Shown here: piece after piece, positions 1 to 64,000 of the stretch
Numbering within the stretch: the first letter of the stretch is position 1
Layout of the letters: each line of letters starts with the position of its first letter
Assembly (NCBI GenBank): GCA_021414085.1
Contig: JAIOPC010000014.1
Span: 310,001 to 374,000 of the forward strand
DNA: 64,000 bases
Direction of reading: 5' to 3'
Source: Actinomycetes bacterium
GTDB taxonomy: Bacteria; Actinomycetota; Acidimicrobiia; Acidimicrobiales; Ilumatobacteraceae
The notes under the pieces: model-generated
The model's input: the letters and a program-made list of their open reading frames with translations, nothing else
Told to the model about the DNA's origin: nothing
Database searches by the model: none
Made by a program: the position numbers and the translations under genes

Positions 1-103
1 ATGTCGTGTCGGTGCTCTTCTTCTCGTCGTCACCGCATGCGGTGGCTACGAGACCGAAGGTTGCAACGATGGCCATCGCTGCGAAGCGCTTGGTATTGCG
101 CAT
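1..103 (-). CDS. Secreted lipoprotein, N-terminal fragment cut by window edge
   Basis: Reading leftward from an ATG at 103, the frame stays open to the window edge and gives 34 residues. A basic start (MRNTKR) is followed by a hydrophobic stretch, a lipobox-like ATAC and then an acidic, Thr-rich linker (GDDEKK). This is a lipoprotein signal peptide and implies anchoring to the outer face of the membrane. A strong Shine-Dalgarno (GGGGGAG) lies about 7 bases upstream. Signal peptides of this kind are common on ABC solute-binding lipoproteins, but the functional domain lies outside the window, so the function is unknown. Confidence 0.7.
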   Translation of the reverse strand, partial: MRNTKRFAAMAIVATFGLVATACGDDEKKSTDTT

Positions 104-200
104 TTGTTCTCCCCCTTGGAGTGTTGGATTTGGGCGGATGGATATCCGTCCGGAAGTGTAACCCGCTGTGCTGGCCAAGGTTCCATCGCTTTCGCGGGAC

Positions 201-776
201 CTAGCGGATATCGGCCAGCTTTACAAGGGTCGCCGCGATCCAGCCGCCTAGCGCACCGAGATGCTCGTCGAGTTGTTGGCTGGCGCCGTCGGCGAGAGCG
301 TCTTCGGCCAGCTCGTACATGCCCTCGAAGGTGACCTCTACTGCGTGTTCGGGCGTGGCGGCGTCTTCAGAAGAACTTGCTTCCAGGGTGACACCCGCAC
401 GCTCCAGCCGATCGTTGCCGATCAGCGGACTGGTCGGCTCGGTCAGCTGAAAGACGACAGCGGGGTCGGCGGCGGCGATGAGGTTCTGCACTCGGAACAC
501 GATCTCGATCTCGATTGCAGGCAGACGATCGAGAATCTCGTCGACGTACCACTGGCGGTAGGCGGTCTGGCTCCACGATGGCCAATCGAAGGTGATGTGT
601 GCAACGACGTGCGGCGGAAGCCCTTCGCCCGGCAAGCCGTACGTGGTTTCCCATGTGAGGTCGCCAAGCAGCACGTCGGATTGGAAGTGTTCCTCGAACG
701 GCTGCCGCTCGAGAAAGGCTGCGTCGAACGCATCGCGCAGCGCGCTGATGGCGTCGATGAAGGCGTGGTCGAGCAT
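201..776 (-). CDS. Hypothetical protein, 191 aa
   Basis: The ATG at 776 starts an acidic soluble protein of 191 residues with no signal peptide or membrane segment. I do not recognise a family. It begins MLDHAFIDAI and has a Trp/Tyr-rich middle (WETTYG, WPSWSQTAYRQWYVDEI). Longer upstream starts were rejected because they would run into the divergent crotonase gene and because a TAnnnT element sits 9 bases before this ATG. It is divergent from the crotonase gene, 46 bases away. The stop lies only about 100 bases from the start of the lipoprotein fragment on the same strand. Confidence 0.6.
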   Translation of the reverse strand: MLDHAFIDAISALRDAFDAAFLERQPFEEHFQSDVLLGDLTWETTYGLPGEGLPPHVVAHITFDWPSWSQTAYRQWYVDEILDRLPAIEIEIVFRVQNLIAAADPAVVFQLTEPTSPLIGNDRLERAGVTLEASSSEDAATPEHAVEVTFEGMYELAEDALADGASQQLDEHLGALGGWIAATLVKLADIR

Positions 777-785
777 GGGAATGTG

Positions 786-791
786 ACGGTA
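786..791 (-). promoter_or_regulatory. -10 element, hypothetical gene at 776
   Basis: TACCGT on the minus strand, 9 bases before the ATG at 776, with no Shine-Dalgarno between. No convincing -35 hexamer is visible. Inferred to drive a leaderless or nearly leaderless transcript. Confidence 0.4.
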
Positions 792-809
792 GTGGGTTTG
801 TCGTCGGTT

Positions 810-815
810 TAGAGT
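810..815 (+). promoter_or_regulatory. -10 element, crotonase gene
   Basis: TAGAGT ends 7 bases before the ATG at 823, and no Shine-Dalgarno lies between. It is the divergent partner of the element at 786-791. Confidence 0.5.
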
Positions 816-822
816 CGACCAC

Positions 823-1575
823 ATGTCGCTCGTACTCACCTCCATTGTCGACGGCGTTGCCACGTTGACGCTCAATAACCCCGCCGAACGCAACACGCTC
901 ACGGCGCCGATGGTCGAGGGAATTCTCGAGGCAATGGATCGCATCGAGGCCGATTCGGCGGTCGGTGCGCTGGTTGTGACGGGCGCGGCGCCCGCCTTCT
1001 GTGCCGGAGCCAACCTGGGCAATTTGGCGGAGGCCACGAAGGAAAGCTTGGGTGTGATCTACGAAGGGTTCCTGCGTGTTGCTCGCAGCCCGCTTCCTAC
1101 GATCGCCGCGGTCAACGGTGCCGCGGTCGGCGCCGGCATGAACCTCGCGCTCGGATGCGATGTGCGCTTGGCAGCGAGGCGGGCGAAGTTTGATTCGCGC
1201 TTCTTGCAGATCGGAATCCATCCTGGCGGCGGGCACACGTGGATGCTGCGTCGCGCGGTTGGTCCGCAGGCCACGTTTGCGTCGGTTGTTTTTGGGGAAG
1301 TGATCGACAGTGCCGAAGCGGAACGAATCGGACTTGTCCATCGCTGCTACGACGACGACCAATTGATGGGTGCAGCGCAGGAAATGGCCGCCCGCGCAGC
1401 GGCCGCTCCGCGCGAGTTGTTGATTGAGATGAAGAAGACCATCCAAGACATGGCCGACGTGCGCACGCACCCGGCTGCGGTTGACCGCGAGCTGACCCCG
1501 CAGGTGTGGAGCACCCGCCAGCCGTGGTTCGCCGAACGACTCGCCGCGCTGCAGGCCAAGATCACCTCCCGGTAG
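823..1575 (+). CDS. Enoyl-CoA hydratase/isomerase-family (crotonase) protein
   Basis: A 250-residue crotonase-fold protein of normal length. It carries the oxyanion-hole segments AFCAGANL (about residues 53-60) and NGAAVGAGMNLALG (about 98-111), which bind the acyl-CoA thioester. The two glutamates that hydrate the double bond in classical enoyl-CoA hydratases (GGGCEL and QPE motifs) are Asn (GAGMNL) and Phe (DSRFLQIG) here. It is therefore unlikely to be a standard beta-oxidation hydratase and may be an isomerase, a hydrolase or a binding-only paralogue. The ATG at 823 is supported by a TAGAGT element 7 bases upstream. It is a single gene with no fatty-acid neighbours. Confidence 0.85.
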   Translation: MSLVLTSIVDGVATLTLNNPAERNTLTAPMVEGILEAMDRIEADSAVGALVVTGAAPAFCAGANLGNLAEATKESLGVIYEGFLRVARSPLPTIAAVNGAAVGAGMNLALGCDVRLAARRAKFDSRFLQIGIHPGGGHTWMLRRAVGPQATFASVVFGEVIDSAEAERIGLVHRCYDDDQLMGAAQEMAARAAAAPRELLIEMKKTIQDMADVRTHPAAVDRELTPQVWSTRQPWFAERLAALQAKITSR

Positions 1576-1689
1576 AAACGCGCACAACTGTTACCGAAAG
1601 TCCCTACCGCGGTTTGCGCACGAGGCGTACCGTTCACCTCACATAGGCCGTCGCCCAGACGAGCCGTCTACCTGACTACGGAGGCATTA

Positions 1690-2016
1690 ATGAGCCAGCG
1701 TCATCGCAACCAGGAAGCGGCCCCTCCACCGAAGATGGATCTGCGAGCACACGCCCACAACGAGCGACATCGCATACACAGCGAATTGCACGCGGTGGTG
1801 CAACAGGTAGGTGCGGGCTACGAGCCCGACGAGGTGCACGAGCCGGGCCGAGCCTGGGTGCCGACCCACCACCACGACGCTGAGAAGGCGAAGAAAGAGA
1901 CGGAGAAGGCGAAGGGCTCCAAGCTCCGTCACTGGAAGGTGAAGGATTGGAAGCGCCGCTCTGGAGTGCGCAAGGCCAAGGCGCAAGCAACGCGAATGGC
2001 GGGCGAGCAGGCGTAG
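1690..2016 (+). CDS. Small, very basic hypothetical protein, 108 aa
   Basis: An ATG preceded by a clear Shine-Dalgarno (ACGGAGG, 6 bases away) opens a 108-residue frame rich in Lys, Arg, His and Glu. The C-terminal half contains KKETEKAKGSK and KRRSGVRKAKAQ, and no hydrophobic core segment is visible. It is probably disordered and could bind nucleic acid, but no family is recognised. The ribosome site and charged composition favour this strand over open frames on the opposite strand. Its stop (TAG) directly abuts the stop of the convergent GNAT gene. Confidence 0.55.
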   Translation: MSQRHRNQEAAPPPKMDLRAHAHNERHRIHSELHAVVQQVGAGYEPDEVHEPGRAWVPTHHHDAEKAKKETEKAKGSKLRHWKVKDWKRRSGVRKAKAQATRMAGEQA

Positions 2017-2667
2017 CTAGCTCAGCCAGGCGGCCGCGAGTTCCTCGCGGCGCGCGAACCATTCTTCGGCTGTCATGCCGTAGCGCACGTGGTCTTCCCA
2101 TGTGCCTGCGATTTCGAGGAACCGCTCAGCGATTCCTTCCTCGCGCAGGCCGAGGACTTCCATCACTCGTCGGCTGTTGCGATTGCGCGGCACGATACAG
2201 ATCTCGATGCGATGCAGCCGCAGTTGCTCGAAGGCGAAGCACGCGATCACGACGACGGCCTCGGGCACGTATCGATTGCCTGCCTTTGCGCTGTCGATCC
2301 AATAACCGACGCTTGCGCTTTGGTGTGCACCGCGCACGATGTTGTTGAGGTTGATCTCGCCCGCGAGCGCGGTTCCGACAAACAACCCGAAGCCGGCCGC
2401 CAACCCCAGTTGTCGTTCGCGATCGCGCGCTATGCAACGGGCGGCAAAGGTTTCGCGATCGCGGGCCGGGTCGAGCTGGTGTTCCGGGCGCATCGGTTCC
2501 CACGGACGCAGCCAGTCCTCGTTGCGAATTCGGACCTCGCTCCAGGCAGGCCAGTCGCTCGCCGCCAACTGAGTCAGCGTCACCCGTCGCCCGCGAAGTT
2601 GCGTTGGGCTGTTCGCGGGCATCGACGGATGCCCCCAGTGCCCTCGCTGCCCGCTGACCCTGCTCAT
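2017..2667 (-). CDS. GNAT acetyltransferase, RimJ/RimL type
   Basis: A 216-residue N-acetyltransferase of the RimJ/RimL type, which transfers acetyl from acetyl-CoA to an amine such as a protein N-terminus. The N-terminal strand motif (RGRRVTLTQL) is followed by the central GEINLNNIVRG and SVGYWID segments. The late motif PRNRNSRRVMEVLGLREEGIAERFLEI (quoted only as a region, about residues 160-186) is the usual RimJ acetyl-CoA and substrate part. I chose the ATG at 2667 because it overlaps the upstream stop as ATGA, implying translational coupling. An ATG at 2622 is the alternative. It is the last gene of a run with the Ppx-like and MobA-DUF501 genes. Confidence 0.8.
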   Translation of the reverse strand: MSRVSGQRGHWGHPSMPANSPTQLRGRRVTLTQLAASDWPAWSEVRIRNEDWLRPWEPMRPEHQLDPARDRETFAARCIARDRERQLGLAAGFGLFVGTALAGEINLNNIVRGAHQSASVGYWIDSAKAGNRYVPEAVVVIACFAFEQLRLHRIEICIVPRNRNSRRVMEVLGLREEGIAERFLEIAGTWEDHVRYGMTAEEWFARREELAAAWLS

Positions 2668-3122
2668 CCGTTCAAGATAACCATCGGCGCATGCAGCGCG
2701 CGCAGCACCGCGACGATGGCGCAGGACACGCCCAGTACCTGGTGTACCTCGGGCGTCGGCAGCCCAGGGTTGCGGGCACGATCGACCTTCGATTCGGTTG
2801 CAAGAGTGCGGAAGACCTCCTCGGCCGCTTCGCGCGTCAGCGTGAACGGATGCTGCGCAGCTCCGCCGACTTCGACGGCGGCGATGGTGGCGAGTCCGAC
2901 ACCGGTGCACTCGATGCGATCCGACACCGCGGCCGAAGGGATCTCGCGGATCACATCCTCGATGTGGTCGATCACTAGCCCGATCGCGTTGATCAGGTCT
3001 TCTGGCAGTGGAGGGTCGCCGGTGATCATCGCCGCCAGCGTGTCGACACCAACCGGCACCGTGTACGACGCGCCGTCGCTGCTGAACACGATCTCGCGCG
3101 TGCCAAACGTGATGCTCAACAT
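2664..3122 (-). CDS. Half-length Ppx/GppA-like protein (C-terminal lobe only)
   Basis: 152 residues that resemble the second lobe of the exopolyphosphatase/pppGpp phosphatase (Ppx/GppA) actin-like fold. They have a strand-rich start (MLSITFGTREIVFSS) where a DIGGGSxE loop is expected, then VPVGVDTLAAM, a TGVGLATIAAVEVG segment and the closing ERA..PGLP..VLGVSCAIVAVLRAL-like pattern. Full-length family members exceed 300 residues. The first lobe is absent and the phosphate-binding DIGGGS motif is not preserved, so activity is doubtful. Family gene order (DUF501 then ppx in many Actinobacteria) supports the identification. Its ATG lies inside the last codons of the upstream gene, a 7-base overlap. 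Confidence 0.6.
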   Translation of the reverse strand: MLSITFGTREIVFSSDGASYTVPVGVDTLAAMITGDPPLPEDLINAIGLVIDHIEDVIREIPSAAVSDRIECTGVGLATIAAVEVGGAAQHPFTLTREAAEEVFRTLATESKVDRARNPGLPTPEVHQVLGVSCAIVAVLRALHAPMVILNG

Positions 3123-4093
3123 TGCGCCGCCAATCGTGCCGCCACCCAACGACCAACAGGGTCGTCGCCGCCGGCGAGGTGGTACGCGTAGTGCGCGTGT
3201 AAACACTTCACGCCTTGGCGCGTTCCTGCGACACCACCACTTGGGCGAGGGCCGACGTAGTCGCGCGGTAGTCGAGCATCGCGCTCAACCGCGTAGCGCG
3301 AGTGAGCGGCTGCAAGTTCTGCGGCGTCAACCTCAGCTTCCGCTGCTCGAACTCCGCCGCCGGCTTCCAGCCTGCTGACATCGCGCAACGCCTGCTTCCC
3401 CGCGAGCCAGTACAGCGTTGGCATCGGCCGGCCATTTCTCATCAGCGGAGCATTGCGCAGCACGACTGGTTCGCCCTGTTCGTCGCGGACAGCAATTTCG
3501 AAATCGCCTTCCGGTTGGCGACCGAGGAGCTCGGCGACTTGGATCAGATCGTTCAGCGTGTCGATGTCGGCCGCTGAACCTTCGCACGCGACACGGTGCA
3601 CTATGTCGGGTTGACCCCGAATCAATCCACGCGCGCCGTCGTCGCCGCTGGCGGGAAGCATCGACCACGTTTCGCGAGCGAGTCGCACGGGATGCGGACC
3701 CGGTTTGCCGTCGTAGGTCGCGACGACGATCTGATACTCGGCGGGTGCGTCGGTCACGGTGCGCCATGCACTACTAGGGACTTGCGGTTGGTCGGCGAGA
3801 CCAATGGTCAGCGAGTCGGCATCCGTGTCGCGGGCAGCGGCGACGGCACACATCAGCGACGTTGCCTGGCCGTCGGCCCAGTGCCGGTTTCGCACTTCGA
3901 TGATGCCAGCGGGCAGATCGAGCTCGATCGCGCCGGTGACGACGATCAGCGGGGCGAGTTCGGCTTCGACCATCGCTGCCAAGGCCCACTCCCACACCGG
4001 CCGGCCGTCCAGCGGAGCAAGCAGTTTGTGCGACGCGCCATCGAATCGGGAACCGCCGCCGGCAGCAAGCAACGCAGCAGCCCGAATTGCCAT
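3116..4093 (-). CDS. MobA-like nucleotidyltransferase fused to DUF501
   Basis: 325 residues in one frame with two domains. Residues 1 to about 190 are a MobA/MocA-like NTP transferase with the nucleotide-binding LLAAGGGSRF loop, KLLAPLDGRP, IGLADQPQV and the closing GARGLIR and DIDTLNDL motifs. This family attaches CMP or GMP to molybdopterin. Residues from about 195 on are DUF501, with PTLYWLAG, VSRLEAGG and GVKCLHAH. DUF501 is normally a stand-alone gene between ftsB and ppx. The junction has almost no linker. The ATG at 4093 is supported by a TACGCT element 6 bases upstream. The Ppx-like gene overlaps its 3' end. Confidence 0.8.
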   Translation of the reverse strand: MAIRAAALLAAGGGSRFDGASHKLLAPLDGRPVWEWALAAMVEAELAPLIVVTGAIELDLPAGIIEVRNRHWADGQATSLMCAVAAARDTDADSLTIGLADQPQVPSSAWRTVTDAPAEYQIVVATYDGKPGPHPVRLARETWSMLPASGDDGARGLIRGQPDIVHRVACEGSAADIDTLNDLIQVAELLGRQPEGDFEIAVRDEQGEPVVLRNAPLMRNGRPMPTLYWLAGKQALRDVSRLEAGGGVRAAEAEVDAAELAAAHSRYAVERDARLPRDYVGPRPSGGVAGTRQGVKCLHAHYAYHLAGGDDPVGRWVAARLAAQC

Positions 4094-4099
4094 ATGGGC

Positions 4100-4105
4100 A
4101 GCGTA
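4100..4105 (-). promoter_or_regulatory. -10 element, MobA-DUF501 gene
   Basis: TACGCT on the minus strand, 6 bases before the ATG at 4093. It faces the divergent element at 4138-4143. Confidence 0.5.
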
Positions 4106-4137
4106 GTTGCGACTGTGAATCGCCAGGCAGGGGGCCC

Positions 4138-4143
4138 TACGCT
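4138..4143 (+). promoter_or_regulatory. -10 element, NlpC/P60 gene
   Basis: TACGCT, 9 bases before the ATG at 4153, with no Shine-Dalgarno in the gap. Confidence 0.4.
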
Positions 4144-4152
4144 GGACGGTCC

Positions 4153-4842
4153 ATGACGATGCGCAGGCGAGTGCAGGCGACGGTTGTCGCAGCGGCGATG
4201 CTGCTGGGTGCGGTCCCGTTCGCCGATCTCGCAAGCGCGTCAGTCAGCGTTTCGCCGATGCCGGCGCATCGTGTTATTGGCCCGGATCCGTTGGCGCAGA
4301 CAGCGGCAGATGCGCTCGATGCGTGGGAGTTGTACAACACGGTGGGTGCTTGGACAGGCAAGCCCACCGAAGTGCAGGTGGCGATTTTCGCAGATTTCGT
4401 TCGGCTCCGCGACCAAGTAGCAGCTGAAGCGGCGACGCGACTAGGCATCGATCCGCTGCGAATGCAGGCAGCATGGATTGCCGCTGATCGGATACATCAG
4501 CTCGCCGTGCTGTCGGCATTCACTCAGCTCGGAGTTCCATACGGCCACTTCGCGCGCACGGCGGGGGTTGGTTTCGATTGCTCGGGCATCACGTCGTGGG
4601 CGTGGGAGCAGGCTGGGTTCGAGATTCCCCGCGGCGCGAAGTGGCAGATCGTCAGCGCCACCGAGGTGACAGCCGAGACCGCGCAGGCCGGCGACCTCAT
4701 CTTCTACCCGACGCACGTGATGATGTACCTCGGCGTCGACCTCGCCATTCTCCACTCGCCCAACCGCAAGTCGACTGTGCATCTCTCAAACGTATGGAAG
4801 CGCAAGATCCCGAAGCTGCAGTGGGGCAATCCCCTCGGGTGA
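4153..4842 (+). CDS. Secreted NlpC/P60 (C40) peptidoglycan hydrolase
   Basis: 229 residues. A signal peptide (basic MTMRRR, a hydrophobic core, cleavage near DLASAS at about residue 30) leads to a helical linker and a C-terminal NlpC/P60 domain. The catalytic Cys is C143 in GFDCSG, the His is H188 in PTHVMMYLG, and H201 in LHSP is a likely third polar residue. This family cleaves D-Glu-mDAP-type cross-link peptides in the cell wall. The ATG at 4153 is used, and the one at 4159 is equally possible. The gene ends 9 bases from the convergent stop of the ECF-associated membrane protein. Confidence 0.85.
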   Translation: MTMRRRVQATVVAAAMLLGAVPFADLASASVSVSPMPAHRVIGPDPLAQTAADALDAWELYNTVGAWTGKPTEVQVAIFADFVRLRDQVAAEAATRLGIDPLRMQAAWIAADRIHQLAVLSAFTQLGVPYGHFARTAGVGFDCSGITSWAWEQAGFEIPRGAKWQIVSATEVTAETAQAGDLIFYPTHVMMYLGVDLAILHSPNRKSTVHLSNVWKRKIPKLQWGNPLG

Positions 4843-4851
4843 ACCAACGAG

Positions 4852-6369
4852 TCAAGGCGCTGTGGTGTCGGGCGGAATGCCGCCGCAAAGCCCTGCCTGA
4901 TGAACTGCGGTGTTCGCCTCGAGCAATCGAATCCAGTCGTTCGATCCGACAAACAGATTGTCCGGTACTTCGACACCCGCCGATTCCAGGCATGGTCTGA
5001 TGGTCTCGTTGAAGAACGCGATCTGTTCTGCATCGAGATTGGCGAGCACTTGCGGGTTGGTTGACGAGAACAAGACCTCGGTCTGAGCGAAGTACGCCTG
5101 GTAGCACTTGTTGACATCGCCACCGCCTGTGTCGCCTATCGGTAGCAAATCACCGCTTGTTTCGTAGATGAACTCGCCGGTGAACTGGCTTAGGGAGTAC
5201 TTCACGTATCCGCCGTGCTCTCTTGCGCAAGCCTCAAAGTTGTGAAACGCAGCTTCGTATTCGTCGACAGTGACAACACCGTCGGACAGCAAATCCCGTT
5301 GCTGTTCGGGCACCACTTGCGCGAACCCGGTGACAGTCAGTGTGGGCTCGCCGCAGGCGGTCGGTTGATCAGGATTGGTGTCGGCGACCGTATCGGTTAC
5401 GGCGCCGCCGTAACCGACGTTGGATGCATCGAACGTTCGAAGTGAGCGGGCGATCGAGGTGAGCTCGTCGGATGCGAGCATTCCGGAGAGGGCGAAACCG
5501 ATGCCGTCGCGTTCTCCGATGATTGAGTGCCACCCCGGCGTCGTGGCGCCATCGACCAGCCATGCAGTGGAACCATCAAGGTCGACTGCGCGCGGTGCCG
5601 TCTCGTTCGCCGACAGGAACCAACCCGCTGGGACGCCCGGCATCTGCTGCAGGAACAGTTGAACTGGTTCGCCTTGTGAGTCGACGCTGAGCTCGTAAAT
5701 GTGTTGCGGCCGAGCGGCACTCGAGCCAAGGTCGTTCCAACCCGCGGGTAGTGCGACCGAGACATTGGAACCGTCGAGCGTCATGCCTGCGATCAGGGCG
5801 AGCGTGTTGTCACTCCACATGGCTTCATCGGCGGTGGTCACGGTCAGAGTCGCGCATGAGCCGTTGATCGTGCGGTAGATCTCCGTTGGAGCTGACCCAT
5901 CAGCGATCGCTCGAACTCCGTGTCCACTGATGATCCGCGTTTCCGCGCCCGAAGTGGGTTCGCCAATGCCTGGGCGACTGACGACGAATCCGAACACGGT
6001 GTTGTCGGGTGCCATTACAGCGCCCCTTGATTCATCTAGTGCTCCGTAGGCCTCACCCGACACAACGTGTACGCCTGGTGTCGCGGGGTCGGGGAGCAGC
6101 ACGCCGATCGGTGTGCTTGGGGCGAGGTCAAGCGTCGGTCGCGGCGGGGCGGCGATCTGCGACGCATCCGGTCGCTGCAGCGTGAGTACTAGTCCGACGA
6201 TGGCTGCGGCGGCGATAGAAGCGGCCGCCACCCTCACCATCAACCGGGGCTGCTGTAACTGCAACGGATGATGATCGCGAAGAGTGGTGGTCGTTGGTGC
6301 GGCCGGTGCCGCGTTGCTGAGTTCGTGCATCGCACGTGCGATCTGTGGCGACCACTTTGCATTGGTCAT
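4852..6369 (-). CDS. Membrane-anchored protein paired with ECF sigma factor
   Basis: 505 residues. A cytoplasmic N-terminus of about 45 residues (WSPQIARAMHELSN) precedes one membrane segment (about residues 46-66, ASIAAAAIVGLVLTL). A large extracytoplasmic part follows that begins in a Pro/Ser-rich linker and contains several Cys (GSCATL, ACGEPT, FEACAREHGG, LCGGIPP). The ATG overlaps the stop of the ECF sigma gene (ATGA), the arrangement usual for anti-sigma factors. The HxxxCxxC zinc motif of classic anti-sigma factors is absent, so the anti-sigma role is inferred from topology and position. The external domain is not recognised. Confidence 0.65.
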   Translation of the reverse strand: MTNAKWSPQIARAMHELSNAAPAAPTTTTLRDHHPLQLQQPRLMVRVAAASIAAAAIVGLVLTLQRPDASQIAAPPRPTLDLAPSTPIGVLLPDPATPGVHVVSGEAYGALDESRGAVMAPDNTVFGFVVSRPGIGEPTSGAETRIISGHGVRAIADGSAPTEIYRTINGSCATLTVTTADEAMWSDNTLALIAGMTLDGSNVSVALPAGWNDLGSSAARPQHIYELSVDSQGEPVQLFLQQMPGVPAGWFLSANETAPRAVDLDGSTAWLVDGATTPGWHSIIGERDGIGFALSGMLASDELTSIARSLRTFDASNVGYGGAVTDTVADTNPDQPTACGEPTLTVTGFAQVVPEQQRDLLSDGVVTVDEYEAAFHNFEACAREHGGYVKYSLSQFTGEFIYETSGDLLPIGDTGGGDVNKCYQAYFAQTEVLFSSTNPQVLANLDAEQIAFFNETIRPCLESAGVEVPDNLFVGSNDWIRLLEANTAVHQAGLCGGIPPDTTAP

Positions 6370-6824
6370 GACAGTTGCTCCTCCAATGAACGACGCGCTG
6401 CGGTGAGCGCTCGCTCGGTCGTACGACGGGACAGGTTGAGGGTTCGGCTGATCTCGACAACGCTTTGGTCGTGCCAGTACGCGAGATACAGCACCGACGT
6501 TTGAGGCAACGTCAGGCGGCTCATCGCATCTCGAACCTCGATGCTTACCGTCGACGGTTCGGTGGGCTCAGTGTCGGCCGTGAACTTCTCGCGGCGTTCG
6601 CGACGACGATTCGATCGCTCGACGCTTCTCGCCTCGTTGAACACGGCACGGAATAGATACGCGCGCGGTTCGACAACTGTTGACCAACTAGGCGAGGTCA
6701 TCGATCGCACAACCGCGTTCGCGACGACGTCCTCGGCGGATGACGGCCCAAGCAAGGTCGTGGCAAATCGCACAAGTTCGTCGGCGTGTTTGCCGTACAG
6801 CTCCTCGTCGCGCCTATCCACCAC
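6366..6824 (-). CDS. ECF (sigma-70 family) RNA polymerase sigma factor
   Basis: 152 residues, the normal size for an ECF sigma. Region 2 lies at about residues 10-75 (DELVRFATTLLG, PRAYLFRAVFNEARS) and region 4 at about 95-150, with the helix-turn-helix LPQTSVLYLAYWHDQSVVEISRTLNL. It directs core RNA polymerase to a small regulon, probably in response to an envelope signal sensed through the overlapping downstream membrane protein. The start is GTG at 6824, and the adjacent in-frame GTG at 6821 is an alternative. It is divergent from the methyltransferase gene. Confidence 0.85.
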   Translation of the reverse strand: MVDRRDEELYGKHADELVRFATTLLGPSSAEDVVANAVVRSMTSPSWSTVVEPRAYLFRAVFNEARSVERSNRRRERREKFTADTEPTEPSTVSIEVRDAMSRLTLPQTSVLYLAYWHDQSVVEISRTLNLSRRTTERALTAARRSLEEQLS

Positions 6825-6875
6825 CTTTAAGATGCCGCAGCGCGGGCCAAACCGCCATCAATGAGGAGGCGGGTC

Positions 6876-6881
6876 TACCCT
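6876..6881 (+). promoter_or_regulatory. -10 element, methyltransferase gene
   Basis: TACCCT, 6 bases before GTG 6888. This decides the start in favour of GTG 6888 over the in-frame ATG at 6861, which lies upstream of the element. Confidence 0.45.
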
Positions 6882-6887
6882 GGTGGT

Positions 6888-7646
6888 GTGAGTTTTCGTG
6901 TTGGGGCTGATGCTTACGACCGGTTCATGGGTCGGTACTCGGTTCCGCTTGGGCCATTGCTCGCCGACCTTGCCGGTGTCACCGCCGGGCAGCGCGTCGT
7001 CGATGTCGGGTGCGGTCCGGGTGCACTCACGACAGAACTCGTTCGGCGCGTAGGAGCCGGCGCGGTCTCGGCGGTTGACCCGTCGGAACCGTTCGTCGAA
7101 GCCGCACGGGAACGTCACCCCGGTGTTGATGTGCGCAAAGCCGCCGCCGAGCAGCTGCCCTTCGACGACGCAACATTCGATGTCGCTCTTGCACAACTGG
7201 TCGTGCACTTCATGGCCGATCCGGTTGTCGGTTTAGGAGAGATGAGGCGCGTGACGCGGCCAGATGGTGTCGTGGTCGCGTGCGTGTGGGACTTCGCCGG
7301 TGGCAGCGGACCACTGGGCGTCTTCTGGGAAGCAGCTCACCGACTGAACCTGGGCGTTGCAGGTGAGGCCGCGTTTGCCGGAGCACGCGAGGGTCACCTC
7401 GGCGAGTTGTTTCGTGCCGCCGGTTTGCGCGACGTCGAGGAGTCGAGGCTCGTGGTCAGCGTTGAGCATCCGACCTTCGACGAGTGGTGGGAGCCGTTCA
7501 CCCTTGGTGTTGGCCCGGCGGGCGCGCATGTGGCGAGCCTCGATGCCGACGGGCGAGCACGATTGCGTGAAGAGTGCCGGTCGCTCCAACCAGCGACTCC
7601 TTTTGTGGTGAGCGCCGGTGCATGGGCAGCGCGAGGTTTGCGGTGA
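6888..7646 (+). CDS. Class I SAM-dependent methyltransferase
   Basis: 252 residues from GTG 6888. Motif I VVDVGCGPG (SAM-binding loop), the acidic end of strand 2 (AVDPSEP), motif II region LPFDDATFDVALAQ and VTRPDGVVVACVW are all present. This is the ubiquinone/menaquinone-type Methyltransf_11 layout. The N-terminus (ADAYDRFMGRYS) is typical of the family and supports the GTG start. An ATG at 6861 would add nine residues. The substrate is unknown, probably a small molecule. The gene stands alone, 2 bases from the convergent GNAT stop. Confidence 0.85.
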   Translation: MSFRVGADAYDRFMGRYSVPLGPLLADLAGVTAGQRVVDVGCGPGALTTELVRRVGAGAVSAVDPSEPFVEAARERHPGVDVRKAAAEQLPFDDATFDVALAQLVVHFMADPVVGLGEMRRVTRPDGVVVACVWDFAGGSGPLGVFWEAAHRLNLGVAGEAAFAGAREGHLGELFRAAGLRDVEESRLVVSVEHPTFDEWWEPFTLGVGPAGAHVASLDADGRARLREECRSLQPATPFVVSAGAWAARGLR

Positions 7647-7648
7647 CG

Positions 7649-8563
7649 TCAGTGCTTCCCGTCCGCGACGTGAGTGATGACATTTGGTACAAGGCGGCCA
7701 TCGAAGACCTCGGTTTGTTTGACGGGCTCGAAGCCGACGCCGAGGTAGAGGTTCCGTGATGCCGGGTTGTCTGGTTCGAAGCAGATCTTGATGCGCGTGG
7801 CGCCGGCCTTGGCGAGCAGGTCGATGCCTGTGGTGAGGATGTGGCGGGCAAGTCCCCGTCGCTGGTGGTCGTCTTCCGTGCGCATCGGCTCGACGAGGCC
7901 GGTCGCAGTTGCGGGGTCGTACCAGAACAGGCCGTGCGCCGCCGTGTTGTCGTCACCGTCGAGGATGAGTAGGTCGAAGTCGGTCCGATAGAGCGACGTT
8001 TGGAGCAGGCGCTGCTCGACGGCGGGTCCGCTTCGTTTGATCATGTGGTGCGGGCGCGACGTCGTGTCTCGGCGACTGCACAATCGGTAGCCGTCGGCCA
8101 GAGGGCTGATCTGTTGTCGATCATGCGCGGATCGCCAAGTCTCAACCAGTCCGTCTTCTTTGATCGCGAAACCGTGGCCGACCAATAGCTCGCGCATCAC
8201 TTCATCAGCACGATCGACTTCCATCTGGACGGTTTCGAATCCGAGCTCGGCCGCGTGCTCAAACCCGCGCTCCAGTATGCGCGCAACCAAATCGGGAGTT
8301 GCATCGGGCATCACGATCGGATCGAGCGCTATCCGATCGCCCCAGTCGGTGGCAATCACGGCGGCAACAGGGAAACCCTGGTGATCGAACCAGAAGAGCT
8401 GACCGACTTCGTCGGTTGAGCGCGGGGTGCGCCACCACCACTGCAAGTCGGCGGCTTCGTACAAGCCTCTCGTGGGGTGAGCGCTGCGCGCCCGCCGCAA
8501 CAGCACCGTCACGGCCTCCAGGTAGTGAAGACCAACATGATGCTGTTCTCGCAGTGGTCGCAC
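7649..8563 (-). CDS. Tandem GNAT N-acetyltransferase
   Basis: 304 residues with two GNAT-like halves. The N-terminal half (about residues 1-145) lacks a clear acetyl-CoA loop. The C-terminal half (about 165-304) has the canonical motif A (EDDHQRRGLARHIL) and the closing SRNLYLGVGFEPV. Only the second half is likely catalytic, transferring acetyl from acetyl-CoA to an unknown amine. The start is GTG at 8563. The gene sits between the methyltransferase (convergent) and a small membrane protein (divergent). Confidence 0.8.
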   Translation of the reverse strand: MRPLREQHHVGLHYLEAVTVLLRRARSAHPTRGLYEAADLQWWWRTPRSTDEVGQLFWFDHQGFPVAAVIATDWGDRIALDPIVMPDATPDLVARILERGFEHAAELGFETVQMEVDRADEVMRELLVGHGFAIKEDGLVETWRSAHDRQQISPLADGYRLCSRRDTTSRPHHMIKRSGPAVEQRLLQTSLYRTDFDLLILDGDDNTAAHGLFWYDPATATGLVEPMRTEDDHQRRGLARHILTTGIDLLAKAGATRIKICFEPDNPASRNLYLGVGFEPVKQTEVFDGRLVPNVITHVADGKH

Positions 8564-8635
8564 CTCTCAAACCTAGAACGCGTGCGGCCGGACCTGCGAG
8601 CGGATTAACGGCGTTGAGGTGGCACACTGCGTCTC

Positions 8636-8962
8636 GTGACCCTTCGTGTGCAGAATCGACGGACGGTTCCGCTCGTGGCCGTGATGTCGTGCGCTTTGTT
8701 GGTCTTTGTCGGCATGGTGTCGTTCGGCGTCGATACATCGTGCACGAATGCTTGGTCGTGTACTTCGAGTTCGTGCCCGCCATGTCGCGTCGTGTCGATC
8801 GCGACAGTCGGTGGTCTCGCGCTTGGCGCGCTGCTCGGTGCGGGTGTGGTGTACAGCCCGTGGCCACGACGAGGCCGTGCCGCGATCTACATCGTGGCGA
8901 TGTTGGCGACTGCGCTGCTCACACTGGTAGTCGCGCAAAGCTGGGGCGCTCCACGCGTCTAA
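8636..8962 (+). CDS. Small three-helix membrane protein
   Basis: 108 residues from GTG 8636 with three predicted membrane helices: about 10-31 (LVAVMSCALLVFVGMV), 52-74 (SIATVGGLALGALLGAG) and 80-102 (AIYIVAMLATALLTLVV). The first loop is Cys-rich (DTSCTNAW, SSCPPC). A four-base GTG variant of the usual spacing (CACACT 7 bases before the start) is weak support for the start. No family is recognised. The regular hydrophobic blocks favour a real gene over competing frames in this stretch. Confidence 0.5.
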   Translation: MTLRVQNRRTVPLVAVMSCALLVFVGMVSFGVDTSCTNAWSCTSSSCPPCRVVSIATVGGLALGALLGAGVVYSPWPRRGRAAIYIVAMLATALLTLVVAQSWGAPRV

Positions 8963-8991
8963 CGACGAAGCGTGTTGCCCGACTCAGCAAC

Positions 8992-8997
8992 TACGGT
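8992..8997 (+). promoter_or_regulatory. -10 element, VOC gene
   Basis: TACGGT, 7 bases before ATG 9005. It supports this start over an upstream alternative at 8972. Confidence 0.45.
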
Positions 8998-9004
8998 CGC
9001 CGAA

Positions 9005-9394
9005 ATGCACATCGAGTCAGTGGCCATCATCGTGGATGAGTACGACGCGGCGATTGAGTTCTTCGTCGACGCGCTCGGTTTCGAACTTGTTGAAGACAGG
9101 CCTTCGTTGACGAACGATGGGCGATCGAAACGGTGGGTAGTTGTGCGTCCGCCTGGCGCTGCCACCGGCGTGGTGTTGGCGCAGGCTGATGGCGCCCGAC
9201 AATCGGCGGGCGTGGGCGATCAAACACGAGGGCGAGTCGGCTTCTTCTTGCGCGTCGACGACTTCGACCAGGCGTACCGTCGCATGATCGCACGAGGAGT
9301 CCGGTTCACGACTGAACCGCGAGTGGAGAGCTATGGCACGTGTGCTGTGTTCATCGACATCGCCGGCAACAGCTGGGACTTGTTGGGCGCTTAG
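9005..9394 (+). CDS. VOC (glyoxalase/bleomycin-resistance fold) protein
   Basis: 129 residues made of the paired beta-alpha-beta-beta-beta modules of the vicinal oxygen chelate superfamily. The first module has IIVDEYDAAIEFFVDALGF and the second has FFLRVDDFDQAYRRMIARGV and VFIDIAGNSWDLL. Such single-domain proteins act as lyases, isomerases or drug-binding proteins, and nothing here fixes the substrate. The stop overlaps that of the convergent PCD-VOC gene by 4 bases (TTAG). Confidence 0.8.
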   Translation: MHIESVAIIVDEYDAAIEFFVDALGFELVEDRPSLTNDGRSKRWVVVRPPGAATGVVLAQADGARQSAGVGDQTRGRVGFFLRVDDFDQAYRRMIARGVRFTTEPRVESYGTCAVFIDIAGNSWDLLGA

Positions 9395-10053
9395 CCCCGG
9401 TCCTGCCAGGTGCAGATGCATGCCTCGTTGCCCTCGGGGTCGGCAACAACCCAGAACGAGCGAGCCCGAGTGGCGCTGACGAGCGTGCCGCCGGCAGCCA
9501 GCGCGGCGGCGAGACGTGCCTCGGCCACGTCGTGGCCAACGGTGACATCGACGTGGATGCGATTGCGCTGCGGCCGCGGCGATTCCATCTGTTGGAACCA
9601 CACAGGTGGGCCAAGGCGCAGCGGATCCTTCAGCGCGTGTTCGCCGTCGTTCACGTAGCCCAGCACGGCCTGCCAAAACGGTTTGACCGCGGAGATGTCC
9701 ATCGCGTCGATGGCGAGTTCGACCCCCACAAATGTTCCCGGCTCGCTCGTGAAACCTTCGGCTGCCGCCAGCGACGAGATCTCGCGTGCGAGCACAACGT
9801 CGAGGTCGGTGAGTCCGCCCGTCGCGTGGGTCGTCAGGGTGACGTGGAGTCGGCCGGGGTATCGCAGGTCGATATCGGGGTGGTGGTCGGCGGCGTCTGC
9901 CGCGGCGATCACCTTCGGGATCCACGCCGCGGCCGCAGCGAGCGACGGCGCTCGGAATACGGCCTCGGCCCGACGCAATATGACTCGCCAATCGGCGAGC
10001 GTGGGGTCCACCGAGAATTCGACGTCGCTCACGACGCGTGGTGCGTAGGCCAT
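9391..10053 (-). CDS. Pterin-4a-carbinolamine dehydratase fused to VOC domain
   Basis: 220 residues with two domains. Residues 1 to about 100 resemble 4a-hydroxytetrahydrobiopterin dehydratase (PCD/PhhB), with the active-site signature HHPDIDLRY, a later His (TTH) and the closing LTDLD. Residues about 108-220 form a glyoxalase-like (VOC) domain (VELAIDAMDISAVKPFWQAVLGY, RIHVDVTVGHD, VVADPEGNEACI). PCD recycles pterin cofactor in aromatic hydroxylation. No hydroxylase is encoded nearby, so the role is open. The ATG at 10053 is supported by TACGAT 8 bases upstream. Confidence 0.8.
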   Translation of the reverse strand: MAYAPRVVSDVEFSVDPTLADWRVILRRAEAVFRAPSLAAAAAWIPKVIAAADAADHHPDIDLRYPGRLHVTLTTHATGGLTDLDVVLAREISSLAAAEGFTSEPGTFVGVELAIDAMDISAVKPFWQAVLGYVNDGEHALKDPLRLGPPVWFQQMESPRPQRNRIHVDVTVGHDVAEARLAAALAAGGTLVSATRARSFWVVADPEGNEACICTWQDRG

Positions 10054-10061
10054 TTGCGGCG

Positions 10062-10067
10062 ATCGTA
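10062..10067 (-). promoter_or_regulatory. -10 element, PCD-VOC gene
   Basis: TACGAT on the minus strand, 8 bases before ATG 10053. Confidence 0.45.
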
Positions 10068-10140
10068 CCCGCCCGATCAACTCCACTTGTTCTCGCTCAA
10101 ATCTTTGCGAACAGGAGGACCTACCGGGCAATCTGGACGA

Positions 10141-10815
10141 GTGCGGCGACTGCTTCTCACCTCGGCGGGGGTCAGGAACGCGACCATCCACAACGCGCTG
10201 CTCGACCTCCTCGGTCGACCTATTGAGGATTGCAACGCGCTGTGCATCCCTACTGCGATGTACGGACATCCCCATGCCGGTCCCGGCGAGGACGTGTGGG
10301 AGTTCGTCGCCGGGCGCTCCGAACAGCCGATGGTTGAACTCGGATGGAAGTCGGTGGGGTTGATCGAGCTGACCGCTCTGCCCAGCATCGACGCGGAGCG
10401 ATGGGTTCCGCTCGTGCGCAAGGCCGACGTGCTGCTTGTATCTGGCGGTGACGCTCTCTACCTGTGCCACTGGATGCGCGAGTGCGGCCTAGCGGACTTG
10501 CTGCCATCGCTCGATGAGACAGTGTGGATCGGGATGAGTGCGGGAAGCATGGTGATGACGCCGCGCATCGGAAATGAGTTCGTTGGGTGGAAGCCACCTG
10601 CCGGCGACGACCGCGCGCTCGGCTTGGTCGACTTCTCGATCTTTCCTCACCTCGACCATGAGTCCCTCCCCGAGAACACGCTTGCTCACGCCACGACATG
10701 GGCTGCCGGCCTCGACTGTGCCTCGTACGCAATCGATGACGAGACCGCTATCCGCGTTGTCGGCAGCACCGTCGATGTCGTGTCGGAAGGCCAGTGGCGT
10801 CGGTTCGACGCGTAG
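10141..10815 (+). CDS. Peptidase E-like (family S51) serine peptidase
   Basis: 224 residues from GTG 10141. It has the glutamine-amidotransferase-like fold of peptidase E: an early LLLTSAGVRN strand, LLVSGGDALYLCHWM, the nucleophile elbow GMSAGSMVM (Ser catalytic) and FPHLDH with the likely catalytic His. Known members hydrolyse Asp-X dipeptides or cyanophycin fragments in the cytoplasm. A longer upstream reading was rejected because it crosses the divergent PCD-VOC gene. The next gene is convergent, 152 bases away, the longest convergent gap in the window. Confidence 0.8.
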   Translation: MRRLLLTSAGVRNATIHNALLDLLGRPIEDCNALCIPTAMYGHPHAGPGEDVWEFVAGRSEQPMVELGWKSVGLIELTALPSIDAERWVPLVRKADVLLVSGGDALYLCHWMRECGLADLLPSLDETVWIGMSAGSMVMTPRIGNEFVGWKPPAGDDRALGLVDFSIFPHLDHESLPENTLAHATTWAAGLDCASYAIDDETAIRVVGSTVDVVSEGQWRRFDA

Positions 10816-10967
10816 TCCGGTGCCGCGCGCACCGCGAACGGCAACCTGGTCCGTTCGAAACAGCACCTCTGAATTAGCCCGAAGCCTTGCGATCTTGCGC
10901 CAATCCCGACTCTGTGTCACCACACAGACCGACCTCAGCAACCTGATCACCGGTTGGACCACTGCTG

Positions 10968-11783
10968 CTAGGTGTGGATTGGGCCGGCTCCGTCTCTTAG
11001 TGATGGGGCTGAGCGACCGGTTCGGTTGGAGATGATCTCGGCGCAGATGGAGACGGCGGTCTCCTCGGGTGTGCGCGCACCTAGATCGAGACCGATCGGT
11101 GCCATCAAACGATTCAGAGCGGCCGTGTCCGTAACACCCGACGCAGCAAGCCGCTCGAGTCGTTTGGCGTGGGTGCCGCGACTTCCCATCACGCCGATGT
11201 AGCCGACGTTGGTGGCCAAGGCTGCGGTGATCGCCGGCACGTCGAACTTTGTGTCGTGCGTAAGGATGCACACTGCGTCGCGCTTGCCCAGGCTGTGCCC
11301 GCGCTCGGCGAAGACCGGTTGCGGCCACGTGACGATCACCTCGTCGGCCATCGGAAACCGACGACGCGTGGCAAAGGTCTCGCGCGCGTCGCACACCGTC
11401 ACGCGATACCCGAGCACCTTCGCAACGCGCGCAAGTGCGGCGGTGAAATCGACCGCACCGAAGATCCACATTTGCGGCGGCGGAGCCCAACTCTCGATAA
11501 ACACCGTGACCTCTGGCGCGCCGAGAAGATCCTCGGGGGTCGTCTCGCCGTTGACGCCGTAGTGACGAACACCACTGCGGGCCGCTTCCAGCTCGGCCGT
11601 TGCGTCGCGCGCGGCAATGCGATCGAGTTCGGAACTGCCCAGCGATCCGATCGGCGCGGTGCCCGGGCTGACGAGCAGCTTGCGACCGACCGCGCCCGCG
11701 ACACCTGTTGCATCGATGATCGTCACCATCGCGACTGGTCGCCCAGCGCGCAGATGTGCTGACAACGTTTCGAACAGACTCAT
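10968..11783 (-). CDS. XdhC-family protein (molybdoenzyme maturation), Rossmann type
   Basis: 271 residues. An N-terminal XdhC/CoxI-like module (about 1-95, GRPVAMVTIIDATG) precedes the XdhC Rossmann domain (about 105-265, MWIFGAVDFTAALARVAK, VTVCDARETFA, HDTKFDVPAI, YIGVMGSRGTHAKR). XdhC binds the sulfurated molybdenum cofactor and delivers it to xanthine dehydrogenase-type hydroxylases. It is the last gene of the operon and starts 7 bases after the short XdhC gene. The 152 bases beyond its stop hold only a small inverted repeat at 10911-10928. Confidence 0.85.
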   Translation of the reverse strand: MSLFETLSAHLRAGRPVAMVTIIDATGVAGAVGRKLLVSPGTAPIGSLGSSELDRIAARDATAELEAARSGVRHYGVNGETTPEDLLGAPEVTVFIESWAPPPQMWIFGAVDFTAALARVAKVLGYRVTVCDARETFATRRRFPMADEVIVTWPQPVFAERGHSLGKRDAVCILTHDTKFDVPAITAALATNVGYIGVMGSRGTHAKRLERLAASGVTDTAALNRLMAPIGLDLGARTPEETAVSICAEIISNRTGRSAPSLRDGAGPIHT

Positions 11784-11790
11784 CCGGGCA

Positions 11791-12108
11791 TCACCAATCG
11801 AGTGGTTCGATGAAGAGCCGGATGGTGCCACCGCACGTCAATCCGACAGCAAACGCTTCGTCGTCGCTGTAGCCGAAGGTCACCACCCGAGGCGATGCTT
11901 CGCCGCGCAAGATTGAAAGCGCCTCACCGACGACTGCACCCTCGACGCAGCCACCGCTGACGCTGCCGGAGACCTCGCCGTGATCGTTGACGGCCATCGC
12001 GGCGCCCGGCTCTCGCGGGCCCGAACCTTCGATGTCGACAACACGTGCGACCGCCACCCGCGACCCCGCCGCCAGCCAGCGATCGATGTCGTCGAGCAAT
12101 TCCTTCAT
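11791..12108 (-). CDS. Short XdhC/CoxI N-terminal-domain protein
   Basis: 105 residues that form only the XdhC/CoxI N-terminal domain: VAVARVVDIEGSGPREPGAAM, SVSGGCVEGAVV and FGYSDDEAFAVGLTCGG with the conserved Cys pair region. The larger XdhC gene follows directly and has its own copy of this domain, so the pair probably acts together in loading molybdenum cofactor. The ATG overlaps the stop of the CoxE-like gene as ATGA. Confidence 0.8.
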   Translation of the reverse strand: MKELLDDIDRWLAAGSRVAVARVVDIEGSGPREPGAAMAVNDHGEVSGSVSGGCVEGAVVGEALSILRGEASPRVVTFGYSDDEAFAVGLTCGGTIRLFIEPLDW

Positions 12109-13244
12109 GCGGAGGCGGCCAGCTTGCGGCGGTCGCGAACCGATGCACCGGAGATCACCTGCGACAGCTCTTCCATCGCAGCAAGGCTATGGCCCTCAAC
12201 AAAGGCATCGACGTAGGGGAGCGCGGCTGCCATACCGCGCGCCAGCGGGGCGTAGCCGGGGGTGACTTTCAGTGGGTTGACCCACACCGTTTGATAGCTG
12301 ATGCGCTGCAGGCGTTGCATCTGTTCCGCCAGCACCTCTGGGCCACCGCGATCCCAGCCGTCGCTGAGGATCACAACGATTGCCCCGCGCGCCATGCCGC
12401 GCACGCCCCAGTCGTCGTTGAACTTGCGAAGGCACTCGCCCAAGCGAGTGCCTCCGCTCCAATCCTGCACACGGCGGCTGGCTTGCGCGAGCGCTAGGTC
12501 GGGATCGCGACTGTTCAGCTCCTTCGTCATGCGGGTAAGGCGAGTGCCGATCGCGAACGCCTCAACTCGTTGTCGGCCCGACACGGCGGCGTGCACGAAG
12601 CGCAACATCGCTCGCGCGTACGGCTCCATTGACCCCGAAATGTCGAGCAGCAAGACCAAGCGGCGCAGACGTTCGCCTGGCTCGCGCCACTGTCGGCGAA
12701 TCGGCTCGCCACCCGCACCCAGTGACGCGCGCAGCGTTGCGTGCAGATCCGGCCGTTGCCCGCGTCGCGACGAGTGGTACCGGAACGACCGCCGCGGTGG
12801 CCCGATGAACTTCAGGCGCGCCATCATCTCCTGTGCCGCGCGCAGTTCTTCTTCGGTGTAGGCCGCAAAGTCCTTATCGCGCAGTGTCTCCACAGTCGAG
12901 AACCGCAATGCCAACGGCGTGTCGTCAGGACTGCGCTCGGCTTCGTCGCCCAACTCGTCGTCGCCCGACTCGTTGTCGACTGCGATCTGAAACTCGACGA
13001 GTTCGGTATCCAGTACCACGCCATCCGCCGATTCCCAGAACGCGGTGAATGCCCGGTCGTACAACCCGATGTCCTCCGGGTTACGCACCAACGTGGCGCG
13101 GCCAGCCCAATACACCGAGTCGCGGTGATCAATGCCAACCAACCCGAGCGCATCGACGAACGCGAGCACACTCCCCATCGGGATTCGCAAGCCAGCACCG
13201 CGCAGGATGCGACCGAATGCCACGGCCATGCGCTCTGCGCTCAT
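12105..13244 (-). CDS. VWA-domain CoxE-like protein
   Basis: 379 residues. The N-terminal half is acidic in the middle, followed by a von Willebrand A domain whose metal-ion site begins LLLDISGSM (DxSxS). Further VWA elements are SGGTRLGECLRKF and VVILSDGWDRGG. CoxE proteins work with a MoxR ATPase to mature molybdenum hydroxylases, in the carboxydotrophic model by processing the Cu/Mo site of CO dehydrogenase. The gene overlaps its neighbours at both ends by 4 bases, implying tight coupling with the ATPase and XdhC genes. Confidence 0.85.
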   Translation of the reverse strand: MSAERMAVAFGRILRGAGLRIPMGSVLAFVDALGLVGIDHRDSVYWAGRATLVRNPEDIGLYDRAFTAFWESADGVVLDTELVEFQIAVDNESGDDELGDEAERSPDDTPLALRFSTVETLRDKDFAAYTEEELRAAQEMMARLKFIGPPRRSFRYHSSRRGQRPDLHATLRASLGAGGEPIRRQWREPGERLRRLVLLLDISGSMEPYARAMLRFVHAAVSGRQRVEAFAIGTRLTRMTKELNSRDPDLALAQASRRVQDWSGGTRLGECLRKFNDDWGVRGMARGAIVVILSDGWDRGGPEVLAEQMQRLQRISYQTVWVNPLKVTPGYAPLARGMAAALPYVDAFVEGHSLAAMEELSQVISGASVRDRRKLAASA

Positions 13245-14152
13245 GCGCGTTCGAAGGCCTGGCTCACCAACTCGTGAATGCCGTGTTGGCGCGTGCGTTG
13301 CAAATCCTCGCGGTACTTCAAGACCGTTCCGAGGGTGGAGTTGACCACCGCTTCATCGAGCTCGCTGCACCCCAACTTGGTGAGCGCCTGTGCCCAGTCG
13401 ATCGTTTCGGCCACGCCCGGCGGCTTGTACAGATGCAGTTCGCGCATGGCCTCGACCGCTGCGGCGACTTGACGTGCCAACCGGTCGAGCGCATGCGGCA
13501 CCCGCAGCTTGACGATGCGAACCTCGCGTTCGAAATCGGGATGCTCGATCCAGTGGTACAGACAACGGCGCTTAAGCGCATCGTGAACATCGCGCGTCCG
13601 GTTGGACGTCAACACCACCAGTGGAGGTTGCTCCGCAACGAAGACGCCGAGCTCGGGCACGGTGATCTGGAAGTCGGAGAGCACCTCCAACAGATACGCC
13701 TCGAACTCGTCGTCGGCGCGATCGACCTCGTCGATCAGCAGCACCGGCGGGGTGTCGCCGACGTGACTGATCGCGGATAGCAGCGCGCGACGCACAAGGA
13801 ATCGCTCGTGGTACAGCTGCTGCTCGAGGGCGCTGGTGCTAATGCCCTGCGATTCGCCGGTGGCCTCGGCCGCGCGCAAGTGCAGAAGTTGGCGGCTGTA
13901 GTCCCAGTCGTAGACCGCCTGTGAAACATCGATGCCTTCGTAGCACTGCAGGCGAATCAGCTCGCCGCCGGTCCAGCGACTGAGCACCTTGGCCACTTCG
14001 GTCTTGCCGACGCCGGCCTCTCCCTCCAGCAGCAATGGCCGGTGCAGCGCCATCGACAGAAAGACAGCAGTGGCCAAACCCTCGTCAGGTATATAGCCAT
14101 GCGCGCCAAAGGCTTTGGCGACTTCGTCGGGCGAGATTGGCTGCATTCCCAT
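13241..14152 (-). CDS. MoxR-family AAA+ ATPase (CoxD-like)
   Basis: 303 residues from ATG 14152. Walker A is LLEGEAGVGKTEVA, Walker B is PPVLLIDEVDRADDE, sensor 1 is VVLTSNRTRDVHDALKRRC, and the MoxR lid helices follow. MoxR ATPases paired with a VWA protein remodel or insert metal sites in client enzymes. With CoxE and XdhC downstream this is a CoxDEF-type maturation set. An ATG at 14146 is also possible. A TAGCCT element sits 9 bases upstream. Confidence 0.85.
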   Translation of the reverse strand: MGMQPISPDEVAKAFGAHGYIPDEGLATAVFLSMALHRPLLLEGEAGVGKTEVAKVLSRWTGGELIRLQCYEGIDVSQAVYDWDYSRQLLHLRAAEATGESQGISTSALEQQLYHERFLVRRALLSAISHVGDTPPVLLIDEVDRADDEFEAYLLEVLSDFQITVPELGVFVAEQPPLVVLTSNRTRDVHDALKRRCLYHWIEHPDFEREVRIVKLRVPHALDRLARQVAAAVEAMRELHLYKPPGVAETIDWAQALTKLGCSELDEAVVNSTLGTVLKYREDLQRTRQHGIHELVSQAFERA

Positions 14153-14161
14153 CAGCAACCC

Positions 14162-14167
14162 AGGCTA
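14162..14167 (-). promoter_or_regulatory. -10 element, CoxD-CoxE-XdhC operon
   Basis: TAGCCT on the minus strand, 9 bases before ATG 14152. It would serve all four genes of the operon. Confidence 0.4.
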
Positions 14168-14197
14168 ATGGCAGGCCGTCGTGTAAGGCTGATGGCT

Positions 14198-15799
14198 ATG
14201 TCGCTGCGCCGTGTCTGCGTTCACGCGCCGACTGCGGCGCACGTCGAGGTCGCAACCGAGGCGGGTGTGGTGCCCGCTACGCGCGAGCGCGACGAGTGGG
14301 TCGCCGAGTTCGAGGCCGTCGAGGGCGACACCTATTGGTTGCTGGTGGACGGTGGACCTCCGCTGCTCGACCCCCACTGTTGGGCCCTCACGCACACAAA
14401 GTTTGGGCCGTGCAGTGTGGTGCGCGAGCCCTGGGCTCGGCGTCCCCAAGGCGCCCCGCTGTCGTCGCCACCCGTCGTCTACGAGCTGCACGTGCGCGGG
14501 TTCGGGCGCACCTTCGCCGGTTGCATCAAGCACCTCGACCACATCGCATCGGTAGGGGCGAACGTGATCGAGCTGATGCCGGTGCACCCCTTCGACAGCA
14601 GCAACAACTATTGGGGCTACATGCCGCTGGTGTGGGGAGCCGTGCACGCCGAATATGCGACCGACCACCTTCATGCGGCCGAGGAACTGGCCGCCCTGGT
14701 GACCGCCGCGCACGAGCGCGGAATGCACGTGTGGCTCGACGTCGTTTTCAACCACACGGGCGAAGGCGACGCGTCACTGCCGGCGCGCAGCTTGCGTGGG
14801 CTCGACGACGCCAATGCGTATCGCCATCGCGAGGACGGCTCGTACATGAACGACAGCGGGTGCGGCAACGACGTCAATCCCGCCGACCACAACGTGCGCC
14901 GTCTGGTGATGGAAGCCTTGGGTCGCTACGCCGATCTCGGCGTCGATGGCTTTCGGTTCGACCTGGCCACGCTGCTCACACGCGATGGCGGGGGACTGAT
15001 CGAGCAGATCACGCACTGGAGTGTTGAGCGCGGCGTGCAATTGGTCGCGGAGCCGTGGGATATGGCGAGCTACACGCTCGGCTGGTCGATGTGGCCGGCG
15101 GGCTGGTTGCAGTGGAACGACCGCTTCCGCGACGACGTGCGCGGGTTCCTGCGCGGTGAGCCAGGACTGGTGTCGATCATTCGCGATCGGGTGCAGGGAA
15201 GCCCCGACCTGTTCGAGAACGGTGCCGCTTCCAGTCTGAACTTTGTCACCGCTCACGACGGGTTGACGATGCACGACCTGACCACGTCGACATCGGATCG
15301 ATTCCGCTCGTGGGACACAGGCGACGAATTGCGGTTGCAGCAGCTGAAGAACTATTTCGCGCTGCTGTTGCTGTCAGCCGGCACGCCGATGTGGGTGATG
15401 GGCGACGAATTCGGGCGCACGCAGCAAGGGCACGAGAACCCGTACAACGTCGACGGCCCGTTGTCGTGGGTCGACTGGGAACGCGCGAGTGAGTGGAGCG
15501 AGCTGACCGATTTCGTGCACGCACTCGTCGAACTGCGTCGCAATTATCCACCGAGCGACTTCCGCTTCTACGGCGCGACCGGTGCAGTCGACGAGTCGCA
15601 CGAGTCCCGCTCGATCGCGTGGTGTGCGAACAACCTTTACGTGATGGTGAACGCCTGGTGGGAACCCGTCGACTTCAACGTGCCAGAGCCGGGCGACTGG
15701 TCGGTCGCGCTAGCAACGGCGCCCGCAAAGCTTGAAGGAACCACCACGAGGGTGGCGCCGCGCAGCATCGTCGTACTCAAACGCTCAGCAGGTAGCTAG
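14198..15799 (+). CDS. Glycogen debranching/isoamylase-type GH13 enzyme
   Basis: 533 residues. A short N-terminal beta-sandwich-like part (VCVHAPTAAHVEV) precedes a GH13 barrel: NYWGYMPLVW, region I DVVFNHTGEG, region II GVDGFRFDLA (nucleophile Asp), region III VAEPWD (acid/base Glu) and region IV TAHDG. PMWVMGDEFGRTQQG follows. These match GlgX/TreX/isoamylase enzymes that cleave alpha-1,6 branches of glycogen, though at 533 residues it is short for GlgX. The start at 14198 has AAGG 9 bases upstream, and ATGs at 14168 and 14192 are alternatives. No other glycogen gene is adjacent. Confidence 0.8.
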   Translation: MSLRRVCVHAPTAAHVEVATEAGVVPATRERDEWVAEFEAVEGDTYWLLVDGGPPLLDPHCWALTHTKFGPCSVVREPWARRPQGAPLSSPPVVYELHVRGFGRTFAGCIKHLDHIASVGANVIELMPVHPFDSSNNYWGYMPLVWGAVHAEYATDHLHAAEELAALVTAAHERGMHVWLDVVFNHTGEGDASLPARSLRGLDDANAYRHREDGSYMNDSGCGNDVNPADHNVRRLVMEALGRYADLGVDGFRFDLATLLTRDGGGLIEQITHWSVERGVQLVAEPWDMASYTLGWSMWPAGWLQWNDRFRDDVRGFLRGEPGLVSIIRDRVQGSPDLFENGAASSLNFVTAHDGLTMHDLTTSTSDRFRSWDTGDELRLQQLKNYFALLLLSAGTPMWVMGDEFGRTQQGHENPYNVDGPLSWVDWERASEWSELTDFVHALVELRRNYPPSDFRFYGATGAVDESHESRSIAWCANNLYVMVNAWWEPVDFNVPEPGDWSVALATAPAKLEGTTTRVAPRSIVVLKRSAGS

Positions 15800-15822
15800 T
15801 GGATGAATCGAATTCCACGTGA

Positions 15823-16236
15823 CTAGAGGTGTGTCAGTTTCGTTTTGATCTTCATGGCTCGAGCGGTCGGCCACTTTCTGTCTGTTGTGACTAACTCGTC
15901 GGCGCCCGCTTCGATGGCAGTTGCGATGACCAGGGCGTCTGGAAGTCGCAGTGCGCGATGTGCTGCACGCAACTTCGATGCTGTGATCGCGGTGTCGTCG
16001 TCGAGAACAATGACTGAGATTGGGAGCCGTTCGAACAGCTCTTGAACCCTTCGCACCTCGACGTCACCGCGGCGCGCTGGTCCCACCAAGCACTCGGCGA
16101 AGGCTGAGACTGCCATGGCAAGTCGATCACCGTCGTGAATTGCATCCGCCAACATCGACCGGGCCGCGGCGTGATGTCCATCGTTGGCATCAAGGAAGCC
16201 GATGATCACGCCGGCGTCAAGATGGACTAGCGCCAC
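15823..16236 (-). CDS. vapC: VapC-like PIN-domain toxin
   Basis: 137 residues of PIN fold with the acidic residues expected for Mg2+-dependent RNase activity: LDAGVI near the start, SAFAECLVG in the middle, LPDALVIATAIEAGADELVTTDRKW near the end. It is the toxin of a VapBC module that cleaves RNA, often initiator or other tRNAs, when free of antitoxin. The GTG start at 16236 lies inside the antitoxin gene (10-base overlap). Confidence 0.85.
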   Translation of the reverse strand: MALVHLDAGVIIGFLDANDGHHAAARSMLADAIHDGDRLAMAVSAFAECLVGPARRGDVEVRRVQELFERLPISVIVLDDDTAITASKLRAAHRALRLPDALVIATAIEAGADELVTTDRKWPTARAMKIKTKLTHL

Positions 16237-16472
16237 TCGTCGCGCAACTTGTCGAGCTCAGTGCTGTCGTAGGCGCCAGTCATTGCGCCTGCAAACTCCG
16301 CCAGCACGTCGTGTTCGCGCTCAAGGACCACGCGCCCCGGCCCATCGGCGTGAGCAACGACGCGTTCTCCTATCTCCAGGCCGGCGGCCCGCAGGGCATC
16401 CGCAGGAATAGTGATCTGGTTCTTGGAACTAATCCGAGTCGCTCCACGACGTCGATTCTTTACATCTGTCAT
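16227..16472 (-). CDS. vapB: AbrB/MazE-type antitoxin (VapB)
   Basis: 81 residues. The N-terminal swapped-hairpin DNA-binding fold (RISSKNQITIPADALRAAGLEIGERV) is the SpoVT/AbrB type. The acidic C-terminal tail (YDSTELDKLRDEW) would wrap the PIN toxin. It binds its own promoter and neutralises the downstream, overlapping VapC. An 8-base inverted repeat spans its start codon and is the likely operator. Confidence 0.85.
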   Translation of the reverse strand: MTDVKNRRRGATRISSKNQITIPADALRAAGLEIGERVVAHADGPGRVVLEREHDVLAEFAGAMTGAYDSTELDKLRDEWR

Positions 16473-16482
16473 GAATGTAAAG
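16458..16482 (-). promoter_or_regulatory. Inverted repeat spanning vapB start, likely operator
   Basis: CTTTACAT, a 9-base spacer, then ATGTAAAG: perfect 8-base arms, AT-rich in a GC-rich region. The vapB start codon (16472-16470) lies in the spacer. The position suits autoregulation by VapB or the VapBC complex. Confidence 0.6.
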
Positions 16483-16526
16483 GTAGCTGCCCGGCGGGGA
16501 TTTGTGCAACCAGTTTGAGAGGACCG

Positions 16527-17975
16527 CTAGCTGTCGAAACCAAGCCCGAAGCGGTCGAGGCTGCGTAGCCAAAGGTTGCGCTTGCCGGTCTTGTCTTCGT
16601 GGTTCAGCGAATACCGCGTCGCTTGGATGCCGATGAAGCGGAACGGTTCCGGTGGAAACGGCAGCGGCTTGCTCTTCACGAACTCGGTCTGTGTCGCGCG
16701 TGAGCGTTTGCCGTCGAGCATGTCGAGCATCACTTCCGCGCCGAAGCGCGTCGCCGCGACGCCGAGGCCGGTGTAGCCGACTGAGTACGCCACACGTCCT
16801 TGCATACCGCGACCCCAGAACACGCAGAAGCGACTGCACGTATCGATCACGCCGCCCCAGGTATGCGTGAACTTCAAGCCCTCAAGCTGCGGAAACGTGT
16901 CGAAGAAGTGCTTGCTGAGCTTCGCCCATGTCTCGGGTCGACTCTCCAGCTCCACATTCATCTTGCCGCGCCAGTAGTAGATGACGTCGTAGCCGCCCCA
17001 CAGAATGCGATTGTCGGCGGTGAGTCGGTAGTAGTGAAATTGGTTGCTGATATCGCTGAGGCCCTGGCGACCATTCCAACCAATCTCGGCGAGTTGCGCG
17101 TTGGTAAGCGGCTCGGTAACCAAGCAGTAGTCGTACACCGGCGCGATGAAGTGACTGACGCGCTTCAGCAAGGGCTTCGACGCACCCACTGCCATCGCCA
17201 CCTTGCCGGCGCGCACCCGACCGAGCGGTGTCGTCACCAGCACGCCAACGCCGTCCTTCTCGATAGACGTCGCCTTCGTGTCCTCGTAGATGCGTACGCC
17301 CAACGACATCGCTGCGCTCTTGAGGCCCCAGGCCAGCCGCGCCGGGTCAACGAGCGCCGCCCGATCCTTGCGAAACAATCCGCCGATGTAGGTAGGCGAG
17401 TTGACCTGCGCTTGCATTGCAGCCTGGTCGAGCCACTCGACCTTCTGCCCGAGCGCGCGCAGTTGCGTGTAGTCGTCGCGCAACTCGTCGACGTAGCTCG
17501 GGGCGTGGGCAGTGCTTGCGATATCGATGACACCCGTGCGCTCGTAGTCGCAATCGATGTTGTAGCGCTTGATCGCCGCTTCGATCTCGTTCAGGTTGTT
17601 GAGACCCAATTCCTCCAATAGCGGCAGCTCATTGGGGAAGCGTTCCTGGCCGTTGGCGACACCGTGCGTCAGGCTGCTCTCCATAAAGCCACCGTTGCGT
17701 CCACTGGCCGCCGAGCCAACTTCATGCGCCTCGATCAGCACCACGTCGCGACTTGGGTCGCGCTCTTTGGCGATGATCGCCGTCCACAATCCGTTGTATC
17801 CGCCGCCGATTACGCACAGGTCGCAGCTTTCGGTGCGTACCAGGGTCGGGTTGCTGTCGGGTTCGTCGGCGTCGTCGTACCAGTACGGGTAAGGGTCTGC
17901 GTCGGCAATCGCGTCGAGGTGGAACTCGTCGAACTCAGTTTCGTTGTCTCTATCGTCGTCAGCGTCGAGCGTCAT
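16527..17975 (-). CDS. FAD-dependent amine/amino-acid oxidoreductase (DAO family)
   Basis: 482 residues. After an acidic N-terminal extension of about 45 residues comes the dinucleotide-binding loop CVIGGGYNGLW (about residues 55-65), then IEAHEVGSAASGRNGGF, characteristic of DAO-type oxidases such as gamma-glutamylputrescine oxidase. The C-terminal YSVGYTGLGVAATRFGAEV segment is the FAD-binding GG-doublet region. It probably oxidises a secondary or primary amine. I chose the ATG at 17975, and GTG 17984 is possible. The 5' end overlaps the PIN-like gene by 17 bases, so the two are probably co-transcribed. Confidence 0.85.
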   Translation of the reverse strand: MTLDADDDRDNETEFDEFHLDAIADADPYPYWYDDADEPDSNPTLVRTESCDLCVIGGGYNGLWTAIIAKERDPSRDVVLIEAHEVGSAASGRNGGFMESSLTHGVANGQERFPNELPLLEELGLNNLNEIEAAIKRYNIDCDYERTGVIDIASTAHAPSYVDELRDDYTQLRALGQKVEWLDQAAMQAQVNSPTYIGGLFRKDRAALVDPARLAWGLKSAAMSLGVRIYEDTKATSIEKDGVGVLVTTPLGRVRAGKVAMAVGASKPLLKRVSHFIAPVYDYCLVTEPLTNAQLAEIGWNGRQGLSDISNQFHYYRLTADNRILWGGYDVIYYWRGKMNVELESRPETWAKLSKHFFDTFPQLEGLKFTHTWGGVIDTCSRFCVFWGRGMQGRVAYSVGYTGLGVAATRFGAEVMLDMLDGKRSRATQTEFVKSKPLPFPPEPFRFIGIQATRYSLNHEDKTGKRNLWLRSLDRFGLGFDS

Positions 17976-18366
17976 CCGTCTCACCTACAAGCTGCACATC
18001 GAGATCATCGTACGTTGTGAAGTACGGATCGAGCGTCAGCATGCGTGTCACTTTGTGGCGCTGGCACATCACCAGCGTGAGCGCGTGGTTGAAGGCGACA
18101 GCGTCGGTCATGCGATTAGCCGCCCGTCGGTGCTGACGCCCAACGTTCAACGAGTCGATTGCTGCCAGCGGACCGCGACGACGAAGCGTGTTCCACGCTC
18201 GGTACGGTCGCAAGTGGTCGCTGACAGCCACGAGCAGAAGCTGGTCGTCTTCAAACTCGTCCATCAGCGCGAGATACGCAGCGGCCACCGCTGTGTGGCG
18301 CTCGTTGTCTGGGTTGCACAGTGCATCGATCGCCGTGCGCTCGATCAGTATCTGGGGTGGGTTCAC
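17959..18366 (-). CDS. PIN-like domain protein without visible antitoxin
   Basis: 135 residues. IERTAIDALCNPDNERHTAV and LTLDPYFTTYDDLDV give a PIN-like pattern of spaced acidic residues, but the match is weaker than for VapC at 15823. The GTG start overlaps the stop of the PAP2 gene (GTGA), and no small antitoxin gene precedes it. It could be a nuclease with another role or a degenerate toxin. It is sandwiched in one operon between a membrane phosphatase and a flavin oxidoreductase. Confidence 0.6.
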   Translation of the reverse strand: MNPPQILIERTAIDALCNPDNERHTAVAAAYLALMDEFEDDQLLLVAVSDHLRPYRAWNTLRRRGPLAAIDSLNVGRQHRRAANRMTDAVAFNHALTLVMCQRHKVTRMLTLDPYFTTYDDLDVQLVGETDDARR

Positions 18367-19391
18367 GACAACGCCGCCCGCACTCGATCGGCGCGCAGTC
18401 CCCGCACTCGGCGCTCGTGCCAATTCCAGAACCAGAATGAGGCGCCGGTGACGGTCCAGCCAACCAGCCCGTCGACCACCCAATGTTCGCCCAGGTAGAC
18501 GAGCGACGTGAGCATCATCACAGGAAACAAGAGCACGAGAGCTTTCAGCCACCTCGGCTTGATCCACGGCAAGAAGAACGCGGGCACGATGAGAGCGAAC
18601 GACGCGTGTAGTGATGGCATGGCGGCTACGGCGTTGCCATTACTGAGTTGGATTTGATAATCGTTGGTGAAGCCGTGGAACCCGAGATGGTAGAAACCCC
18701 GCCACGCGTTGCGGCTGAGCGGCTCGAAGAGTTGATACGGGTACTTGTGACTGCCGGCCATCCACGGCGGAATAGTGGGGAACGTCACGAACATCAGGCA
18801 CCCGACAGCGAGCAGGGTCGCGAATCGCTTCATGAAGCGTGCCCACTGCCGATGGCTTGTCGCCCACAACACACCCATCACGATGATGGGCACTACGAAG
18901 TGGGTCATGTAAGTCACCGACGCGGCCACGTCGTACCACCGAACTGTGGGTTCCCAGAAATGGCTTTGCAGTACAACGTTCGGGTCGTTGCCAAAGAACA
19001 GCGCACGATCGATGTTGCGCACGGATTCCACCTGCAACGGGAAGTCGAGGTGGAACCAACCGAACACATCGATGCCCGCGTCGGCAGTGCCGCGGGTCTT
19101 CTCATACGTCAGCCACATCAGGCAGTACGCGATGCAGTCGAGCAACAACACGCCCCACGTGCGCCAGCTCTTGCCGACGAACGCGCACACGAGAAAGATG
19201 CCAACGCTGATCGCCACCGAGATGCGGTCGATCGGCAGGCCCTTGACCCGCAGCCACCACAGGTAGGCCGCGAGATAGCTGAACATCAAAACCAGGCGAA
19301 CAGCACGCAACCGTTCGGTGGGCACAACGTCGCGTAACGAGAACGAAACTGACTCGGGCACGAAAACAGGTGCCTCAGCGGTCGTTGTCAC
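18363..19391 (-). CDS. PAP2-superfamily integral membrane phosphatase/transferase
   Basis: 342 residues with about six membrane helices. The PAP2 catalytic motifs are AAMPSLHASFAL (His at about residue 250) and YLGEHWVVDGLVG, as in Aur1/inositol-phosphorylceramide-synthase-like PAP2_3 proteins. The KxxxxxxRP first motif is not obvious. These enzymes move or remove phosphate on lipid or isoprenoid substrates at the membrane. The start is GTG 19391, with TAACGT 8 bases upstream. It is the first gene of a three-gene overlapping operon. Confidence 0.85.
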   Translation of the reverse strand: MTTTAEAPVFVPESVSFSLRDVVPTERLRAVRLVLMFSYLAAYLWWLRVKGLPIDRISVAISVGIFLVCAFVGKSWRTWGVLLLDCIAYCLMWLTYEKTRGTADAGIDVFGWFHLDFPLQVESVRNIDRALFFGNDPNVVLQSHFWEPTVRWYDVAASVTYMTHFVVPIIVMGVLWATSHRQWARFMKRFATLLAVGCLMFVTFPTIPPWMAGSHKYPYQLFEPLSRNAWRGFYHLGFHGFTNDYQIQLSNGNAVAAMPSLHASFALIVPAFFLPWIKPRWLKALVLLFPVMMLTSLVYLGEHWVVDGLVGWTVTGASFWFWNWHERRVRGLRADRVRAALS

Positions 19392-19399
19392 GGACTGAG

Positions 19400-19405
19400 A
19401 CGTTA
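19400..19405 (-). promoter_or_regulatory. -10 element, PAP2 operon
   Basis: TAACGT on the minus strand, 8 bases before GTG 19391. Confidence 0.45.
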
Positions 19406-19460
19406 CCGAATGTTCACCTGCGGTTCATTGCGGGGTGGACCGGTAGGAGAGACTGGTGGC

Positions 19461-19862
19461 ATGGGCCGTAAGAGGATTTCACAGGGCAGCACGTTTGAAA
19501 CTGACATCGGGTACTCGCGGGCCGTTGTCGACGGGCGATGGGTGTTCGTTGCCGGAACGACCGGCTACGACTACTCAACGATGACAATCAGCGGGGACGT
19601 CGTCGCCCAATGCCGACAAGCGCTTGCCAACGTCGACGATGCCTTACGTCGCGCCGGATCGTGTGCCGACGACGTCGTACGTGTGCATTACCTGCTCACC
19701 GATCGCGACAACTTCGAACCCTGCTGGCCCTTGCTACGCGAGTACTTCGCGGTTGCACTTCCGGCGGCAACGATGACCGTGGTCGGCCTGGCCACGCCGG
19801 AAATGAAGATCGAGATCGAGGTCACAGCTCGTAAGCCGAGAGGCAAACGCAAGAAGCGGTAG
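19461..19862 (+). CDS. RidA/YjgF-family protein lacking the catalytic Arg
   Basis: 133 residues of the YjgF/YER057c/UK114 fold: VFVAGTTGYD, VVAQCRQALANVDDALRRAG, VVRVHYLLTDRDNF and KIEIEVTA. In deaminase-type RidA an Arg in the VARLP segment holds the imine/enamine substrate. Here the aligned segment is VVGLA, so the Arg is Gly. It therefore probably belongs to a non-deaminating Rid subgroup. It has a basic tail (RKPRGKRKKR). AGGAGA lies about 11 bases before ATG 19461. Confidence 0.8.
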   Translation: MGRKRISQGSTFETDIGYSRAVVDGRWVFVAGTTGYDYSTMTISGDVVAQCRQALANVDDALRRAGSCADDVVRVHYLLTDRDNFEPCWPLLREYFAVALPAATMTVVGLATPEMKIEIEVTARKPRGKRKKR

Positions 19863-19876
19863 CTGCTCGCCGGTAG

Positions 19877-20713
19877 CTAACCGAGCGGCCGATGGTGGTG
19901 CGGCATCCTGCGCGGCAACGTGATCGCAAAGACGATGGCGAAGACTCCTGCCGCGACCAGACCGATCGTGGCGCCTGGCGCCGAGTCGAGGTGGTAGCTC
20001 AGCATCAACCCGCCGACGCCTTCCGCTACACCGAGCGCGATGCCAATCAGCGTCATCTGGCGCAGTGTGCGCGCTAACAGCCGCGCACTGGCCGACGGTG
20101 TGACCAACATCGTCACTGCCATGATCGTGCCAACAGCGCGCAAGCTGATGACGACAACCACGGCAAGTAGCAGCACCAGGATCGCCTGCACCAGCTCGAC
20201 GCGTACGCCCACCTGCTCGGCCTGCACGTGATCGAATGTCGCGAGACGCAACTCGTTGAACAGCACCAACACCACTAGAACCGCTGCACCACCGAGTGCG
20301 AGGTTCAACCAGATGTCGCCCCACGTCACCGTCAGCACGCGACCGAACAGGAAGTGCGTCAGTTCCACACCGGTATCGAGTCGCGAGATCACGACAACGC
20401 CGATTGCGAAGAAGGCAGTACCCAACACAGTGATCACGGTTTCTTGCCCGAGGCGTCGGTTGGTCGAAAACCACAGCAGCAGGATTGCGATCAACAAACC
20501 GGCACCCATCGCGCCGAACAGCACATTGACCCCCGCCGAGTACGCAAGGCCGACTCCGGCCAGCGTGCCGTGCGACATCGCGTCGCCAAGGTTCGCCATG
20601 CGGCGCAACACGACCCACGTGCCGACAACTGGCGCAACGACACCAATAATGATCGCAGCGAGAAACGCGCGCTGCATGAACTCGGCTTGAAATGGATCAG
20701 TGAGGTAATGCAC
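19877..20713 (-). CDS. znuB: Zinc/manganese ABC transporter permease (ZnuB-like)
   Basis: 278 residues with about eight membrane helices in the ABC-3 permease pattern (VVGTWVVLRRMANLGDAMSHGTLAGVGLAY near the start; HVQAEQVGV coupling region in the middle). It forms the channel for Zn2+ (or Mn2+) import with the ATPase and binding protein upstream. I took the GTG at 20713, and a TTG at 20725 is also in frame. It overlaps the ATPase gene by 17 bases. It ends HHHRPLG, a His-rich tail seen in some zinc permeases. Confidence 0.85.
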   Translation of the reverse strand: MHYLTDPFQAEFMQRAFLAAIIIGVVAPVVGTWVVLRRMANLGDAMSHGTLAGVGLAYSAGVNVLFGAMGAGLLIAILLLWFSTNRRLGQETVITVLGTAFFAIGVVVISRLDTGVELTHFLFGRVLTVTWGDIWLNLALGGAAVLVVLVLFNELRLATFDHVQAEQVGVRVELVQAILVLLLAVVVVISLRAVGTIMAVTMLVTPSASARLLARTLRQMTLIGIALGVAEGVGGLMLSYHLDSAPGATIGLVAAGVFAIVFAITLPRRMPHHHRPLG

Positions 20714-21425
20714 GGAGGCTTCCAAATGTCGTGTCGAGGACTTCCGCGCTCAGCACCTGTTGCGGCGTACCGTCGCTGCGCAGCGTTCCGTTGACGGCCA
20801 GCAATCGGTTAAAGCGGCGGCGTGCGAGCGCGAGATCGTGCGTCGCGACGAGCAGCGTGGTGCCTTCACCGGCGAGCGTGGCGAACACTTCAAACAGCTC
20901 TGCAGTCGTTGGTTCATCGACGCCGCTCAGCGATTCGTCGAGCAACACCACCGACGCCTGCTGCGCCAACGCCCGCGCGAGGTACGCGCGTTGCAACTGG
21001 CCACCGGACAACTCGGCGAGCGATCGCGAGTGAGCGCCCTCCAGTAGCACCTTGGCCAACGCGTCGTGCGCAGCATCGCGATCGCGCTGAGTTGGCCGCT
21101 GCCACCATGTGTGGAAGCGCCGGCGACCGGCTAGCACCAGCTCGCCGACAGTGATCGGAAAGTTGAGATCGCTGTCGTTGCGCTGCGGTATGTAGGCCAA
21201 GTCCATGCGGTCAGTGCGGTCGTGGCAGTGCACACCATTGACTTCGACGACTCCGCTGTGGTTCACCAAGCCGCAGATCGCCTTGAACATCGTGCTCTTG
21301 CCCGCGCCATTGGGGCCGATCACACCGACCAACTCGCCGCGCTCCACGGCGAACGAAACGTCGCGCAGCGCGTCGGTGTCGCCGTAGCGCACGCCGAGGT
21401 GCTCGACCGACAGCACCGGACTCAC
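20697..21425 (-). CDS. znuC: Zinc/manganese ABC transporter ATPase (ZnuC-like)
   Basis: 242 residues. Walker A is GPNGAGKST, the Q-loop is YIPQRND, the signature is LSGGQLQRAYLARAL, Walker B is VVLLDESLSGVD, and the H-loop is VATHD. The Walker B aspartate is followed by Glu-Ser rather than the common Glu-Pro, which occurs in this subfamily. It powers import through the overlapping permease. The GTG start overlaps the stop of the binding-protein gene (GTGA). Confidence 0.9.
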   Translation of the reverse strand: MSPVLSVEHLGVRYGDTDALRDVSFAVERGELVGVIGPNGAGKSTMFKAICGLVNHSGVVEVNGVHCHDRTDRMDLAYIPQRNDSDLNFPITVGELVLAGRRRFHTWWQRPTQRDRDAAHDALAKVLLEGAHSRSLAELSGGQLQRAYLARALAQQASVVLLDESLSGVDEPTTAELFEVFATLAGEGTTLLVATHDLALARRRFNRLLAVNGTLRSDGTPQQVLSAEVLDTTFGSLRALPH

Positions 21426-22312
21426 GTGCAGCCCATTGCGGCGCGCAGTGCTTGCAGGTTGGCGCGCATGATTGATGAGTACGACTCGCCAGCGTCGAGT
21501 TGGTTCTGCGTAAGGGTCTCGGCCGTGCCAAGTGATGACGTTTCCGCACCGATCTCGTCGGCGACGGTTCGGGCCAGATCGGGCGGCAGATTCTCCTCGA
21601 AGAAGACGGTGGTGACTCCATTGGCGGTGGCTAGCTCTGCAATCTTCTCCAGCGATTGTGCGGAGGGCTCGTCGCCTGGCGAAATGCCAGCAATGGCAAG
21701 TTGCGTCAGCCCATACGCCTTCGCGAGATATGCAAACGCTTCGTGCGTCGTGATCAACACGGGCACCGCGCAATTGGTCAGCCCGCGGGTGAACTCGGCA
21801 TCGAGGGCAACGATCTTCGCCGCGTAAGTCGCTTCGTTGGTGTCGAACGTCGACGATTGCGCCGGAAGTTCTTCACTCAAGGTACTCGCCACGACGTGTG
21901 CGAGCAGTTGCATGTTGTTCGGATTGAGCCAGACGTGCGGGTCGACTCCTTCGTCGTTGGTCAACAGCGACACGTAGTTGATGAGGTCGACGCGCCGCAC
22001 AGAGCTGGGCAAGGAGTCGATTGCCTTTTCGAGGTTGGGCTGGAAGCCGCTGCCGAGAAAGAACACAATGTCGGCCGTCTCGAGGCGGGTGAACTGCTTT
22101 GCCGTCGGCTCGTATTCATGTGCCTCTGTTCCGGGCGGAACAAGGGTGATGACTTCGATGCTGTCGTCGCCGACGCTGCGAACAATTTCCTCGATGGGGT
22201 AGAAGGCGACTGCGACTGTGAGCGAGTCGTTCCCGTTTGATGCCGAGTCGGTGCATCCGCTGATTGGAACTGCCAATGCGCAGGTGGCAACAGCGAGCGA
22301 AAACGGCTTCAC
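21422..22312 (-). CDS. znuA: Zinc ABC transporter substrate-binding lipoprotein (ZnuA-like)
   Basis: 296 residues. A lipoprotein signal (KPFSLAVATCALAVPISGC) leads to a cluster A-I binding protein. Metal-ligand positions are the His in GTEAHEYEP, the His in VDPHVWLNP, the His in THEAFAYL and an acidic residue near FFEENLPP. The family takes up Zn2+ or Mn2+. The neighbouring Zur regulator and candidate operator favour zinc. The start is GTG 22312, with TAACGT 7 bases upstream. Confidence 0.85.
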   Translation of the reverse strand: MKPFSLAVATCALAVPISGCTDSASNGNDSLTVAVAFYPIEEIVRSVGDDSIEVITLVPPGTEAHEYEPTAKQFTRLETADIVFFLGSGFQPNLEKAIDSLPSSVRRVDLINYVSLLTNDEGVDPHVWLNPNNMQLLAHVVASTLSEELPAQSSTFDTNEATYAAKIVALDAEFTRGLTNCAVPVLITTHEAFAYLAKAYGLTQLAIAGISPGDEPSAQSLEKIAELATANGVTTVFFEENLPPDLARTVADEIGAETSSLGTAETLTQNQLDAGESYSSIMRANLQALRAAMGCT

Positions 22313-22319
22313 GCAAACG

Positions 22320-22325
22320 ACGTTA
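22320..22325 (-). promoter_or_regulatory. -10 element, znuACB operon
   Basis: TAACGT on the minus strand, 7 bases before GTG 22312. The candidate Zur box starts 3 bases further upstream, so a bound repressor would cover the promoter. Confidence 0.5.
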
Positions 22326-22327
22326 CC

Positions 22328-22347
22328 TGAAATGAGAAGCATTATCA
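22328..22347. promoter_or_regulatory. Candidate Zur operator between znuA and zur
   Basis: TGAAATGAGAAGCATTATCA, an AT-rich imperfect inverted repeat (TGA-AATG against CATTaTCA) in the 70-base gap between divergent znuA and zur. The outer TGA...TCA and inner AATG/CATT elements resemble Fur/Zur boxes. One half-site has an extra base, so symmetry is imperfect. Confidence 0.55.
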
Positions 22348-22369
22348 CTAGGGCGAGAACGATTCCCGC

Positions 22370-22375
22370 TACGCT
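22370..22375 (+). promoter_or_regulatory. -10 element, zur
   Basis: TACGCT, 7 bases before GTG 22383. It supports this start for zur. Confidence 0.45.
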
Positions 22376-22382
22376 TGCAGGT

Positions 22383-22847
22383 GTGGCGGCGAGGCAAAGA
22401 CCAGCGTTGTCGGCGGCGACCAGCGCCGCGGCAGTGCAGGCATTGGCGCCCCTCGAACTGCGCCTTACCGGTAACCGTCGTTCGGTGCTCGCCGTCCTCG
22501 AGCAGTCGTCACGCCCGCTGACGGTGGAGGAAGTCGTGTCGGGGTCGGGCGTACCCACCTCCACCGCCTACCGAAATCTTGCCGAGCTGGTGGAAGCCGG
22601 CGTCGTCGTTCGGGTCAGTGGGGTCGGTGGCGGCGATCGCCACGAACTGGCCGAACAGTTCTCACAGCATCACCACCATCACCTGGTGTGCACCGACTGT
22701 GGAATGGTCACGGACTTCGATCCCAGCCCGCAGCTAGAGAAGTTGATTGATCGCGAAGTCGACGCGCTACTTGCCACCAGCGGATTCGAGATCACTCACC
22801 ACGTGTTCGACGTTCGCGGCCGCTGTCGCGACTGTGTCGCCGGCTGA
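22383..22847 (+). CDS. zur: Fur-family regulator, probably zinc-responsive Zur
   Basis: 154 residues from GTG 22383. The winged-helix DNA-binding part (about 28-78) includes LTVEEVVSGSGVPTSTAYRNLAEL. The regulatory metal site has a His run (residues 96-100) and the structural zinc pairs CTDC (103/106) and CRDC (148/151). Adjacency to divergent znuACB makes Zur the best call over Fur. It would repress zinc uptake when Zn2+ is plentiful. Its last 81 bases are antisense to the end of the iron permease gene. Confidence 0.85.
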   Translation: MAARQRPALSAATSAAAVQALAPLELRLTGNRRSVLAVLEQSSRPLTVEEVVSGSGVPTSTAYRNLAELVEAGVVVRVSGVGGGDRHELAEQFSQHHHHHLVCTDCGMVTDFDPSPQLEKLIDREVDALLATSGFEITHHVFDVRGRCRDCVAG

Positions 22848-23642
22848 CGACTCCGGGCGCAGGAACACCCAGAGCACAGGAATTGCGTACGCGAAGTAGG
22901 TGAAGACTCGGATTCGTTCTGGCGTGGGCGACCACCCGAACATCCCCTTCAGGAAGTCGTGCACGTTCCCCGCGGCCAGTGAGCCCGACGTGATGGTCCA
23001 CATCGGCTCGATCAACCATCCCGATTCGAATTCGAGCAGCTCGCGAAACTCGTGCACGGCCTTGCCCGCAAGGCCTGCGGCGAACAAGATCAGCAGCAGG
23101 CCGGTGTAGCGGAAGAACGAGCGCAGATCGATCCGCGATCCGCCGACGTAGATCAACAGGCCGATCACTGCGCTGACGACCAGCCCAAGCGCGCCGCCGA
23201 TCACGACCTCAGCACCCGACGAGCTACCGGTTTCCGCGCCCAACAGGAAGAGCACCGTCTCTAAACCCTCACGCGCTACCGCGATGAACGCGACGCCGGC
23301 GAGAGCGCCGCCTGTAACGGCAAGGTCGACCTTGCCGCGAAGGTGCCCGCCAAGCGTGCGCGCGTTCTTGCGCATCCACAAGATCATGTACGTCAAGACG
23401 ATGGCTGCGCTCAGCGCCAGCCCGCCTTCCACCGCTTGCTCGCCTTTGCCGTGCAGGCCGTTGGTCGCGAAGTGCACGATCACGCCGACGACAATGGAAG
23501 CCAGGGTCGCCGAACCTGCACCCAGCCACACCGAGCGAATTTGCTCGCGACGACCGGCCTTGACGATGTAGCCGACGAGAATTGCGAGCACGATCGCGAT
23601 CTCGAGTCCCTCGCGCAACGTGATGATGAATGATGCTCCCAT
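22767..23642 (-). CDS. FTR1-family high-affinity iron permease (EfeU-like)
   Basis: 291 residues with about seven membrane helices. Two REGLE motifs, one near the N-terminus (TLREGLEIAIV) and one around residue 124 (AREGLETVLF), are the iron-binding signatures of FTR1/EfeU permeases. EfeO and EfeB partners are not present in the window. The ATG at 23642 is supported by TAACAT 6 bases upstream inside a dyad. The 3' end overlaps zur on the other strand by 81 bases. Confidence 0.9.
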   Translation of the reverse strand: MGASFIITLREGLEIAIVLAILVGYIVKAGRREQIRSVWLGAGSATLASIVVGVIVHFATNGLHGKGEQAVEGGLALSAAIVLTYMILWMRKNARTLGGHLRGKVDLAVTGGALAGVAFIAVAREGLETVLFLLGAETGSSSGAEVVIGGALGLVVSAVIGLLIYVGGSRIDLRSFFRYTGLLLILFAAGLAGKAVHEFRELLEFESGWLIEPMWTITSGSLAAGNVHDFLKGMFGWSPTPERIRVFTYFAYAIPVLWVFLRPESSAGDTVATAAANVEHVVSDLESAGGK

Positions 23643-23648
23643 GGGGCG

Positions 23649-23668
23649 ATGTTAGGCATGCTGAACAT
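23649..23668 (-). promoter_or_regulatory. Iron-permease promoter with dyad operator
   Basis: A 20-base inverted repeat (ATGTT...AACAT around a central GCATGC; 16 of 20 positions symmetric) contains the -10 hexamer TAACAT (minus strand, 23654-23649), 6 bases before the ATG. The partial TTAGG recalls DtxR/IdeR iron boxes. The identity of the regulator is inferred only. Confidence 0.5.
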
Positions 23669-23749
23669 CGAGTGTCAACTTCGCTCGGGTCGTTCCAAGC
23701 CCGCAATACGTTAAGTAAAGGGAGCAGATCCGGTCGCGGGGCCGAACCA

Positions 23750-23755
23750 TAGAGT
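23750..23755 (+). promoter_or_regulatory. -10 element, purine operon
   Basis: TAGAGT, 8 bases before the purL ATG at 23764. No Shine-Dalgarno or riboswitch-like leader fits in the gap. Confidence 0.5.
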
Positions 23756-23763
23756 CCGGCTTA

Positions 23764-26556
23764 ATGTCCGGACGGTCACACACCCTCGTCGTCCAGTCCA
23801 AGAAGTCCGATCCCCGCAACGCAGGTTTGCTGGTCGACGCGCACGCGCTTGGCCTTCATGGCGTGACCGACATCCAGTGCCGCGACCTGTACTTCATCGA
23901 AGGTGATCTGGGCGAGCCAGATCTGAAGCGCTTAGCTGGCGAGCTCCTCAGCGATCCGGTCGCGCAGACGGCCGAGTGGCGAAGCGCCGGGGGCGATGCT
24001 GTCGCGCTGTCGAACACGCAGGTCATCGAGACCGCGCGTCGTCCAGGTGTCACCGACTCGGTCGCAGAACAGATCGTCCGCGCCGCGCACGAACTGGGTA
24101 TCGCGGCGGTTCAGCGCGCAGCAACGGGCAACAGCTATTGCGTGGGCGGAGACCTTTCAACAGACGATCTGCGCACGCTTGCGGAACGCTTGCTCGCCAA
24201 CTCGGTGATTCAGCACTACAACCTTGGTGCGATCGAGCCCACGTTTCCGCAAACGGCCAAAGGATCCGCCAAGGTCGACACCATTCAGTTGCGCGAACTC
24301 GATGGTGACGGATTGTTGGCTCTATCGCGTGATCGCCGTGCGGCGCTCGACCTCGCCGAGATGTCAGCGATACAGGGGTACTTCCAGTCGGAAGATCGCG
24401 ACCCAACGGATGTCGAGTTTGAAATGCTCGCCCAGACTTGGAGCGAGCACTGCGTGCACAAGACCTTCCGCGCCAAGATCGAGGCTGACGGTCAGGCTCC
24501 GATTGACGGTCTGCTCAAGACCTACCTTGTTGCCGCAACCAACGCGATAGCCGCACCATGGGTGCGATCGGCTTTCGTCGATAACGCAGGCATCATCGAC
24601 TTCGACGACGAATTTGAAATCTCGATCAAGGTCGAAACGCACAACCACCCATCTGCGATCGAACCGTTCGGTGGTGCGAACACCGGCGTGGGTGGTGTGA
24701 TCCGCGATGTGCTTGGCGTTTCTGCCAAACCGATCGCGGCCACCGACGTGTTGTGCTTTGGCCCCGCCGACCTCGACCCGAACAACCTGCCGGAAGGCGT
24801 CTTGCATCCGCGACGAATTCGGTCGGGTGTCGTCGCAGGTGTGCAGGACTACGGCAACAAGATCGGCATCCCCACGGTCAACGGCGCGATCCTCTACGAC
24901 GAGGGTTACACCGCCAACCCACTCGTCTTCTGCGGCTGCATCGGAATCGCGCCGAAGGGGAAGCACGCCAGCACGCGTGCTCCGCAATCCAACGATCGCG
25001 TCATCGTGCTGGGTGGTCGCACGGGTTCGGACGGCTTGCGCGGCGCAACGTTCTCGTCGATGACGATGGATGCTCAGACGGGCGAAGTGGCCGGCGCCTC
25101 TGTGCAGATCGGCGACCCGATCACGGAGAAGGGGCTCATCGAGGTCATCACTCGTGCTCGCGATCTCGGCCTCTATCACGCGATCACGGATTGCGGCGCT
25201 GGTGGCCTGTCGTCGGCAGTTGGCGAAATGGCGAGCACCGCTGGCGCGGACGTTGAGCTGACGCACGTGCGCCTGAAGTATCCCGGCCTTGCCCCGTGGG
25301 AGATCTGGCTGTCGGAAGCGCAGGAGCGGATGGTGCTGGCCGTCCCCGAGCCGGCGCTTCCCCGACTGCAAGCACTGTGCGACACGTACGACGTCGAACT
25401 GACCAACATCGGTCACTTCACCGACACCGGCCGACTGCGGGTTCGCTACGCCAAAGAGATTGCGCTCGATCTTGACAACGGGTTCTTGCACGATGGGATT
25501 CCACAGCGAAAGATGACGGCCGTCATCGCGCAACGATCGACAACGAGCGGCACCACGCGACCAGCGCTCACAGGTCAGTCCAACGAGCGGGTGTTACTTG
25601 CGCTGCTGGCGACTCCGAACGTCGCGTCGAAGAGCGACGTCATCCGCATCTACGACCACGAGATCTTGGGGGGAACGGTCGTTAAGCCATTGACCGGCCT
25701 GCTCAACGATGGTCCGTCCGATGCCTGCGTGATCAAGCCGATCGGCACTCGGGGATCGCGCGGCATCGTGATCGCCAACGGAATCAATCCCGAACTCGGC
25801 AAGACAGATGCGTATGCGATGGCGCTGAACGTGATCGACGAGGCGATTCGAAACGCGGTGGCCGTCGGAGCCAACCCCGATCGCATCGCGATCCTCGACA
25901 ATTTCTGTTGGGGAGACCCGACTCGCCCAGAGACCTTGGGGTCGCTGGTTGAAGCGGTGCGTGGTTGCCACGATGCGGCCGTTCACTTCGGCACCCCCTT
26001 CATCTCCGGCAAGGATTCGCTGAACAACGAGTACCTCGGTGCCGATGGCGAGCGTCACGCGATTCCGCCCACGTTGCTGATCTCGGCGCTCGGCATCATC
26101 GACGATGTTGCCAAGGCAGTGACGATGGATCTGAAGGCTGTGGGAAACGCGATCTATCTCGTCGGCAGCATCACGCCGACGGAGAACAGCCAACTGCCGA
26201 GCGCACACCTTTACCGAGCGCTGCACCGCACGCTGCAACTCGGACTGGTTCGTGCCTGCCACGACCTCAGCGAAGGCGGCCTGGCGGTTGCCGCGGCAGA
26301 AATGTGCATCGGTGGCCGTGTGGGGATGTCGTTAACGGTCGACGAGGCCGACCTGTTCACCGAGACCAACGGTTGCCTCCTCACCGAAGTTCATCCCGAC
26401 AACGCCGCCGAATTCGAGCGCACGTTTGCCGGTCAACCACACCGACGTCTCGGTGTCGTCGCCGACAGCAACCAACTGCGCATCGCGTCCCCCGACCAAC
26501 AGTTCCTCTCCGTCGCAGTCGACCAACTCGTCGCCGCGTGGAAAACAGCCTCCTAG
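23764..26556 (+). CDS. purL: FGAM synthase PurL with N-terminal PurS-like tandem repeat
   Basis: 930 residues. Two successive PurS-like units form the N-terminus: about 8-72 (VTDIQCRDLYFIEGDL, LAGELLSDPV) and about 88-160 (DSVAEQIVRAAHELG, LAERLLANSVIQHY). The FGAM synthetase core follows, with WSEHCVHKTF (catalytic His), KVETHNHPSAIEPFGGANTGVGG and DCGAGGLSSAVGEM. It converts FGAR to FGAM with ATP and ammonia from PurQ. No glutaminase domain is attached and no separate purS is needed. First gene of the operon, 8 bases before purQ. Confidence 0.9.
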   Translation: MSGRSHTLVVQSKKSDPRNAGLLVDAHALGLHGVTDIQCRDLYFIEGDLGEPDLKRLAGELLSDPVAQTAEWRSAGGDAVALSNTQVIETARRPGVTDSVAEQIVRAAHELGIAAVQRAATGNSYCVGGDLSTDDLRTLAERLLANSVIQHYNLGAIEPTFPQTAKGSAKVDTIQLRELDGDGLLALSRDRRAALDLAEMSAIQGYFQSEDRDPTDVEFEMLAQTWSEHCVHKTFRAKIEADGQAPIDGLLKTYLVAATNAIAAPWVRSAFVDNAGIIDFDDEFEISIKVETHNHPSAIEPFGGANTGVGGVIRDVLGVSAKPIAATDVLCFGPADLDPNNLPEGVLHPRRIRSGVVAGVQDYGNKIGIPTVNGAILYDEGYTANPLVFCGCIGIAPKGKHASTRAPQSNDRVIVLGGRTGSDGLRGATFSSMTMDAQTGEVAGASVQIGDPITEKGLIEVITRARDLGLYHAITDCGAGGLSSAVGEMASTAGADVELTHVRLKYPGLAPWEIWLSEAQERMVLAVPEPALPRLQALCDTYDVELTNIGHFTDTGRLRVRYAKEIALDLDNGFLHDGIPQRKMTAVIAQRSTTSGTTRPALTGQSNERVLLALLATPNVASKSDVIRIYDHEILGGTVVKPLTGLLNDGPSDACVIKPIGTRGSRGIVIANGINPELGKTDAYAMALNVIDEAIRNAVAVGANPDRIAILDNFCWGDPTRPETLGSLVEAVRGCHDAAVHFGTPFISGKDSLNNEYLGADGERHAIPPTLLISALGIIDDVAKAVTMDLKAVGNAIYLVGSITPTENSQLPSAHLYRALHRTLQLGLVRACHDLSEGGLAVAAAEMCIGGRVGMSLTVDEADLFTETNGCLLTEVHPDNAAEFERTFAGQPHRRLGVVADSNQLRIASPDQQFLSVAVDQLVAAWKTAS

Positions 26557-26564
26557 TCAACGAC

Positions 26565-27356
26565 ATGCTCCCTCGTGCACTCATCCTCCACGCCTATGGC
26601 TCAAATCGCGATCTTGATGCGGCGCAGGCCTTCGAACTGGCTGGTGCGCAATCGGATGTTGTGGCGCTCACTGAACTTCGTGCGCGCGCGTTGCGGTGGG
26701 CGGACTATCAACTGCTCTGCCTTCCGGGTGGCTTCGCCCACGCCGACGCGCTTGGCGCGGGCAAGCTCTTTGCCCTCGACCTCACGACGTACTTCGCTGA
26801 CGAGGTCACGGCTTTTGTTGATGCGGGAAAACCGGTGATCGGAATGTGTAACGGGTTCCAGGCCCTCGTGAAGTCCGGCATCCTTCCCGACGGGCGTGAC
26901 GAATTCGGCTCCGCCGCGCCGACCACAACACTGACGTTCAACGCTGCTGGTCACTTCGAGTGTCGCTGGATCACTTTGAGGCCACAGTCCGAGACGTGTG
27001 TGTGGACTCGCGGACTGAGTGAACCGATCTACTGCCCGGTCGCGCACGGCGAAGGTAACTACACCGTCATCGATGAGTCGTTGATCTCCGACTTGAGCTC
27101 CCAAGATCAGATAGCGCTCGTCTACGCCAACGCCGACGGTTCACCGGCGAACGGCGAGTACCCGCACAACCCCAACGGTTCGATTGCGGACATCGCAGGA
27201 GTGTGCAACCCGGCAGGCAACGTGCTCGGGCTCATGCCGCATCCCGAGAACCACATTCTGCCGCACCAGCATCCGCGCTGGACCCGCGGCGAGGGCGGTC
27301 AGTTAGGTCTGACCCTGTTTGAAAACGGAGTGAAATACGCCAGTGAACATGCCTGA
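26565..27356 (+). CDS. purQ: FGAM synthase glutaminase subunit PurQ
   Basis: 263 residues, a class I glutamine amidotransferase. The nucleophile Cys is C95 in IGMCNGFQAL, and the His and Glu of the triad are H226 and E228 in MPHPENH. It releases ammonia from glutamine for PurL. The length is close to the larger PurQ type, with extra C-terminal sequence. The ATG at 26565 is preferred. Its 3' end overlaps purC by 14 bases. Confidence 0.9.
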   Translation: MLPRALILHAYGSNRDLDAAQAFELAGAQSDVVALTELRARALRWADYQLLCLPGGFAHADALGAGKLFALDLTTYFADEVTAFVDAGKPVIGMCNGFQALVKSGILPDGRDEFGSAAPTTTLTFNAAGHFECRWITLRPQSETCVWTRGLSEPIYCPVAHGEGNYTVIDESLISDLSSQDQIALVYANADGSPANGEYPHNPNGSIADIAGVCNPAGNVLGLMPHPENHILPHQHPRWTRGEGGQLGLTLFENGVKYASEHA

Positions 27357-28323
27357 TGCCACCACCATTGAGAGGCTTCTTCCCGACGCCTTCCGCGAGA
27401 CGACCTTGTCGATCGCCGGTAAACAGTCGGGCAAAGTGCGCGACTGGTACCCGCTCGCCGGCAACCGTCGGTTGATCGTCACGACTGATCGACTTTCAGC
27501 TTTTGATCGCGTGTTGTCGGCGGTGCCCTACAAGGGTCAAGTGCTCAACCAACTCGCCGCGTGGTGGTTCGATCAAACCGCCGACGTGATTGCGAATCAC
27601 ATGCTCTCGGTTCCAGACCCGAACGCATTGATCGGCGTGGAAGCACAGCCGCTGCCAGTGGAAGTGATTGTGCGCGGCTACATCACCGGCGTCACCAGCA
27701 CGGCGTTGTGGTATCGCTACTCGCTCGGCGAGCGCGACATCTACGGCTACACGTTCCCGGAAGGCTTACACAAGAACGACCGCCTGCCCGCGGCGATCAT
27801 CACCCCTACTACTAAAGGTGGCCCGACTGGGCACGACGAACGGCTGACGTGCGCCGAAGTTGTCGATACCGGCCTGCTGCCTCGCGACATGTGGGAGGAA
27901 GTGCAAGCCGCCGCTCTCGCATTGTTCGCTCGCGGGCAGCAGGTTGCCGAACGGGCCGACTTGATCCTCGTCGACACGAAGTACGAATTCGGCGTTGACC
28001 CAAAGGGTCGCGTGATCCTGATCGACGAGGTCCACACGCCCGACTCGTCGCGCTTCTGGAAAGCCGACAGCTACGCCGCGCGTATTGCGGCGGGCGACGA
28101 ACCAGAAAACTTCGACAAGGAGTTCGTGCGTCTGGCCTTCGCGGAGCACGGTTACCGCGGTGATGGGGTTCCGCCAACAGTTCCGGACTCGCTGTGGGCG
28201 GCGGCGAGCCAGCGCTACATGACGATCTACGAAATGCTCACCGGTCAGCCGTTCATGCCAGGGAGTTATCCCGTGCAACCGCGTCTGACTGAAAACCTCC
28301 GCACCGCGGGATTGGACGTATGA
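27343..28323 (+). CDS. purC: SAICAR synthetase PurC
   Basis: 326 residues, the long form of SAICAR synthetase. GKVRDWYPL is the nucleotide loop, followed by TDRLSAFDRVL, PVEVIVRGYITG, ADLILVDTKYEFG and DEVHTPDSSRFW. It couples CAIR to aspartate with ATP. The start is GTG 27343, and ATG 27349 is an alternative. purE follows with an ATGA overlap, placing the two consecutive steps side by side. Confidence 0.92.
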   Translation: MNMPDATTIERLLPDAFRETTLSIAGKQSGKVRDWYPLAGNRRLIVTTDRLSAFDRVLSAVPYKGQVLNQLAAWWFDQTADVIANHMLSVPDPNALIGVEAQPLPVEVIVRGYITGVTSTALWYRYSLGERDIYGYTFPEGLHKNDRLPAAIITPTTKGGPTGHDERLTCAEVVDTGLLPRDMWEEVQAAALALFARGQQVAERADLILVDTKYEFGVDPKGRVILIDEVHTPDSSRFWKADSYAARIAAGDEPENFDKEFVRLAFAEHGYRGDGVPPTVPDSLWAAASQRYMTIYEMLTGQPFMPGSYPVQPRLTENLRTAGLDV

Positions 28324-28796
28324 CCTCACTTGTCGTAATTCTCATGGGCTCCAAAGCCGACGCAGCGCACTGCCAGAAGATCTCCGAAGCGGCGCTCGGC
28401 TTTGGCCTCGAAGTCGTTACTCGCATCGGCTCGGCGCACAAGACGCCGGATCACGTTTCGAGCTTGCTTCGCGACTACGAATCCGACCCGCGACCCAAGG
28501 TGTACATCACCGTCGCCGGTCGCAGCAACGCACTGTCCGGCTTCACCGACGGATCGGTGACGTCCCCGGTGATCGCCTGTCCGCCTCCTAGCGACTCGTT
28601 CGGTGGTGCCGACATCTACTCCTCGTTGCGCATGCCATCGGGAATTGCACCCGCAGTTGTTCTCGAGCCAGCGAACGCAGCGCTACTCGCGGCCAAGATC
28701 TTGAGCCTCAGCGACCCCGACGTGAAGTTGAAGGTCATCGAGTTTCAGAAACGCCAAGCCGACAAGATCATCGCCGACGACGGCGGCCAACTGTGA
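28320..28796 (+). CDS. purE: Class II PurE (CO2-dependent AIR carboxylase)
   Basis: 158 residues. The PurE fold starts VVILMGSKADAAHC, and RIGSAHKTPDH, TVAGRSNALSGF and CPPPSDSFGGADIYSSLRMP follow. Class I bacterial PurE has SAHRTP and AGAGGAAHLPGM at these places. The SAHKT and AGRSN motifs instead mark class II enzymes known from animals and a few bacteria such as Treponema, which carboxylate AIR directly with CO2. No purK lies in the cluster, in agreement. It is overlapped by purC upstream (ATGA) and by purF downstream (GTGA). Confidence 0.9.
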   Translation: MTSLVVILMGSKADAAHCQKISEAALGFGLEVVTRIGSAHKTPDHVSSLLRDYESDPRPKVYITVAGRSNALSGFTDGSVTSPVIACPPPSDSFGGADIYSSLRMPSGIAPAVVLEPANAALLAAKILSLSDPDVKLKVIEFQKRQADKIIADDGGQL

Positions 28797-30223
28797 GCCT
28801 CGACGATCAGCTGCTGGAAGACGACCGTCCGCACGAGGAGTGCGGCATCGTCGGTATCTATGCGCCAAACGAAGACGTTGCGCGAATGGCGTTCTTCGGC
28901 TTGTTCGCGTTGCAACATCGCGGGCAAGAGGCCGCGGGTATTGCGGTGTCCGACGGCGTCACGGCTCGCATGCACAAAGACGTTGGACTGGTGGCGCAGG
29001 TGTTCAATGCTGAGAATCTTGCGCCGCTGCAAGGTCACTACGCGATCGGTCATACGCGCTACTCGACGACCGGCTCGTCGTCGGCCCGCAATGTGCAGCC
29101 CTTTCTTATCGAAACGCAGTACGGCCCGCTGGGTGTTGCCCACAACGGCAACATCGTGAACGCGCAGGAGTTACGCAGCGAGCTGTTGCGTCGCGGGGTT
29201 GGGTTGTCGTCATCCTCCGACAGCGAAGTCATCACGATGATGCTCGCTGGCGCCGAAGGCGACACGTGGGAGGAGCGGATACGCAACACGATGCCGCGCT
29301 GGCGCGGTGCCTTCTGCCTCAGCATCCTGACGCGCGACGGCGTTTTCATGGTCCGTGATCCCTGGGGCTTCCGCCCGCTCAGCGTCGGACGTTTGCCGAC
29401 GGGTGGATACGCGGCCGCCTCCGAGTCCGGCGCGCTGCGCACTCTGGGCTGCGAAGTGATTTGCGAGGTCAGCCCCGGTGAGATCGTGACGCTCAGCAAG
29501 GCAGCCTTGCGCGTCACCCAGGCGGTTCCGGCGCATGAGCAGTTGGCGCGCTGCACGTTCGAACAGATCTACTTCTCCCGACCGGACAGCTTTTGGGATG
29601 GTTTGAGCGTGCATGAGGTGCGCCAGCACCTTGGGGTTCAGCTCGCCCGCGAGGCGCCGGTGGCAGCCGATGTTGTTGTGCCCGTGCCCGACTCGTCCAC
29701 TCCAGCCGCGATTGGTTACGCGCGAGAGGCTGGCATTCCGTACAACGACGGCTTCATCAAGAATCGCTACATCGGTCGCACTTTCATTCAACCGACCGAC
29801 TCTTTGCGCAAGCAGGGTGTGGCCCTCAAGTTCAATGTGCTGGAAGAAAACCTGCGCGACCAGCGAGTGATCGTCATTGACGACAGCATCGTGCGTGGCA
29901 ACACCTCCGGCCCACTGGTCAAGCTGTTGCGCGACGCGGGTGCGCGTGAGGTGCACATGCGCATCACGTGCCCGCCAATCGCGCACCCGTGCTTCATGGG
30001 TGTCGACATGGGCACGTACGACGAACTCATTGCCCATCACATGACGGTCGACGAGATTTGTGAACACATCGGCGCCGACTCGCTGCACTTCCTCTCGCTC
30101 GATGGCATGATGCGCGCCATTGGCAAAGCAGACGGCTATTGCAATGCCTGTTTCAGTGGCGTGTACCCACTCGAGCTGGATACCGAACGAACGAAGACCG
30201 GATTTGAGCGTGCACTTGCGTAA
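28793..30223 (+). CDS. purF: Amidophosphoribosyltransferase PurF
   Basis: 476 residues. A 16-residue propeptide ends at C17 of EECGIVGIY, the N-terminal nucleophile after self-cleavage. The glutaminase domain is followed by the PRTase domain with the PRPP loop VIVIDDSIVRGNT. Four Cys (ARCTFEQ, HPCFMG, YCNACFSG) sit where Bacillus-type PurF binds a 4Fe-4S cluster, so it is the Fe-S form. It makes phosphoribosylamine, the first committed step of the pathway. The GTG start overlaps the purE stop. Confidence 0.93.
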   Translation: MSLDDQLLEDDRPHEECGIVGIYAPNEDVARMAFFGLFALQHRGQEAAGIAVSDGVTARMHKDVGLVAQVFNAENLAPLQGHYAIGHTRYSTTGSSSARNVQPFLIETQYGPLGVAHNGNIVNAQELRSELLRRGVGLSSSSDSEVITMMLAGAEGDTWEERIRNTMPRWRGAFCLSILTRDGVFMVRDPWGFRPLSVGRLPTGGYAAASESGALRTLGCEVICEVSPGEIVTLSKAALRVTQAVPAHEQLARCTFEQIYFSRPDSFWDGLSVHEVRQHLGVQLAREAPVAADVVVPVPDSSTPAAIGYAREAGIPYNDGFIKNRYIGRTFIQPTDSLRKQGVALKFNVLEENLRDQRVIVIDDSIVRGNTSGPLVKLLRDAGAREVHMRITCPPIAHPCFMGVDMGTYDELIAHHMTVDEICEHIGADSLHFLSLDGMMRAIGKADGYCNACFSGVYPLELDTERTKTGFERALA

Positions 30224-30232
30224 GGCCAGCAC

Positions 30233-31504
30233 TTGAGAGTCTTGATCGTGGGGTCCGGTGGGCGCGAGCACGCGCTGGCATGGAAGGTTGCGCAATCTCC
30301 ACGCCTGACCGCACTGTTCGTCGCGCCCGGTAACGCGGGCACCGCGGCGTACAACATCGACATTGCGGCGGATGAAACCGAACGGATGGTCGCCTTCGCC
30401 ACGGAGCAGCAACTCGACTTAGTCATCATCGGTCCGGAAGTTCCGCTGGCGGCCGGTTTGGCCGACGCGTTGGGCAGCGCGGGGATCAAGGTTTTCGGTC
30501 CATCGCGAGCCGCTGCCGAGATCGAGTCGAGTAAGGCGTTCTCGAAAGCGTTCATGCTGCGTCACCACATTCCGACAGCACGCTTCGCGACTTTCACCGA
30601 CCACGACACTGCCCGCGAGCACTTGTCTACGGTCGACTATCCAGTCGTCATCAAGGCTTCCGGCTTGGCAGCTGGCAAAGGTGTCGTGATCCCCTCCACC
30701 GCGAACGAGGCGTTGGAGGCACTCGCAGCGATCATGCTCGATCACGAATTCGGATCAGCAGGCGATGAAGTCATCATCGAGGAACGACTCTGCGGCGAGG
30801 AAGTGTCGCTGCTTTGTTTTACAGACGGCGTGGCGTTGGCCGCGATGCCGCCTGCGCAGGATCACAAACGGTTGCTCGACGGCGACCGTGGCCCCAACAC
30901 CGGTGGCATGGGTGCGTACGCGCCAGCGCCGATCTGCCCGCCCGAACTCGCCGAGGAGTTCGCGCACAGCGTGCTGCAGCGCGCCATCGATGGCTTGCGC
31001 GCCGAGGGCCGACCGTTCCTCGGCGTCCTCTACGCCGGGCTGATGCTGACGCCCGACGGTCCGCGCGTACTTGAATTCAATTGTCGCTTGGGCGACCCCG
31101 AGACGCAGGTGTTGCTGCCGCTGCTCCATTCCGACCTGTTGACCATCGCCGAGGCGTGTGTCGACGGGCGGTTGGCCGATACAGAAGTGAAGTGGAACTC
31201 TGGCGCGGCGGCGAGCGTGATGATTGCGTCGGACGGCTACCCCGGCAAGTACGAGAGCGGGCGTGTAATCAGCGGCCTTGATGCCTCGTTCGAGCAGGCT
31301 GTTGTGTTTCACGCCGGCACCAAAGTCGTCGCGGCCGACACGCTGACCGCGGGCGGGCGAGTGTTGGCTGTCACCGGCTGGGGCACAACGATCGCCGAGG
31401 CGCTGCAACACGCGTACGCGCCGATCGGCGCAATCAAGTTCGACGGGATGCAATACAGAACCGACATTGGATGGCGCGCGGTCGGAGAACCAGACGATGA
31501 GTGA
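30233..31504 (+). CDS. purD: GAR synthetase PurD
   Basis: 423 residues of an ATP-grasp ligase: N-domain [19 protein letters not shown]-loop [14 protein letters not shown], core [17 protein letters not shown], and metal ligands in [13 protein letters not shown]. It joins phosphoribosylamine and glycine. A TTG start at 30233 is needed to include the conserved N-terminal strand. It overlaps purM by 8 bases. Confidence 0.92.
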
Positions 31505-32516
31505 GTCCTCCAAGAGCTCCTATGCCGCCGCTGGCGTTTCCATCGATGCAGGCAACCGTGCAGTCGAGCTCATGCGCGACTCGGTGCGCTCGACGTACGG
31601 ACCGCAAGTTCTCGCTGGCATCGGAGCCTTCGGAGGTCTCTTCTCCGCGGCGGCGTTGAAGGAAATGGACGAGCCCGTGCTCGTCGCCTCGACCGATGGA
31701 GTTGGCACCAAAGTGAAGCTTGCCGCTGAGGTCGGTCGCTACGACTCGATCGGCCACGACATCGTCAACCACTGCATCGACGACATCCTCGTGCAGGGCG
31801 CGCGCCCACTGTTCTTTCTGGATTACGTCGCAAGCTCGAAGCTGAATCCGGAGATGATCGCGGCGGTTGTGGGCGGTATTGCTGCCGCGTGCCGCGAAGC
31901 GGGATGCGCCTTGCTTGGTGGTGAGACCGCCGAGATGCCCGGCGTCTATCAACCGAACGAGTTCGATGTTGCCGGCACGATCATCGGCGTTGTCGAGCGC
32001 TCCGCCGTTTTGCCGCGCGCGGACTTGCATGTGGGAGACGTACTGGTCGGTCTCGGTTCCTCCGGCCCGCACACCAACGGCTACTCACTGATTCGCAAGA
32101 TTTTCGAAGGCGTCTCGCTGCACGCGGTCGTCCCCGAACTCGGTCGGCCGCTGGTCGATGCGCTACTCGAACCGCATCGTTCGTATCTGCGGCCGCTCGG
32201 CCCCGCGCTGCACAAGATCAAGGCGCTCGCGCACATCACGGGCGGCGGGTTCATCGAGAACATCCCGCGTGTGCTGCCAGATGATCTCAGCGCAGTCGTT
32301 CGGCTCGGTAGCTGGCCGGTTCCGCCGTTGTTCCGCCTGCTCGAACAAAGGGGCGCTGTCGATTCGGACGAGATGTATCGGGTCTTCAACATGGGCATCG
32401 GCATGATCGCCGTCGTATCAGCCGAAGACGTCGATGCCGTTCGCGCCTTGATTCCGGAGGAATCGTTCGTCATCGGCGAACTCGTCTCTGGTTCCAAAGG
32501 AGTGACGTTGCAGTGA
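31497..32516 (+). CDS. purM: AIR synthetase PurM
   Basis: 339 residues. SSYAAAGVSIDAGN is the family N-terminus, and ASTDGVGTKVKLA, LGGETAEMPGVY and GLGSSGPHTNGYSLIRK are ATP/FGAM-binding motifs shared with PurL. It closes the imidazole ring of AIR. The ATG at 31497 lies inside the purD end, and purN begins at the GTGA of its stop. Confidence 0.93.
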   Translation: MSESSKSSYAAAGVSIDAGNRAVELMRDSVRSTYGPQVLAGIGAFGGLFSAAALKEMDEPVLVASTDGVGTKVKLAAEVGRYDSIGHDIVNHCIDDILVQGARPLFFLDYVASSKLNPEMIAAVVGGIAAACREAGCALLGGETAEMPGVYQPNEFDVAGTIIGVVERSAVLPRADLHVGDVLVGLGSSGPHTNGYSLIRKIFEGVSLHAVVPELGRPLVDALLEPHRSYLRPLGPALHKIKALAHITGGGFIENIPRVLPDDLSAVVRLGSWPVPPLFRLLEQRGAVDSDEMYRVFNMGIGMIAVVSAEDVDAVRALIPEESFVIGELVSGSKGVTLQ

Positions 32517-33100
32517 GTGCGGCTCGCCTTGTTGTTCTTGTTTCTGGCAACGGCTCAAACCTGCAAGCCGTTCTCGATGGATGTGCATCGGGCGAACTCC
32601 GTGCGCAGGTGGTCGCTGTGATCTCCGACAAACCCGATGCGTTCGGTCTTGAGCGCGCACGTCGCGCTGGCATCCCGGCTGTCGCGCAGCCGAAACTGGC
32701 GACACAAGATCGGGCTGCCTACGACTCTGCACTCGCGGCGCAGGTTGCCACCTTCAAACCAGACTGGATTGTGCTTGCGGGTTGGATGCGACTGCTGTCT
32801 GCGAAGTTGCTGGACCGTTTCCCCGGCCAAGTGATCAATCTCCACCCTGCTCTGCCGGAGATGTTTCCAGGCACGCATGCCATTGAACGCGCCCTCGACG
32901 CGTACCAGCGCGGCGAGATCGCGTGCACCGGCGTGATGGTTCATCTCGTTCCCGATGAAGGCGTCGATTGCGGACCGGTGCTCGCACAGCAAGTCGTCGC
33001 GATTGAACCGAACGACAGTCTCGAGACGTTGGCAGCAAGAATTCACGCGACGGAGCACAACCTGCTCGTCAGTACCCTCAACTCGCTTGTTACTCACTAG
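32513..33100 (+). CDS. purN: GAR formyltransferase PurN
   Basis: 195 residues. It has the phosphate loop SGNGSNLQA, the catalytic NLHPALPEMFPG (Asn/His) and DEGVDCGPVLAQ (Asp). It transfers formyl from 10-formyl-THF to GAR. It has a GTG start with GTGA overlap with purM. It is followed 7 bases later by purH, the other folate-dependent step. Confidence 0.92.
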   Translation: MSAARLVVLVSGNGSNLQAVLDGCASGELRAQVVAVISDKPDAFGLERARRAGIPAVAQPKLATQDRAAYDSALAAQVATFKPDWIVLAGWMRLLSAKLLDRFPGQVINLHPALPEMFPGTHAIERALDAYQRGEIACTGVMVHLVPDEGVDCGPVLAQQVVAIEPNDSLETLAARIHATEHNLLVSTLNSLVTH

Positions 33101-33107
33101 GACTCAT

Positions 33108-34613
33108 ATGCCAACCGCGCTCCTCTCCGTTCACGACAAGACCGGACTTGTGGAGTTCGCGCAGGGTCTGCACAAGCTGGGTTGGACGCTGATCGCGTCG
33201 GGCGGCACGGCGAATCTCTTGCGCGAGAATGCGCTGCCCGTTACCGAAGTCGCCGACTACACGGGCTCACCGGAGATTCTCGGTGGGCGCGTGAAGACTC
33301 TGCACCCGGCCGTGCATGGCGGGCTACTGGCACGAGCTACACGAGCAGATGAAGCCGACCTCGATCGCATCAACGCTGGCTACATCGATCTCGTCGCCGT
33401 CAACCTCTATCCCTTCGAGCAAACGATCGCTCAGCCGAACGTCACCCTCGCCGATGCGATCGAGAACATCGACATTGGTGGCGTGACCCTGATTCGCGCG
33501 GCAGCTAAGAACAACGATCGCGTCACATTGGTCTGCGACCCAGCGGACTATGCGACGGTGTTGGCCACGATCAGCGCCGGTGGCGTGTCGTCGGAAACGC
33601 GCGCTTGGCTGGCCGTGAAGGGCTTTGCAGCGACCGCTCATTACGACTCGGCCATCGCCGCCTACTTGAGCGATCACGACCAGCAAGCCCCGATTCAACT
33701 CACCGCATATCCCGTGCAGACCTTGCGTTACGGCGAGAACCCGCACCAATCCGCCACGCTCTATTCGTATGTCCCCGGAGGCGGCCCGTTGGGTGGTGAG
33801 GTACTGCAAGGCAAGGAGTTGTCGTACAACAACCTGCTTGATCTCGACGCCGCATGGAAAGTCGCGGTGAGTTTCGAACGGCCGACGATCTGCATCGTCA
33901 AGCATCTCTCACCCTGCGGCGTCGCCAGTGCTGATCAACTTGTCGACGCCTACCGCGCCGCGTTCAAGTGCGATCAACTCTCGGCGTTCGGCGGCGTCAT
34001 CGCCAGCAACCGTCCGTTTGATGGTGCAACTGCTGAAGCGCTCGGTGACCTATTTGCAGAGTGCATCGCCGCGCCGGAGTTCACCGCCGAGGCACTCGCA
34101 CTGCTGACAAAGAAGAAGAATTGTCGACTCGTGAAGATGCCGGACCTGGAAGTCGAACCGCGCTACGAGCTGCGCTCGATCACGCGCGGCTTGTTGAAAC
34201 AGGATGTCGACTTCGGCGACCCAGCTGAGTCGTGGAGCGTCGTCAGCAAGCGCCAGCCAAGCGAAGCCGAGTGGACGGCGCTGCGCTTCGCGTGGAAGGC
34301 GTGTCAGCACGTCCGGTCGAACGCGATTGTGTTTGCGCAGGGTGAAGCCACTGTCGGCATCGGAGGCGGGCAACCCAATCGTGTCGACTGCGTCCGCATC
34401 GCAGCTGAACGCGCGGGGGAGAAGTCGCGCGGGGCCGTGATGGCGTCCGATGCGTTCTTTCCGTTTCCGGACTCGGTGGAGATCGGTGCACAGGCAGGAA
34501 TCACCGCGATCATTCACCCAGGTGGATCGCTGCGTGACGGCGAGGCAATCGCCGCCGCCGACGCCGCCAACATCGCCATGGTCGTCACCGGCTTTCGACA
34601 TTTTCGACATTAA
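33108..34613 (+). CDS. purH: Bifunctional AICAR transformylase/IMP cyclohydrolase PurH
   Basis: 501 residues. The N-terminal MGS-like IMP cyclohydrolase domain (about 1-195; ASGGTANLLREN, GRVKTLHPAVHGG) is followed by the AICAR transformylase domain (IVKHLSPCGVAS, QLSAFGGVIASN, GGGQPNRVDC, GAQAGITAIIHPGGSLRD). It performs the last two steps to IMP. I used the ATG at 33108. Extending upstream would run through purN. Confidence 0.93.
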   Translation: MPTALLSVHDKTGLVEFAQGLHKLGWTLIASGGTANLLRENALPVTEVADYTGSPEILGGRVKTLHPAVHGGLLARATRADEADLDRINAGYIDLVAVNLYPFEQTIAQPNVTLADAIENIDIGGVTLIRAAAKNNDRVTLVCDPADYATVLATISAGGVSSETRAWLAVKGFAATAHYDSAIAAYLSDHDQQAPIQLTAYPVQTLRYGENPHQSATLYSYVPGGGPLGGEVLQGKELSYNNLLDLDAAWKVAVSFERPTICIVKHLSPCGVASADQLVDAYRAAFKCDQLSAFGGVIASNRPFDGATAEALGDLFAECIAAPEFTAEALALLTKKKNCRLVKMPDLEVEPRYELRSITRGLLKQDVDFGDPAESWSVVSKRQPSEAEWTALRFAWKACQHVRSNAIVFAQGEATVGIGGGQPNRVDCVRIAAERAGEKSRGAVMASDAFFPFPDSVEIGAQAGITAIIHPGGSLRDGEAIAAADAANIAMVVTGFRHFRH

Positions 34614-34634
34614 GAGACGTAGATGGAGCGCTCA

Positions 34635-36110
34635 ATGAACAAAGAACTCTTCAACAAGTTCGAATCCCTCACCTTCGACGATGTTCTCATCGTTCCTGGT
34701 TACACCGAGGTGCTGCCCGATCAGACAGATGTACGCGCTCTGCTGACTCGCGACATCATGCTGCCCATCCCGATCATGTCGGCGGCGATGGATACGGTCA
34801 CCGAGTCTCGTCTAGCGATTGCGCTCGCACGCGAGGGCGGTCTGGGCATCATTCATCGCAACATGTCGACCGAGCAGCAGGCCGCCGAGGTCGAGAAGGT
34901 GAAGCGCTCGGAGTCGGGAATGATCGTCGATCCGGTGACTTTGCCACCGACCGCATCGTTGCGCGAGGCCGACGATCTGATGAGCAGGTTTCATATCAGT
35001 GGAGTGCCGATCACCGACGGCGACGGAACGCTGGTTGGCATCTTGACCAATCGCGACACGCGGTTTGTCGAAGCTGCGGACTTCAACCGGCCGGTTACCG
35101 ACTTCATGACGAGTGAAGGTTTGGTTACCGCCACCGTCGGCACCACTCTCGATCAGGCCAAGACCATCTTGCAGAAGCATCGCATCGAGAAGCTGCCGTT
35201 GGTTGATGGCCAAGGGCGGCTCAAGGGCTTGATCACCGTCAAAGACATTCAGAAGAAGCTGGACTACCCGAACGCTGCCGTCGACTCCAGCGGCCGGCTG
35301 TTGGTAGGGGCCGCCGTCGGCGTGGGACCCGACGTCGATTCGCGAGCGGAGCGACTGATCGCGGAAGGCGCTGACCTACTTTGCATCGACACTGCCCACG
35401 GTCACTCGGCCGGCGTGGTACGGGCCGTTCAAGCAATTCGCGCCGCTTGGCCGAACATTCCGATTGCCGCAGGAAATGTTGTCACGGCCGAAGGCACCGA
35501 GACGCTGATCGCTGCCGGAGCCGACGTGATCAAGGTCGGCGTCGGCGCGGGCTCGATCTGCACCACGCGGGTGATATCTGGTGCGGGCATGCCGCAGGTG
35601 TCGGCCATCTTTGAATGTGCCCACGTCGCGCGCAAGAAAGGTGTGCCGGTGATTGCCGATGGCGGCATTAAGTACAGCGGCGACATCGTGAAAGCGATCG
35701 TTGCTGGCGCCGATGTGGTGATGTTGGGTGGCTTGCTCGCCGGGCTCGACGAAGCGCCAGGTGATATCGAGCTGTACGAAGGTCGCCGCTTCAAGTCGTA
35801 TCGCGGGATGGGAAGCCTTGGTGCCATGCAGGGACTGGGCAAAGACCGGTACGCGAGCGGTCAGGGTGTAGGCGGCAAGTTGGTGCCGGAGGGCATCGAA
35901 GGGCGCGTTCCGTACAAAGGCAAGATGGGCGACTTCGTGTATCAACTCGTCGGCGGGTTGCGCAGCGGAATGGGTTACGCGGGTGCGGCCTCGCTGGAAG
36001 AGCTGCGCACCAAGACCCGGTTGACGCGCATCACCAGCGCCGGCCTGATCGAAAGCCATCCCCACGACGTCACGATCACGCGCGAGTCGCCGAACTACCA
36101 GCGCGGCTAG
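34635..36110 (+). CDS. guaB: IMP dehydrogenase GuaB
   Basis: 491 residues. The TIM barrel is split by two CBS domains (about 95-205: [36 protein letters not shown]). The catalytic Cys is in [19 protein letters not shown], and the flap includes [27 protein letters not shown]. It oxidises IMP to XMP for GMP synthesis. GGAG sits 5 bases before ATG 34635. It probably ends the purine operon, since its stop shares a CTAG with the stop of the convergent SDR. Confidence 0.93.
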
Positions 36111-36868
36111 ACGATTCCGGCGGAGAGCCCGAAGTCGGCCGCGATGTTGGCGCCTGTGATCGGCGCTGCGGCTGGTTGCGCGAGAAACCAAACCAACTCC
36201 GCGATCTCGGCAGGAGTGATGAATCGAGCGCGCGGTCCCTGCGGATAGCCGGCGAGCAAGCGATTGAGGTAGGCGCTTGGTTGATCGCCGCCGAACACTT
36301 CCGCTTGACCGCGCAGCATTGGCGTGTCGACATCGCCCGGGCACACGGCATTGACGCGGATTCCCTGGGGTGCCAACTCAAGCGCGAGCGCTTTGGTGAG
36401 GATGCTGACCCCACCCTTCGATGCGCAGTACACGGCCGCGCCAGCGTTCCCCTGGACGCCCGCGTCGCTCGACAAGTTGACGACGCATCCCTCGGTGAGC
36501 GCCAGGTGTGGAATCGCCGCCGCGGTCACGAAGTAGAGACCCTTCAGATTCACCCCGAGAACGCGATCCCACTCGTCCTCCGTAGTCGTGGTACTCGGTC
36601 CCTCCGTCCAAACTCCCGCCGCGTTGATGACCGCGTCGAGCCGCCCGCCCCATTGCGCGGCCACGTCTACCGCAGTTCGAATCGCCGCGACATTGCGGAT
36701 GTCGACTTCGAGTGCCAGCCGGTCGTCGCTCGTCGGCAACGCGGCGATGTCGATGCCAGCCACGCGCCAGCCACCGGCGATGAAGCGGTCGGCAACTGCA
36801 CCCCCAATGCCACCCGCTGCTCCGGTGACCAACGCAACGCGGCGCGTTCCGCCGGAAGCCAGCTTCAC
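36107..36868 (-). CDS. SDR-family oxidoreductase
   Basis: 253 residues, a classical short-chain dehydrogenase. The cofactor loop is [16 protein letters not shown], Asp in GIDIAAL suggests NAD+ preference, and NAAGVW, NLSSDAG (Ser) and YCASKGG (Tyr/Lys) complete the active site. The substrate is unknown. Its GTG start overlaps the stop of the upstream SDR (GTGA), so the two are probably co-expressed, perhaps as partners or successive steps. Confidence 0.88.
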
Positions 36869-37656
36869 GGCTGCCAGCCGCGGTCTTCGGGCAGCGAGTT
36901 GCCGCCGTCGATGACGAGCAACTGGCCGGTGATGTAACTGGCCATTGGGTCGGCGAGAAAGCGGACCGCAACTGCAACTTCCGCTGGCGTGCCGGACCGT
37001 CTCATTGGCGTCAGCGTGCCAGCCTTGTGTTCGCCTTGTGGTTGCGAACCGCTCTTGATCCAGCCTGGGGCGACGGCGTTGACGGTGATGCCGATCGACG
37101 CGACCTCGAGCGCCGCGGCGCGGGTCAGGCCTTGCATGCCTGCCTTGGCTGCGTGGTAGGCAACGTCACCCGTGAACGCTTGCAAAGAACCCGACGTGCT
37201 GCCGATGTTGATGATGCGCCCGTAGCTGCGCTCGCGCATCACCGCAATTGCTGCTCGAGTCACCGCGAAGCATGTCGTCAAACTGCGTTCGATGCCGTCG
37301 TGCCAGCGTTGATCCGTTGTCTCGTCGACCGGTGCAGCCGTGACGGTGCCGCCAACCGCGATCATGCCAGCGTTGTTGACGCAGATATCAAGACGACCAC
37401 CGAACTCGATCGTCGCTCGGACCAAGTCGTCGGCGACCCCAGGTTGCATCAGATCGCCAACGACACCGAGCGACCGCACACCAAGCGCCTGCAGTTCGCT
37501 GGCGCGGTTGAGTATGCGATCGGTAGTTGAGCTGACCACAACGTCGGCGCCGGCGGCAGCCAACGCAGCGGCGATTGCAAACCCGATGCCAAGTTCGTTG
37601 CCGGCACCGGTCACAAGAGCGACCTGACCTGCTAACGCGTTCGACGATGCCACCAC
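36865..37656 (-). CDS. SDR-family oxidoreductase, first of a pair
   Basis: 263 residues. VTGAGNELGIGFAIAAAL is the cofactor loop, here with an Asn-Glu-Leu insertion compared with the usual TGxxxGIG spacing. NNAGMI, NIGSTSG (Ser) and YHAAKAG (Tyr/Lys) follow, with an ITGQLLVIDGG C-terminus. It is likely an NAD(P)H-dependent ketone/alcohol oxidoreductase of unknown substrate. The start is GTG 37656, with TAGAGT 8 bases upstream. Confidence 0.88.
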   Translation of the reverse strand: MVASSNALAGQVALVTGAGNELGIGFAIAAALAAAGADVVVSSTTDRILNRASELQALGVRSLGVVGDLMQPGVADDLVRATIEFGGRLDICVNNAGMIAVGGTVTAAPVDETTDQRWHDGIERSLTTCFAVTRAAIAVMRERSYGRIINIGSTSGSLQAFTGDVAYHAAKAGMQGLTRAAALEVASIGITVNAVAPGWIKSGSQPQGEHKAGTLTPMRRSGTPAEVAVAVRFLADPMASYITGQLLVIDGGNSLPEDRGWQP

Positions 37657-37664
37657 GTCGAGCG

Positions 37665-37670
37665 ACTCTA
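37665..37670 (-). promoter_or_regulatory. -10 element, SDR pair
   Basis: TAGAGT on the minus strand, 8 bases before GTG 37656. Its first three bases are the ftsB stop codon, so the promoter lies partly inside the preceding gene. Confidence 0.45.
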
Positions 37671-38342
37671 GGGCTTCGCTGCGTCAGCCGATCGAACAGC
37701 GACGATCTTCGCGATCGTGTCGTATGGCCAGCCTGATGGCAGCGTCGCTGGGGCTTCCGGTGCGGGCAGCATCGTGTAGCGAATCTCGCCCTGCTGCACA
37801 TACCCGATCTCTTCGCGCGCCGCTTGCTCGATGCCCTCGGGCGTTTGCAATTGCTGGACCTCGTTGGCGAGATCGGCGTTGGCGTCTTGCAACGCCGCGA
37901 GCTGATCGTCCTTGTGGTCGAGATCGTCTTGTTGGCGCAGCCAAGCCTGCACTGGCAAGACAAACAGCGCCGCGACGAAGGCGGCCGTAATGACGCCGGC
38001 GCCGATTCCGATGATGCGCCGCTTGCCGCCGCCACGGACGAGCTGTTTCTCGACAGGGATTGGTCGTGTGAAGTCGGCAAAGCGGCTGTCGTCGTTGCGC
38101 GACGTGCCTGCGCGCGGAGCCTTGCGACTGCTCTTGCTTTTGCTGTTGCTTGGCGCCTGCCTGGGCGCGCTTTTCCCTTGGCGCTTGGCCGGGGGTCGAC
38201 TACCCGCTCTGCCGCTCGCTTTCGCTCCAGTCGATCGTGAGCCGCTCGATTTCGCGCCGGTGGGTTTCACGCCATGCGTGCGCGTGCGCGAGCCCGCCTT
38301 GGGGCGCGGAATCGCTGAAGTCTTGTGGCCGCCGGAACTCAC
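37668..38342 (-). CDS. ftsB: FtsB/DivIC-family divisome protein
   Basis: 224 residues. A long, basic, Ser/Lys/Arg-rich cytoplasmic N-terminus (about 1-100) precedes one membrane segment (about 110-130, IGIGAGVITAAFVAALFVL) and a coiled coil (about 133-167, DDQLAALQDANADLANEVQQL). The septum-formation-initiator end (GIEQAAREEIGYVQQGE) is present. It bridges divisome proteins in the periplasm-facing space. Location just after eno is the usual actinobacterial order. It has a GTG start. Confidence 0.88.
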   Translation of the reverse strand: MSSGGHKTSAIPRPKAGSRTRTHGVKPTGAKSSGSRSTGAKASGRAGSRPPAKRQGKSAPRQAPSNSKSKSSRKAPRAGTSRNDDSRFADFTRPIPVEKQLVRGGGKRRIIGIGAGVITAAFVAALFVLPVQAWLRQQDDLDHKDDQLAALQDANADLANEVQQLQTPEGIEQAAREEIGYVQQGEIRYTMLPAPEAPATLPSGWPYDTIAKIVAVRSADAAKP

Positions 38343-38378
38343 TTGCTTATTCTCGCAGCGTCGGCCGCGCGAGTCACG

Positions 38379-40485
<2,107 letters not shown>

Positions 40486-40488
40486 TCT

Positions 40489-41946
40489 TTACTCGGTCGC
40501 CTTGACCTGATCCCACAAAGAATCCAGCAGCTCCAGCGTCGCCGCGTGCATGTCGAGGTTTTGTTCGCGAGCCAGCGCCTCCACCTGCTCGAAGCGGCGG
40601 CGGAACTTCATCGTCGCCGCGCGTAATGCGGTTTCTGGTTCCACGCCAAGGTGACGGGCGACGTTGACAACAGCGAACAGCAGGTCGCCAAGCTCGTCGT
40701 GCGTGCGCGCTGGGTCGCCAGCATCGGCAGCGGCGCGTAGCTCGGTTGCCTCTTCCGCGATCTTTGGCAATGCACCCTCGACGTTCGGCCAGTCGAACCC
40801 GACCTTCGCCGCGCGTCGTTGGACGGCATCCGCGTAAGCGAGCGCTGGTTGGGAATGGGCGAGACCATCAAACGCCCCGGTGCGCCCCTTCTCGACCTTC
40901 TTAATCTCGTCCCAGTTGGCCTTGACGGTCGCGGCGTCGTCGGCGACCACTCGCTCGCCGCCAGCGGGAGGAAACACATGCGGATGGCGTCGCACGAGCT
41001 TGTCGTGCACGCCCTGCGCGACATCGGCCATCGTGAAGCGGCCCTCCTGCTCGGCGATCGTCGCGTGAAACTCGATCTGGTAGAGCAGGTCGCCGAGCTC
41101 TTCGACGAGCGCATCGTCGGTAGCAGCGTCAACCGGGTCCAGCGCCTGCAGCGCGTCGACCACCTCGTAGGTCTCCTCGACGAGGTAGCGCACCAACGAC
41201 GCGTGGCTCTGCTCTTGGTCCCACGGACACCTCTCGCGCAACACGCGCGTGAGTTGATGAAGGCGCACCAATTCGGAGGCAACCGGGGCGGTCAGCCGCG
41301 GGATGTAAAGACAGGTGAGATGGTCGGCCTCAACGGAACGGTCGAGGTCGGCCCAGACCGTGTGTGTGATTTGCTCGTCCTCGCCGCCAAGCCGCGTCAG
41401 AATCGTCACCGGCTCGTCGCCCGTGGCGCTCTCCACCGCCAACTTGATGTCGTTCAACACCCAGTTCGCATGAGCATGCGCGACCAACAGTGGGCCGCTG
41501 AGCCCTGCCGCCGCCGTCGCGAAGTCGTGCCCGTCGATCAATGTCACGGCCATTTCAACCGGATCGATGCCGAGCCGGGAGTACGCAAGGTCGAGGAACG
41601 ACATTGCCGGGTGCACGGTGCACTCAACGCGGGGGTCGGCGACGAGCATGCGGACCGTGCGCTCAAGAATCAGCGGCGAGCCGGGAACTGCGTAGGGGAT
41701 TTCGCCATGCTCTGTCGCCGCCGCGACTAGTCGATCAAGGATCGTTTGGTAGACGTCGTCGAAGGTGTCGGCAGCCTCGTAGACGTCGTCGAACGTGCTG
41801 GCGTTGGGAACAACGTGGGCTGACGGATGGCGGGCCGTGCGCAAGTACCGATGTACAACTCGATCGATTTCTTGCAGGGTGTGAGCGGTGATGTACTCCG
41901 GGCCGGCCGGCCCAAGGCCGACAACGGCGACACGCGGCAGAGTCAC
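40489..41946 (-). CDS. mazG: Tetrapyrrole methylase-like/MazG fusion nucleotide pyrophosphohydrolase
   Basis: 485 residues. The N-terminal part (about 1-220) resembles the tetrapyrrole methylase-like domain of YabN (VVGLGPAGPEYIT, AVPGSPLILERTVRML). The C-terminal part holds two MazG modules: EETYEVVDAL with EELGDLLYQIEFHA, and EEATELRAA with DELGDLLFAVVNVAR. The EExxE and ExxD acids bind Mg2+ for hydrolysing aberrant NTPs. The GTG start overlaps the stop of the parvulin-like gene (GTGA). Confidence 0.9.
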   Translation of the reverse strand: MTLPRVAVVGLGPAGPEYITAHTLQEIDRVVHRYLRTARHPSAHVVPNASTFDDVYEAADTFDDVYQTILDRLVAAATEHGEIPYAVPGSPLILERTVRMLVADPRVECTVHPAMSFLDLAYSRLGIDPVEMAVTLIDGHDFATAAAGLSGPLLVAHAHANWVLNDIKLAVESATGDEPVTILTRLGGEDEQITHTVWADLDRSVEADHLTCLYIPRLTAPVASELVRLHQLTRVLRERCPWDQEQSHASLVRYLVEETYEVVDALQALDPVDAATDDALVEELGDLLYQIEFHATIAEQEGRFTMADVAQGVHDKLVRRHPHVFPPAGGERVVADDAATVKANWDEIKKVEKGRTGAFDGLAHSQPALAYADAVQRRAAKVGFDWPNVEGALPKIAEEATELRAAADAGDPARTHDELGDLLFAVVNVARHLGVEPETALRAATMKFRRRFEQVEALAREQNLDMHAATLELLDSLWDQVKATE

Positions 41947-42743
41947 TCGTCGCTCGACGACGCCACGACTAGTCCTTGCTCGCTGTCCCAGGTGCCGATG
42001 CTCTCGTGCACGGTCACGTCGGCTGCCTGGTACAGCGCGAGCAACGCCTCCGAGACAGGGCCTTGCGCAAGCAGCGTCTTGGATTCGGGGGTCAGTTCGT
42101 CGTAGGGACGCAACAACACCACGACCTCGGAGTCGTTGAGGATGATGACGCCCGGCTCGCCGACGGTGATCTCAGCTTCGGTCAACTGGGCGATCAGGTC
42201 AGCGTTCCATTGATCCGTCGGCAGGCACTCTTGCCCGTTGACGGCGATGATGCCGCCGGTCTCTACCAAGCTGGGGTCTTCCGAGAACTGTGCGGCGAGC
42301 TCGGCAAACGGAACACCCTCATCGAGCGCGTCGAGCACCGTTGCCGATTCCACGTCGGCTGCGAGCGGGATGACCGCCATACAGAGCACTGAGCTTCCTT
42401 GCAGGCCCTGCTCGTACTGCGATTGCGCCTGCGCTTGGGTGGCTTCGATCAGCGGCGGGATGATGACATCGCGTTGTGCGGCGAGTGCATCCTCCGTGAG
42501 GAGTTCGCCGGGATCGTCCGACACCGCGACGACTTGAATCCATGCCGTCAACGCCGCGCGTAGAACCGCCGGGTCGTCGTTGCCCTCAGCCAGCTCGTCG
42601 AGTTGATCAAGCGAGATCTCGTACCCGTTGACGGTGGCCGCTGCTTCGTTGGGCTCGAACTTGTCGCATGAGGAAAGGCCGGCCACGGTTAAGAGGCTGG
42701 TGGCGGCGAGTACTCCGGGGACAAGGCCAAGTCGTCTGATCAC
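41943..42743 (-). CDS. SurA/parvulin-like peptidyl-prolyl isomerase lipoprotein
   Basis: 266 residues. A lipoprotein signal ends GLSSC. ATVNGYEISLDQLDEL is the SurA-type N-terminal motif, and a divergent parvulin region follows (VPFAELAAQFSEDPSLVETGG, LTEAEITVGEPGVIIL). It is probably an extracytoplasmic folding helper attached to the membrane. The catalytic parvulin residues are poorly kept, so isomerase activity is uncertain. It heads an operon with mazG. The start is GTG 42743. Confidence 0.75.
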   Translation of the reverse strand: MIRRLGLVPGVLAATSLLTVAGLSSCDKFEPNEAAATVNGYEISLDQLDELAEGNDDPAVLRAALTAWIQVVAVSDDPGELLTEDALAAQRDVIIPPLIEATQAQAQSQYEQGLQGSSVLCMAVIPLAADVESATVLDALDEGVPFAELAAQFSEDPSLVETGGIIAVNGQECLPTDQWNADLIAQLTEAEITVGEPGVIILNDSEVVVLLRPYDELTPESKTLLAQGPVSEALLALYQAADVTVHESIGTWDSEQGLVVASSSDE

Positions 42744-42750
42744 GGGTGGG

Positions 42751-42756
42751 ACACTA
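42751..42756 (-). promoter_or_regulatory. -10 element, parvulin-like/mazG operon
   Basis: TAGTGT on the minus strand, 7 bases before GTG 42743. Confidence 0.45.
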
Positions 42757-42775
42757 CCCGTCGTTCGCCCGCGAC

Positions 42776-44692
42776 CTAGGGCTCGATGATCGCGAAGAAG
42801 AGTTCGAACTGATCCAGCAACCCAAGAAAGCGTTCGAACTTGGTGGCGTCGCCTGCAACGGTGGTGGAGCCAGCGGTGAGCTCGTCGGCCAGGGTGGTCA
42901 GTTCGTTGGCCAGCGACGCCAAAGCGAACGCCGATGTCGTGATCGTCGCGTCTGGGGGAGCGGAGTCCTGGATGCTTTGCCCGTCGTAATGGACCACGCC
43001 GTTTGCAAGAACCAGGCGCGTGCTCCAGCCGTTGTCGAAGCGGAAATCAAGCTGCATGGTTTCGTTGATCGCCCGCGGACCGTTCAACTTCACGGCGCAC
43101 AGGTCGAGCACCATCTGCGGCGTCATGGCACGCATCGTGTCGGCGGTTGCCGTCGGGCGAACGCCCTTCAATGCTGGGGTACCGTTGCGCAGCTCTTGCG
43201 CACCCATCATGTAGAAGTCGCGCCACACCGATGACTCGGCCTGATAGGCAAGTTGTTCGAGCGCATCGGCCTGCAACGCGCGCGCCGCGGTGTTGGCGGG
43301 ATCGGCGAAAACAAGGTGGTTGCACACTTGTGCGACCCAGCGGTAGTCGCCCACTTCGTAATCAACGCGTGCTTTGGCGAGCACGGCGCCGGCGCCACCC
43401 ATGTATCGCACCATGCGCTCGGAGGTGCCAACCGGCGGGTGAGGGTGCAGGTTCGCCGGGTTGCCATCAAACCAGCCGAGGTACTTTTGGTAGATCGCCT
43501 TCACGTTGTGGTTGACGGTGCCGTAGTAACCACGGTTGAACCATTCGCTCCCCAGCGCGGGCGGCACCTCGATTTCTTCCGCGATCTCGGAGGCGGTGAG
43601 GCCGTGGTTGGCGAGGCGCATCGTTTCGTCGTGCAGGTAGCGGTACAGATCGCGTTGGCCGCCGAGCCAGCGAGCGATATCGGCGGCGCCCCAGCGTGGC
43701 CAGTGATGGCTGGCGAACGCGACATCGCTGCGGTTGAGAAAGAGCTCCAACGCCTGGTTGATGTAGCGGCTCCAGTCGAGCGCGTCGCGTATCTCTGCGC
43801 CGCGCGGCGTGTACACGTTGTGCATCGTTGCGTTGCAGTTCTCGGCCATACACAGCGCTCGGAATTGAGGGAAGTAGAAGTTCATCTCGGCGGGTGCCTC
43901 GGTGCCCGGAGTCATCTGAAACTCAATCTCGATTCCGTCGATGACCAGCTTCTGTCCTGTCTCGACGATGTCGACTGTTGGTGCGATCAACCCCGAGGTA
44001 CCGAAGGGCATCCGCTTGCCGAGTCCGCAATCGATGTGCGCGTCGGGAGCATTCGGCAGTAGGAGGCCGTACATGTACGTCGCCCGCCGTCGCATCGCCG
44101 GACCAGCAATCACGTTCTCGCTCACGGCTGCTTCAAGAAAGCCGTGCGGAGCAATGATCTGCACCTTTCCGTCGGCGACATCCGCTTCCGAGACGATGCC
44201 GCGCACGCCGCCGAAGTGATCGAGGTGACTGTGGGTGTAAATGACGGCGACGATTGGTCGCTCACCGAAGTGGCTGTCCACCAGTTGGCGCGCGGCCGCA
44301 GCCGTCTCGGCGACCGTGAGTGGATCGATCACGATCCAACCGGTGTCGCTGCGCACGAACGTGATGTTGGAGATGTCGTAGCCGCGCACTTGATAGATGC
44401 CGGGCGTGACTTCGAACAGGCCGTGGTTCGCGTTCAGTTGCGCTTGGCGCCACAAGCTGGGGTTGACCGTCGGTGGACAATCGTCAGCGAGGAACTGGAA
44501 GGGGTCGAGATCCCACACTGGCCGTCCACTGGCACCGTTGATGATCGGCGGATCCAGTGCCGCTAGCCGTCCCTGAGTAACACGCTCGAAGTCGCTGCGG
44601 TCAGCGAAGTTGAGGTGTGCCGTGCAGCGGTGATGTTCGGCGGTGGTGTGCGCAGTTGCCGGGTTCGGTGTTGCGGGGTTGGGAGCGTTCAC
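42776..44692 (-). CDS. Class III (Zn-dependent) alkyl sulfatase-like hydrolase
   Basis: 638 residues, the usual length for SdsA1/BDS1 enzymes. An N-terminal metallo-beta-lactamase domain carries THSHLDHFGG for the binuclear zinc site, with further ligands near MTPGTEAPAEMNFYF and ASHHWPRWG. The helical dimerisation domain lies at about 360-500. A C-terminal SCP2-like domain (QLDFRFDNGWSTRLVLANGVV) is thought to bind the alkyl chain. It releases sulfate from alkyl sulfates such as SDS. There is no obvious signal peptide. GTG start at 44692. Confidence 0.9.
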   Translation of the reverse strand: MNAPNPATPNPATAHTTAEHHRCTAHLNFADRSDFERVTQGRLAALDPPIINGASGRPVWDLDPFQFLADDCPPTVNPSLWRQAQLNANHGLFEVTPGIYQVRGYDISNITFVRSDTGWIVIDPLTVAETAAAARQLVDSHFGERPIVAVIYTHSHLDHFGGVRGIVSEADVADGKVQIIAPHGFLEAAVSENVIAGPAMRRRATYMYGLLLPNAPDAHIDCGLGKRMPFGTSGLIAPTVDIVETGQKLVIDGIEIEFQMTPGTEAPAEMNFYFPQFRALCMAENCNATMHNVYTPRGAEIRDALDWSRYINQALELFLNRSDVAFASHHWPRWGAADIARWLGGQRDLYRYLHDETMRLANHGLTASEIAEEIEVPPALGSEWFNRGYYGTVNHNVKAIYQKYLGWFDGNPANLHPHPPVGTSERMVRYMGGAGAVLAKARVDYEVGDYRWVAQVCNHLVFADPANTAARALQADALEQLAYQAESSVWRDFYMMGAQELRNGTPALKGVRPTATADTMRAMTPQMVLDLCAVKLNGPRAINETMQLDFRFDNGWSTRLVLANGVVHYDGQSIQDSAPPDATITTSAFALASLANELTTLADELTAGSTTVAGDATKFERFLGLLDQFELFFAIIEP

Positions 44693-44718
44693 GCCCCCAA
44701 CAATGCCACTGCGCTGGT

Positions 44719-45249
44719 TCAGCCGCGTTGCTGGATCGCAAGTTCCCCGACGCCGCGTACATCTTCCATCAGCGTCTCAACGTTGGCGAAGAAGTCGTTG
44801 GTCGGGTCGAAGTTGACGACGGTGCTGTCTAGCTTGGTGGATCCGTCGGAGGAGACAATTGTGAGCAAGACGTCGATGCCATCGACGCACGCATTGCAGG
44901 TACCCGGGCCGACCTCGGCCGCGAGCGCATCGAAATCAGTGCCCGTGACGCTGTCGAGGAAGGCGGTCACCTCGGCCTCTGGAATTGAGCCGGTGACTTC
45001 GGCCGGCGCGTTCTCGCCCGTGCGAAAGATCTCGACCGTGCCATCGGAGTACAGAACGTAGGTCGCACAGTTCGGACCCATCATCAAGCAACCGCCGGTC
45101 GCTTCGTAACGCAGCACTTCGGTCGGCTCGGCCGTGCCTATGGTCGGCAGGCTGGCCGTGTTCTCGGTCGTTCTGCTGTTGTCGCCGCACGCTGCGACCG
45201 CGGTTAGGCATCCAATCACTGTCATTGCTCGAAGTACGACGTTTCTCAT
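44719..45249 (-). CDS. Hypothetical lipoprotein
   Basis: 176 residues from ATG 45249. A lipoprotein signal peptide ends at AVAAC, followed by a Thr/Ser-rich linker. The mature part has a Cys-containing domain (GGCLMMGPNCATYVLYSDG, GTCNACVDGID) that could form disulfides. No known family is recognised. The gene is divergent from the YCII/DGPF gene, with 120 bases between them. Confidence 0.7.
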   Translation of the reverse strand: MRNVVLRAMTVIGCLTAVAACGDNSRTTENTASLPTIGTAEPTEVLRYEATGGCLMMGPNCATYVLYSDGTVEIFRTGENAPAEVTGSIPEAEVTAFLDSVTGTDFDALAAEVGPGTCNACVDGIDVLLTIVSSDGSTKLDSTVVNFDPTNDFFANVETLMEDVRGVGELAIQQRG

Positions 45250-45369
45250 GACCTGTACGACGCTGCAACTTTGTGAGCGGTTCCCGTGTTTCGTGTCGAA
45301 AGTCGCGCTTCGGCTCCGCTCATAAGATGAGGCCGCGAGAGCCGTGGCCACTGAAACCAGGAGCGATCA

Positions 45370-45762
45370 ATGCCGAAGTACTTATTGCTCAAGCACTACC
45401 GGGGTGGTCCACCGCAGCACCGCCCGTCGCCGCCAATGGATCAATGGGCGCCCGAGGATGTTGACGCGCACATGACGTTTCTCCACGAGGTCGCTCGCAT
45501 TCTGAGAGAGACCGGTGAGTTTGTGGATGCGCAAGCGCTCACCCCAACGCAGACTTGGGTGCGCTACGGCGGCCCGGGCGCCGCGCCGGTGATTACCGAC
45601 GGCCCGCATCCCGAGACCAGTGACCTAGTCGCTGGCTGGTACATGATCGACGTCGACAGTTACGAGCGCGCCGTTGAGTTGGCGGCGTTTGTTTCGTCCG
45701 AGCCTGGTCAGGGTGGCGAACCGCTCTATGAGTGGATCGACATTCGCGAGGTAATGGACTGA
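45370..45762 (+). CDS. DGPF/YCII-family protein
   Basis: 130 residues. MPKYLLLKHY is the family N-terminus, and the DGPxxE motif appears as TDGPHPETSDLVAGWYMIDV. YCII/DGPF proteins are small and globular with unclear catalysis. They are typically encoded beside ECF42 sigma factors, as here. AGGAG lies 7 bases before ATG 45370. The 3' end overlaps the sigma gene. Confidence 0.88.
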   Translation: MPKYLLLKHYRGGPPQHRPSPPMDQWAPEDVDAHMTFLHEVARILRETGEFVDAQALTPTQTWVRYGGPGAAPVITDGPHPETSDLVAGWYMIDVDSYERAVELAAFVSSEPGQGGEPLYEWIDIREVMD

Positions 45763-46973
45763 ACACCGATCAACTCGTCCGGTCGCTAGTGCCAAAGGTG
45801 TTGGCGGGATTGCTGCGGCACAATGAAGACTTCGCCGCGGCAGAAGATGCGGTGCAGGAAGCGGTCATCGACGCGCTGCGCGTGTGGCCCGACAATCCAC
45901 CAAACAATCCTCAGGCGTGGCTCGCATCGGTCGCCGCGCGTCGTCTGGTCGACGCGCGGCGCAGCGAGTCCGCTCGTCGCCGCCGCGAGCAGCACAACGC
46001 ACTCGGGCCAATGCCGGGCCCTACCGAACAGGGCGACGACACGTTGCTGTTGCTGTTCTGTTGCTGTCACCCCGACCTGTCCCCTTCGTCGCAGGTAGCT
46101 CTCACGCTGCGCGCGGTTGGCGGCCTCACGACCCGCGAGATTGCCGACGCATTCTTCGTGCCGGAAGCGACGATGGCCCAGCGCATCAGTCGCGCCAAGG
46201 CGATGCTGCGCCACAGCACCTTCACTGCTCCGGGCGACCTCGCCGTGGTTCTGCGCGTGCTGTCGCTCATTTATCACGCGGGTCACGGTCGCCGATCAGA
46301 CCTCGCCAACGACGCGATCCGTCTGACGCGACAACTCACGTTGGCGACTACTGAGCCCGAAGCGCGCGGGCTACTTGCGCTGTTGATGTTGCAGCACGCG
46401 CGCTTGCCAGCGCGCGCCGACGCGAACGGACAGCTCGTGACGCTCGACGAACAAGACCGCAGGTTGTGGGACTCCGCCGAGATCGCTGACGGCGTGGCGA
46501 TCCTGCAAGCCGCACTCGCGGAGCAGCGCCCGGGCCGTTATCAGATCCTTGCAGCCATCGCCGCGCTTCACTCTGATGCCGAGTCTTCGTCGGAGACTGA
46601 CTGGTCCCAAATTTTGCAGTGGTACGACGACCTGGTTGCGCTCAGCGCTGACCCCGAACGCGACGATCCTGCGGCAGTTCTCAATCGCGCCGTTGCTGTC
46701 GGTCACGTTGAAGGAGCCGTCGCCGGTCTGGCAGAGACCGAGCGAGTTGCAGCGGTACTGGGCGATCGGCAGCAGTGGTTCGCGGTGCGTGCGTACCTAC
46801 TCGAACGAGCGGAGGACTTCGTCGCCGCTGGCGATGCGTATGCGGCCGCCGCCGAGCGAGCCAAAGAAGTGGCCGAACGCGACCATTTGGTGCGCCGTGC
46901 AGCGCGTGTGCGCGCCCTCGGCAGGATTCGAACCTGCGCCTACGGCTCCGGAGGCCGACGCTCTATCCCCTGA
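45732..46973 (+). CDS. ECF42-type sigma factor with C-terminal TPR-like extension
   Basis: 413 residues. Sigma region 2 (EDAVQEAVIDALRVWP, PQAWLASVAARRLVDARR) and region 4 (LTLRAVGGLTTREIADAFFVPEATMAQRISRAK) are followed by about 200 helical residues (DPERDDPAAVLNRAVAV, YAAAAERAKEVAERDHLVRRAA), the hallmark of ECF42. These sigmas have no anti-sigma factor, and the extension is thought to regulate them. The ATG at 45732 overlaps the DGPF gene by 31 bases. A later GTG at 45789 would remove conserved sequence. The last roughly 20 codons run antisense through tRNA-Arg. Confidence 0.8.
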   Translation: MDRHSRGNGLNTDQLVRSLVPKVLAGLLRHNEDFAAAEDAVQEAVIDALRVWPDNPPNNPQAWLASVAARRLVDARRSESARRRREQHNALGPMPGPTEQGDDTLLLLFCCCHPDLSPSSQVALTLRAVGGLTTREIADAFFVPEATMAQRISRAKAMLRHSTFTAPGDLAVVLRVLSLIYHAGHGRRSDLANDAIRLTRQLTLATTEPEARGLLALLMLQHARLPARADANGQLVTLDEQDRRLWDSAEIADGVAILQAALAEQRPGRYQILAAIAALHSDAESSSETDWSQILQWYDDLVALSADPERDDPAAVLNRAVAVGHVEGAVAGLAETERVAAVLGDRQQWFAVRAYLLERAEDFVAAGDAYAAAAERAKEVAERDHLVRRAARVRALGRIRTCAYGSGGRRSIP

Positions 46974-46984
46974 GCTACGAGGGC
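46913..46984 (-). tRNA. tRNA-Arg, anticodon CCG
   Basis: A complete cloverleaf on the minus strand. The acceptor stem is GCCCTCG/CGAGGGC, the D-arm GCTC..GAGC, and the anticodon stem CGGC/GCCG (one T-T mismatch at its top) with loop CTCCGGA. The T-arm is GCAGG-TTCGAAT-CCTGC, the discriminator is G, and no CCA is encoded. Anticodon CCG reads CGG arginine codons. It lies 40 bases downstream of the soxR stop. A TATCGT hexamer 24 bases before its 5' end (47014-47009) may be its own promoter. It overlaps the sigma gene end in antisense. Confidence 0.95.
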
Positions 46985-47024
46985 GGGGTGTCCAAACAGG
47001 ACCCGGTCACGATAGCGAGCTGTA

Positions 47025-47546
47025 CTAGCGGCCCGACAGTGGGTTGCGTTTCACCTTCACGGCCGCGGCCGCAGCATCCGCAGGTGTGTGCCCATTCCAG
47101 TACTGGGCACCGTGGCCCAGCTTGTATGCAACATCGTTTGGATTGTCCCGCTTGCACGAATCCAGCGTCATGCACCCACAACCGATGCACGCTGACGAAT
47201 CGTTGCGCAAACGCTCGATGATGACGGTGCGCTCGTCGAGCTTGTCGCGCCAGTTCTTGGCCACCGCCTTCCAATCGGCTGGAGTGGCGTTGCGATCCTC
47301 AGGCAGCGTGTCGAGGGCGCTCTTGATTTCCTCGAGACTGAGCCCCAACTCTTGTGCGGCGCGGATCAATGCGACGCGGCGCAACGCGTCGCGTTCGTAG
47401 AGTCGGTTGTCCTTCGCCGATCGGGTCGTCTTCAGCAGACCTTGCGATTCGTAGAAGCGCAGCGCGGATGCGGCGATGCCTCCGCGGGTCGCGAGCTGGC
47501 CGATCGTAAGCAACGGCGGCAGCGGGTTTGGTTCCTTGGCAGCCAT
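47025..47546 (-). CDS. soxR: Redox-sensing MerR-family activator SoxR
   Basis: 173 residues. A MerR winged helix (about 12-80; LTIGQLATRGGIAASALRFYESQGLL) is followed by a dimerisation helix. The 2Fe-2S signature has Cys 120, 123, 125 and 131 (CIGCGCMTLDSC spacing CX2CXCX5C), diagnostic of SoxR. Oxidation of the cluster by redox-cycling compounds activates transcription. Its regulon is not evident here. The start at 47546 overlaps a dyad and follows TACAGT by 7 bases, suggesting autoregulation of a leaderless message. Confidence 0.92.
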   Translation of the reverse strand: MAAKEPNPLPPLLTIGQLATRGGIAASALRFYESQGLLKTTRSAKDNRLYERDALRRVALIRAAQELGLSLEEIKSALDTLPEDRNATPADWKAVAKNWRDKLDERTVIIERLRNDSSACIGCGCMTLDSCKRDNPNDVAYKLGHGAQYWNGHTPADAAAAAVKVKRNPLSGR

Positions 47547-47569
47547 TGCAGGCACTGTATCCCTGCAAT
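47545..47569. promoter_or_regulatory. Dyad at soxR start, likely SoxR operator
   Basis: ATTGCAGG, 9 bases, CCTGCAAT: perfect 8-base arms spanning the soxR -10 element and start codon. Arm and spacer sizes resemble those of some MerR-family operators rather than the classic contiguous SoxR box. Confidence 0.55.
47554..47559 (-). promoter_or_regulatory. -10 element, soxR
   Basis: TACAGT on the minus strand, 7 bases before ATG 47546, inside the dyad spacer. Confidence 0.5.
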
Positions 47570-47579
47570 TCCGTTTCGA

Positions 47580-47585
47580 TAGCGT
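47580..47585 (+). promoter_or_regulatory. -10 element, L,D-transpeptidase-like gene
   Basis: TAGCGT, 6 bases before ATG 47592, 10 bases to the right of the soxR dyad, so SoxR could affect both directions. Confidence 0.45.
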
Positions 47586-47591
47586 GTTCGC

Positions 47592-48380
47592 ATGCGCGCT
47601 GCTGGCACTCGCAGGTCTGCCGCATGCGCGTTGATCGTCTCGATCGCTTTCTTGCCGAGCCCAGTCGCGGCGCAGCCGGGCAGAACGACCGTGTGTCAAC
47701 AGGTTGCGACGAACGTCGGCGTGCGCAACCCGACGACGAATCAAGTGATCGTGATCCTCGCCGACGCGAGCACGCCGGCGAAGGCAACGCTCGAAGTCGC
47801 TACTCGCACACCCAAGGGATGGATGTGCGCGCCCGCGATGTCGGCACGCGTGGGACGAAAGGGCGTGCGCCCACTGCTTGATCGGCGCAGCGGTGACGAC
47901 ACCACTCCTGCAGGAGTGTTCCCGCTCGGCACGATGACCGCATGGGACGGGCAGGTGTTCAGCTTCTTTGGCAACGGGGCCGACCCCGGAGTGAGCGCTG
48001 GTACGTACCGCCGCGTGCAGGCTGGTGATTGCTTCGGTGCCACCCCCAACAATGTCGACTACGGCCACCTTGTCCAGCGCCCCAAGGCCCAGTGCCATGG
48101 CGACGACGAGTACCTGCCTTCGGTGACCTCGGCGTATGTTCACGCGGCGCTGATCAGCGCCAACATGGAGCCAAACGTGAGCGGCGACGCACCCGACGAG
48201 ATTCCTTACGCGGCTGCGATCTTCTTGCATCGGTTCCGGCTCGATGGCAACGGCAACCCGGTTGGGACGTCGGGGTGTGTCTCGCTGGGGCTGAACAACC
48301 TGATCGACGTGCTGGTGGGGATCCAGCCGACCACGATGTTCGCGATCGGTGAAGGTAAGTGGCTGCTCGCCAATAGCTGA
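47592..48380 (+). CDS. Secreted L,D-transpeptidase-like (YkuD-related) protein
   Basis: 262 residues. A signal peptide (RRSAACALIVSIAFLPSPVAA, about residues 7-27) precedes a domain whose C-terminal part has AAIFLHRF and GTSGCVSLGLNNL. This places a His and a catalytic-type Cys as in YkuD L,D-transpeptidases, which cross-link peptidoglycan through 3-3 bonds. The usual HGT..xxxSHGCVR pattern is altered (SGCVSL), so a divergent subfamily is likely. TPAGVFPLG is typical of the family. It is a single gene, divergent from soxR. Confidence 0.75.
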   Translation: MRAAGTRRSAACALIVSIAFLPSPVAAQPGRTTVCQQVATNVGVRNPTTNQVIVILADASTPAKATLEVATRTPKGWMCAPAMSARVGRKGVRPLLDRRSGDDTTPAGVFPLGTMTAWDGQVFSFFGNGADPGVSAGTYRRVQAGDCFGATPNNVDYGHLVQRPKAQCHGDDEYLPSVTSAYVHAALISANMEPNVSGDAPDEIPYAAAIFLHRFRLDGNGNPVGTSGCVSLGLNNLIDVLVGIQPTTMFAIGEGKWLLANS

Positions 48381-48401
48381 TGCGCTGATCGCGCACCCCG
48401 G

Positions 48402-48407
48402 TACCAT
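48402..48407 (+). promoter_or_regulatory. -10 element, argS operon
   Basis: TACCAT, 9 bases before ATG 48417. It probably serves argS-lysA-pemK-hom-thrC. Confidence 0.4.
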
Positions 48408-48416
48408 CGCGAGACC

Positions 48417-50156
48417 ATGGCCGATCCGCTGTTCACCGTTGCTGCGACGTTGCGCGCCGCGTTCGCGCAGGCAACCGGTTTGCCTGCCGACAGCATCGAC
48501 CCGGTGGTGCGCCCCAGCGATCGCGCTGATGCGCAGGCGAACGGCGCGCTTGCCTTAGCAAAGCAGGTGGGCAAGAACCCTCGCGATGTGGCGGCTGCCG
48601 CGGTGGCGACCGGCTTGCTCGCCGATTCCTGCAGCAGCGTTGAAGTCGCCGGGCCAGGTTTCATCAACCTCACGTTCAAGCCCGCGTTTCTCGCCACGCA
48701 ACTGGCGGAGGCCGCTTCCGACCCGCGGCTGGGTGTGCGATCGGCAACGCAGCAGCGCAACGTCGTTATCGATTACTCGCACCCCAACGTGGCGAAAGAG
48801 ATGCACGTTGGTCACTTGCGGACAACGATGATCGGCGACAGCCTCGTGCGGCTGCTGCGTTTCGTTGGCCATCGCACGATCCTCGAGAACCACATCGGCG
48901 ACTGGGGGCGACAGTTCGGCATGTTGATCGAGCATCTGCTCGACATTGGCGAAACAGAAGCGGCACACGAGCTCTCGGTCAGCGACCTGAATACCTTTTA
49001 CCGAGAGGCGAGCGCCAAGTTCGAAGCGAGCGAGTCGTTCAAAGATCGGGCGCGCCAGCGAGTCGTTGAACTGCAAAGTGGCGATGCCGAGACGTTGCGG
49101 CTTTGGCGTCTGCTGGTGGACGAAAGCATGCGCTCGTTCAACGAGGTGTACGCGCGACTCGGTGTGCTGCTGACCAACGACGACCTCATGGGCGAGAGCG
49201 CCTACAACGACATGCTCCCAATCGTCATTGACCGTCTGCGAGACCAGGGTTTGTTGGTGGAGAGCCAAGGTGCCGAGGTCGTGTTCCCGGAAGGCTTCCT
49301 CAACCGCGAAGGCGAGCCGCTGCCGCTGATCGTGCGCAACAGCGTCGGTGGGTTTGGCTACGCGGCTACCGACCTTGCGTGCGTTATCGACCGCGTCGAG
49401 CGCCTGCACGCCGATCTGATGCTGTACGTCGTCGGTGCTCCGCAGGCGCAGCACCTCAGCATGGTGTTCGCCGTCGCGCAGATGGCTGGCTGGCTGGCGC
49501 CGCCGGTTGAGGCGATCCACGTTCCGTTCGGCAACGTGCTGGGCGAGGATCGCAAGATGTTCAAGAGCCGCTCGGGTGAAACGGTGAAGTTGAGCAACCT
49601 TCTCGATGAAGCCGTCGAACGCGCCACTGCGAGTGTGCGCGAGAAGAACCACGAGATGTCGGCCGACGAGCAAGCTGAGGTCGGTCGCATGGTCGGAATC
49701 GGCGCCGTTAAGTACGCGGACCTCAGCACCGACCGCATCAAGGATTACGCGTTCGACTGGGAGCGCATGTTGTCCTTCGATGGCAACACCGCGCCATACC
49801 TGCAATATGCGCACGCCCGCATTTGCAGCATCTTCCGTCGCGCTCAGATCGAGCGCGCGTCGGTGCGTGCGATAGTGCCGACTCTGGCGGAGCCGCAAGA
49901 ACGAGCGCTTGCGCTCACCCTGCTGCAGTTCGACAGCACCGTGCACGACACGCTCGACAAGTACAGCCCGCACCGGTTGTGCACCTACTTATTCGAGTTA
50001 GCGCAGGCGTTCACCGCGTTCTACGAAGCATGCCCAGTTCTCAAGGACGGCTTCGAGGACACTCGCGAGAGTCGTCTGGCACTGTGCGATCTGACGGCGC
50101 GCACGCTGCAGCAAGGTCTAGCGCTACTTGGTATCGAGGCACCGGAGCGAATGTGA
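48417..50156 (+). CDS. argS: Arginyl-tRNA synthetase
   Basis: 579 residues of class Ia fold. The N-terminal additional domain is followed by the HIGH-type motif HPNVAKEMHVGH (122-133). The KMSKS counterpart is KMFKSRSG (Phe in place of the first Ser), and the C-terminal anticodon-binding helices include NTAPYLQYAHARI and ALTLLQF. It charges tRNA-Arg. One such tRNA gene is 1.4 kb upstream, probably by coincidence. lysA starts at the GTGA of its stop. Confidence 0.93.
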   Translation: MADPLFTVAATLRAAFAQATGLPADSIDPVVRPSDRADAQANGALALAKQVGKNPRDVAAAAVATGLLADSCSSVEVAGPGFINLTFKPAFLATQLAEAASDPRLGVRSATQQRNVVIDYSHPNVAKEMHVGHLRTTMIGDSLVRLLRFVGHRTILENHIGDWGRQFGMLIEHLLDIGETEAAHELSVSDLNTFYREASAKFEASESFKDRARQRVVELQSGDAETLRLWRLLVDESMRSFNEVYARLGVLLTNDDLMGESAYNDMLPIVIDRLRDQGLLVESQGAEVVFPEGFLNREGEPLPLIVRNSVGGFGYAATDLACVIDRVERLHADLMLYVVGAPQAQHLSMVFAVAQMAGWLAPPVEAIHVPFGNVLGEDRKMFKSRSGETVKLSNLLDEAVERATASVREKNHEMSADEQAEVGRMVGIGAVKYADLSTDRIKDYAFDWERMLSFDGNTAPYLQYAHARICSIFRRAQIERASVRAIVPTLAEPQERALALTLLQFDSTVHDTLDKYSPHRLCTYLFELAQAFTAFYEACPVLKDGFEDTRESRLALCDLTARTLQQGLALLGIEAPERM

Positions 50157-51427
50157 GCCGGCTTCCCCTCAGCCTGTTGCCCGAAACCGCGACGGTTCAG
50201 CAAGACGGTTCACTCGCCATCGGCGGCTGCGATGTCGCCGAACTCGCCGCCGAGTTCGGCACGCCGTTGTTCATTTACGACGAAGCTCACCTACGTGCCC
50301 GCTGTCGCGAAGCGGTCGCCACCTTCGGTCTTGGCAACGCGGTTTATGCGACCAAGGCGTTTCTTTGCACGGCGATGGCGCGGCTGGCTTACGACGAGGG
50401 CATGTTGCTGGATGTCGCCAGCGGTGGCGAGTTGTTCGTTGCTCGGCGCGCAGGTGTACCAGCGGGTTCGTTGGTGATGCATGGCAACAACAAGAGCCTC
50501 GACGAGTTGCGGATGGCGATCGTCGAGGGTGTGCGACACATCGTCGTCGACAGTTTCGACGAACTCGATCGTCTCGATGCGTTGCATGCAGAAGGGCTGC
50601 CCAGGCCGAACGTCGTCGCGCGGATCACACCCGGATTGCACGTACACACGCACGAGTTCATTGCCACCGGGCAAGACGACAGCAAGTTCGGTTTCAACCT
50701 GGGCAACGGCTCGGCAATGAAGGCGATTGATCGCATGCGCCGCTCGCCGAGCATGGTTCTTCGTGGCGTCCACTGCCACATCGGAAGCAACGTGTTCGAA
50801 GCAGCCAACTTCGCGAAGGCTGCGGAATTGATGGCCGGTTTTGCGATTCCGCTCGACCTTCCTGAACTGGTGCTCGGAGGCGGGTTGGGCGTCGCGTACG
50901 TGGAAGGCGAAGAAGCATCCACGATCACGCAGTGGGGCAACGTGTTGCTCGACGCGTGCGCGGCACTGGGAGTCACGAGCACGGTGAGCGTCGAACCGGG
51001 GCGCAGCATCGTTGCCTCGGCGGCGATCACCGTCTACACGGTCGGAACCATGAAGGAGCTTCCCGGTATCCGCACCTACATCAGCGTCGACGGCGGCATG
51101 AGCGACAACCCGCGGCCCGTGCTCTACGGCAGCGGCTACGAAGCATTCCTTCCAAGGGAAGTTGTGGCCGAGCGGCCGATGTCTGCCCGCTTGGTGGGCA
51201 AGCACTGCGAGAGCGGCGATGTGTTGGTGCTCGACGCGGCATTGCCTGCCGATGTGAAAGTTGGCGATCTGCTCGCGACACCGGTCACTGGCGCATACGG
51301 TCACAGCATGGCGAGTAACTACAACAAGCTCACTCGGCCACCTGTGCTGTTCGTTCGCGACGGCGCGGCGAGGGTGGTCGTGCGGCGAGAGACCTACGAG
51401 GATTTGGTGCAATGCGACGTCGAATAA
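50153..51427 (+). CDS. lysA: Diaminopimelate decarboxylase
   Basis: 424 residues of fold-type III PLP enzyme. The PLP lysine is in AVYATKAFL, HCHIGSNV and VLGGGLGVAY form the phosphate site, and EPGRSIVASA and the active-site Cys in GKHCESGDVL (from the partner subunit) follow. It decarboxylates meso-DAP to L-lysine. The GTG at 50153 is used, since extension further upstream would overlap argS. It follows argS as in many Actinobacteria. Confidence 0.93.
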   Translation: MSRLPLSLLPETATVQQDGSLAIGGCDVAELAAEFGTPLFIYDEAHLRARCREAVATFGLGNAVYATKAFLCTAMARLAYDEGMLLDVASGGELFVARRAGVPAGSLVMHGNNKSLDELRMAIVEGVRHIVVDSFDELDRLDALHAEGLPRPNVVARITPGLHVHTHEFIATGQDDSKFGFNLGNGSAMKAIDRMRRSPSMVLRGVHCHIGSNVFEAANFAKAAELMAGFAIPLDLPELVLGGGLGVAYVEGEEASTITQWGNVLLDACAALGVTSTVSVEPGRSIVASAAITVYTVGTMKELPGIRTYISVDGGMSDNPRPVLYGSGYEAFLPREVVAERPMSARLVGKHCESGDVLVLDAALPADVKVGDLLATPVTGAYGHSMASNYNKLTRPPVLFVRDGAARVVVRRETYEDLVQCDVE

Positions 51428-51897
51428 TCGATCAACTGATCGATCTGCTGCGGCCGCCAGCGAAACGCAAGGCACCACGTACTGATCGCAAGAAGCCGCC
51501 GGTGAAGCCGCCAGTTGCACCGACCACGCGCAGCCGTGACGGTGTCGTCATCGAGTACTCGCCCAACATCGACGGCGATCCGGACCCTGGCGAAGTCGTC
51601 TGGACCTGGGTGCCGTACGAGGACGACCCTTCACAGGGCAAGGATCGCCCGGTCGTCATCATTGGACGCCACGGCAAGTATCTGGCCGCGGTGCCACTGA
51701 CATCAAAGCGTCACGACAACGAACTGCAGGTCGCGGTCGGGACTGGGCCGTGGGATCGCGAGGGCCGCACCAGCTACGCCAAGGTCGAGCGCGTGCTCGA
51801 CGTCGACCCCAATCAGGTGCGGCGCGAGGGTGCCATTCTGCAACGGAAGCACTTCGATGCGGTGGTCGAGGGTGTTCGTCGGGCCCAGCAGCGATGA
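51412..51897 (+). CDS. PemK/MazF-fold protein without antitoxin
   Basis: 161 residues. A basic, Pro/Lys-rich N-terminus of about 45 residues (PPAKRKAPRTDRKKPPVKPP) precedes a PemK/MazF-like barrel (GEVVWTWVPYEDDPSQGKDRPVVIIGR, AVPLTSKRHD, VDPNQVRREGAIL). MazF/PemK toxins cut mRNA. No antitoxin gene is adjacent. It is locked between lysA (16-base overlap) and hom (ATGA), which argues for a housekeeping-type or regulatory role rather than a mobile toxin. Confidence 0.8.
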   Translation: MRRRIIDQLIDLLRPPAKRKAPRTDRKKPPVKPPVAPTTRSRDGVVIEYSPNIDGDPDPGEVVWTWVPYEDDPSQGKDRPVVIIGRHGKYLAAVPLTSKRHDNELQVAVGTGPWDREGRTSYAKVERVLDVDPNQVRREGAILQRKHFDAVVEGVRRAQQR

Positions 51898-53174
51898 AGC
51901 TTGTTCGAATCGGTGTGCTCGGTTGCGGCAATGTCGGTGCCGAGTTTGTTGCGCTTGCAAAATCACAGCAAGCAGCGATCGAAACGCGCGCCGGCGTTCG
52001 GTTGGAAGTGGCCGCGGTTGCAGTCAACGACCCAAAGAAGCACCGCAACGTGCAGCTCGCTGCTGGTGTGCTGACGAACGATGCGATGGCTGTCGTCGGC
52101 GATCCAGCGATCGATCTGATCGTCGAAGTGATTGGCGGCATCGAGCCAGCACGTGAACTGATTGCTACCGCGCTGCGCAACGGAAAGCCCGTAGTAACCG
52201 GCAACAAAGAATTGCTCGCCAGCTTCGGCTCCGAACTGTTTGCCGCGGCAGACGCGGCGGGCGTCGACCTGCTGTTTGAAGCTGCGGTTGCCGGTGGCAT
52301 CCCGATCGTGCGCGCGTTGCGCGAAAGCCTGCTCGGCGAACCAATCAAGCGCGTGCTCGGGATCATCAACGGCACGACCAACTTCATCCTCACCCGCATG
52401 ACCGAGGACGGCGCTGACTATGCAGACGCGTTGGCCGAGGCGCAGGCGCTCGGTTACGCCGAGCGCGATCCAACCGCCGATGTCGAGGGCTACGACGCGG
52501 GCGCGAAGGCCGCGATCATCGCCACGATTGCTTTTGGTAAGTCCGTCGTCGCCGACGACGTGTATCACGAGGGCATCAGCGCAATCTCGGCCGCCGAGAT
52601 CGCGATGGCCAAGCGGCTGGGGTATGTGGTCAAGCTGCTCGGCATCGCTGAGGTCACGCCAGCCGGCGCGGTGGGCGTGCGTGTGCACCCCACGATGGTG
52701 CCGTTCCACCATCCGCTGGCAAGCGTGCGCGACAGCTACAACGCGGTGTTTGTTGAGGGTGCGGCCGTCGGCTCGCTGATGTTCTACGGGCGTGGAGCCG
52801 GCGGTCTTCCGACTGCCAGCGCGGTCCTGGGCGACGTTGTCGACGCCGCGATCAACCTCTCTCGCAGCACGCACGGTTCGCTCGGCACCTTCGAACGGCC
52901 GACCAAGTTGTCGATCGACGACACGTCGTCGGAGTATCTCCTCAGCCTCGACGTCGCCGATCGCCCTGGCGTGCTGCATGCGGTGACTGGTGTGTTCGCA
53001 CGACACAACGTCAGCATCCGCATTGCGGAGCAGGAGGGCCTCGGTCCCGACGCCCGTTTGGTGTTCATCACTCACGTTGCTCTCGAATCGGAAGTTCAGG
53101 CCACCGTTCGCGATCTGCGCGACCTGGATGTTGTGCGCAGCGTTGGTGGTCTGTTGCGCGTGATTGGGGAATGA
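51894..53174 (+). CDS. hom: Homoserine dehydrogenase
   Basis: 426 residues. The NAD(P)-binding loop is RIGVLGCGNVGAEF. The catalytic domain has NKELLASFG, VAGGIPIVRALRE, GIINGTTNFILTRM and EGYDAGAKAAI. A C-terminal ACT domain (about 350-426; LDVADRPGVLHAVTGVFARHNVSI) gives feedback control by threonine in this family. It reduces aspartate semialdehyde to homoserine. It overlaps thrC by ATGA. Confidence 0.93.
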   Translation: MKLVRIGVLGCGNVGAEFVALAKSQQAAIETRAGVRLEVAAVAVNDPKKHRNVQLAAGVLTNDAMAVVGDPAIDLIVEVIGGIEPARELIATALRNGKPVVTGNKELLASFGSELFAAADAAGVDLLFEAAVAGGIPIVRALRESLLGEPIKRVLGIINGTTNFILTRMTEDGADYADALAEAQALGYAERDPTADVEGYDAGAKAAIIATIAFGKSVVADDVYHEGISAISAAEIAMAKRLGYVVKLLGIAEVTPAGAVGVRVHPTMVPFHHPLASVRDSYNAVFVEGAAVGSLMFYGRGAGGLPTASAVLGDVVDAAINLSRSTHGSLGTFERPTKLSIDDTSSEYLLSLDVADRPGVLHAVTGVFARHNVSIRIAEQEGLGPDARLVFITHVALESEVQATVRDLRDLDVVRSVGGLLRVIGE

Positions 53175-54550
53175 TGAGGTACGTCTCGACTCGCGGTGTT
53201 GCTCCAGAGCTGGGCTTCACCGATGTGTTGCTCGCTGGGCTTGCCACCGATGGCGGGCTGTATGTACCAGCCGAGTGGCCGGCGCTGCCGCCGGCGCATG
53301 TCGGTGCGAAGTATGCGCAGCGTGCCGCACAGGTCATCCAGCTGTTCGTCGGCGATGATCTTGCTCCTGCGACCGTGCAGCGGTTATGCGACGAGGCGTA
53401 CGCGACGTTCGCGCATCCGGATGTTGCGCCTTTAGTGAAGTTGCGCGACCAGGACTATGTGCAAGAGTTGTTCCACGGCCCGACGCTGGCGTTCAAGGAC
53501 ATTGCGCTGCAATTGGTGGGCCGCATGTTCGACGAGGTGCTGCGCGCACGTGGCCAACGGGTAACGGTGGTCGGTGCCACCAGCGGCGATACCGGGTCGG
53601 CGGCGATCGACGGCGTGAAAAACTGCGGCAACGTCGACATCGTGATTCTGTTTCCTCAGGGCCGAACAAGCGATGTGCAGCGCAAGCAGATGACCACGGT
53701 CGACTCGCCAAACGTGCGTGTCGTAGCCGTTGATGGCACCTTCGACGATTGTCAAGATCTCGTCAAGGCGATGTTCAACGACGCCGAGTTCCGCGAGCGG
53801 ATGCAGCTCAGCGCCGTGAACAGCATCAACTGGGCGCGGGTAATGGCGCAGATCGTCTACTACGTGACCGCCACTGATGCGCTCGGCCGGATCAACGTCT
53901 GCGTGCCCAGCGGCAACTTCGGCAACGTGTTCAGCGGCTGGATCGCACGTCGGATGGGTGCGCCGATCGACCAACTGGTGGTGGCGTCAAACGCCAACGA
54001 CATCCTCGAGCGCTTCTTCAACCGCAACGAGATGACCACCGCGCCCGTCGTGCCATCGCTGAGCCCGAGCATGGACATCCAGGTCTCATCGAACTTCGAG
54101 CGCCTGTTGTTCGAAATCAACGGTCGCGACGGCGGAATGACATCCGAGCAACTGCAGCGCTTCCGGACTTCCGGTCGCTTGTCGGTCGAGCCGGATCAGC
54201 GCAGCGCGTTCATCGAGGGTCGCTTCCAAGCGGCACGCCTCGATGATGCGGAGACGTTGGCCGTGATGGGCCAGACCTACCGCGAATCGGGGATGTTGCT
54301 CGACCCGCATTCGGCCGTGGCAGTCGGGGCGACAGCGAAGTTGCGCGCCGCGGGAACTCTGCATGGCACGACGGTGACACTGGCGACAGCTCACCCCGCC
54401 AAGTTCCCCGACGCAGTGGAGAAGGCGACCGGCATCCGCCCGCCATTGCCGGCGCACTTGGCGAACCTGTTCGAGCTGGAGGAGAAGATGACGGTCCTCC
54501 CCAACGATCTAGCGGCGATACAAAAGTTCGTAGCGACGACGTTTACTTGA
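53171..54550 (+). CDS. thrC: Threonine synthase
   Basis: 459 residues of fold-type II PLP enzyme. It is the longer type, with the N-terminal VSTRGVAPELGFTDVLLAGLATDGGLYVP region. The PLP lysine is in GPTLAFKDIALQ, and ATSGDTGSAAIDG, PSGNFGNVFSG and LATAHPAKFPDAV follow. It converts O-phosphohomoserine to threonine. The usual homoserine kinase gene thrB does not follow. The next 238 bases are the rho leader. Confidence 0.93.
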   Translation: MMRYVSTRGVAPELGFTDVLLAGLATDGGLYVPAEWPALPPAHVGAKYAQRAAQVIQLFVGDDLAPATVQRLCDEAYATFAHPDVAPLVKLRDQDYVQELFHGPTLAFKDIALQLVGRMFDEVLRARGQRVTVVGATSGDTGSAAIDGVKNCGNVDIVILFPQGRTSDVQRKQMTTVDSPNVRVVAVDGTFDDCQDLVKAMFNDAEFRERMQLSAVNSINWARVMAQIVYYVTATDALGRINVCVPSGNFGNVFSGWIARRMGAPIDQLVVASNANDILERFFNRNEMTTAPVVPSLSPSMDIQVSSNFERLLFEINGRDGGMTSEQLQRFRTSGRLSVEPDQRSAFIEGRFQAARLDDAETLAVMGQTYRESGMLLDPHSAVAVGATAKLRAAGTLHGTTVTLATAHPAKFPDAVEKATGIRPPLPAHLANLFELEEKMTVLPNDLAAIQKFVATTFT

Positions 54551-54788
54551 GCGAGCTGTGGCTATGTCCGGTTTCTTCACCTCCTGTTCAGCCGCCGGTG
54601 CGTTGCGGTGGCCGACGTGCCGGGTTACAGTGATGTTGTTCGGGTTCCCGAACATCCCCGCTGAATCCGGTGCTGCAGAGCGCTGAGGTCGCGGCAGGGG
54701 TACTTCCCAGGCGGTGGGGCCGCCGGCGATAACAGCAACTTGGCTGTAAATCGACCGAGTCTCACTCCCTTTAGAAAGCAGGTGGCCG
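54551..54788 (+). promoter_or_regulatory. Long rho leader with two hairpins
   Basis: 238 bases with no gene. Two inverted repeats are visible: TGTTCGGG-TT-CCCGAACA (54637-54654) and GGCGG-TGGGG-CCGCC (54710-54724). Neither is followed by a T-run. It is the longest non-coding stretch in the window, and rho genes elsewhere are autoregulated in their leaders, so an attenuator role is inferred. Confidence 0.45.
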
Positions 54789-56558
54789 GTGGCCGCGGAA
54801 GCACTTGAGCAGTCAATGCTCGAATCCAAGGACAAAGATCAGCTCCTCGCGATCGCGCAAGCGTTAGGCATCACCGCCAACGCTCGTGCGGCGAAGGCGA
54901 CGTTGATCACCAAAATTCTCGAAACGACGGGCTCTAGCCCCGACGAGTCGCCAGCCCCAAAGAGCGCCGCGACCAACGGCGACGCGCCGAAGTCAAACGG
55001 AGCGCAGGCGGCACCGCCCGCGCCGGCGTATGAAGTCGTACTCGGGCCCGACGGCGAGCCGCTCCCAGATTGGGAAGTCGAGCTGATCAAGAAGGGCGAA
55101 GTCGATGGTGCCGACAGCTCGGCACGGCCAGCAGGGGCGCGCCCGAACGGATCGCGCAACGGTGGTCGCCCCGGCGCCCCCGCCCGTACCCCGAAGCCGG
55201 CTTCGGCCGACGGCGAAACCGGCGACGATGGTGACGACGAAGACGACGACGATCACGGCAACAGCTCGAATGGCCAGGGCGATGGCGAGAGCCGCAACGC
55301 CCGCCGCCGTCGGCGTCGCCGCGGCAAGCCCCGCACCGATGGCCCGCAGGGTTACGACCGCAACGAGCCGCGCCAAGGCGCCGACCGTGGCGAGCGCCCC
55401 GAAAGCAGCGAGCCGCAGAACTTCGATCCGGTCGCTGTTAGCGGCTACCTCGACTTGCGCGAAGAGGGCTACGGCTTCCTGCGCGTGAATGGTTACCTCG
55501 CCAGTCGCGAGGATGCCTACATCCCCGTCAAGCTCACTCGTCAGTACGGATTACGCAAGGGCGACCACGTCACCGGCATGAGCCGTCCGGCAGGCCGCAA
55601 CGAGAAGAACCCTGCGTTGCTCGAGATTCACACCGTCAACGATGGCGATCCTGAGAAGGCTCGCGGTCGTCGTCGCTTCGAAGACCTGACGGCGCTGTTC
55701 CCGGACGAGAAGTTGAACCTTGAGAACGCGAACGACCCGAACAACATGACCGCCCGCATCGTCGACCTTGTGTCGCCGATTGGTAAGGGCCAGCGCGGCA
55801 TCATCGTGTCGCCGCCGAAGGCGGGCAAGACGACGATCATGAAGACGATCGCGACGTCGATTGAAGCCAACAACCCCGAAGTGAAGCTGATCGTGCTGCT
55901 CATCGACGAGCGGCCCGAAGAAGTCACCGACATGCGTCGCACCGTCAAGGGCGAAGTGATCTCCAGCACCTTCGACCGCCCGAGCGACGAGCACACGCAA
56001 GTCGCCGAGTTGGCGTTGGAAAAGGCGAAGCGTCTGGTCGAAGCCGGTCACGACGTCGTGATCATCCTCGACGGCATCACCCGCCTCAGCCGTGCTTACA
56101 ACTTGGCAGCGCCGGCAAGTGGACGCATTCTCTCCGGTGGTATCGACGCCGGTGCGTTGTACCCACCGAAGCGGTTCTTTGGTGCGGCTCGCAACGTCGA
56201 AGAAGGCGGTTCACTCACGATCCTCGCCACTGCGCTTGTTGAAACGAACAGCCGCATGGACGAGGCGATCTTCGAGGAGTTCAAGGGCACCGGCAACATG
56301 GAGCTGCGCCTTGATCGTCGCCTCGCCGAGCGCCGCATCTACCCGGCGATCGATGTCGATGCCAGCAGCACTCGTCACGAGGAGTTGCTGTTCGATCGCA
56401 AGCAACTGCAGATGGTGTGGAAGCTACGTCGCGTGCTCAGCGGTCTCGCCGCTGACGGCAACGCTGCCCCCGGCCTGGAGTTGTTGATGGATCGTCTGCG
56501 GACCTTCCGCACCAACGACGAATTCCTCAACGAAATCGCCAAGCAACCCTCGATGTAG
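54789..56558 (+). CDS. rho: Transcription termination factor Rho
   Basis: 589 residues from GTG 54789. The N-terminal Rho_N helices (about 10-45, [22 protein letters not shown]) are followed by a long acidic and Arg/Gly-rich insert (about 70-215, including [13 protein letters not shown] and ARRRRRRRG), typical of Actinobacteria. The RNA-binding OB fold ([19 protein letters not shown]) comes next, then the RecA core with Walker [10 protein letters not shown] (about 341-349), and [21 protein letters not shown] and GTGNMEL. It terminates transcription by RNA translocation. An ATG at 54816 is an alternative start. Confidence 0.93.
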
Positions 56559-57212
56559 TCAACGCCGAATCGTTGGCGTGATGCCGACCATGATCAGGTA
56601 AGGCGACTTGCCGCGACCGGGTACGTCGCTGCTGAAGCGGCTGACCAGCGCTTCCATCTCCTTTTGCAACTCGCCTGCTTCGGCCTTGCTCAGCGAGACC
56701 TTTCCCCACCACTCGGTAACCGGTGACGTGCTGCCGTCTCGCGTCGGCTCGATAAAGCTGATCGACATGCCGCGTTGCGGATGGCCGGTGACCGTGATGC
56801 CGTCAGTGAAGTGCTTTCGCGCGGCGCGCTCGACCGACGTGGCGAACTCCTTCACCATGACGTTGCGCGCCCCGTGCAAAAACTCCTCCGCCACGCCTGG
56901 TGACATCGCGTCGAATGGAATCTGAAACTCGTCGGCAGCAGCTCGGTAGTAGGGGATTGCCTTCCCCGCCCGCGCCTGCTCGCGGGTTACGACCAGCAGC
57001 CCTGCCTGCACGAAGCGACCCACCCAGTAGGCGACGCTGCTCGGCCGCCGGTCGAGCTCGACGGAAGCCGATCCCAGCGACTGTTCGCAACGCATGAACG
57101 GTGCGAGGTGCTTCGCCGCTTGGACGTTCAACAGCAGGTCGACGGCATCGTGGGACCGCACGATCATCACCTTGTTGGTCGCGGGTATCTGATTCGAAAC
57201 TGCCTCTTTCAT
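56559..57212 (-). CDS. Winged-helix (ArsR-like) transcriptional regulator
   Basis: 217 residues. A winged-helix domain (about 17-85; AKHLAPFMRCEQSLGSASVELDRRPSSVAYWVGRFVQAGLLVV) is followed by an unrecognised C-terminal domain (YYRAAADEFQIPF, SISFIEPTRD) that may bind a ligand. It is divergent from an MFS exporter with three TTCGAA boxes between and around the starts, the layout of a local repressor and its target. The ATG at 57212 has TAGTCT 7 bases upstream. The stop abuts the rho stop. Confidence 0.7.
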   Translation of the reverse strand: MKEAVSNQIPATNKVMIVRSHDAVDLLLNVQAAKHLAPFMRCEQSLGSASVELDRRPSSVAYWVGRFVQAGLLVVTREQARAGKAIPYYRAAADEFQIPFDAMSPGVAEEFLHGARNVMVKEFATSVERAARKHFTDGITVTGHPQRGMSISFIEPTRDGSTSPVTEWWGKVSLSKAEAGELQKEMEALVSRFSSDVPGRGKSPYLIMVGITPTIRR

Positions 57213-57242
57213 TCGAATCAGACTACTTCGATCATGTTCGAA
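57193..57242. promoter_or_regulatory. Three TTCGAA boxes between regulator and exporter
   Basis: TTCGAA occurs at 57193-57198, 57212-57217 and 57237-57242. The middle copy lies in a perfect ATTCGAAT palindrome and all three cover the two start codons. They are likely operator half-sites or full sites for the divergent regulator. Confidence 0.5.
57220..57225 (-). promoter_or_regulatory. -10 element, winged-helix regulator
   Basis: TAGTCT on the minus strand, 7 bases before ATG 57212, between two TTCGAA boxes. Confidence 0.45.
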
Positions 57243-58474
57243 TGCGGGATCGACGTGACTTTCTCAGGGTGTGGAGTGGCCAGGCAGTCTCAAACCTCGG
57301 CGACGGTATCCAACGCGTTGCTGTGTTGTGGTGGGCGCAGAAGGCCACGGGGTCCAACACGGTCGTCGTGATGGTGGCGTTGGCTACTGCACTGCCCGGT
57401 TTGGTGGCGGCACCGTTTTCCGGTTGGCTTGTCGATCGCGTGTCGCGCCGCCTGTTGATGTTGGCTTCCGACGCCATCAGGTGTGTCGCAGGTGTGGTAC
57501 TTGCGATCGCGGCAGCAACCGACGCGCTGAGCACATCGTTCGTGATTGCGGTTGCGGTCGTAGCTGCGCTGGCAACATCCGTGTTCGATCCTGCGCTGCA
57601 GGCATCGATCACGCTGCTCGTCGCTGAGGATCGGCGCGCATCCGCGAACTCGATGATGGGCGCCAATCGCGCGGTCGCCGGAATCGTCGGTCCGGCGACC
57701 GGTGGCGTGCTCATCGGTTTGGCCGGTACCGCCGCCGCACTCTGGGTCGACGCGGCGACCTTCGCTTTGTCGTTCGCCCTCATCGCGCTCTCCCGCATTC
57801 CGATGCCTGTCGTCACACCCGAGAGCGCAGACGATGGTGGCCTCGCCGCTGGCTTCAGGGTGCTGCGCCGCGACCGCCAAGTACGGGATCTGGTGGTAGT
57901 CGCCGCTGGCCTCAACCTGTGCGTGGCGCCCGTGCCGGTGCTGATCGTCGGTCTTGCGGCCGGCCCGTTACATCTCGGCGGTTCCGGCTTTGGGATCCTC
58001 ATGGCGGCTGTGCCGACTGGCCTTCTGCTCGGCCTGGCGGTGGCCCCGCGATTCGCTCGCAATGCTCCGGCCGCGCTGTGGGCGTTGTTGCTGACGGGCG
58101 GTGCAATCGCCGTCAGCGGACTGTCCACGTGGGCGTTATGGGCAGGTGCGACGCTGATGGCCGCCGGCCTCGGGGTCGGCATCGCCAACACGTTGATCCA
58201 AACGCGCTTTCAAAGCCGGGTGGCACCTGAGTTACAGGGGCGAGTGTTTTCGCTCGTCGGCGCGTGCATGGTGGTGGGGCAGCCGCTCGGTTTGCTGTTG
58301 ACCGCTCCGCTGACAACCGTGGTTGGGGTGCGAGGGGGCATGGCAGTGTGCGGTGCGGCGCTCTTCGTGCTTACCCTGGTGGGCCGGCGAGGCCTGAACC
58401 CCAGCGAAATCAAGGAGTACAGCGGGGCGGCGGACGATACACTGGCGCTTCCACTTCTTGCGGAGAGTTCATGA
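57242..58474 (+). CDS. MFS transporter, EntS-like exporter family
   Basis: 410 residues with about 10-12 membrane helices in the MFS_3 pattern. The N-terminal [25 protein letters not shown] segment, the loop [17 protein letters not shown] (MFS signature A-like) and [18 protein letters not shown] in the second half are as in EntS-type drug or siderophore exporters. The substrate is unknown. It is inserted between rho and rpmE. The stop overlaps an ATG just before rpmE, so it may be co-transcribed with translation genes. Confidence 0.85.
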
Positions 58475-58686
58475 TGAAGACTGAAATCCACCCCACATAC
58501 TCCGATGTCAACGTGCGCTGCTCTTGCGGCAACACGTTCACCACCCGTTCCACACGTGGTGGCGATCTGAACGTCGAACTCTGCAACGAGTGCCACCCGT
58601 TCTTCACCGGCAAGCAAAAGCTGGTCGACACCGGTGGCCGCGTCGAGCGCTTCAACAAGCGTTACGGCGAGCGCAAAGGCAAGTGA
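58474..58686 (+). CDS. rpmE: Ribosomal protein L31 (zinc-binding form)
   Basis: 70 residues, the normal length. [21 protein letters not shown] and [16 protein letters not shown] carry the four Cys of the zinc-containing C+ type, and the end is basic ([11 protein letters not shown]). It is part of the 50S subunit. GGAG lies 8 bases before ATG 58474, and an ATG at 58471 is also possible. Zinc-free paralogues are usually Zur-controlled, but this is the zinc form. Confidence 0.95.
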
Positions 58687-59654
58687 CCAACCGCGAGCAA
58701 CTGCTCGCAGTCAAGTTGGCGGCGCTTGTTCGCGAGCACGATCCTGCGTCAACGGATCTGCAACCGGGCGAGTTCGGTGCCGGTGCCGCGTTGATGGCCG
58801 GCAGCAGTGCGTGGGTGTTGCTGGACGATCGACCCGAGCGTGGGCTTGGTGCCGCACTTGCGTGGGCGTTGCGGCACGACGCGAAGCAGGTCAACATTCT
58901 CGCCGAGCAGGGCGCTGGCGTTCTGGCGCGACGTGCCATCGGATGGACGCCGCCGGTTCATGTTTGGCAGATAGCCGACCGCGTCCTTCGGTCCGCCACA
59001 CCCGAACCGCTCGTGCCGTCACCGCCGCTGCCCAGCGCGCACGCGGAGCTTGAAGCACTCATTCGAGACAGTGGGGCTGAGCCGATTGTCGAACACGGAG
59101 TGCTACGCGGCGAAGTTGATGGCCTGGAGGTTTGTCGCGTCGTCAACGACCCACACACCGATGGGGTCCGCTTGGAGGTTGGTGTCGGCGCACATGATCG
59201 CGAGGCGTTTCTGTTGCTGCACGGCGATCGACCGACCGGTGAAGCCCTCGCAGATGTCGTGCGTTCGGTGCGCGAGCACCGAAGCCCGGGCGCCGCTCGG
59301 CATCCGCTCAACCTGCTGGCGCAAGAGCGCGCGCTCCGCGCGCAGCTTGTCGCCGACCCGGCCCTGATCAGTGCCAGCCATGTGCGGCCGGTCGCGCCGC
59401 CAATTCCGCGCGCAAACGTGAAGGACGCAGTGCCTTGCGTCGCACAGGCAACGATCGCGAGTCATCAGGTCACCGTCGTTTGCTCGACGGGTGTCGATCT
59501 CGACGTCGTGCCGTTCGCCGTCGACGCGATGGCCGCCTGCGGCACCAACGAGTGTCTGATTGTGCTGCCCGCGCGTGATGCGCTTGAGATTCAGCAACGG
59601 ATAGCGGCAGCCGCTCCCGGTTCAATCGCGATCACACCGCTTGCAAGGCCGTAG
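58683..59654 (+). CDS. Hypothetical protein between rpmE and prfA
   Basis: 323 residues from a GTG that overlaps the rpmE stop (GTGA). Ala- and Leu-rich, soluble, with no signal peptide. Segments such as [49 protein letters not shown] and [32 protein letters not shown] suggest two alpha/beta units. No known motif is recognised. The position inside the translation block and tight coupling suggest a conserved clade-specific role. Confidence 0.65.
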
Positions 59655-59657
59655 CCT
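59652..59657 (+). promoter_or_regulatory. -10-like element before prfA
   Basis: TAGCCT, 9 bases before GTG 59667. Its TAG is the stop codon of the preceding gene, so an internal promoter for prfA-prmC is possible. Confidence 0.3.
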
Positions 59658-59666
59658 CTTTCAACG

Positions 59667-60731
59667 GTGTTCGATCGACTGCGGTCCCTGGAAGATGAAT
59701 TCATTGGGTTAGAGGCGCGCCTGTCGGACCCCGACCTGGCCAATGATCAAGCGAAGATGCGCGAGGTTTCGCGCCGCTACAAAGACCTGACCCCCGTCGT
59801 CGATTGCATTCGCCGCTATCACGCGCGCAGCGCCGACGCGGAAGCTGCCCGCGAACTGCTCACCGTTGCTTCGGAAGCGGAGCGCCCGGCGTTGCGCGAC
59901 GAGTTGGCCGCCAACGAGGCCGCAATCGCCGAGCTTGAAGAAGAGCTGCGCGTGCTGTTGCTGCCCAAGGATCGCAACGACGGTCGCTCGGTCATCATGG
60001 AGATTCGTGGTGCGGAGGGCGGCGACGAGGCGAACCTGTTCGCTGGCGACCTGTTCGACATGTACCGCGCTTATGCATCGGCCAACCGGTGGTCGGTCGA
60101 CATGTTGTCGCAAGACCTCAGCGACCTCGGCGGCGTCAACCTGGTGACGATGCTCATCAAGGGCGAAACGGCGTGGAGCAAACTGAAGTTCGAGGGTGGC
60201 ACGCACCGCGTGCAGCGAGTGCCAGTAACCGAGAGTTCCGGTCGCATTCACACATCGTCGGCCACGGTGCTCGTGCTGCCGGAGGCCGAGGAAGTCGAAG
60301 TTCAGATTGACGACAAAGATCTCGACGTGGATGTGTACCGCAGCAGTGGCGCTGGCGGGCAGAGCGTGAACACGACCGACTCAGCTGTGCGCATCACGCA
60401 CCGGCCAACTGGCGTAGTTGTCACGATGCAAGACGAACGCAGCCAGATACAGAACCGCGCGCGGGCGATGGTCGTGCTGCGCGCGCGGCTATTGAAGCTC
60501 GCCGAAGACGAACAAGCGGCGGCACAATCGGTCGAGCGTCGATCGCAGGTCGGCAGCGGTGGGCGCGGCGAGAAGATCCGCACCTACAACTTCAAAGAGA
60601 ACCGCCTGACTGATCATCGCATCGGTTTCACGATCTATCGCCTACAGGATGTTCTGGCGGGCGACCTTGACGAAGTGGTCGATGCGCTGGCGGCCGACGA
60701 ACGCGCCCGTCAGTTGGCCGGCAGCGAGTGA
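59667..60731 (+). CDS. prfA: Peptide chain release factor 1
   Basis: 354 residues. The GGQ motif is at about residue 230 (SGAGGQSVNTTDSAVR), and the stop-codon-reading tripeptide is PVT in QRVPVTESSGRIHTS, matching the PxT of RF1 (UAA/UAG). MEIRGAEGGDEANLF and RTYNFKENRLTDHRI are family segments. GTG start. prmC, which methylates the GGQ glutamine, begins at the GTGA of its stop. Confidence 0.95.
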   Translation: MFDRLRSLEDEFIGLEARLSDPDLANDQAKMREVSRRYKDLTPVVDCIRRYHARSADAEAARELLTVASEAERPALRDELAANEAAIAELEEELRVLLLPKDRNDGRSVIMEIRGAEGGDEANLFAGDLFDMYRAYASANRWSVDMLSQDLSDLGGVNLVTMLIKGETAWSKLKFEGGTHRVQRVPVTESSGRIHTSSATVLVLPEAEEVEVQIDDKDLDVDVYRSSGAGGQSVNTTDSAVRITHRPTGVVVTMQDERSQIQNRARAMVVLRARLLKLAEDEQAAAQSVERRSQVGSGGRGEKIRTYNFKENRLTDHRIGFTIYRLQDVLAGDLDEVVDALAADERARQLAGSE

Positions 60732-61609
60732 ACGCCAGCGCGCGCGGGCAGATCATCTGGCGCCAGTTGTGGAACGAGACGGCTGCGTTGACGGGTCGTG
60801 CCGAGGCGCGATGGTTGTGTGAGGAAGCCAGTGGATGCTTCGGAGAAGAGTTCGTAGAAGTGCTCGACGCGCCGGCAAGCGAGCGGGCCGTCGCGCATCT
60901 GGACGCAATGTTGGCGCGACTGCGGGCGGGCGAACCGTTGCAGTACGTGCTGGGCCGCTGGTCGTTTCGGCGCCTCGACCTGCTGGTCGATCAGCGAGTA
61001 CTCATCCCACGCCCAGAGACCGAACTCGTCGCCGAACATGCGATAGCGCTCGTTCGTCAGGTGGCCGCTGAGCGGGCGCGACCGCGCGCCGTGGCGGATC
61101 TTGGAACCGGCAGCGGTGCGCTTGGCCTGTCGCTGGCCGCGGAACTTCCTCGCGGCTTGGTCGAGGTGTGGCTCACCGACAACTCAGCTGATGCGCTTGA
61201 TGTTGCTCGTGCCAACGCAGCTGGGCTGGGGATGGCAGGCGAGTGCGTACGGTTTGGGCACGGCAGTTGGTACGCGGCGCTTCCCGCAGCGTTGCGCGGC
61301 GAGCTGGCCCTTGTCGTGTCGAATCCGCCGTACATCGCACGCGACGATGCGCAGGTCGCAGCCAACGTGCGCGATTGGGAACCCCACGCTGCGCTGTTCG
61401 CCGGCGACGATGGTCTCGCCGACGTGCGCGTTGTTGTCGCCGGAGCCACCGAGTGGCTGGCCCCCGGCGGTTGGCTCGTGATCGAGATTGGCGCCGGCCA
61501 ACGCGCGGCGGCGACCGAGTTGATGACCGCGGCAGGACTTACGCAAGTTGACGTGTTTCGCGATCTTGCTGGCCTGGATCGAATAGCGGTCGGACGTAGA
61601 GTGCCCTAA
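60728..61609 (+). CDS. prmC: Release factor glutamine methyltransferase PrmC
   Basis: 293 residues. The N-terminal helical domain binds release factors. The SAM domain has PRPETELVAEHAI, DLGTGSGALGLSLA and VSNPPYIARDD (NPPY at 199-202, which holds the glutamine). It methylates the GGQ glutamine of RF1/RF2. It has a GTG start. The stop overlaps the next ATG as TAATG. Confidence 0.93.
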   Translation: MNASARGQIIWRQLWNETAALTGRAEARWLCEEASGCFGEEFVEVLDAPASERAVAHLDAMLARLRAGEPLQYVLGRWSFRRLDLLVDQRVLIPRPETELVAEHAIALVRQVAAERARPRAVADLGTGSGALGLSLAAELPRGLVEVWLTDNSADALDVARANAAGLGMAGECVRFGHGSWYAALPAALRGELALVVSNPPYIARDDAQVAANVRDWEPHAALFAGDDGLADVRVVVAGATEWLAPGGWLVIEIGAGQRAAATELMTAAGLTQVDVFRDLAGLDRIAVGRRVP

Positions 61610-62922
61610 TGCGCGGACGGATCGGTACCTCACTTCTAGTTTTGCTCGCTCTTGGCGCGTGCTCCAACGACGACGGTTCCGGCTCCGACTCAGCGACCAC
61701 TGTGGTGATGGTTACAGCGCCGCCGACAGCAGCACCAACAACGACGCAACCACCGGCCGATGTCTCGACGACCGCAGGTTCGACGACGAGCACGCTCGAG
61801 TTGTTCACGACCGGCGAGTCTGTCGCCTCGCGACAGAGTCAGCCAGTCGTCGGCGAACGGATTCCTCTCGCACCCACCATCTCGGCTGACCAGCCAGTTG
61901 CAATTGAGTTCCGGCCCGGCACCGGCACCGCGTTCGTGGTCGAGCGCTCCGGTCGCGTCCGCCGACTGGTCGACGGCGCGTTGTCGGACCCCGTGCTCGA
62001 TCTCACCAACGAGGTTGACGCCGAAGCCGAGTGGGGTTTTCTCGGAATGGCGTTTTCCCCCGATGGTGCGTTCGTGTACATCAACGAAACCGACGGCTAT
62101 GTCACGCGCATCCACGAATTCGCGGTGCTCGCCGACGAGACATTCGCGACGGAAAGCGACCGCATCGTCTACCAATTTGATCAGCCCGGCGAAGGCCATA
62201 AGGGCGGCGACCTACTATTCGGTCCCGACGGGTATCTCTACATTCCGATCGGCGATGGTGGTACGCCACGCGACATCGACGACCCGCTGTACAACGATGG
62301 CCGACGCGTCGCGCTGTCGCTCGTGACGCCGCTCGGAAAGATGTTGCGCATCGACCCGCAGCCGTCCGACACGGCGGCGTTCACTGTGCCGGCCGACAAT
62401 CCGTTTGTCGATGTGCCGGATGCCTTGCCCGAGATTTGGTCCGTCGGACTGCGCAACCCTTGGCGTGTCGCGTTCGATCCCGCGACAGGCGACCTGTGGA
62501 TCGGTGATGTCGGTTCATTCGACATCGAAGAGATCGACTGGGTTGCGGCCGTTGATGGCAAAGACGCGGCCAAGGGAATCAGCTTTGGGTGGAGTGCATG
62601 GGAGGGCACGCGACGGCTGAATACGGATCAGCCGGCGGCTGGTCACTTGATTCCGGTCTACGAGTTTGTGCACGGACCGCTCGGCTGTTCCGTCGTTGGC
62701 GGCGAGGTCTACCACGGCACTCAGTTCCCTGAGCTCGAAAATCTGTACGTGTTCGGTGACTATTGCAGCGGAGAGGTGTGGACGCTCGATCCCAAACACC
62801 CCACCGAGCCCGTGCGCAGCATCGCCAACCTGCCGTACCTCGTCGACATCACCGCCGATCTCGATGGCGAGTTGCACCTCGTGTCGGTTGTCGACGGCGT
62901 CACCCGCCTGGTCGTTGCGTAA
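61609..62922 (+). CDS. PQQ-dependent sugar dehydrogenase-like lipoprotein
   Basis: 437 residues. A lipoprotein signal ends LLALGAC, then a Thr/Ser/Asp linker of about 60 residues leads to a GSDH/YliI-type beta-propeller (VVERSGRVRRLVDG, GFLGMAFSPDG, GGDLLFGPDGYLYIPIGDGG, WSVGLRNPWRVAFDPATGDLWIGDVG, FGWSAWEG). It is anchored outside the cell, and the family oxidises aldoses with PQQ. No PQQ synthesis gene is present. It sits where many Actinobacteria have the tsaC/sua5 gene after prmC. Confidence 0.85.
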   Translation: MRGRIGTSLLVLLALGACSNDDGSGSDSATTVVMVTAPPTAAPTTTQPPADVSTTAGSTTSTLELFTTGESVASRQSQPVVGERIPLAPTISADQPVAIEFRPGTGTAFVVERSGRVRRLVDGALSDPVLDLTNEVDAEAEWGFLGMAFSPDGAFVYINETDGYVTRIHEFAVLADETFATESDRIVYQFDQPGEGHKGGDLLFGPDGYLYIPIGDGGTPRDIDDPLYNDGRRVALSLVTPLGKMLRIDPQPSDTAAFTVPADNPFVDVPDALPEIWSVGLRNPWRVAFDPATGDLWIGDVGSFDIEEIDWVAAVDGKDAAKGISFGWSAWEGTRRLNTDQPAAGHLIPVYEFVHGPLGCSVVGGEVYHGTQFPELENLYVFGDYCSGEVWTLDPKHPTEPVRSIANLPYLVDITADLDGELHLVSVVDGVTRLVVA

Positions 62923-62940
62923 ACGTCGGCTCGAGGCCTC

Positions 62941-63342
62941 TCAGTCGAAGCGGGCCGCGATCTGGCCCAGCAGCGATTCTTCAGCTGCGTCCAAATCGTG
63001 GTCCGCGCCAGCAACGTCGCGGGCGGCGCTGAACAGCGCGCTGCGCAGAACACTGCTGGCGACTCGGCCGTCGATGTCGTCGAGTAGCGCTTCGACTGCG
63101 TCGTCCTCCAGCGCCGCTCGCACCTTCGACGCTGCGACGCCTAGATACTGATCGAACGAGAAGGTTGCGGTCTCCCAGCCCGAGTCGGCGCTGATGCTTC
63201 GAATCTCGTCGACCTCGGCCTCGCTGACGTGATGGTCGGCGAGCATCACCAGCAGCAGCAACTCGACCGCCGCTTCGTGCTCGCGGTCGGCTGTGGCGTG
63301 CACAGCTACATGGTTGTAGAGCTCGGCAAGGCGTTGGTTCAT
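62941..63342 (-). CDS. TerB-like/DUF533-like helical protein
   Basis: 133 residues, all-helical and acidic. The TerB-type pattern is AAVELLLLVMLADHHVSEAEVDEIRSI in the first half and SVLRSALFSAARDVAGADHDLDAAEESLLGQIA in the second, with acidic metal-binding-like positions. TerB proteins were named from tellurite resistance, and most homologues have no defined role. ATG 63342 has TAGCGT 9 bases upstream. It follows the S9 peptidase gene by 12 bases. Confidence 0.7.
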   Translation of the reverse strand: MNQRLAELYNHVAVHATADREHEAAVELLLLVMLADHHVSEAEVDEIRSISADSGWETATFSFDQYLGVAASKVRAALEDDAVEALLDDIDGRVASSVLRSALFSAARDVAGADHDLDAAEESLLGQIAARFD

Positions 63343-63351
63343 GGTGGTCGC

Positions 63352-63357
63352 ACGCTA
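63352..63357 (-). promoter_or_regulatory. -10 element, TerB-like gene
   Basis: TAGCGT on the minus strand, 9 bases before ATG 63342, overlapping the stop codon of the S9 peptidase gene. Confidence 0.35.
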
Positions 63358-64000
63358 CTTGAGTGCGAGTGTGCGCTGTAAAAAGTCGAGCTGGTGCAGC
63401 AACAGATTCTCAGCAACGACCTCCTGTGGCGTCATGTGTGTGACGCCAACCAGCGGCAGCACCTCATGAGGTTTGCCGGCCGCGAGCAATGCGTTCGACA
63501 GCTGCAGCGTGTGCGCGGCGACGACGTTGTCGTCGGCGAGACCGTGAATCAACAGCAGCGGTCGCGTGAGCTGACCAGCGAGCGGTAGTAGCGATGTCGC
63601 TGCGTACGCTGTCGCGTCGATGGTGGGGTCGCCCAAGTAGCGCTCGGTGTAGTGCGTGTCGTACAAACGCCAGTCGGTGACCGGTGCGCCTGCAACAGCG
63701 CTGTGGAATACGTCGGGGCGACGCAACACCGCGAGCGCCGCGACGTATCCGCCGAAACTCCATCCGCGAATGGCAACGCGCGACAGATCGAGCGGATAGT
63801 CGGCGGCGGCGGCTTGCAGCGCGGCCACCTGATCGTCGAGCACAGCAGTGGCCAGATCGCGATGCACGGCCCGCTCCCACTCACTGCCGCGCCCCGGTGT
63901 GCCGCGCCCGTCGGCCACCACAACCGCGAAGCCTTGATCGGCAAACCACTGCGAAGTGAGGTAGCTGCTTTGCGCGTGCAGCACCCGCTGTGCGTGGGGC
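63355..64000 (-). CDS. Prolyl oligopeptidase-family (S9) serine peptidase, C-terminal part
   Basis: About 215 C-terminal residues; the 5' part lies beyond the window. The alpha/beta-hydrolase domain has GFAVVVADGRGTPGRGSEWE, the nucleophile elbow RGWSFGGYVA (Ser), LLLIHGLADDNV (Asp) and VGVTHMTPQE (His), the order and spacing of DPP4/S9 peptidases. It would cleave short peptides, often after proline. The propeller domain and any signal peptide are not visible. Confidence 0.88.
   Translation of the reverse strand, partial: PHAQRVLHAQSSYLTSQWFADQGFAVVVADGRGTPGRGSEWERAVHRDLATAVLDDQVAALQAAAADYPLDLSRVAIRGWSFGGYVAALAVLRRPDVFHSAVAGAPVTDWRLYDTHYTERYLGDPTIDATAYAATSLLPLAGQLTRPLLLIHGLADDNVVAAHTLQLSNALLAAGKPHEVLPLVGVTHMTPQEVVAENLLLHQLDFLQRTLALK

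Follow-up and report, generated by a model that had tools for sequence, protein, structure and literature searches.

In Actinobacteria, DUF501 is encoded near ftsB and a gene of the Ppx family (Rv1025/Rv1026 in M. tuberculosis, cgp_1113 in C. glutamicum), and we take Rv1026, from its gene number, to adjoin Rv1025. DUF501 is treated as a domain of unknown function in the accessible portions of two articles (PMC10166564, PMC9846249), of which the former describes it as essential in C. diphtheriae, C. glutamicum, and M. tuberculosis and the latter describes an FtsB-DUF501 fusion in M. smegmatis. As far as the available text of a third article reports, Rv1026 has no detectable exopolyphosphatase activity and modest ATPase activity (PMC3411833). 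Two further systems bear on the locus described here: MocA, the molybdenum cofactor cytidylyltransferase (TIGR03310), which is found in the company of XdhC and other Cox maturation proteins, and the cox maturation genes themselves, in the order coxD-coxE-coxF-coxG. The literature on DUF501, Rv1025/Rv1026, FtsB, CoxG, and Acidimicrobiia exopolyphosphatase, in the portions available without subscription, yielded no report of a MocA-DUF501 fusion or of a Ppx consisting of lobe II only.

The window, by which we mean the whole 64,000-nucleotide stretch analyzed, differs from the FtsB-DUF501-Ppx neighborhood in three respects: its DUF501 shares a polypeptide with a MocA-like domain, it is far from ftsB, and the Ppx homolog beside it is lobe II only. 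As in M. smegmatis, DUF501 is joined to the product of an upstream neighbor, but the partner there is FtsB. We consider it likely, taking the account as a whole, that loss of coxG led to a positional fusion of mocA and DUF501, that the half-length Ppx is older, and that DUF501 works with lobe II as a non-catalytic module.

The fusion gene (3116–4093, minus strand) is an uninterrupted open reading frame of 325 amino acids, with the MocA-like domain at residues ~1–184 and DUF501 at ~185–325. Both domains are complete. Residues 6–161 match NTP_transf_3 (81 bits against a cut-off of 27; profile positions 1–157 of 160) and residues 201–318 match DUF501 (PF04417; 84 bits against a curated cut-off of 23.8), which bears out the first-pass annotation in its claim that DUF501 is fused without a linker to a nucleotidyltransferase domain. 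Where the genes stand alone, an example mocA ends in ...DVDTLEDLERWNR* and DUF501 starts ...RVTELLGR..., and the junction of the fusion protein reads ...DIDTLNDLIQVAELLGR.... As there is no in-frame ATG, GTG, or TTG at residues 165–211, DUF501 lacks an obvious start of its own. The fused copy, the only DUF501 in the window's genome, keeps the 35 DUF501 columns that are invariant over 65 rows of the Acidimicrobiia family, itself included.

The N-terminal domain had been called MobA-like; the molybdopterin nucleotidyltransferase type stands, but MocA is the nearer relative, with 70.3 bits for TIGR03310 and 14 bits for the MobA profile TIGR02665, both below cut-off. By its best NCBIfam profile, then, the domain is MocA-like; it differs from MocA in bearing a C-terminal DUF501 and in missing the equivalog cut-off of 186.45 bits, as do the three relatives tested (79–84 bits). 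A confident predicted model of DUF501 (pLDDT 92.9) matched no PDB chain at E ≤ 0.001, with 0 of 179 chains at Z 2, and the DUF501 profile matched no PDB sequence at E ≤ 1. As judged from the model, the fold comparison points neither to a new fold nor to a function.

A common gene order in Acidimicrobiia is eno-ftsB-[coxD-coxE-xdhC-mocA-coxG]-DUF501-ppx. In relatives, the genes upstream of mocA are AAA, VWA_CoxE, and XdhC by Pfam, and the gene separating mocA from DUF501 is COXG in two relatives (80.5 and 61 bits), which matches the order of the cox maturation cluster and rules out ftsB as the intervening gene. The window contains these genes on the minus strand, in the order and on the strand found in relatives (phmmer), as stop-to-stop open frames: a CoxD/MoxR-like AAA ATPase (13244–14164; Pfam assignment of the homolog L004:2308–3231), a CoxE-like VWA protein (12108–13352; homolog L004:3212–4360), and the N-terminal XdhC/CoxI part (11794–12186) and C-terminal Rossmann part (10971–11837) of XdhC, the latter being the only XdhC_C match of the genome. 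CoxG is missing from the set, and PF06240 has no match at E ≤ 0.001 in the window's genome. Enolase (38379–39674, minus strand) and the ftsB/DivIC-like gene (37668–38342, minus strand), both named by reading their translations, lie ~34 kb from the fusion, as first annotated; enolase has homologs in relatives, and homologs of the ftsB-like gene adjoin eno in L004, L005, L009, and L042. On the other side, the fusion gene is flanked by a divergent gene for an NlpC/P60 protein (4153–4842, plus strand), whose homologs in many relatives occupy the corresponding divergent position upstream of mocA.

Most relatives keep mocA and DUF501 separate, and a search for the fused architecture in related genomes found it in a second genome of the genus (G001, 70% identity, identical architecture), in G172, whose assembly is a single contig, and in seven members of family f27. 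Although the junction was judged from assembled genomes rather than from the window's own reads, this recurrence, above all in G001 and in a genome assembled as one contig, makes an assembly or binning error near position 3500 very unlikely; we give that explanation almost no weight. On the tree, the fusion requires three changes, giving three groups that do not cluster, the window's lineage among them; a single clade for the first two groups is rejected (p-AU 0.0062). Outside the window's genus, as far as the contigs reach, the fusions adjoin a Ppx with both lobes.

The fused loci share the loss of coxG from between the genes. Among 109 DUF501 loci (101 distinct rows), coxG lies between the genes in 81 of the 81 with mocA at least 250 bp away and in 0 of 11 fused loci. 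Within the genus, CoxG was found in 11 of 15 genomes and is absent genome-wide from the window's genome and G001, both fused, and from G010, in which the genes are adjacent; the fourth genome lacking it, G012, is 78% complete. This whole-genome search covered genomes other than the fused f27 genomes and G172. G041 has lost CoxG from the locus and kept it elsewhere, which shows that a locus without coxG need not belong to a genome without it. In G010, a 46-amino-acid coxG stump remains, and this genome shows an intermediate step between separate and fused genes. The translation of G010 also contains a single 366-amino-acid frame with DUF501 and the half-length Ppx (473 amino acids are listed elsewhere for its DUF501 frame).

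Could the fusion be functional, with DUF501 taking part in the chemistry of the molybdenum cofactor or of nucleotides, one of the readings proposed in the first-pass annotation, and gaining from its tether to MocA? That the fusion arose in three separate groups, including a 16-row clade, and that both domains look whole would fit such a role. However, every fusion lies at a locus that has lost the intervening coxG, and seven loci without a whole coxG there (L002, L003, L015, L077, L078, L110, and L095) keep mocA and DUF501 adjacent and unfused. In L054, L063, L111, and L145, DUF501 adjoins ftsB, and the stretch covered contains no mocA match. DUF501 also has other fusion partners: Ppx, with five to six changes of state on the trees, and, in the accessible portion of the M. 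smegmatis report, FtsB (PMC9846249). DUF501 is, moreover, fused more often to Ppx than to MocA. We therefore regard a functional link as improbable and the fusion as positional, and as weak evidence for DUF501 in cofactor chemistry. As the comparison of loci shows, deletion of coxG sets mocA directly before DUF501, and the abutting genes have fused in frame in three groups. The product would be one polypeptide with two jobs: the MocA-like domain would add a nucleotide, by homology CTP, to molybdopterin, supplying cofactor to the three molybdenum hydroxylases suggested by the three MoCoBD_1 matches of the window's genome, and the C-terminal DUF501 would keep a separate housekeeping role.

The neighboring gene (2664–3122, minus strand; 152 amino acids), whose ATG overlaps the DUF501 stop, encodes lobe II of a Ppx/GppA protein, and alignment and fold agree with the original description of a second lobe lacking the DIGGGS loop. 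It aligns with full-length Ppx neighbors, but lobe I is absent, and DIGGGS, GxAGT, and VSExDxLDG are gone from the alignment; in a test for a two-lobe protein, which used the DxGTNS, DIGGGS, and AGT motifs visible in full-length rows, it lacked all three together with lobe I. The predicted structure of the half-protein alone is confident (pLDDT 96) and superimposes on residues 148–325 of 3cer_D with Z 20.6 and an rmsd of 1.6 Å over 151 residues. Thus it shares the lobe II fold of the Ppx/GppA phosphatases over its full length (Z 20.6 for 3cer and 20.3 for 1t6d), without their lobe I and catalytic motifs.

Is the half-length Ppx a pseudogene decaying after truncation? Its score against Ppx-GppA (PF02541) is 13.6 bits, below the cut-off of 27 and confined to profile positions 137–268 of 285, it has lost three phosphate-site motifs, and among the pairs listed it evolves faster than DUF501: between the window and G001, omega is 0.25 for the half-length Ppx, 0.125 for DUF501, and 0.20 for MocA, at dS above 1. 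Decay is nonetheless an improbable explanation, less probable than a functional fusion, since the half-length Ppx occurs in 25 of the 37 genomes of the family, in 14 genera, with open frames similar in length, and since 18 columns are invariant among 22 sequences, the predicted fold is confident, and omega (Nei-Gojobori) is 0.09–0.13 in the three close pairs, the only ones used because dS is near or above 1, and unreliable, in most. These sequence comparisons indicate that the half-length Ppx is under purifying selection. A slightly weaker candidate still is that the protein retains enzymatic activity, for instance by pairing with itself so that two copies of lobe II make a new site. Its predicted ability to fold alone and its invariant columns would be compatible with this, but the three motifs are lost and no new site was found. 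Two other possibilities were rejected. A full-length Ppx elsewhere in the genome does not appear to compensate, as PF02541 has no match at E ≤ 0.001 in the window's genome, nor in the other members of the genus (15 genomes in all), although, as this profile also misses the half-length Ppx, the result means only that no standard copy is visible; five other genomes with a half-length Ppx (G018, G020, G021, G027, and G033) carry a standard Ppx match on a different contig, that of G033 being partial. Nor is there support for a loss of polyphosphate metabolism with Ppx decaying alongside, since PPK1 is present in 57 of the 61 genomes searched and in all 15 of the genus.

The first-pass annotation had also suggested that a deletion joined two genes and truncated ppx. 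The joining is supported by the loss of coxG, but a single event for both is not: 23 of the 25 family genomes with a half-length Ppx have no MocA fusion, the exceptions being the window's genome and G001, and, as noted, the fusions elsewhere stand beside a two-lobe Ppx. Nor are the relatives uniformly separate and full-length; a match was obtained for 33 of the 37 family genomes, 8 with a full Ppx and the rest with the half. With lobe II columns included, the half-length proteins form one clade of 33 rows (SH-aLRT 100) and the half state is one change; without these columns it is three to four changes, and a single clade is not rejected (p-AU 0.542). The trees covered half-length sequences other than those of G018, G020, G022, G025, G026, and G029; G018 and G020 carry the half-length Ppx by sequence. 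Loss of lobe I within the family is thus most likely a single event, judging from these trees, and the truncation is older than, and separate from, the mocA-DUF501 fusion. Lobe I has also been lost beside DUF501 in G040 (family f5) and G052 (family f17).

Of the 109 loci, 107 have DUF501 beside a full or half-length Ppx, and the remaining two are at contig ends. DUF501 and Ppx are a single open reading frame in 14 of 109 loci, and DUF501 and the half-length Ppx are one frame in 9 of the 25 genomes with a half-length Ppx (Desertimonas flava, L069:5932–6900, is a natural example). As these genes nearly always touch, DUF501-Ppx fusions could themselves be positional. An older event removed lobe I, together with the usual active site formed by both lobes, and the remaining lobe II is maintained by selection. 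In our preferred account, lobe II would be the portion of this Ppx branch on which DUF501 depends. Together the two most likely constitute a non-catalytic module, which we predict to act as a scaffold or regulator and which may be connected with division by way of ftsB. The lack of exopolyphosphatase activity in Rv1026 fits such a module, and its modest ATPase activity allows that full-length members may still be enzymes. We suggest more tentatively, and at somewhat less than even probability, that the conserved, probably essential task of DUF501 and Ppx2 across Actinobacteria is non-catalytic, with lobe II serving as a dedicated platform that DUF501 binds, and that any phosphatase or ATPase activity in the full-length proteins is dispensable or regulatory.

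If correct, this account would make the locus a natural domain-deletion experiment, in which a whole branch of Acidimicrobiia, joined by two genomes from other families, retains only lobe II, beside or fused to DUF501. The series of fusions and the half-length partner would suggest which part of Ppx is needed, turning what was a vague connection with polyphosphate into a hypothesis of binding that can be tested. For its part, the mocA fusion is a caution that repeated gene fusion may reflect only the neighborhood left by a deletion. The bacteria of the host group are mostly uncultured.

The MocA-like::DUF501 gene (window 3116–4093, minus strand) is a single open gene of 325 codons. Pfam places NTP_transf_3 at residues 6–161 (81 bits) and DUF501 at residues 201–318 (84 bits), both far over cut-off. 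The first-pass annotation had called the N-terminal domain MobA-like; against NCBI models it scores 70 bits for MocA, 64 for PucB and 14 for MobA. We call it MocA-like because neither it nor three relatives tested (79–84 bits) reach the MocA cut-off of 186 bits. The genome contains nine NTP_transf_3 matches, fusion included; of two others inspected, one is MobA-type and one, by reading, GlmU-like. The junction costs each partner just a few residues, and the DUF501 of Acidimicrobiia has 35 invariant columns across 65 rows, the window copy among them; judged from sequence, both domains look whole. Since residues 165–211 contain no in-frame ATG, GTG or TTG, DUF501 is necessarily part of the fusion product unless a rarer start is used; in G001, the other genome of the window's genus with the fusion, an ATG lies in frame at residue 185. 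As the genome retains three molybdenum-hydroxylase matches (MoCoBD_1) and one XdhC_C match, MocA would still be useful there, and we infer that the fusion comprises two independently working domains. A model of DUF501 (window 3119–3547, minus strand) was confident (pLDDT 92.9) and matched no solved structure at E ≤ 0.001.

Most relatives carry the MocA-like domain and DUF501 as two genes, mostly 650–920 bp apart, and the intervening gene is COXG by Pfam (two loci) and CoxG by phmmer in 81 of 81 separate-gene loci. Upstream of the MocA-like gene, relatives carry AAA, VWA_CoxE and XdhC genes, preceded in several contigs by eno and ftsB. In the window, eno and ftsB (37.7–39.7 kb), AAA/CoxD (13.2–14.2 kb), CoxE (12.1–13.4 kb), XdhC (two overlapping ORFs, 10971–12186) and the fusion all lie on the minus strand; with its shared genes and shared strand, the locus thus resembles the usual arrangement, with insertions added and coxG missing. 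The two-ORF XdhC split is common to many relatives, with a single gene in others (L042, L019), and many also keep the divergent NlpC/P60 gene found upstream of mocA (window 4153–4842).

No CoxG was found in the whole genomes of the window, of G001 (fused) or of G010, a relative in which mocA and DUF501 are unfused and 184 bp apart. The G010 gap holds a 46-codon coxG stump (L095:1349–1489) in which the first CoxG residues are joined to the C-terminal hydrophobic tail, the COXG domain being deleted; such an intermediate would be expected if fusion came about through coxG loss. In G041, where the genes are adjacent, CoxG is still present elsewhere in the genome. The earlier suggestion that a deletion joined two genes is therefore borne out: the fusion is explained by deletion of coxG. 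Its loss may mean that CO oxidation, if once present, was given up and other molybdenum hydroxylases stayed.

We surveyed 109 DUF501 loci (101 distinct rows; L001 was omitted as a copy of L082). mocA was apart from DUF501 with coxG between in 81, fused with no coxG between in 11, adjacent and unfused in seven (one with a coxG stump), and without a match in 10, in some because the contig ends. The absence of a whole coxG from adjacent loci follows from our definition of adjacency (a gap <250 bp), but its presence in the 81 separate loci does not. In an even sample of the order, at least nine of 397 genomes, the window's included, gave a single alignment across both domains. On the MocA + DUF501 tree, fusion required three changes: in the window's genus, in a 16-row clade (support 100) to which the seven fused members of family f27 belong, and in the one-contig genome G172. 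A single clade for the first two groups was rejected (p-AU 0.0062); coxG between the genes required six changes. The architecture thus recurs in relatives, among them G001, and the MocA-DUF501 fusion is real and recurrent. The public records of five metagenome-assembled genomes (L032, L041, L060, L062, L072) are titled Bifidobacterium breve or Acidobacteria, yet fall among Acidimicrobiia in the tree; their titles or bins look wrong.

Does the fusion tie DUF501 to cofactor chemistry, as first proposed? DUF501 adjoins ftsB at four loci (L054, L063, L111, L145) with no mocA match in the fetched stretch, and the family is also present in C. glutamicum and T. maritima. DUF501 is reported to be essential in C. 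diphtheriae, C. glutamicum and M. tuberculosis (PMC10166564) and to be fused to FtsB in M. smegmatis (PMC9846249). These observations count against the proposed link, and the fusion is therefore best read as an outcome of gene position.

The neighboring half-Ppx (window 2664–3122, minus strand) has 152 amino acids, and its ATG overlaps the DUF501 stop. As the annotation had noted, it consists of lobe II without DIGGGS. In a 61-row alignment it aligns with lobe II of full-length neighbors, lobe I being absent, and lacks DIGGGS, the AGT motif and the C-terminal VSExDxLDG motif, which we take to be phosphate-site motifs of Ppx; DPPxPEEL, the DH..DV.RE.P stretch and EDVFRTL.TE...DR..NPGL are retained. 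Modeled alone with AlphaFold2, as had been proposed, the half-protein folds confidently (pLDDT 96, pTM 0.91), matching 3cer_D residues 148–325 (Z 20.6, rmsd 1.6 Å, 151 residues) and Aquifex Ppx 137–294 (Z 20.3, 1.5 Å, 146 residues). The start codon, chosen by script as the one nearest to the DUF501 stop, overlaps that stop by four bases in 16 of 25 distinct half rows. Many full-length Ppx genes have the same overlap, which fits in-frame loss of lobe I.

A profile built from 22 half proteins matched 33 of the 37 genomes of the window's family. Calling by distance to DUF501, and for six genomes also by sequence, we found the half state in 25 (12 from the window's genus, plus a single genome from each of 13 others) and full Ppx in eight, from eight genera, all of which PF02541 matches beside DUF501. 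The four genomes that the profile missed (G007, G011, G012, G028) have a completeness of 63–79%, and the DUF501 of G007 sits at the end of its contig. When lobe II columns are included, a single clade (SH-aLRT 100) unites 33 rows, of which 31 are half rows and two are truncated by contig ends. Without these columns the half state requires three to four changes; a single half-Ppx clade is not rejected (p-AU 0.542) and does slightly better than the free quick tree. For half-Ppx, the omega values of three close pairs are 0.13, 0.13 and 0.09, against 0.06, 0.05 and 0.06 for DUF501, substitution ratios that indicate purifying selection on half-Ppx, weaker than on DUF501. Half-Ppx is a conserved single-lobe descendant of Ppx. 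The 15 genomes of the window's genus gave no standard Ppx match; all 15 contain PPK1 (C14:154095–154622 in the window's genome).

Ppx or half-Ppx lies within 1.5 kb of DUF501 on the same strand at 107 of the 109 loci; at the other two the contig ends within 600 bp. At 14 loci the two share one ORF, with half-Ppx (L095, L108, L099, L100, L069 and L104, identical to L069) or full Ppx (L031–L033, L077, L078, L054, L063; L030 is cut by a contig end). DUF501 runs into half-Ppx without an intervening stop in L069:5932–6900 (Desertimonas flava), L095, L099, L100, L108, L161, L162, L163 and L165. G018, G020, G022 and G026 also have DUF501 and half-Ppx in one ORF, giving nine of 25 half genomes, and on trees without L054 and L063 the trait shows five or six changes, gains and losses together. 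The DUF501-Ppx fusions may partly reflect overlap of both genes. Given the near-constant neighbor and the repeated one-ORF state, DUF501 is coupled far more strongly to Ppx than to MocA, and the coupling persists where the catalytic lobe has been lost. For Rv1026, the corresponding Ppx of M. tuberculosis, exopolyphosphatase activity is reported as not detectable and ATPase activity as only modest, yet the protein is described as required for optimal growth (PMC3411833). Together, these properties favor a lobe II role not needing catalysis. Half-Ppx is more interesting than the fusion, as it opens the role of the DUF501-Ppx pair to testing.

Outside the family, the protein following DUF501 starts near the lobe II start in one genome each of families f5 (G040; L167) and f17 (G052; L168), aligning to residues 112–296 and 92–297, respectively, of a 303-amino-acid full Ppx; lobe I is thus largely or wholly missing from both. 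The DIGGGS loop is altered (RIGAQSCEF in G040, DIGVGSTKF in G052), and the G052 protein keeps the C-terminal SESD motif. If these cases are real, lobe I beside DUF501 was possibly lost more than once.
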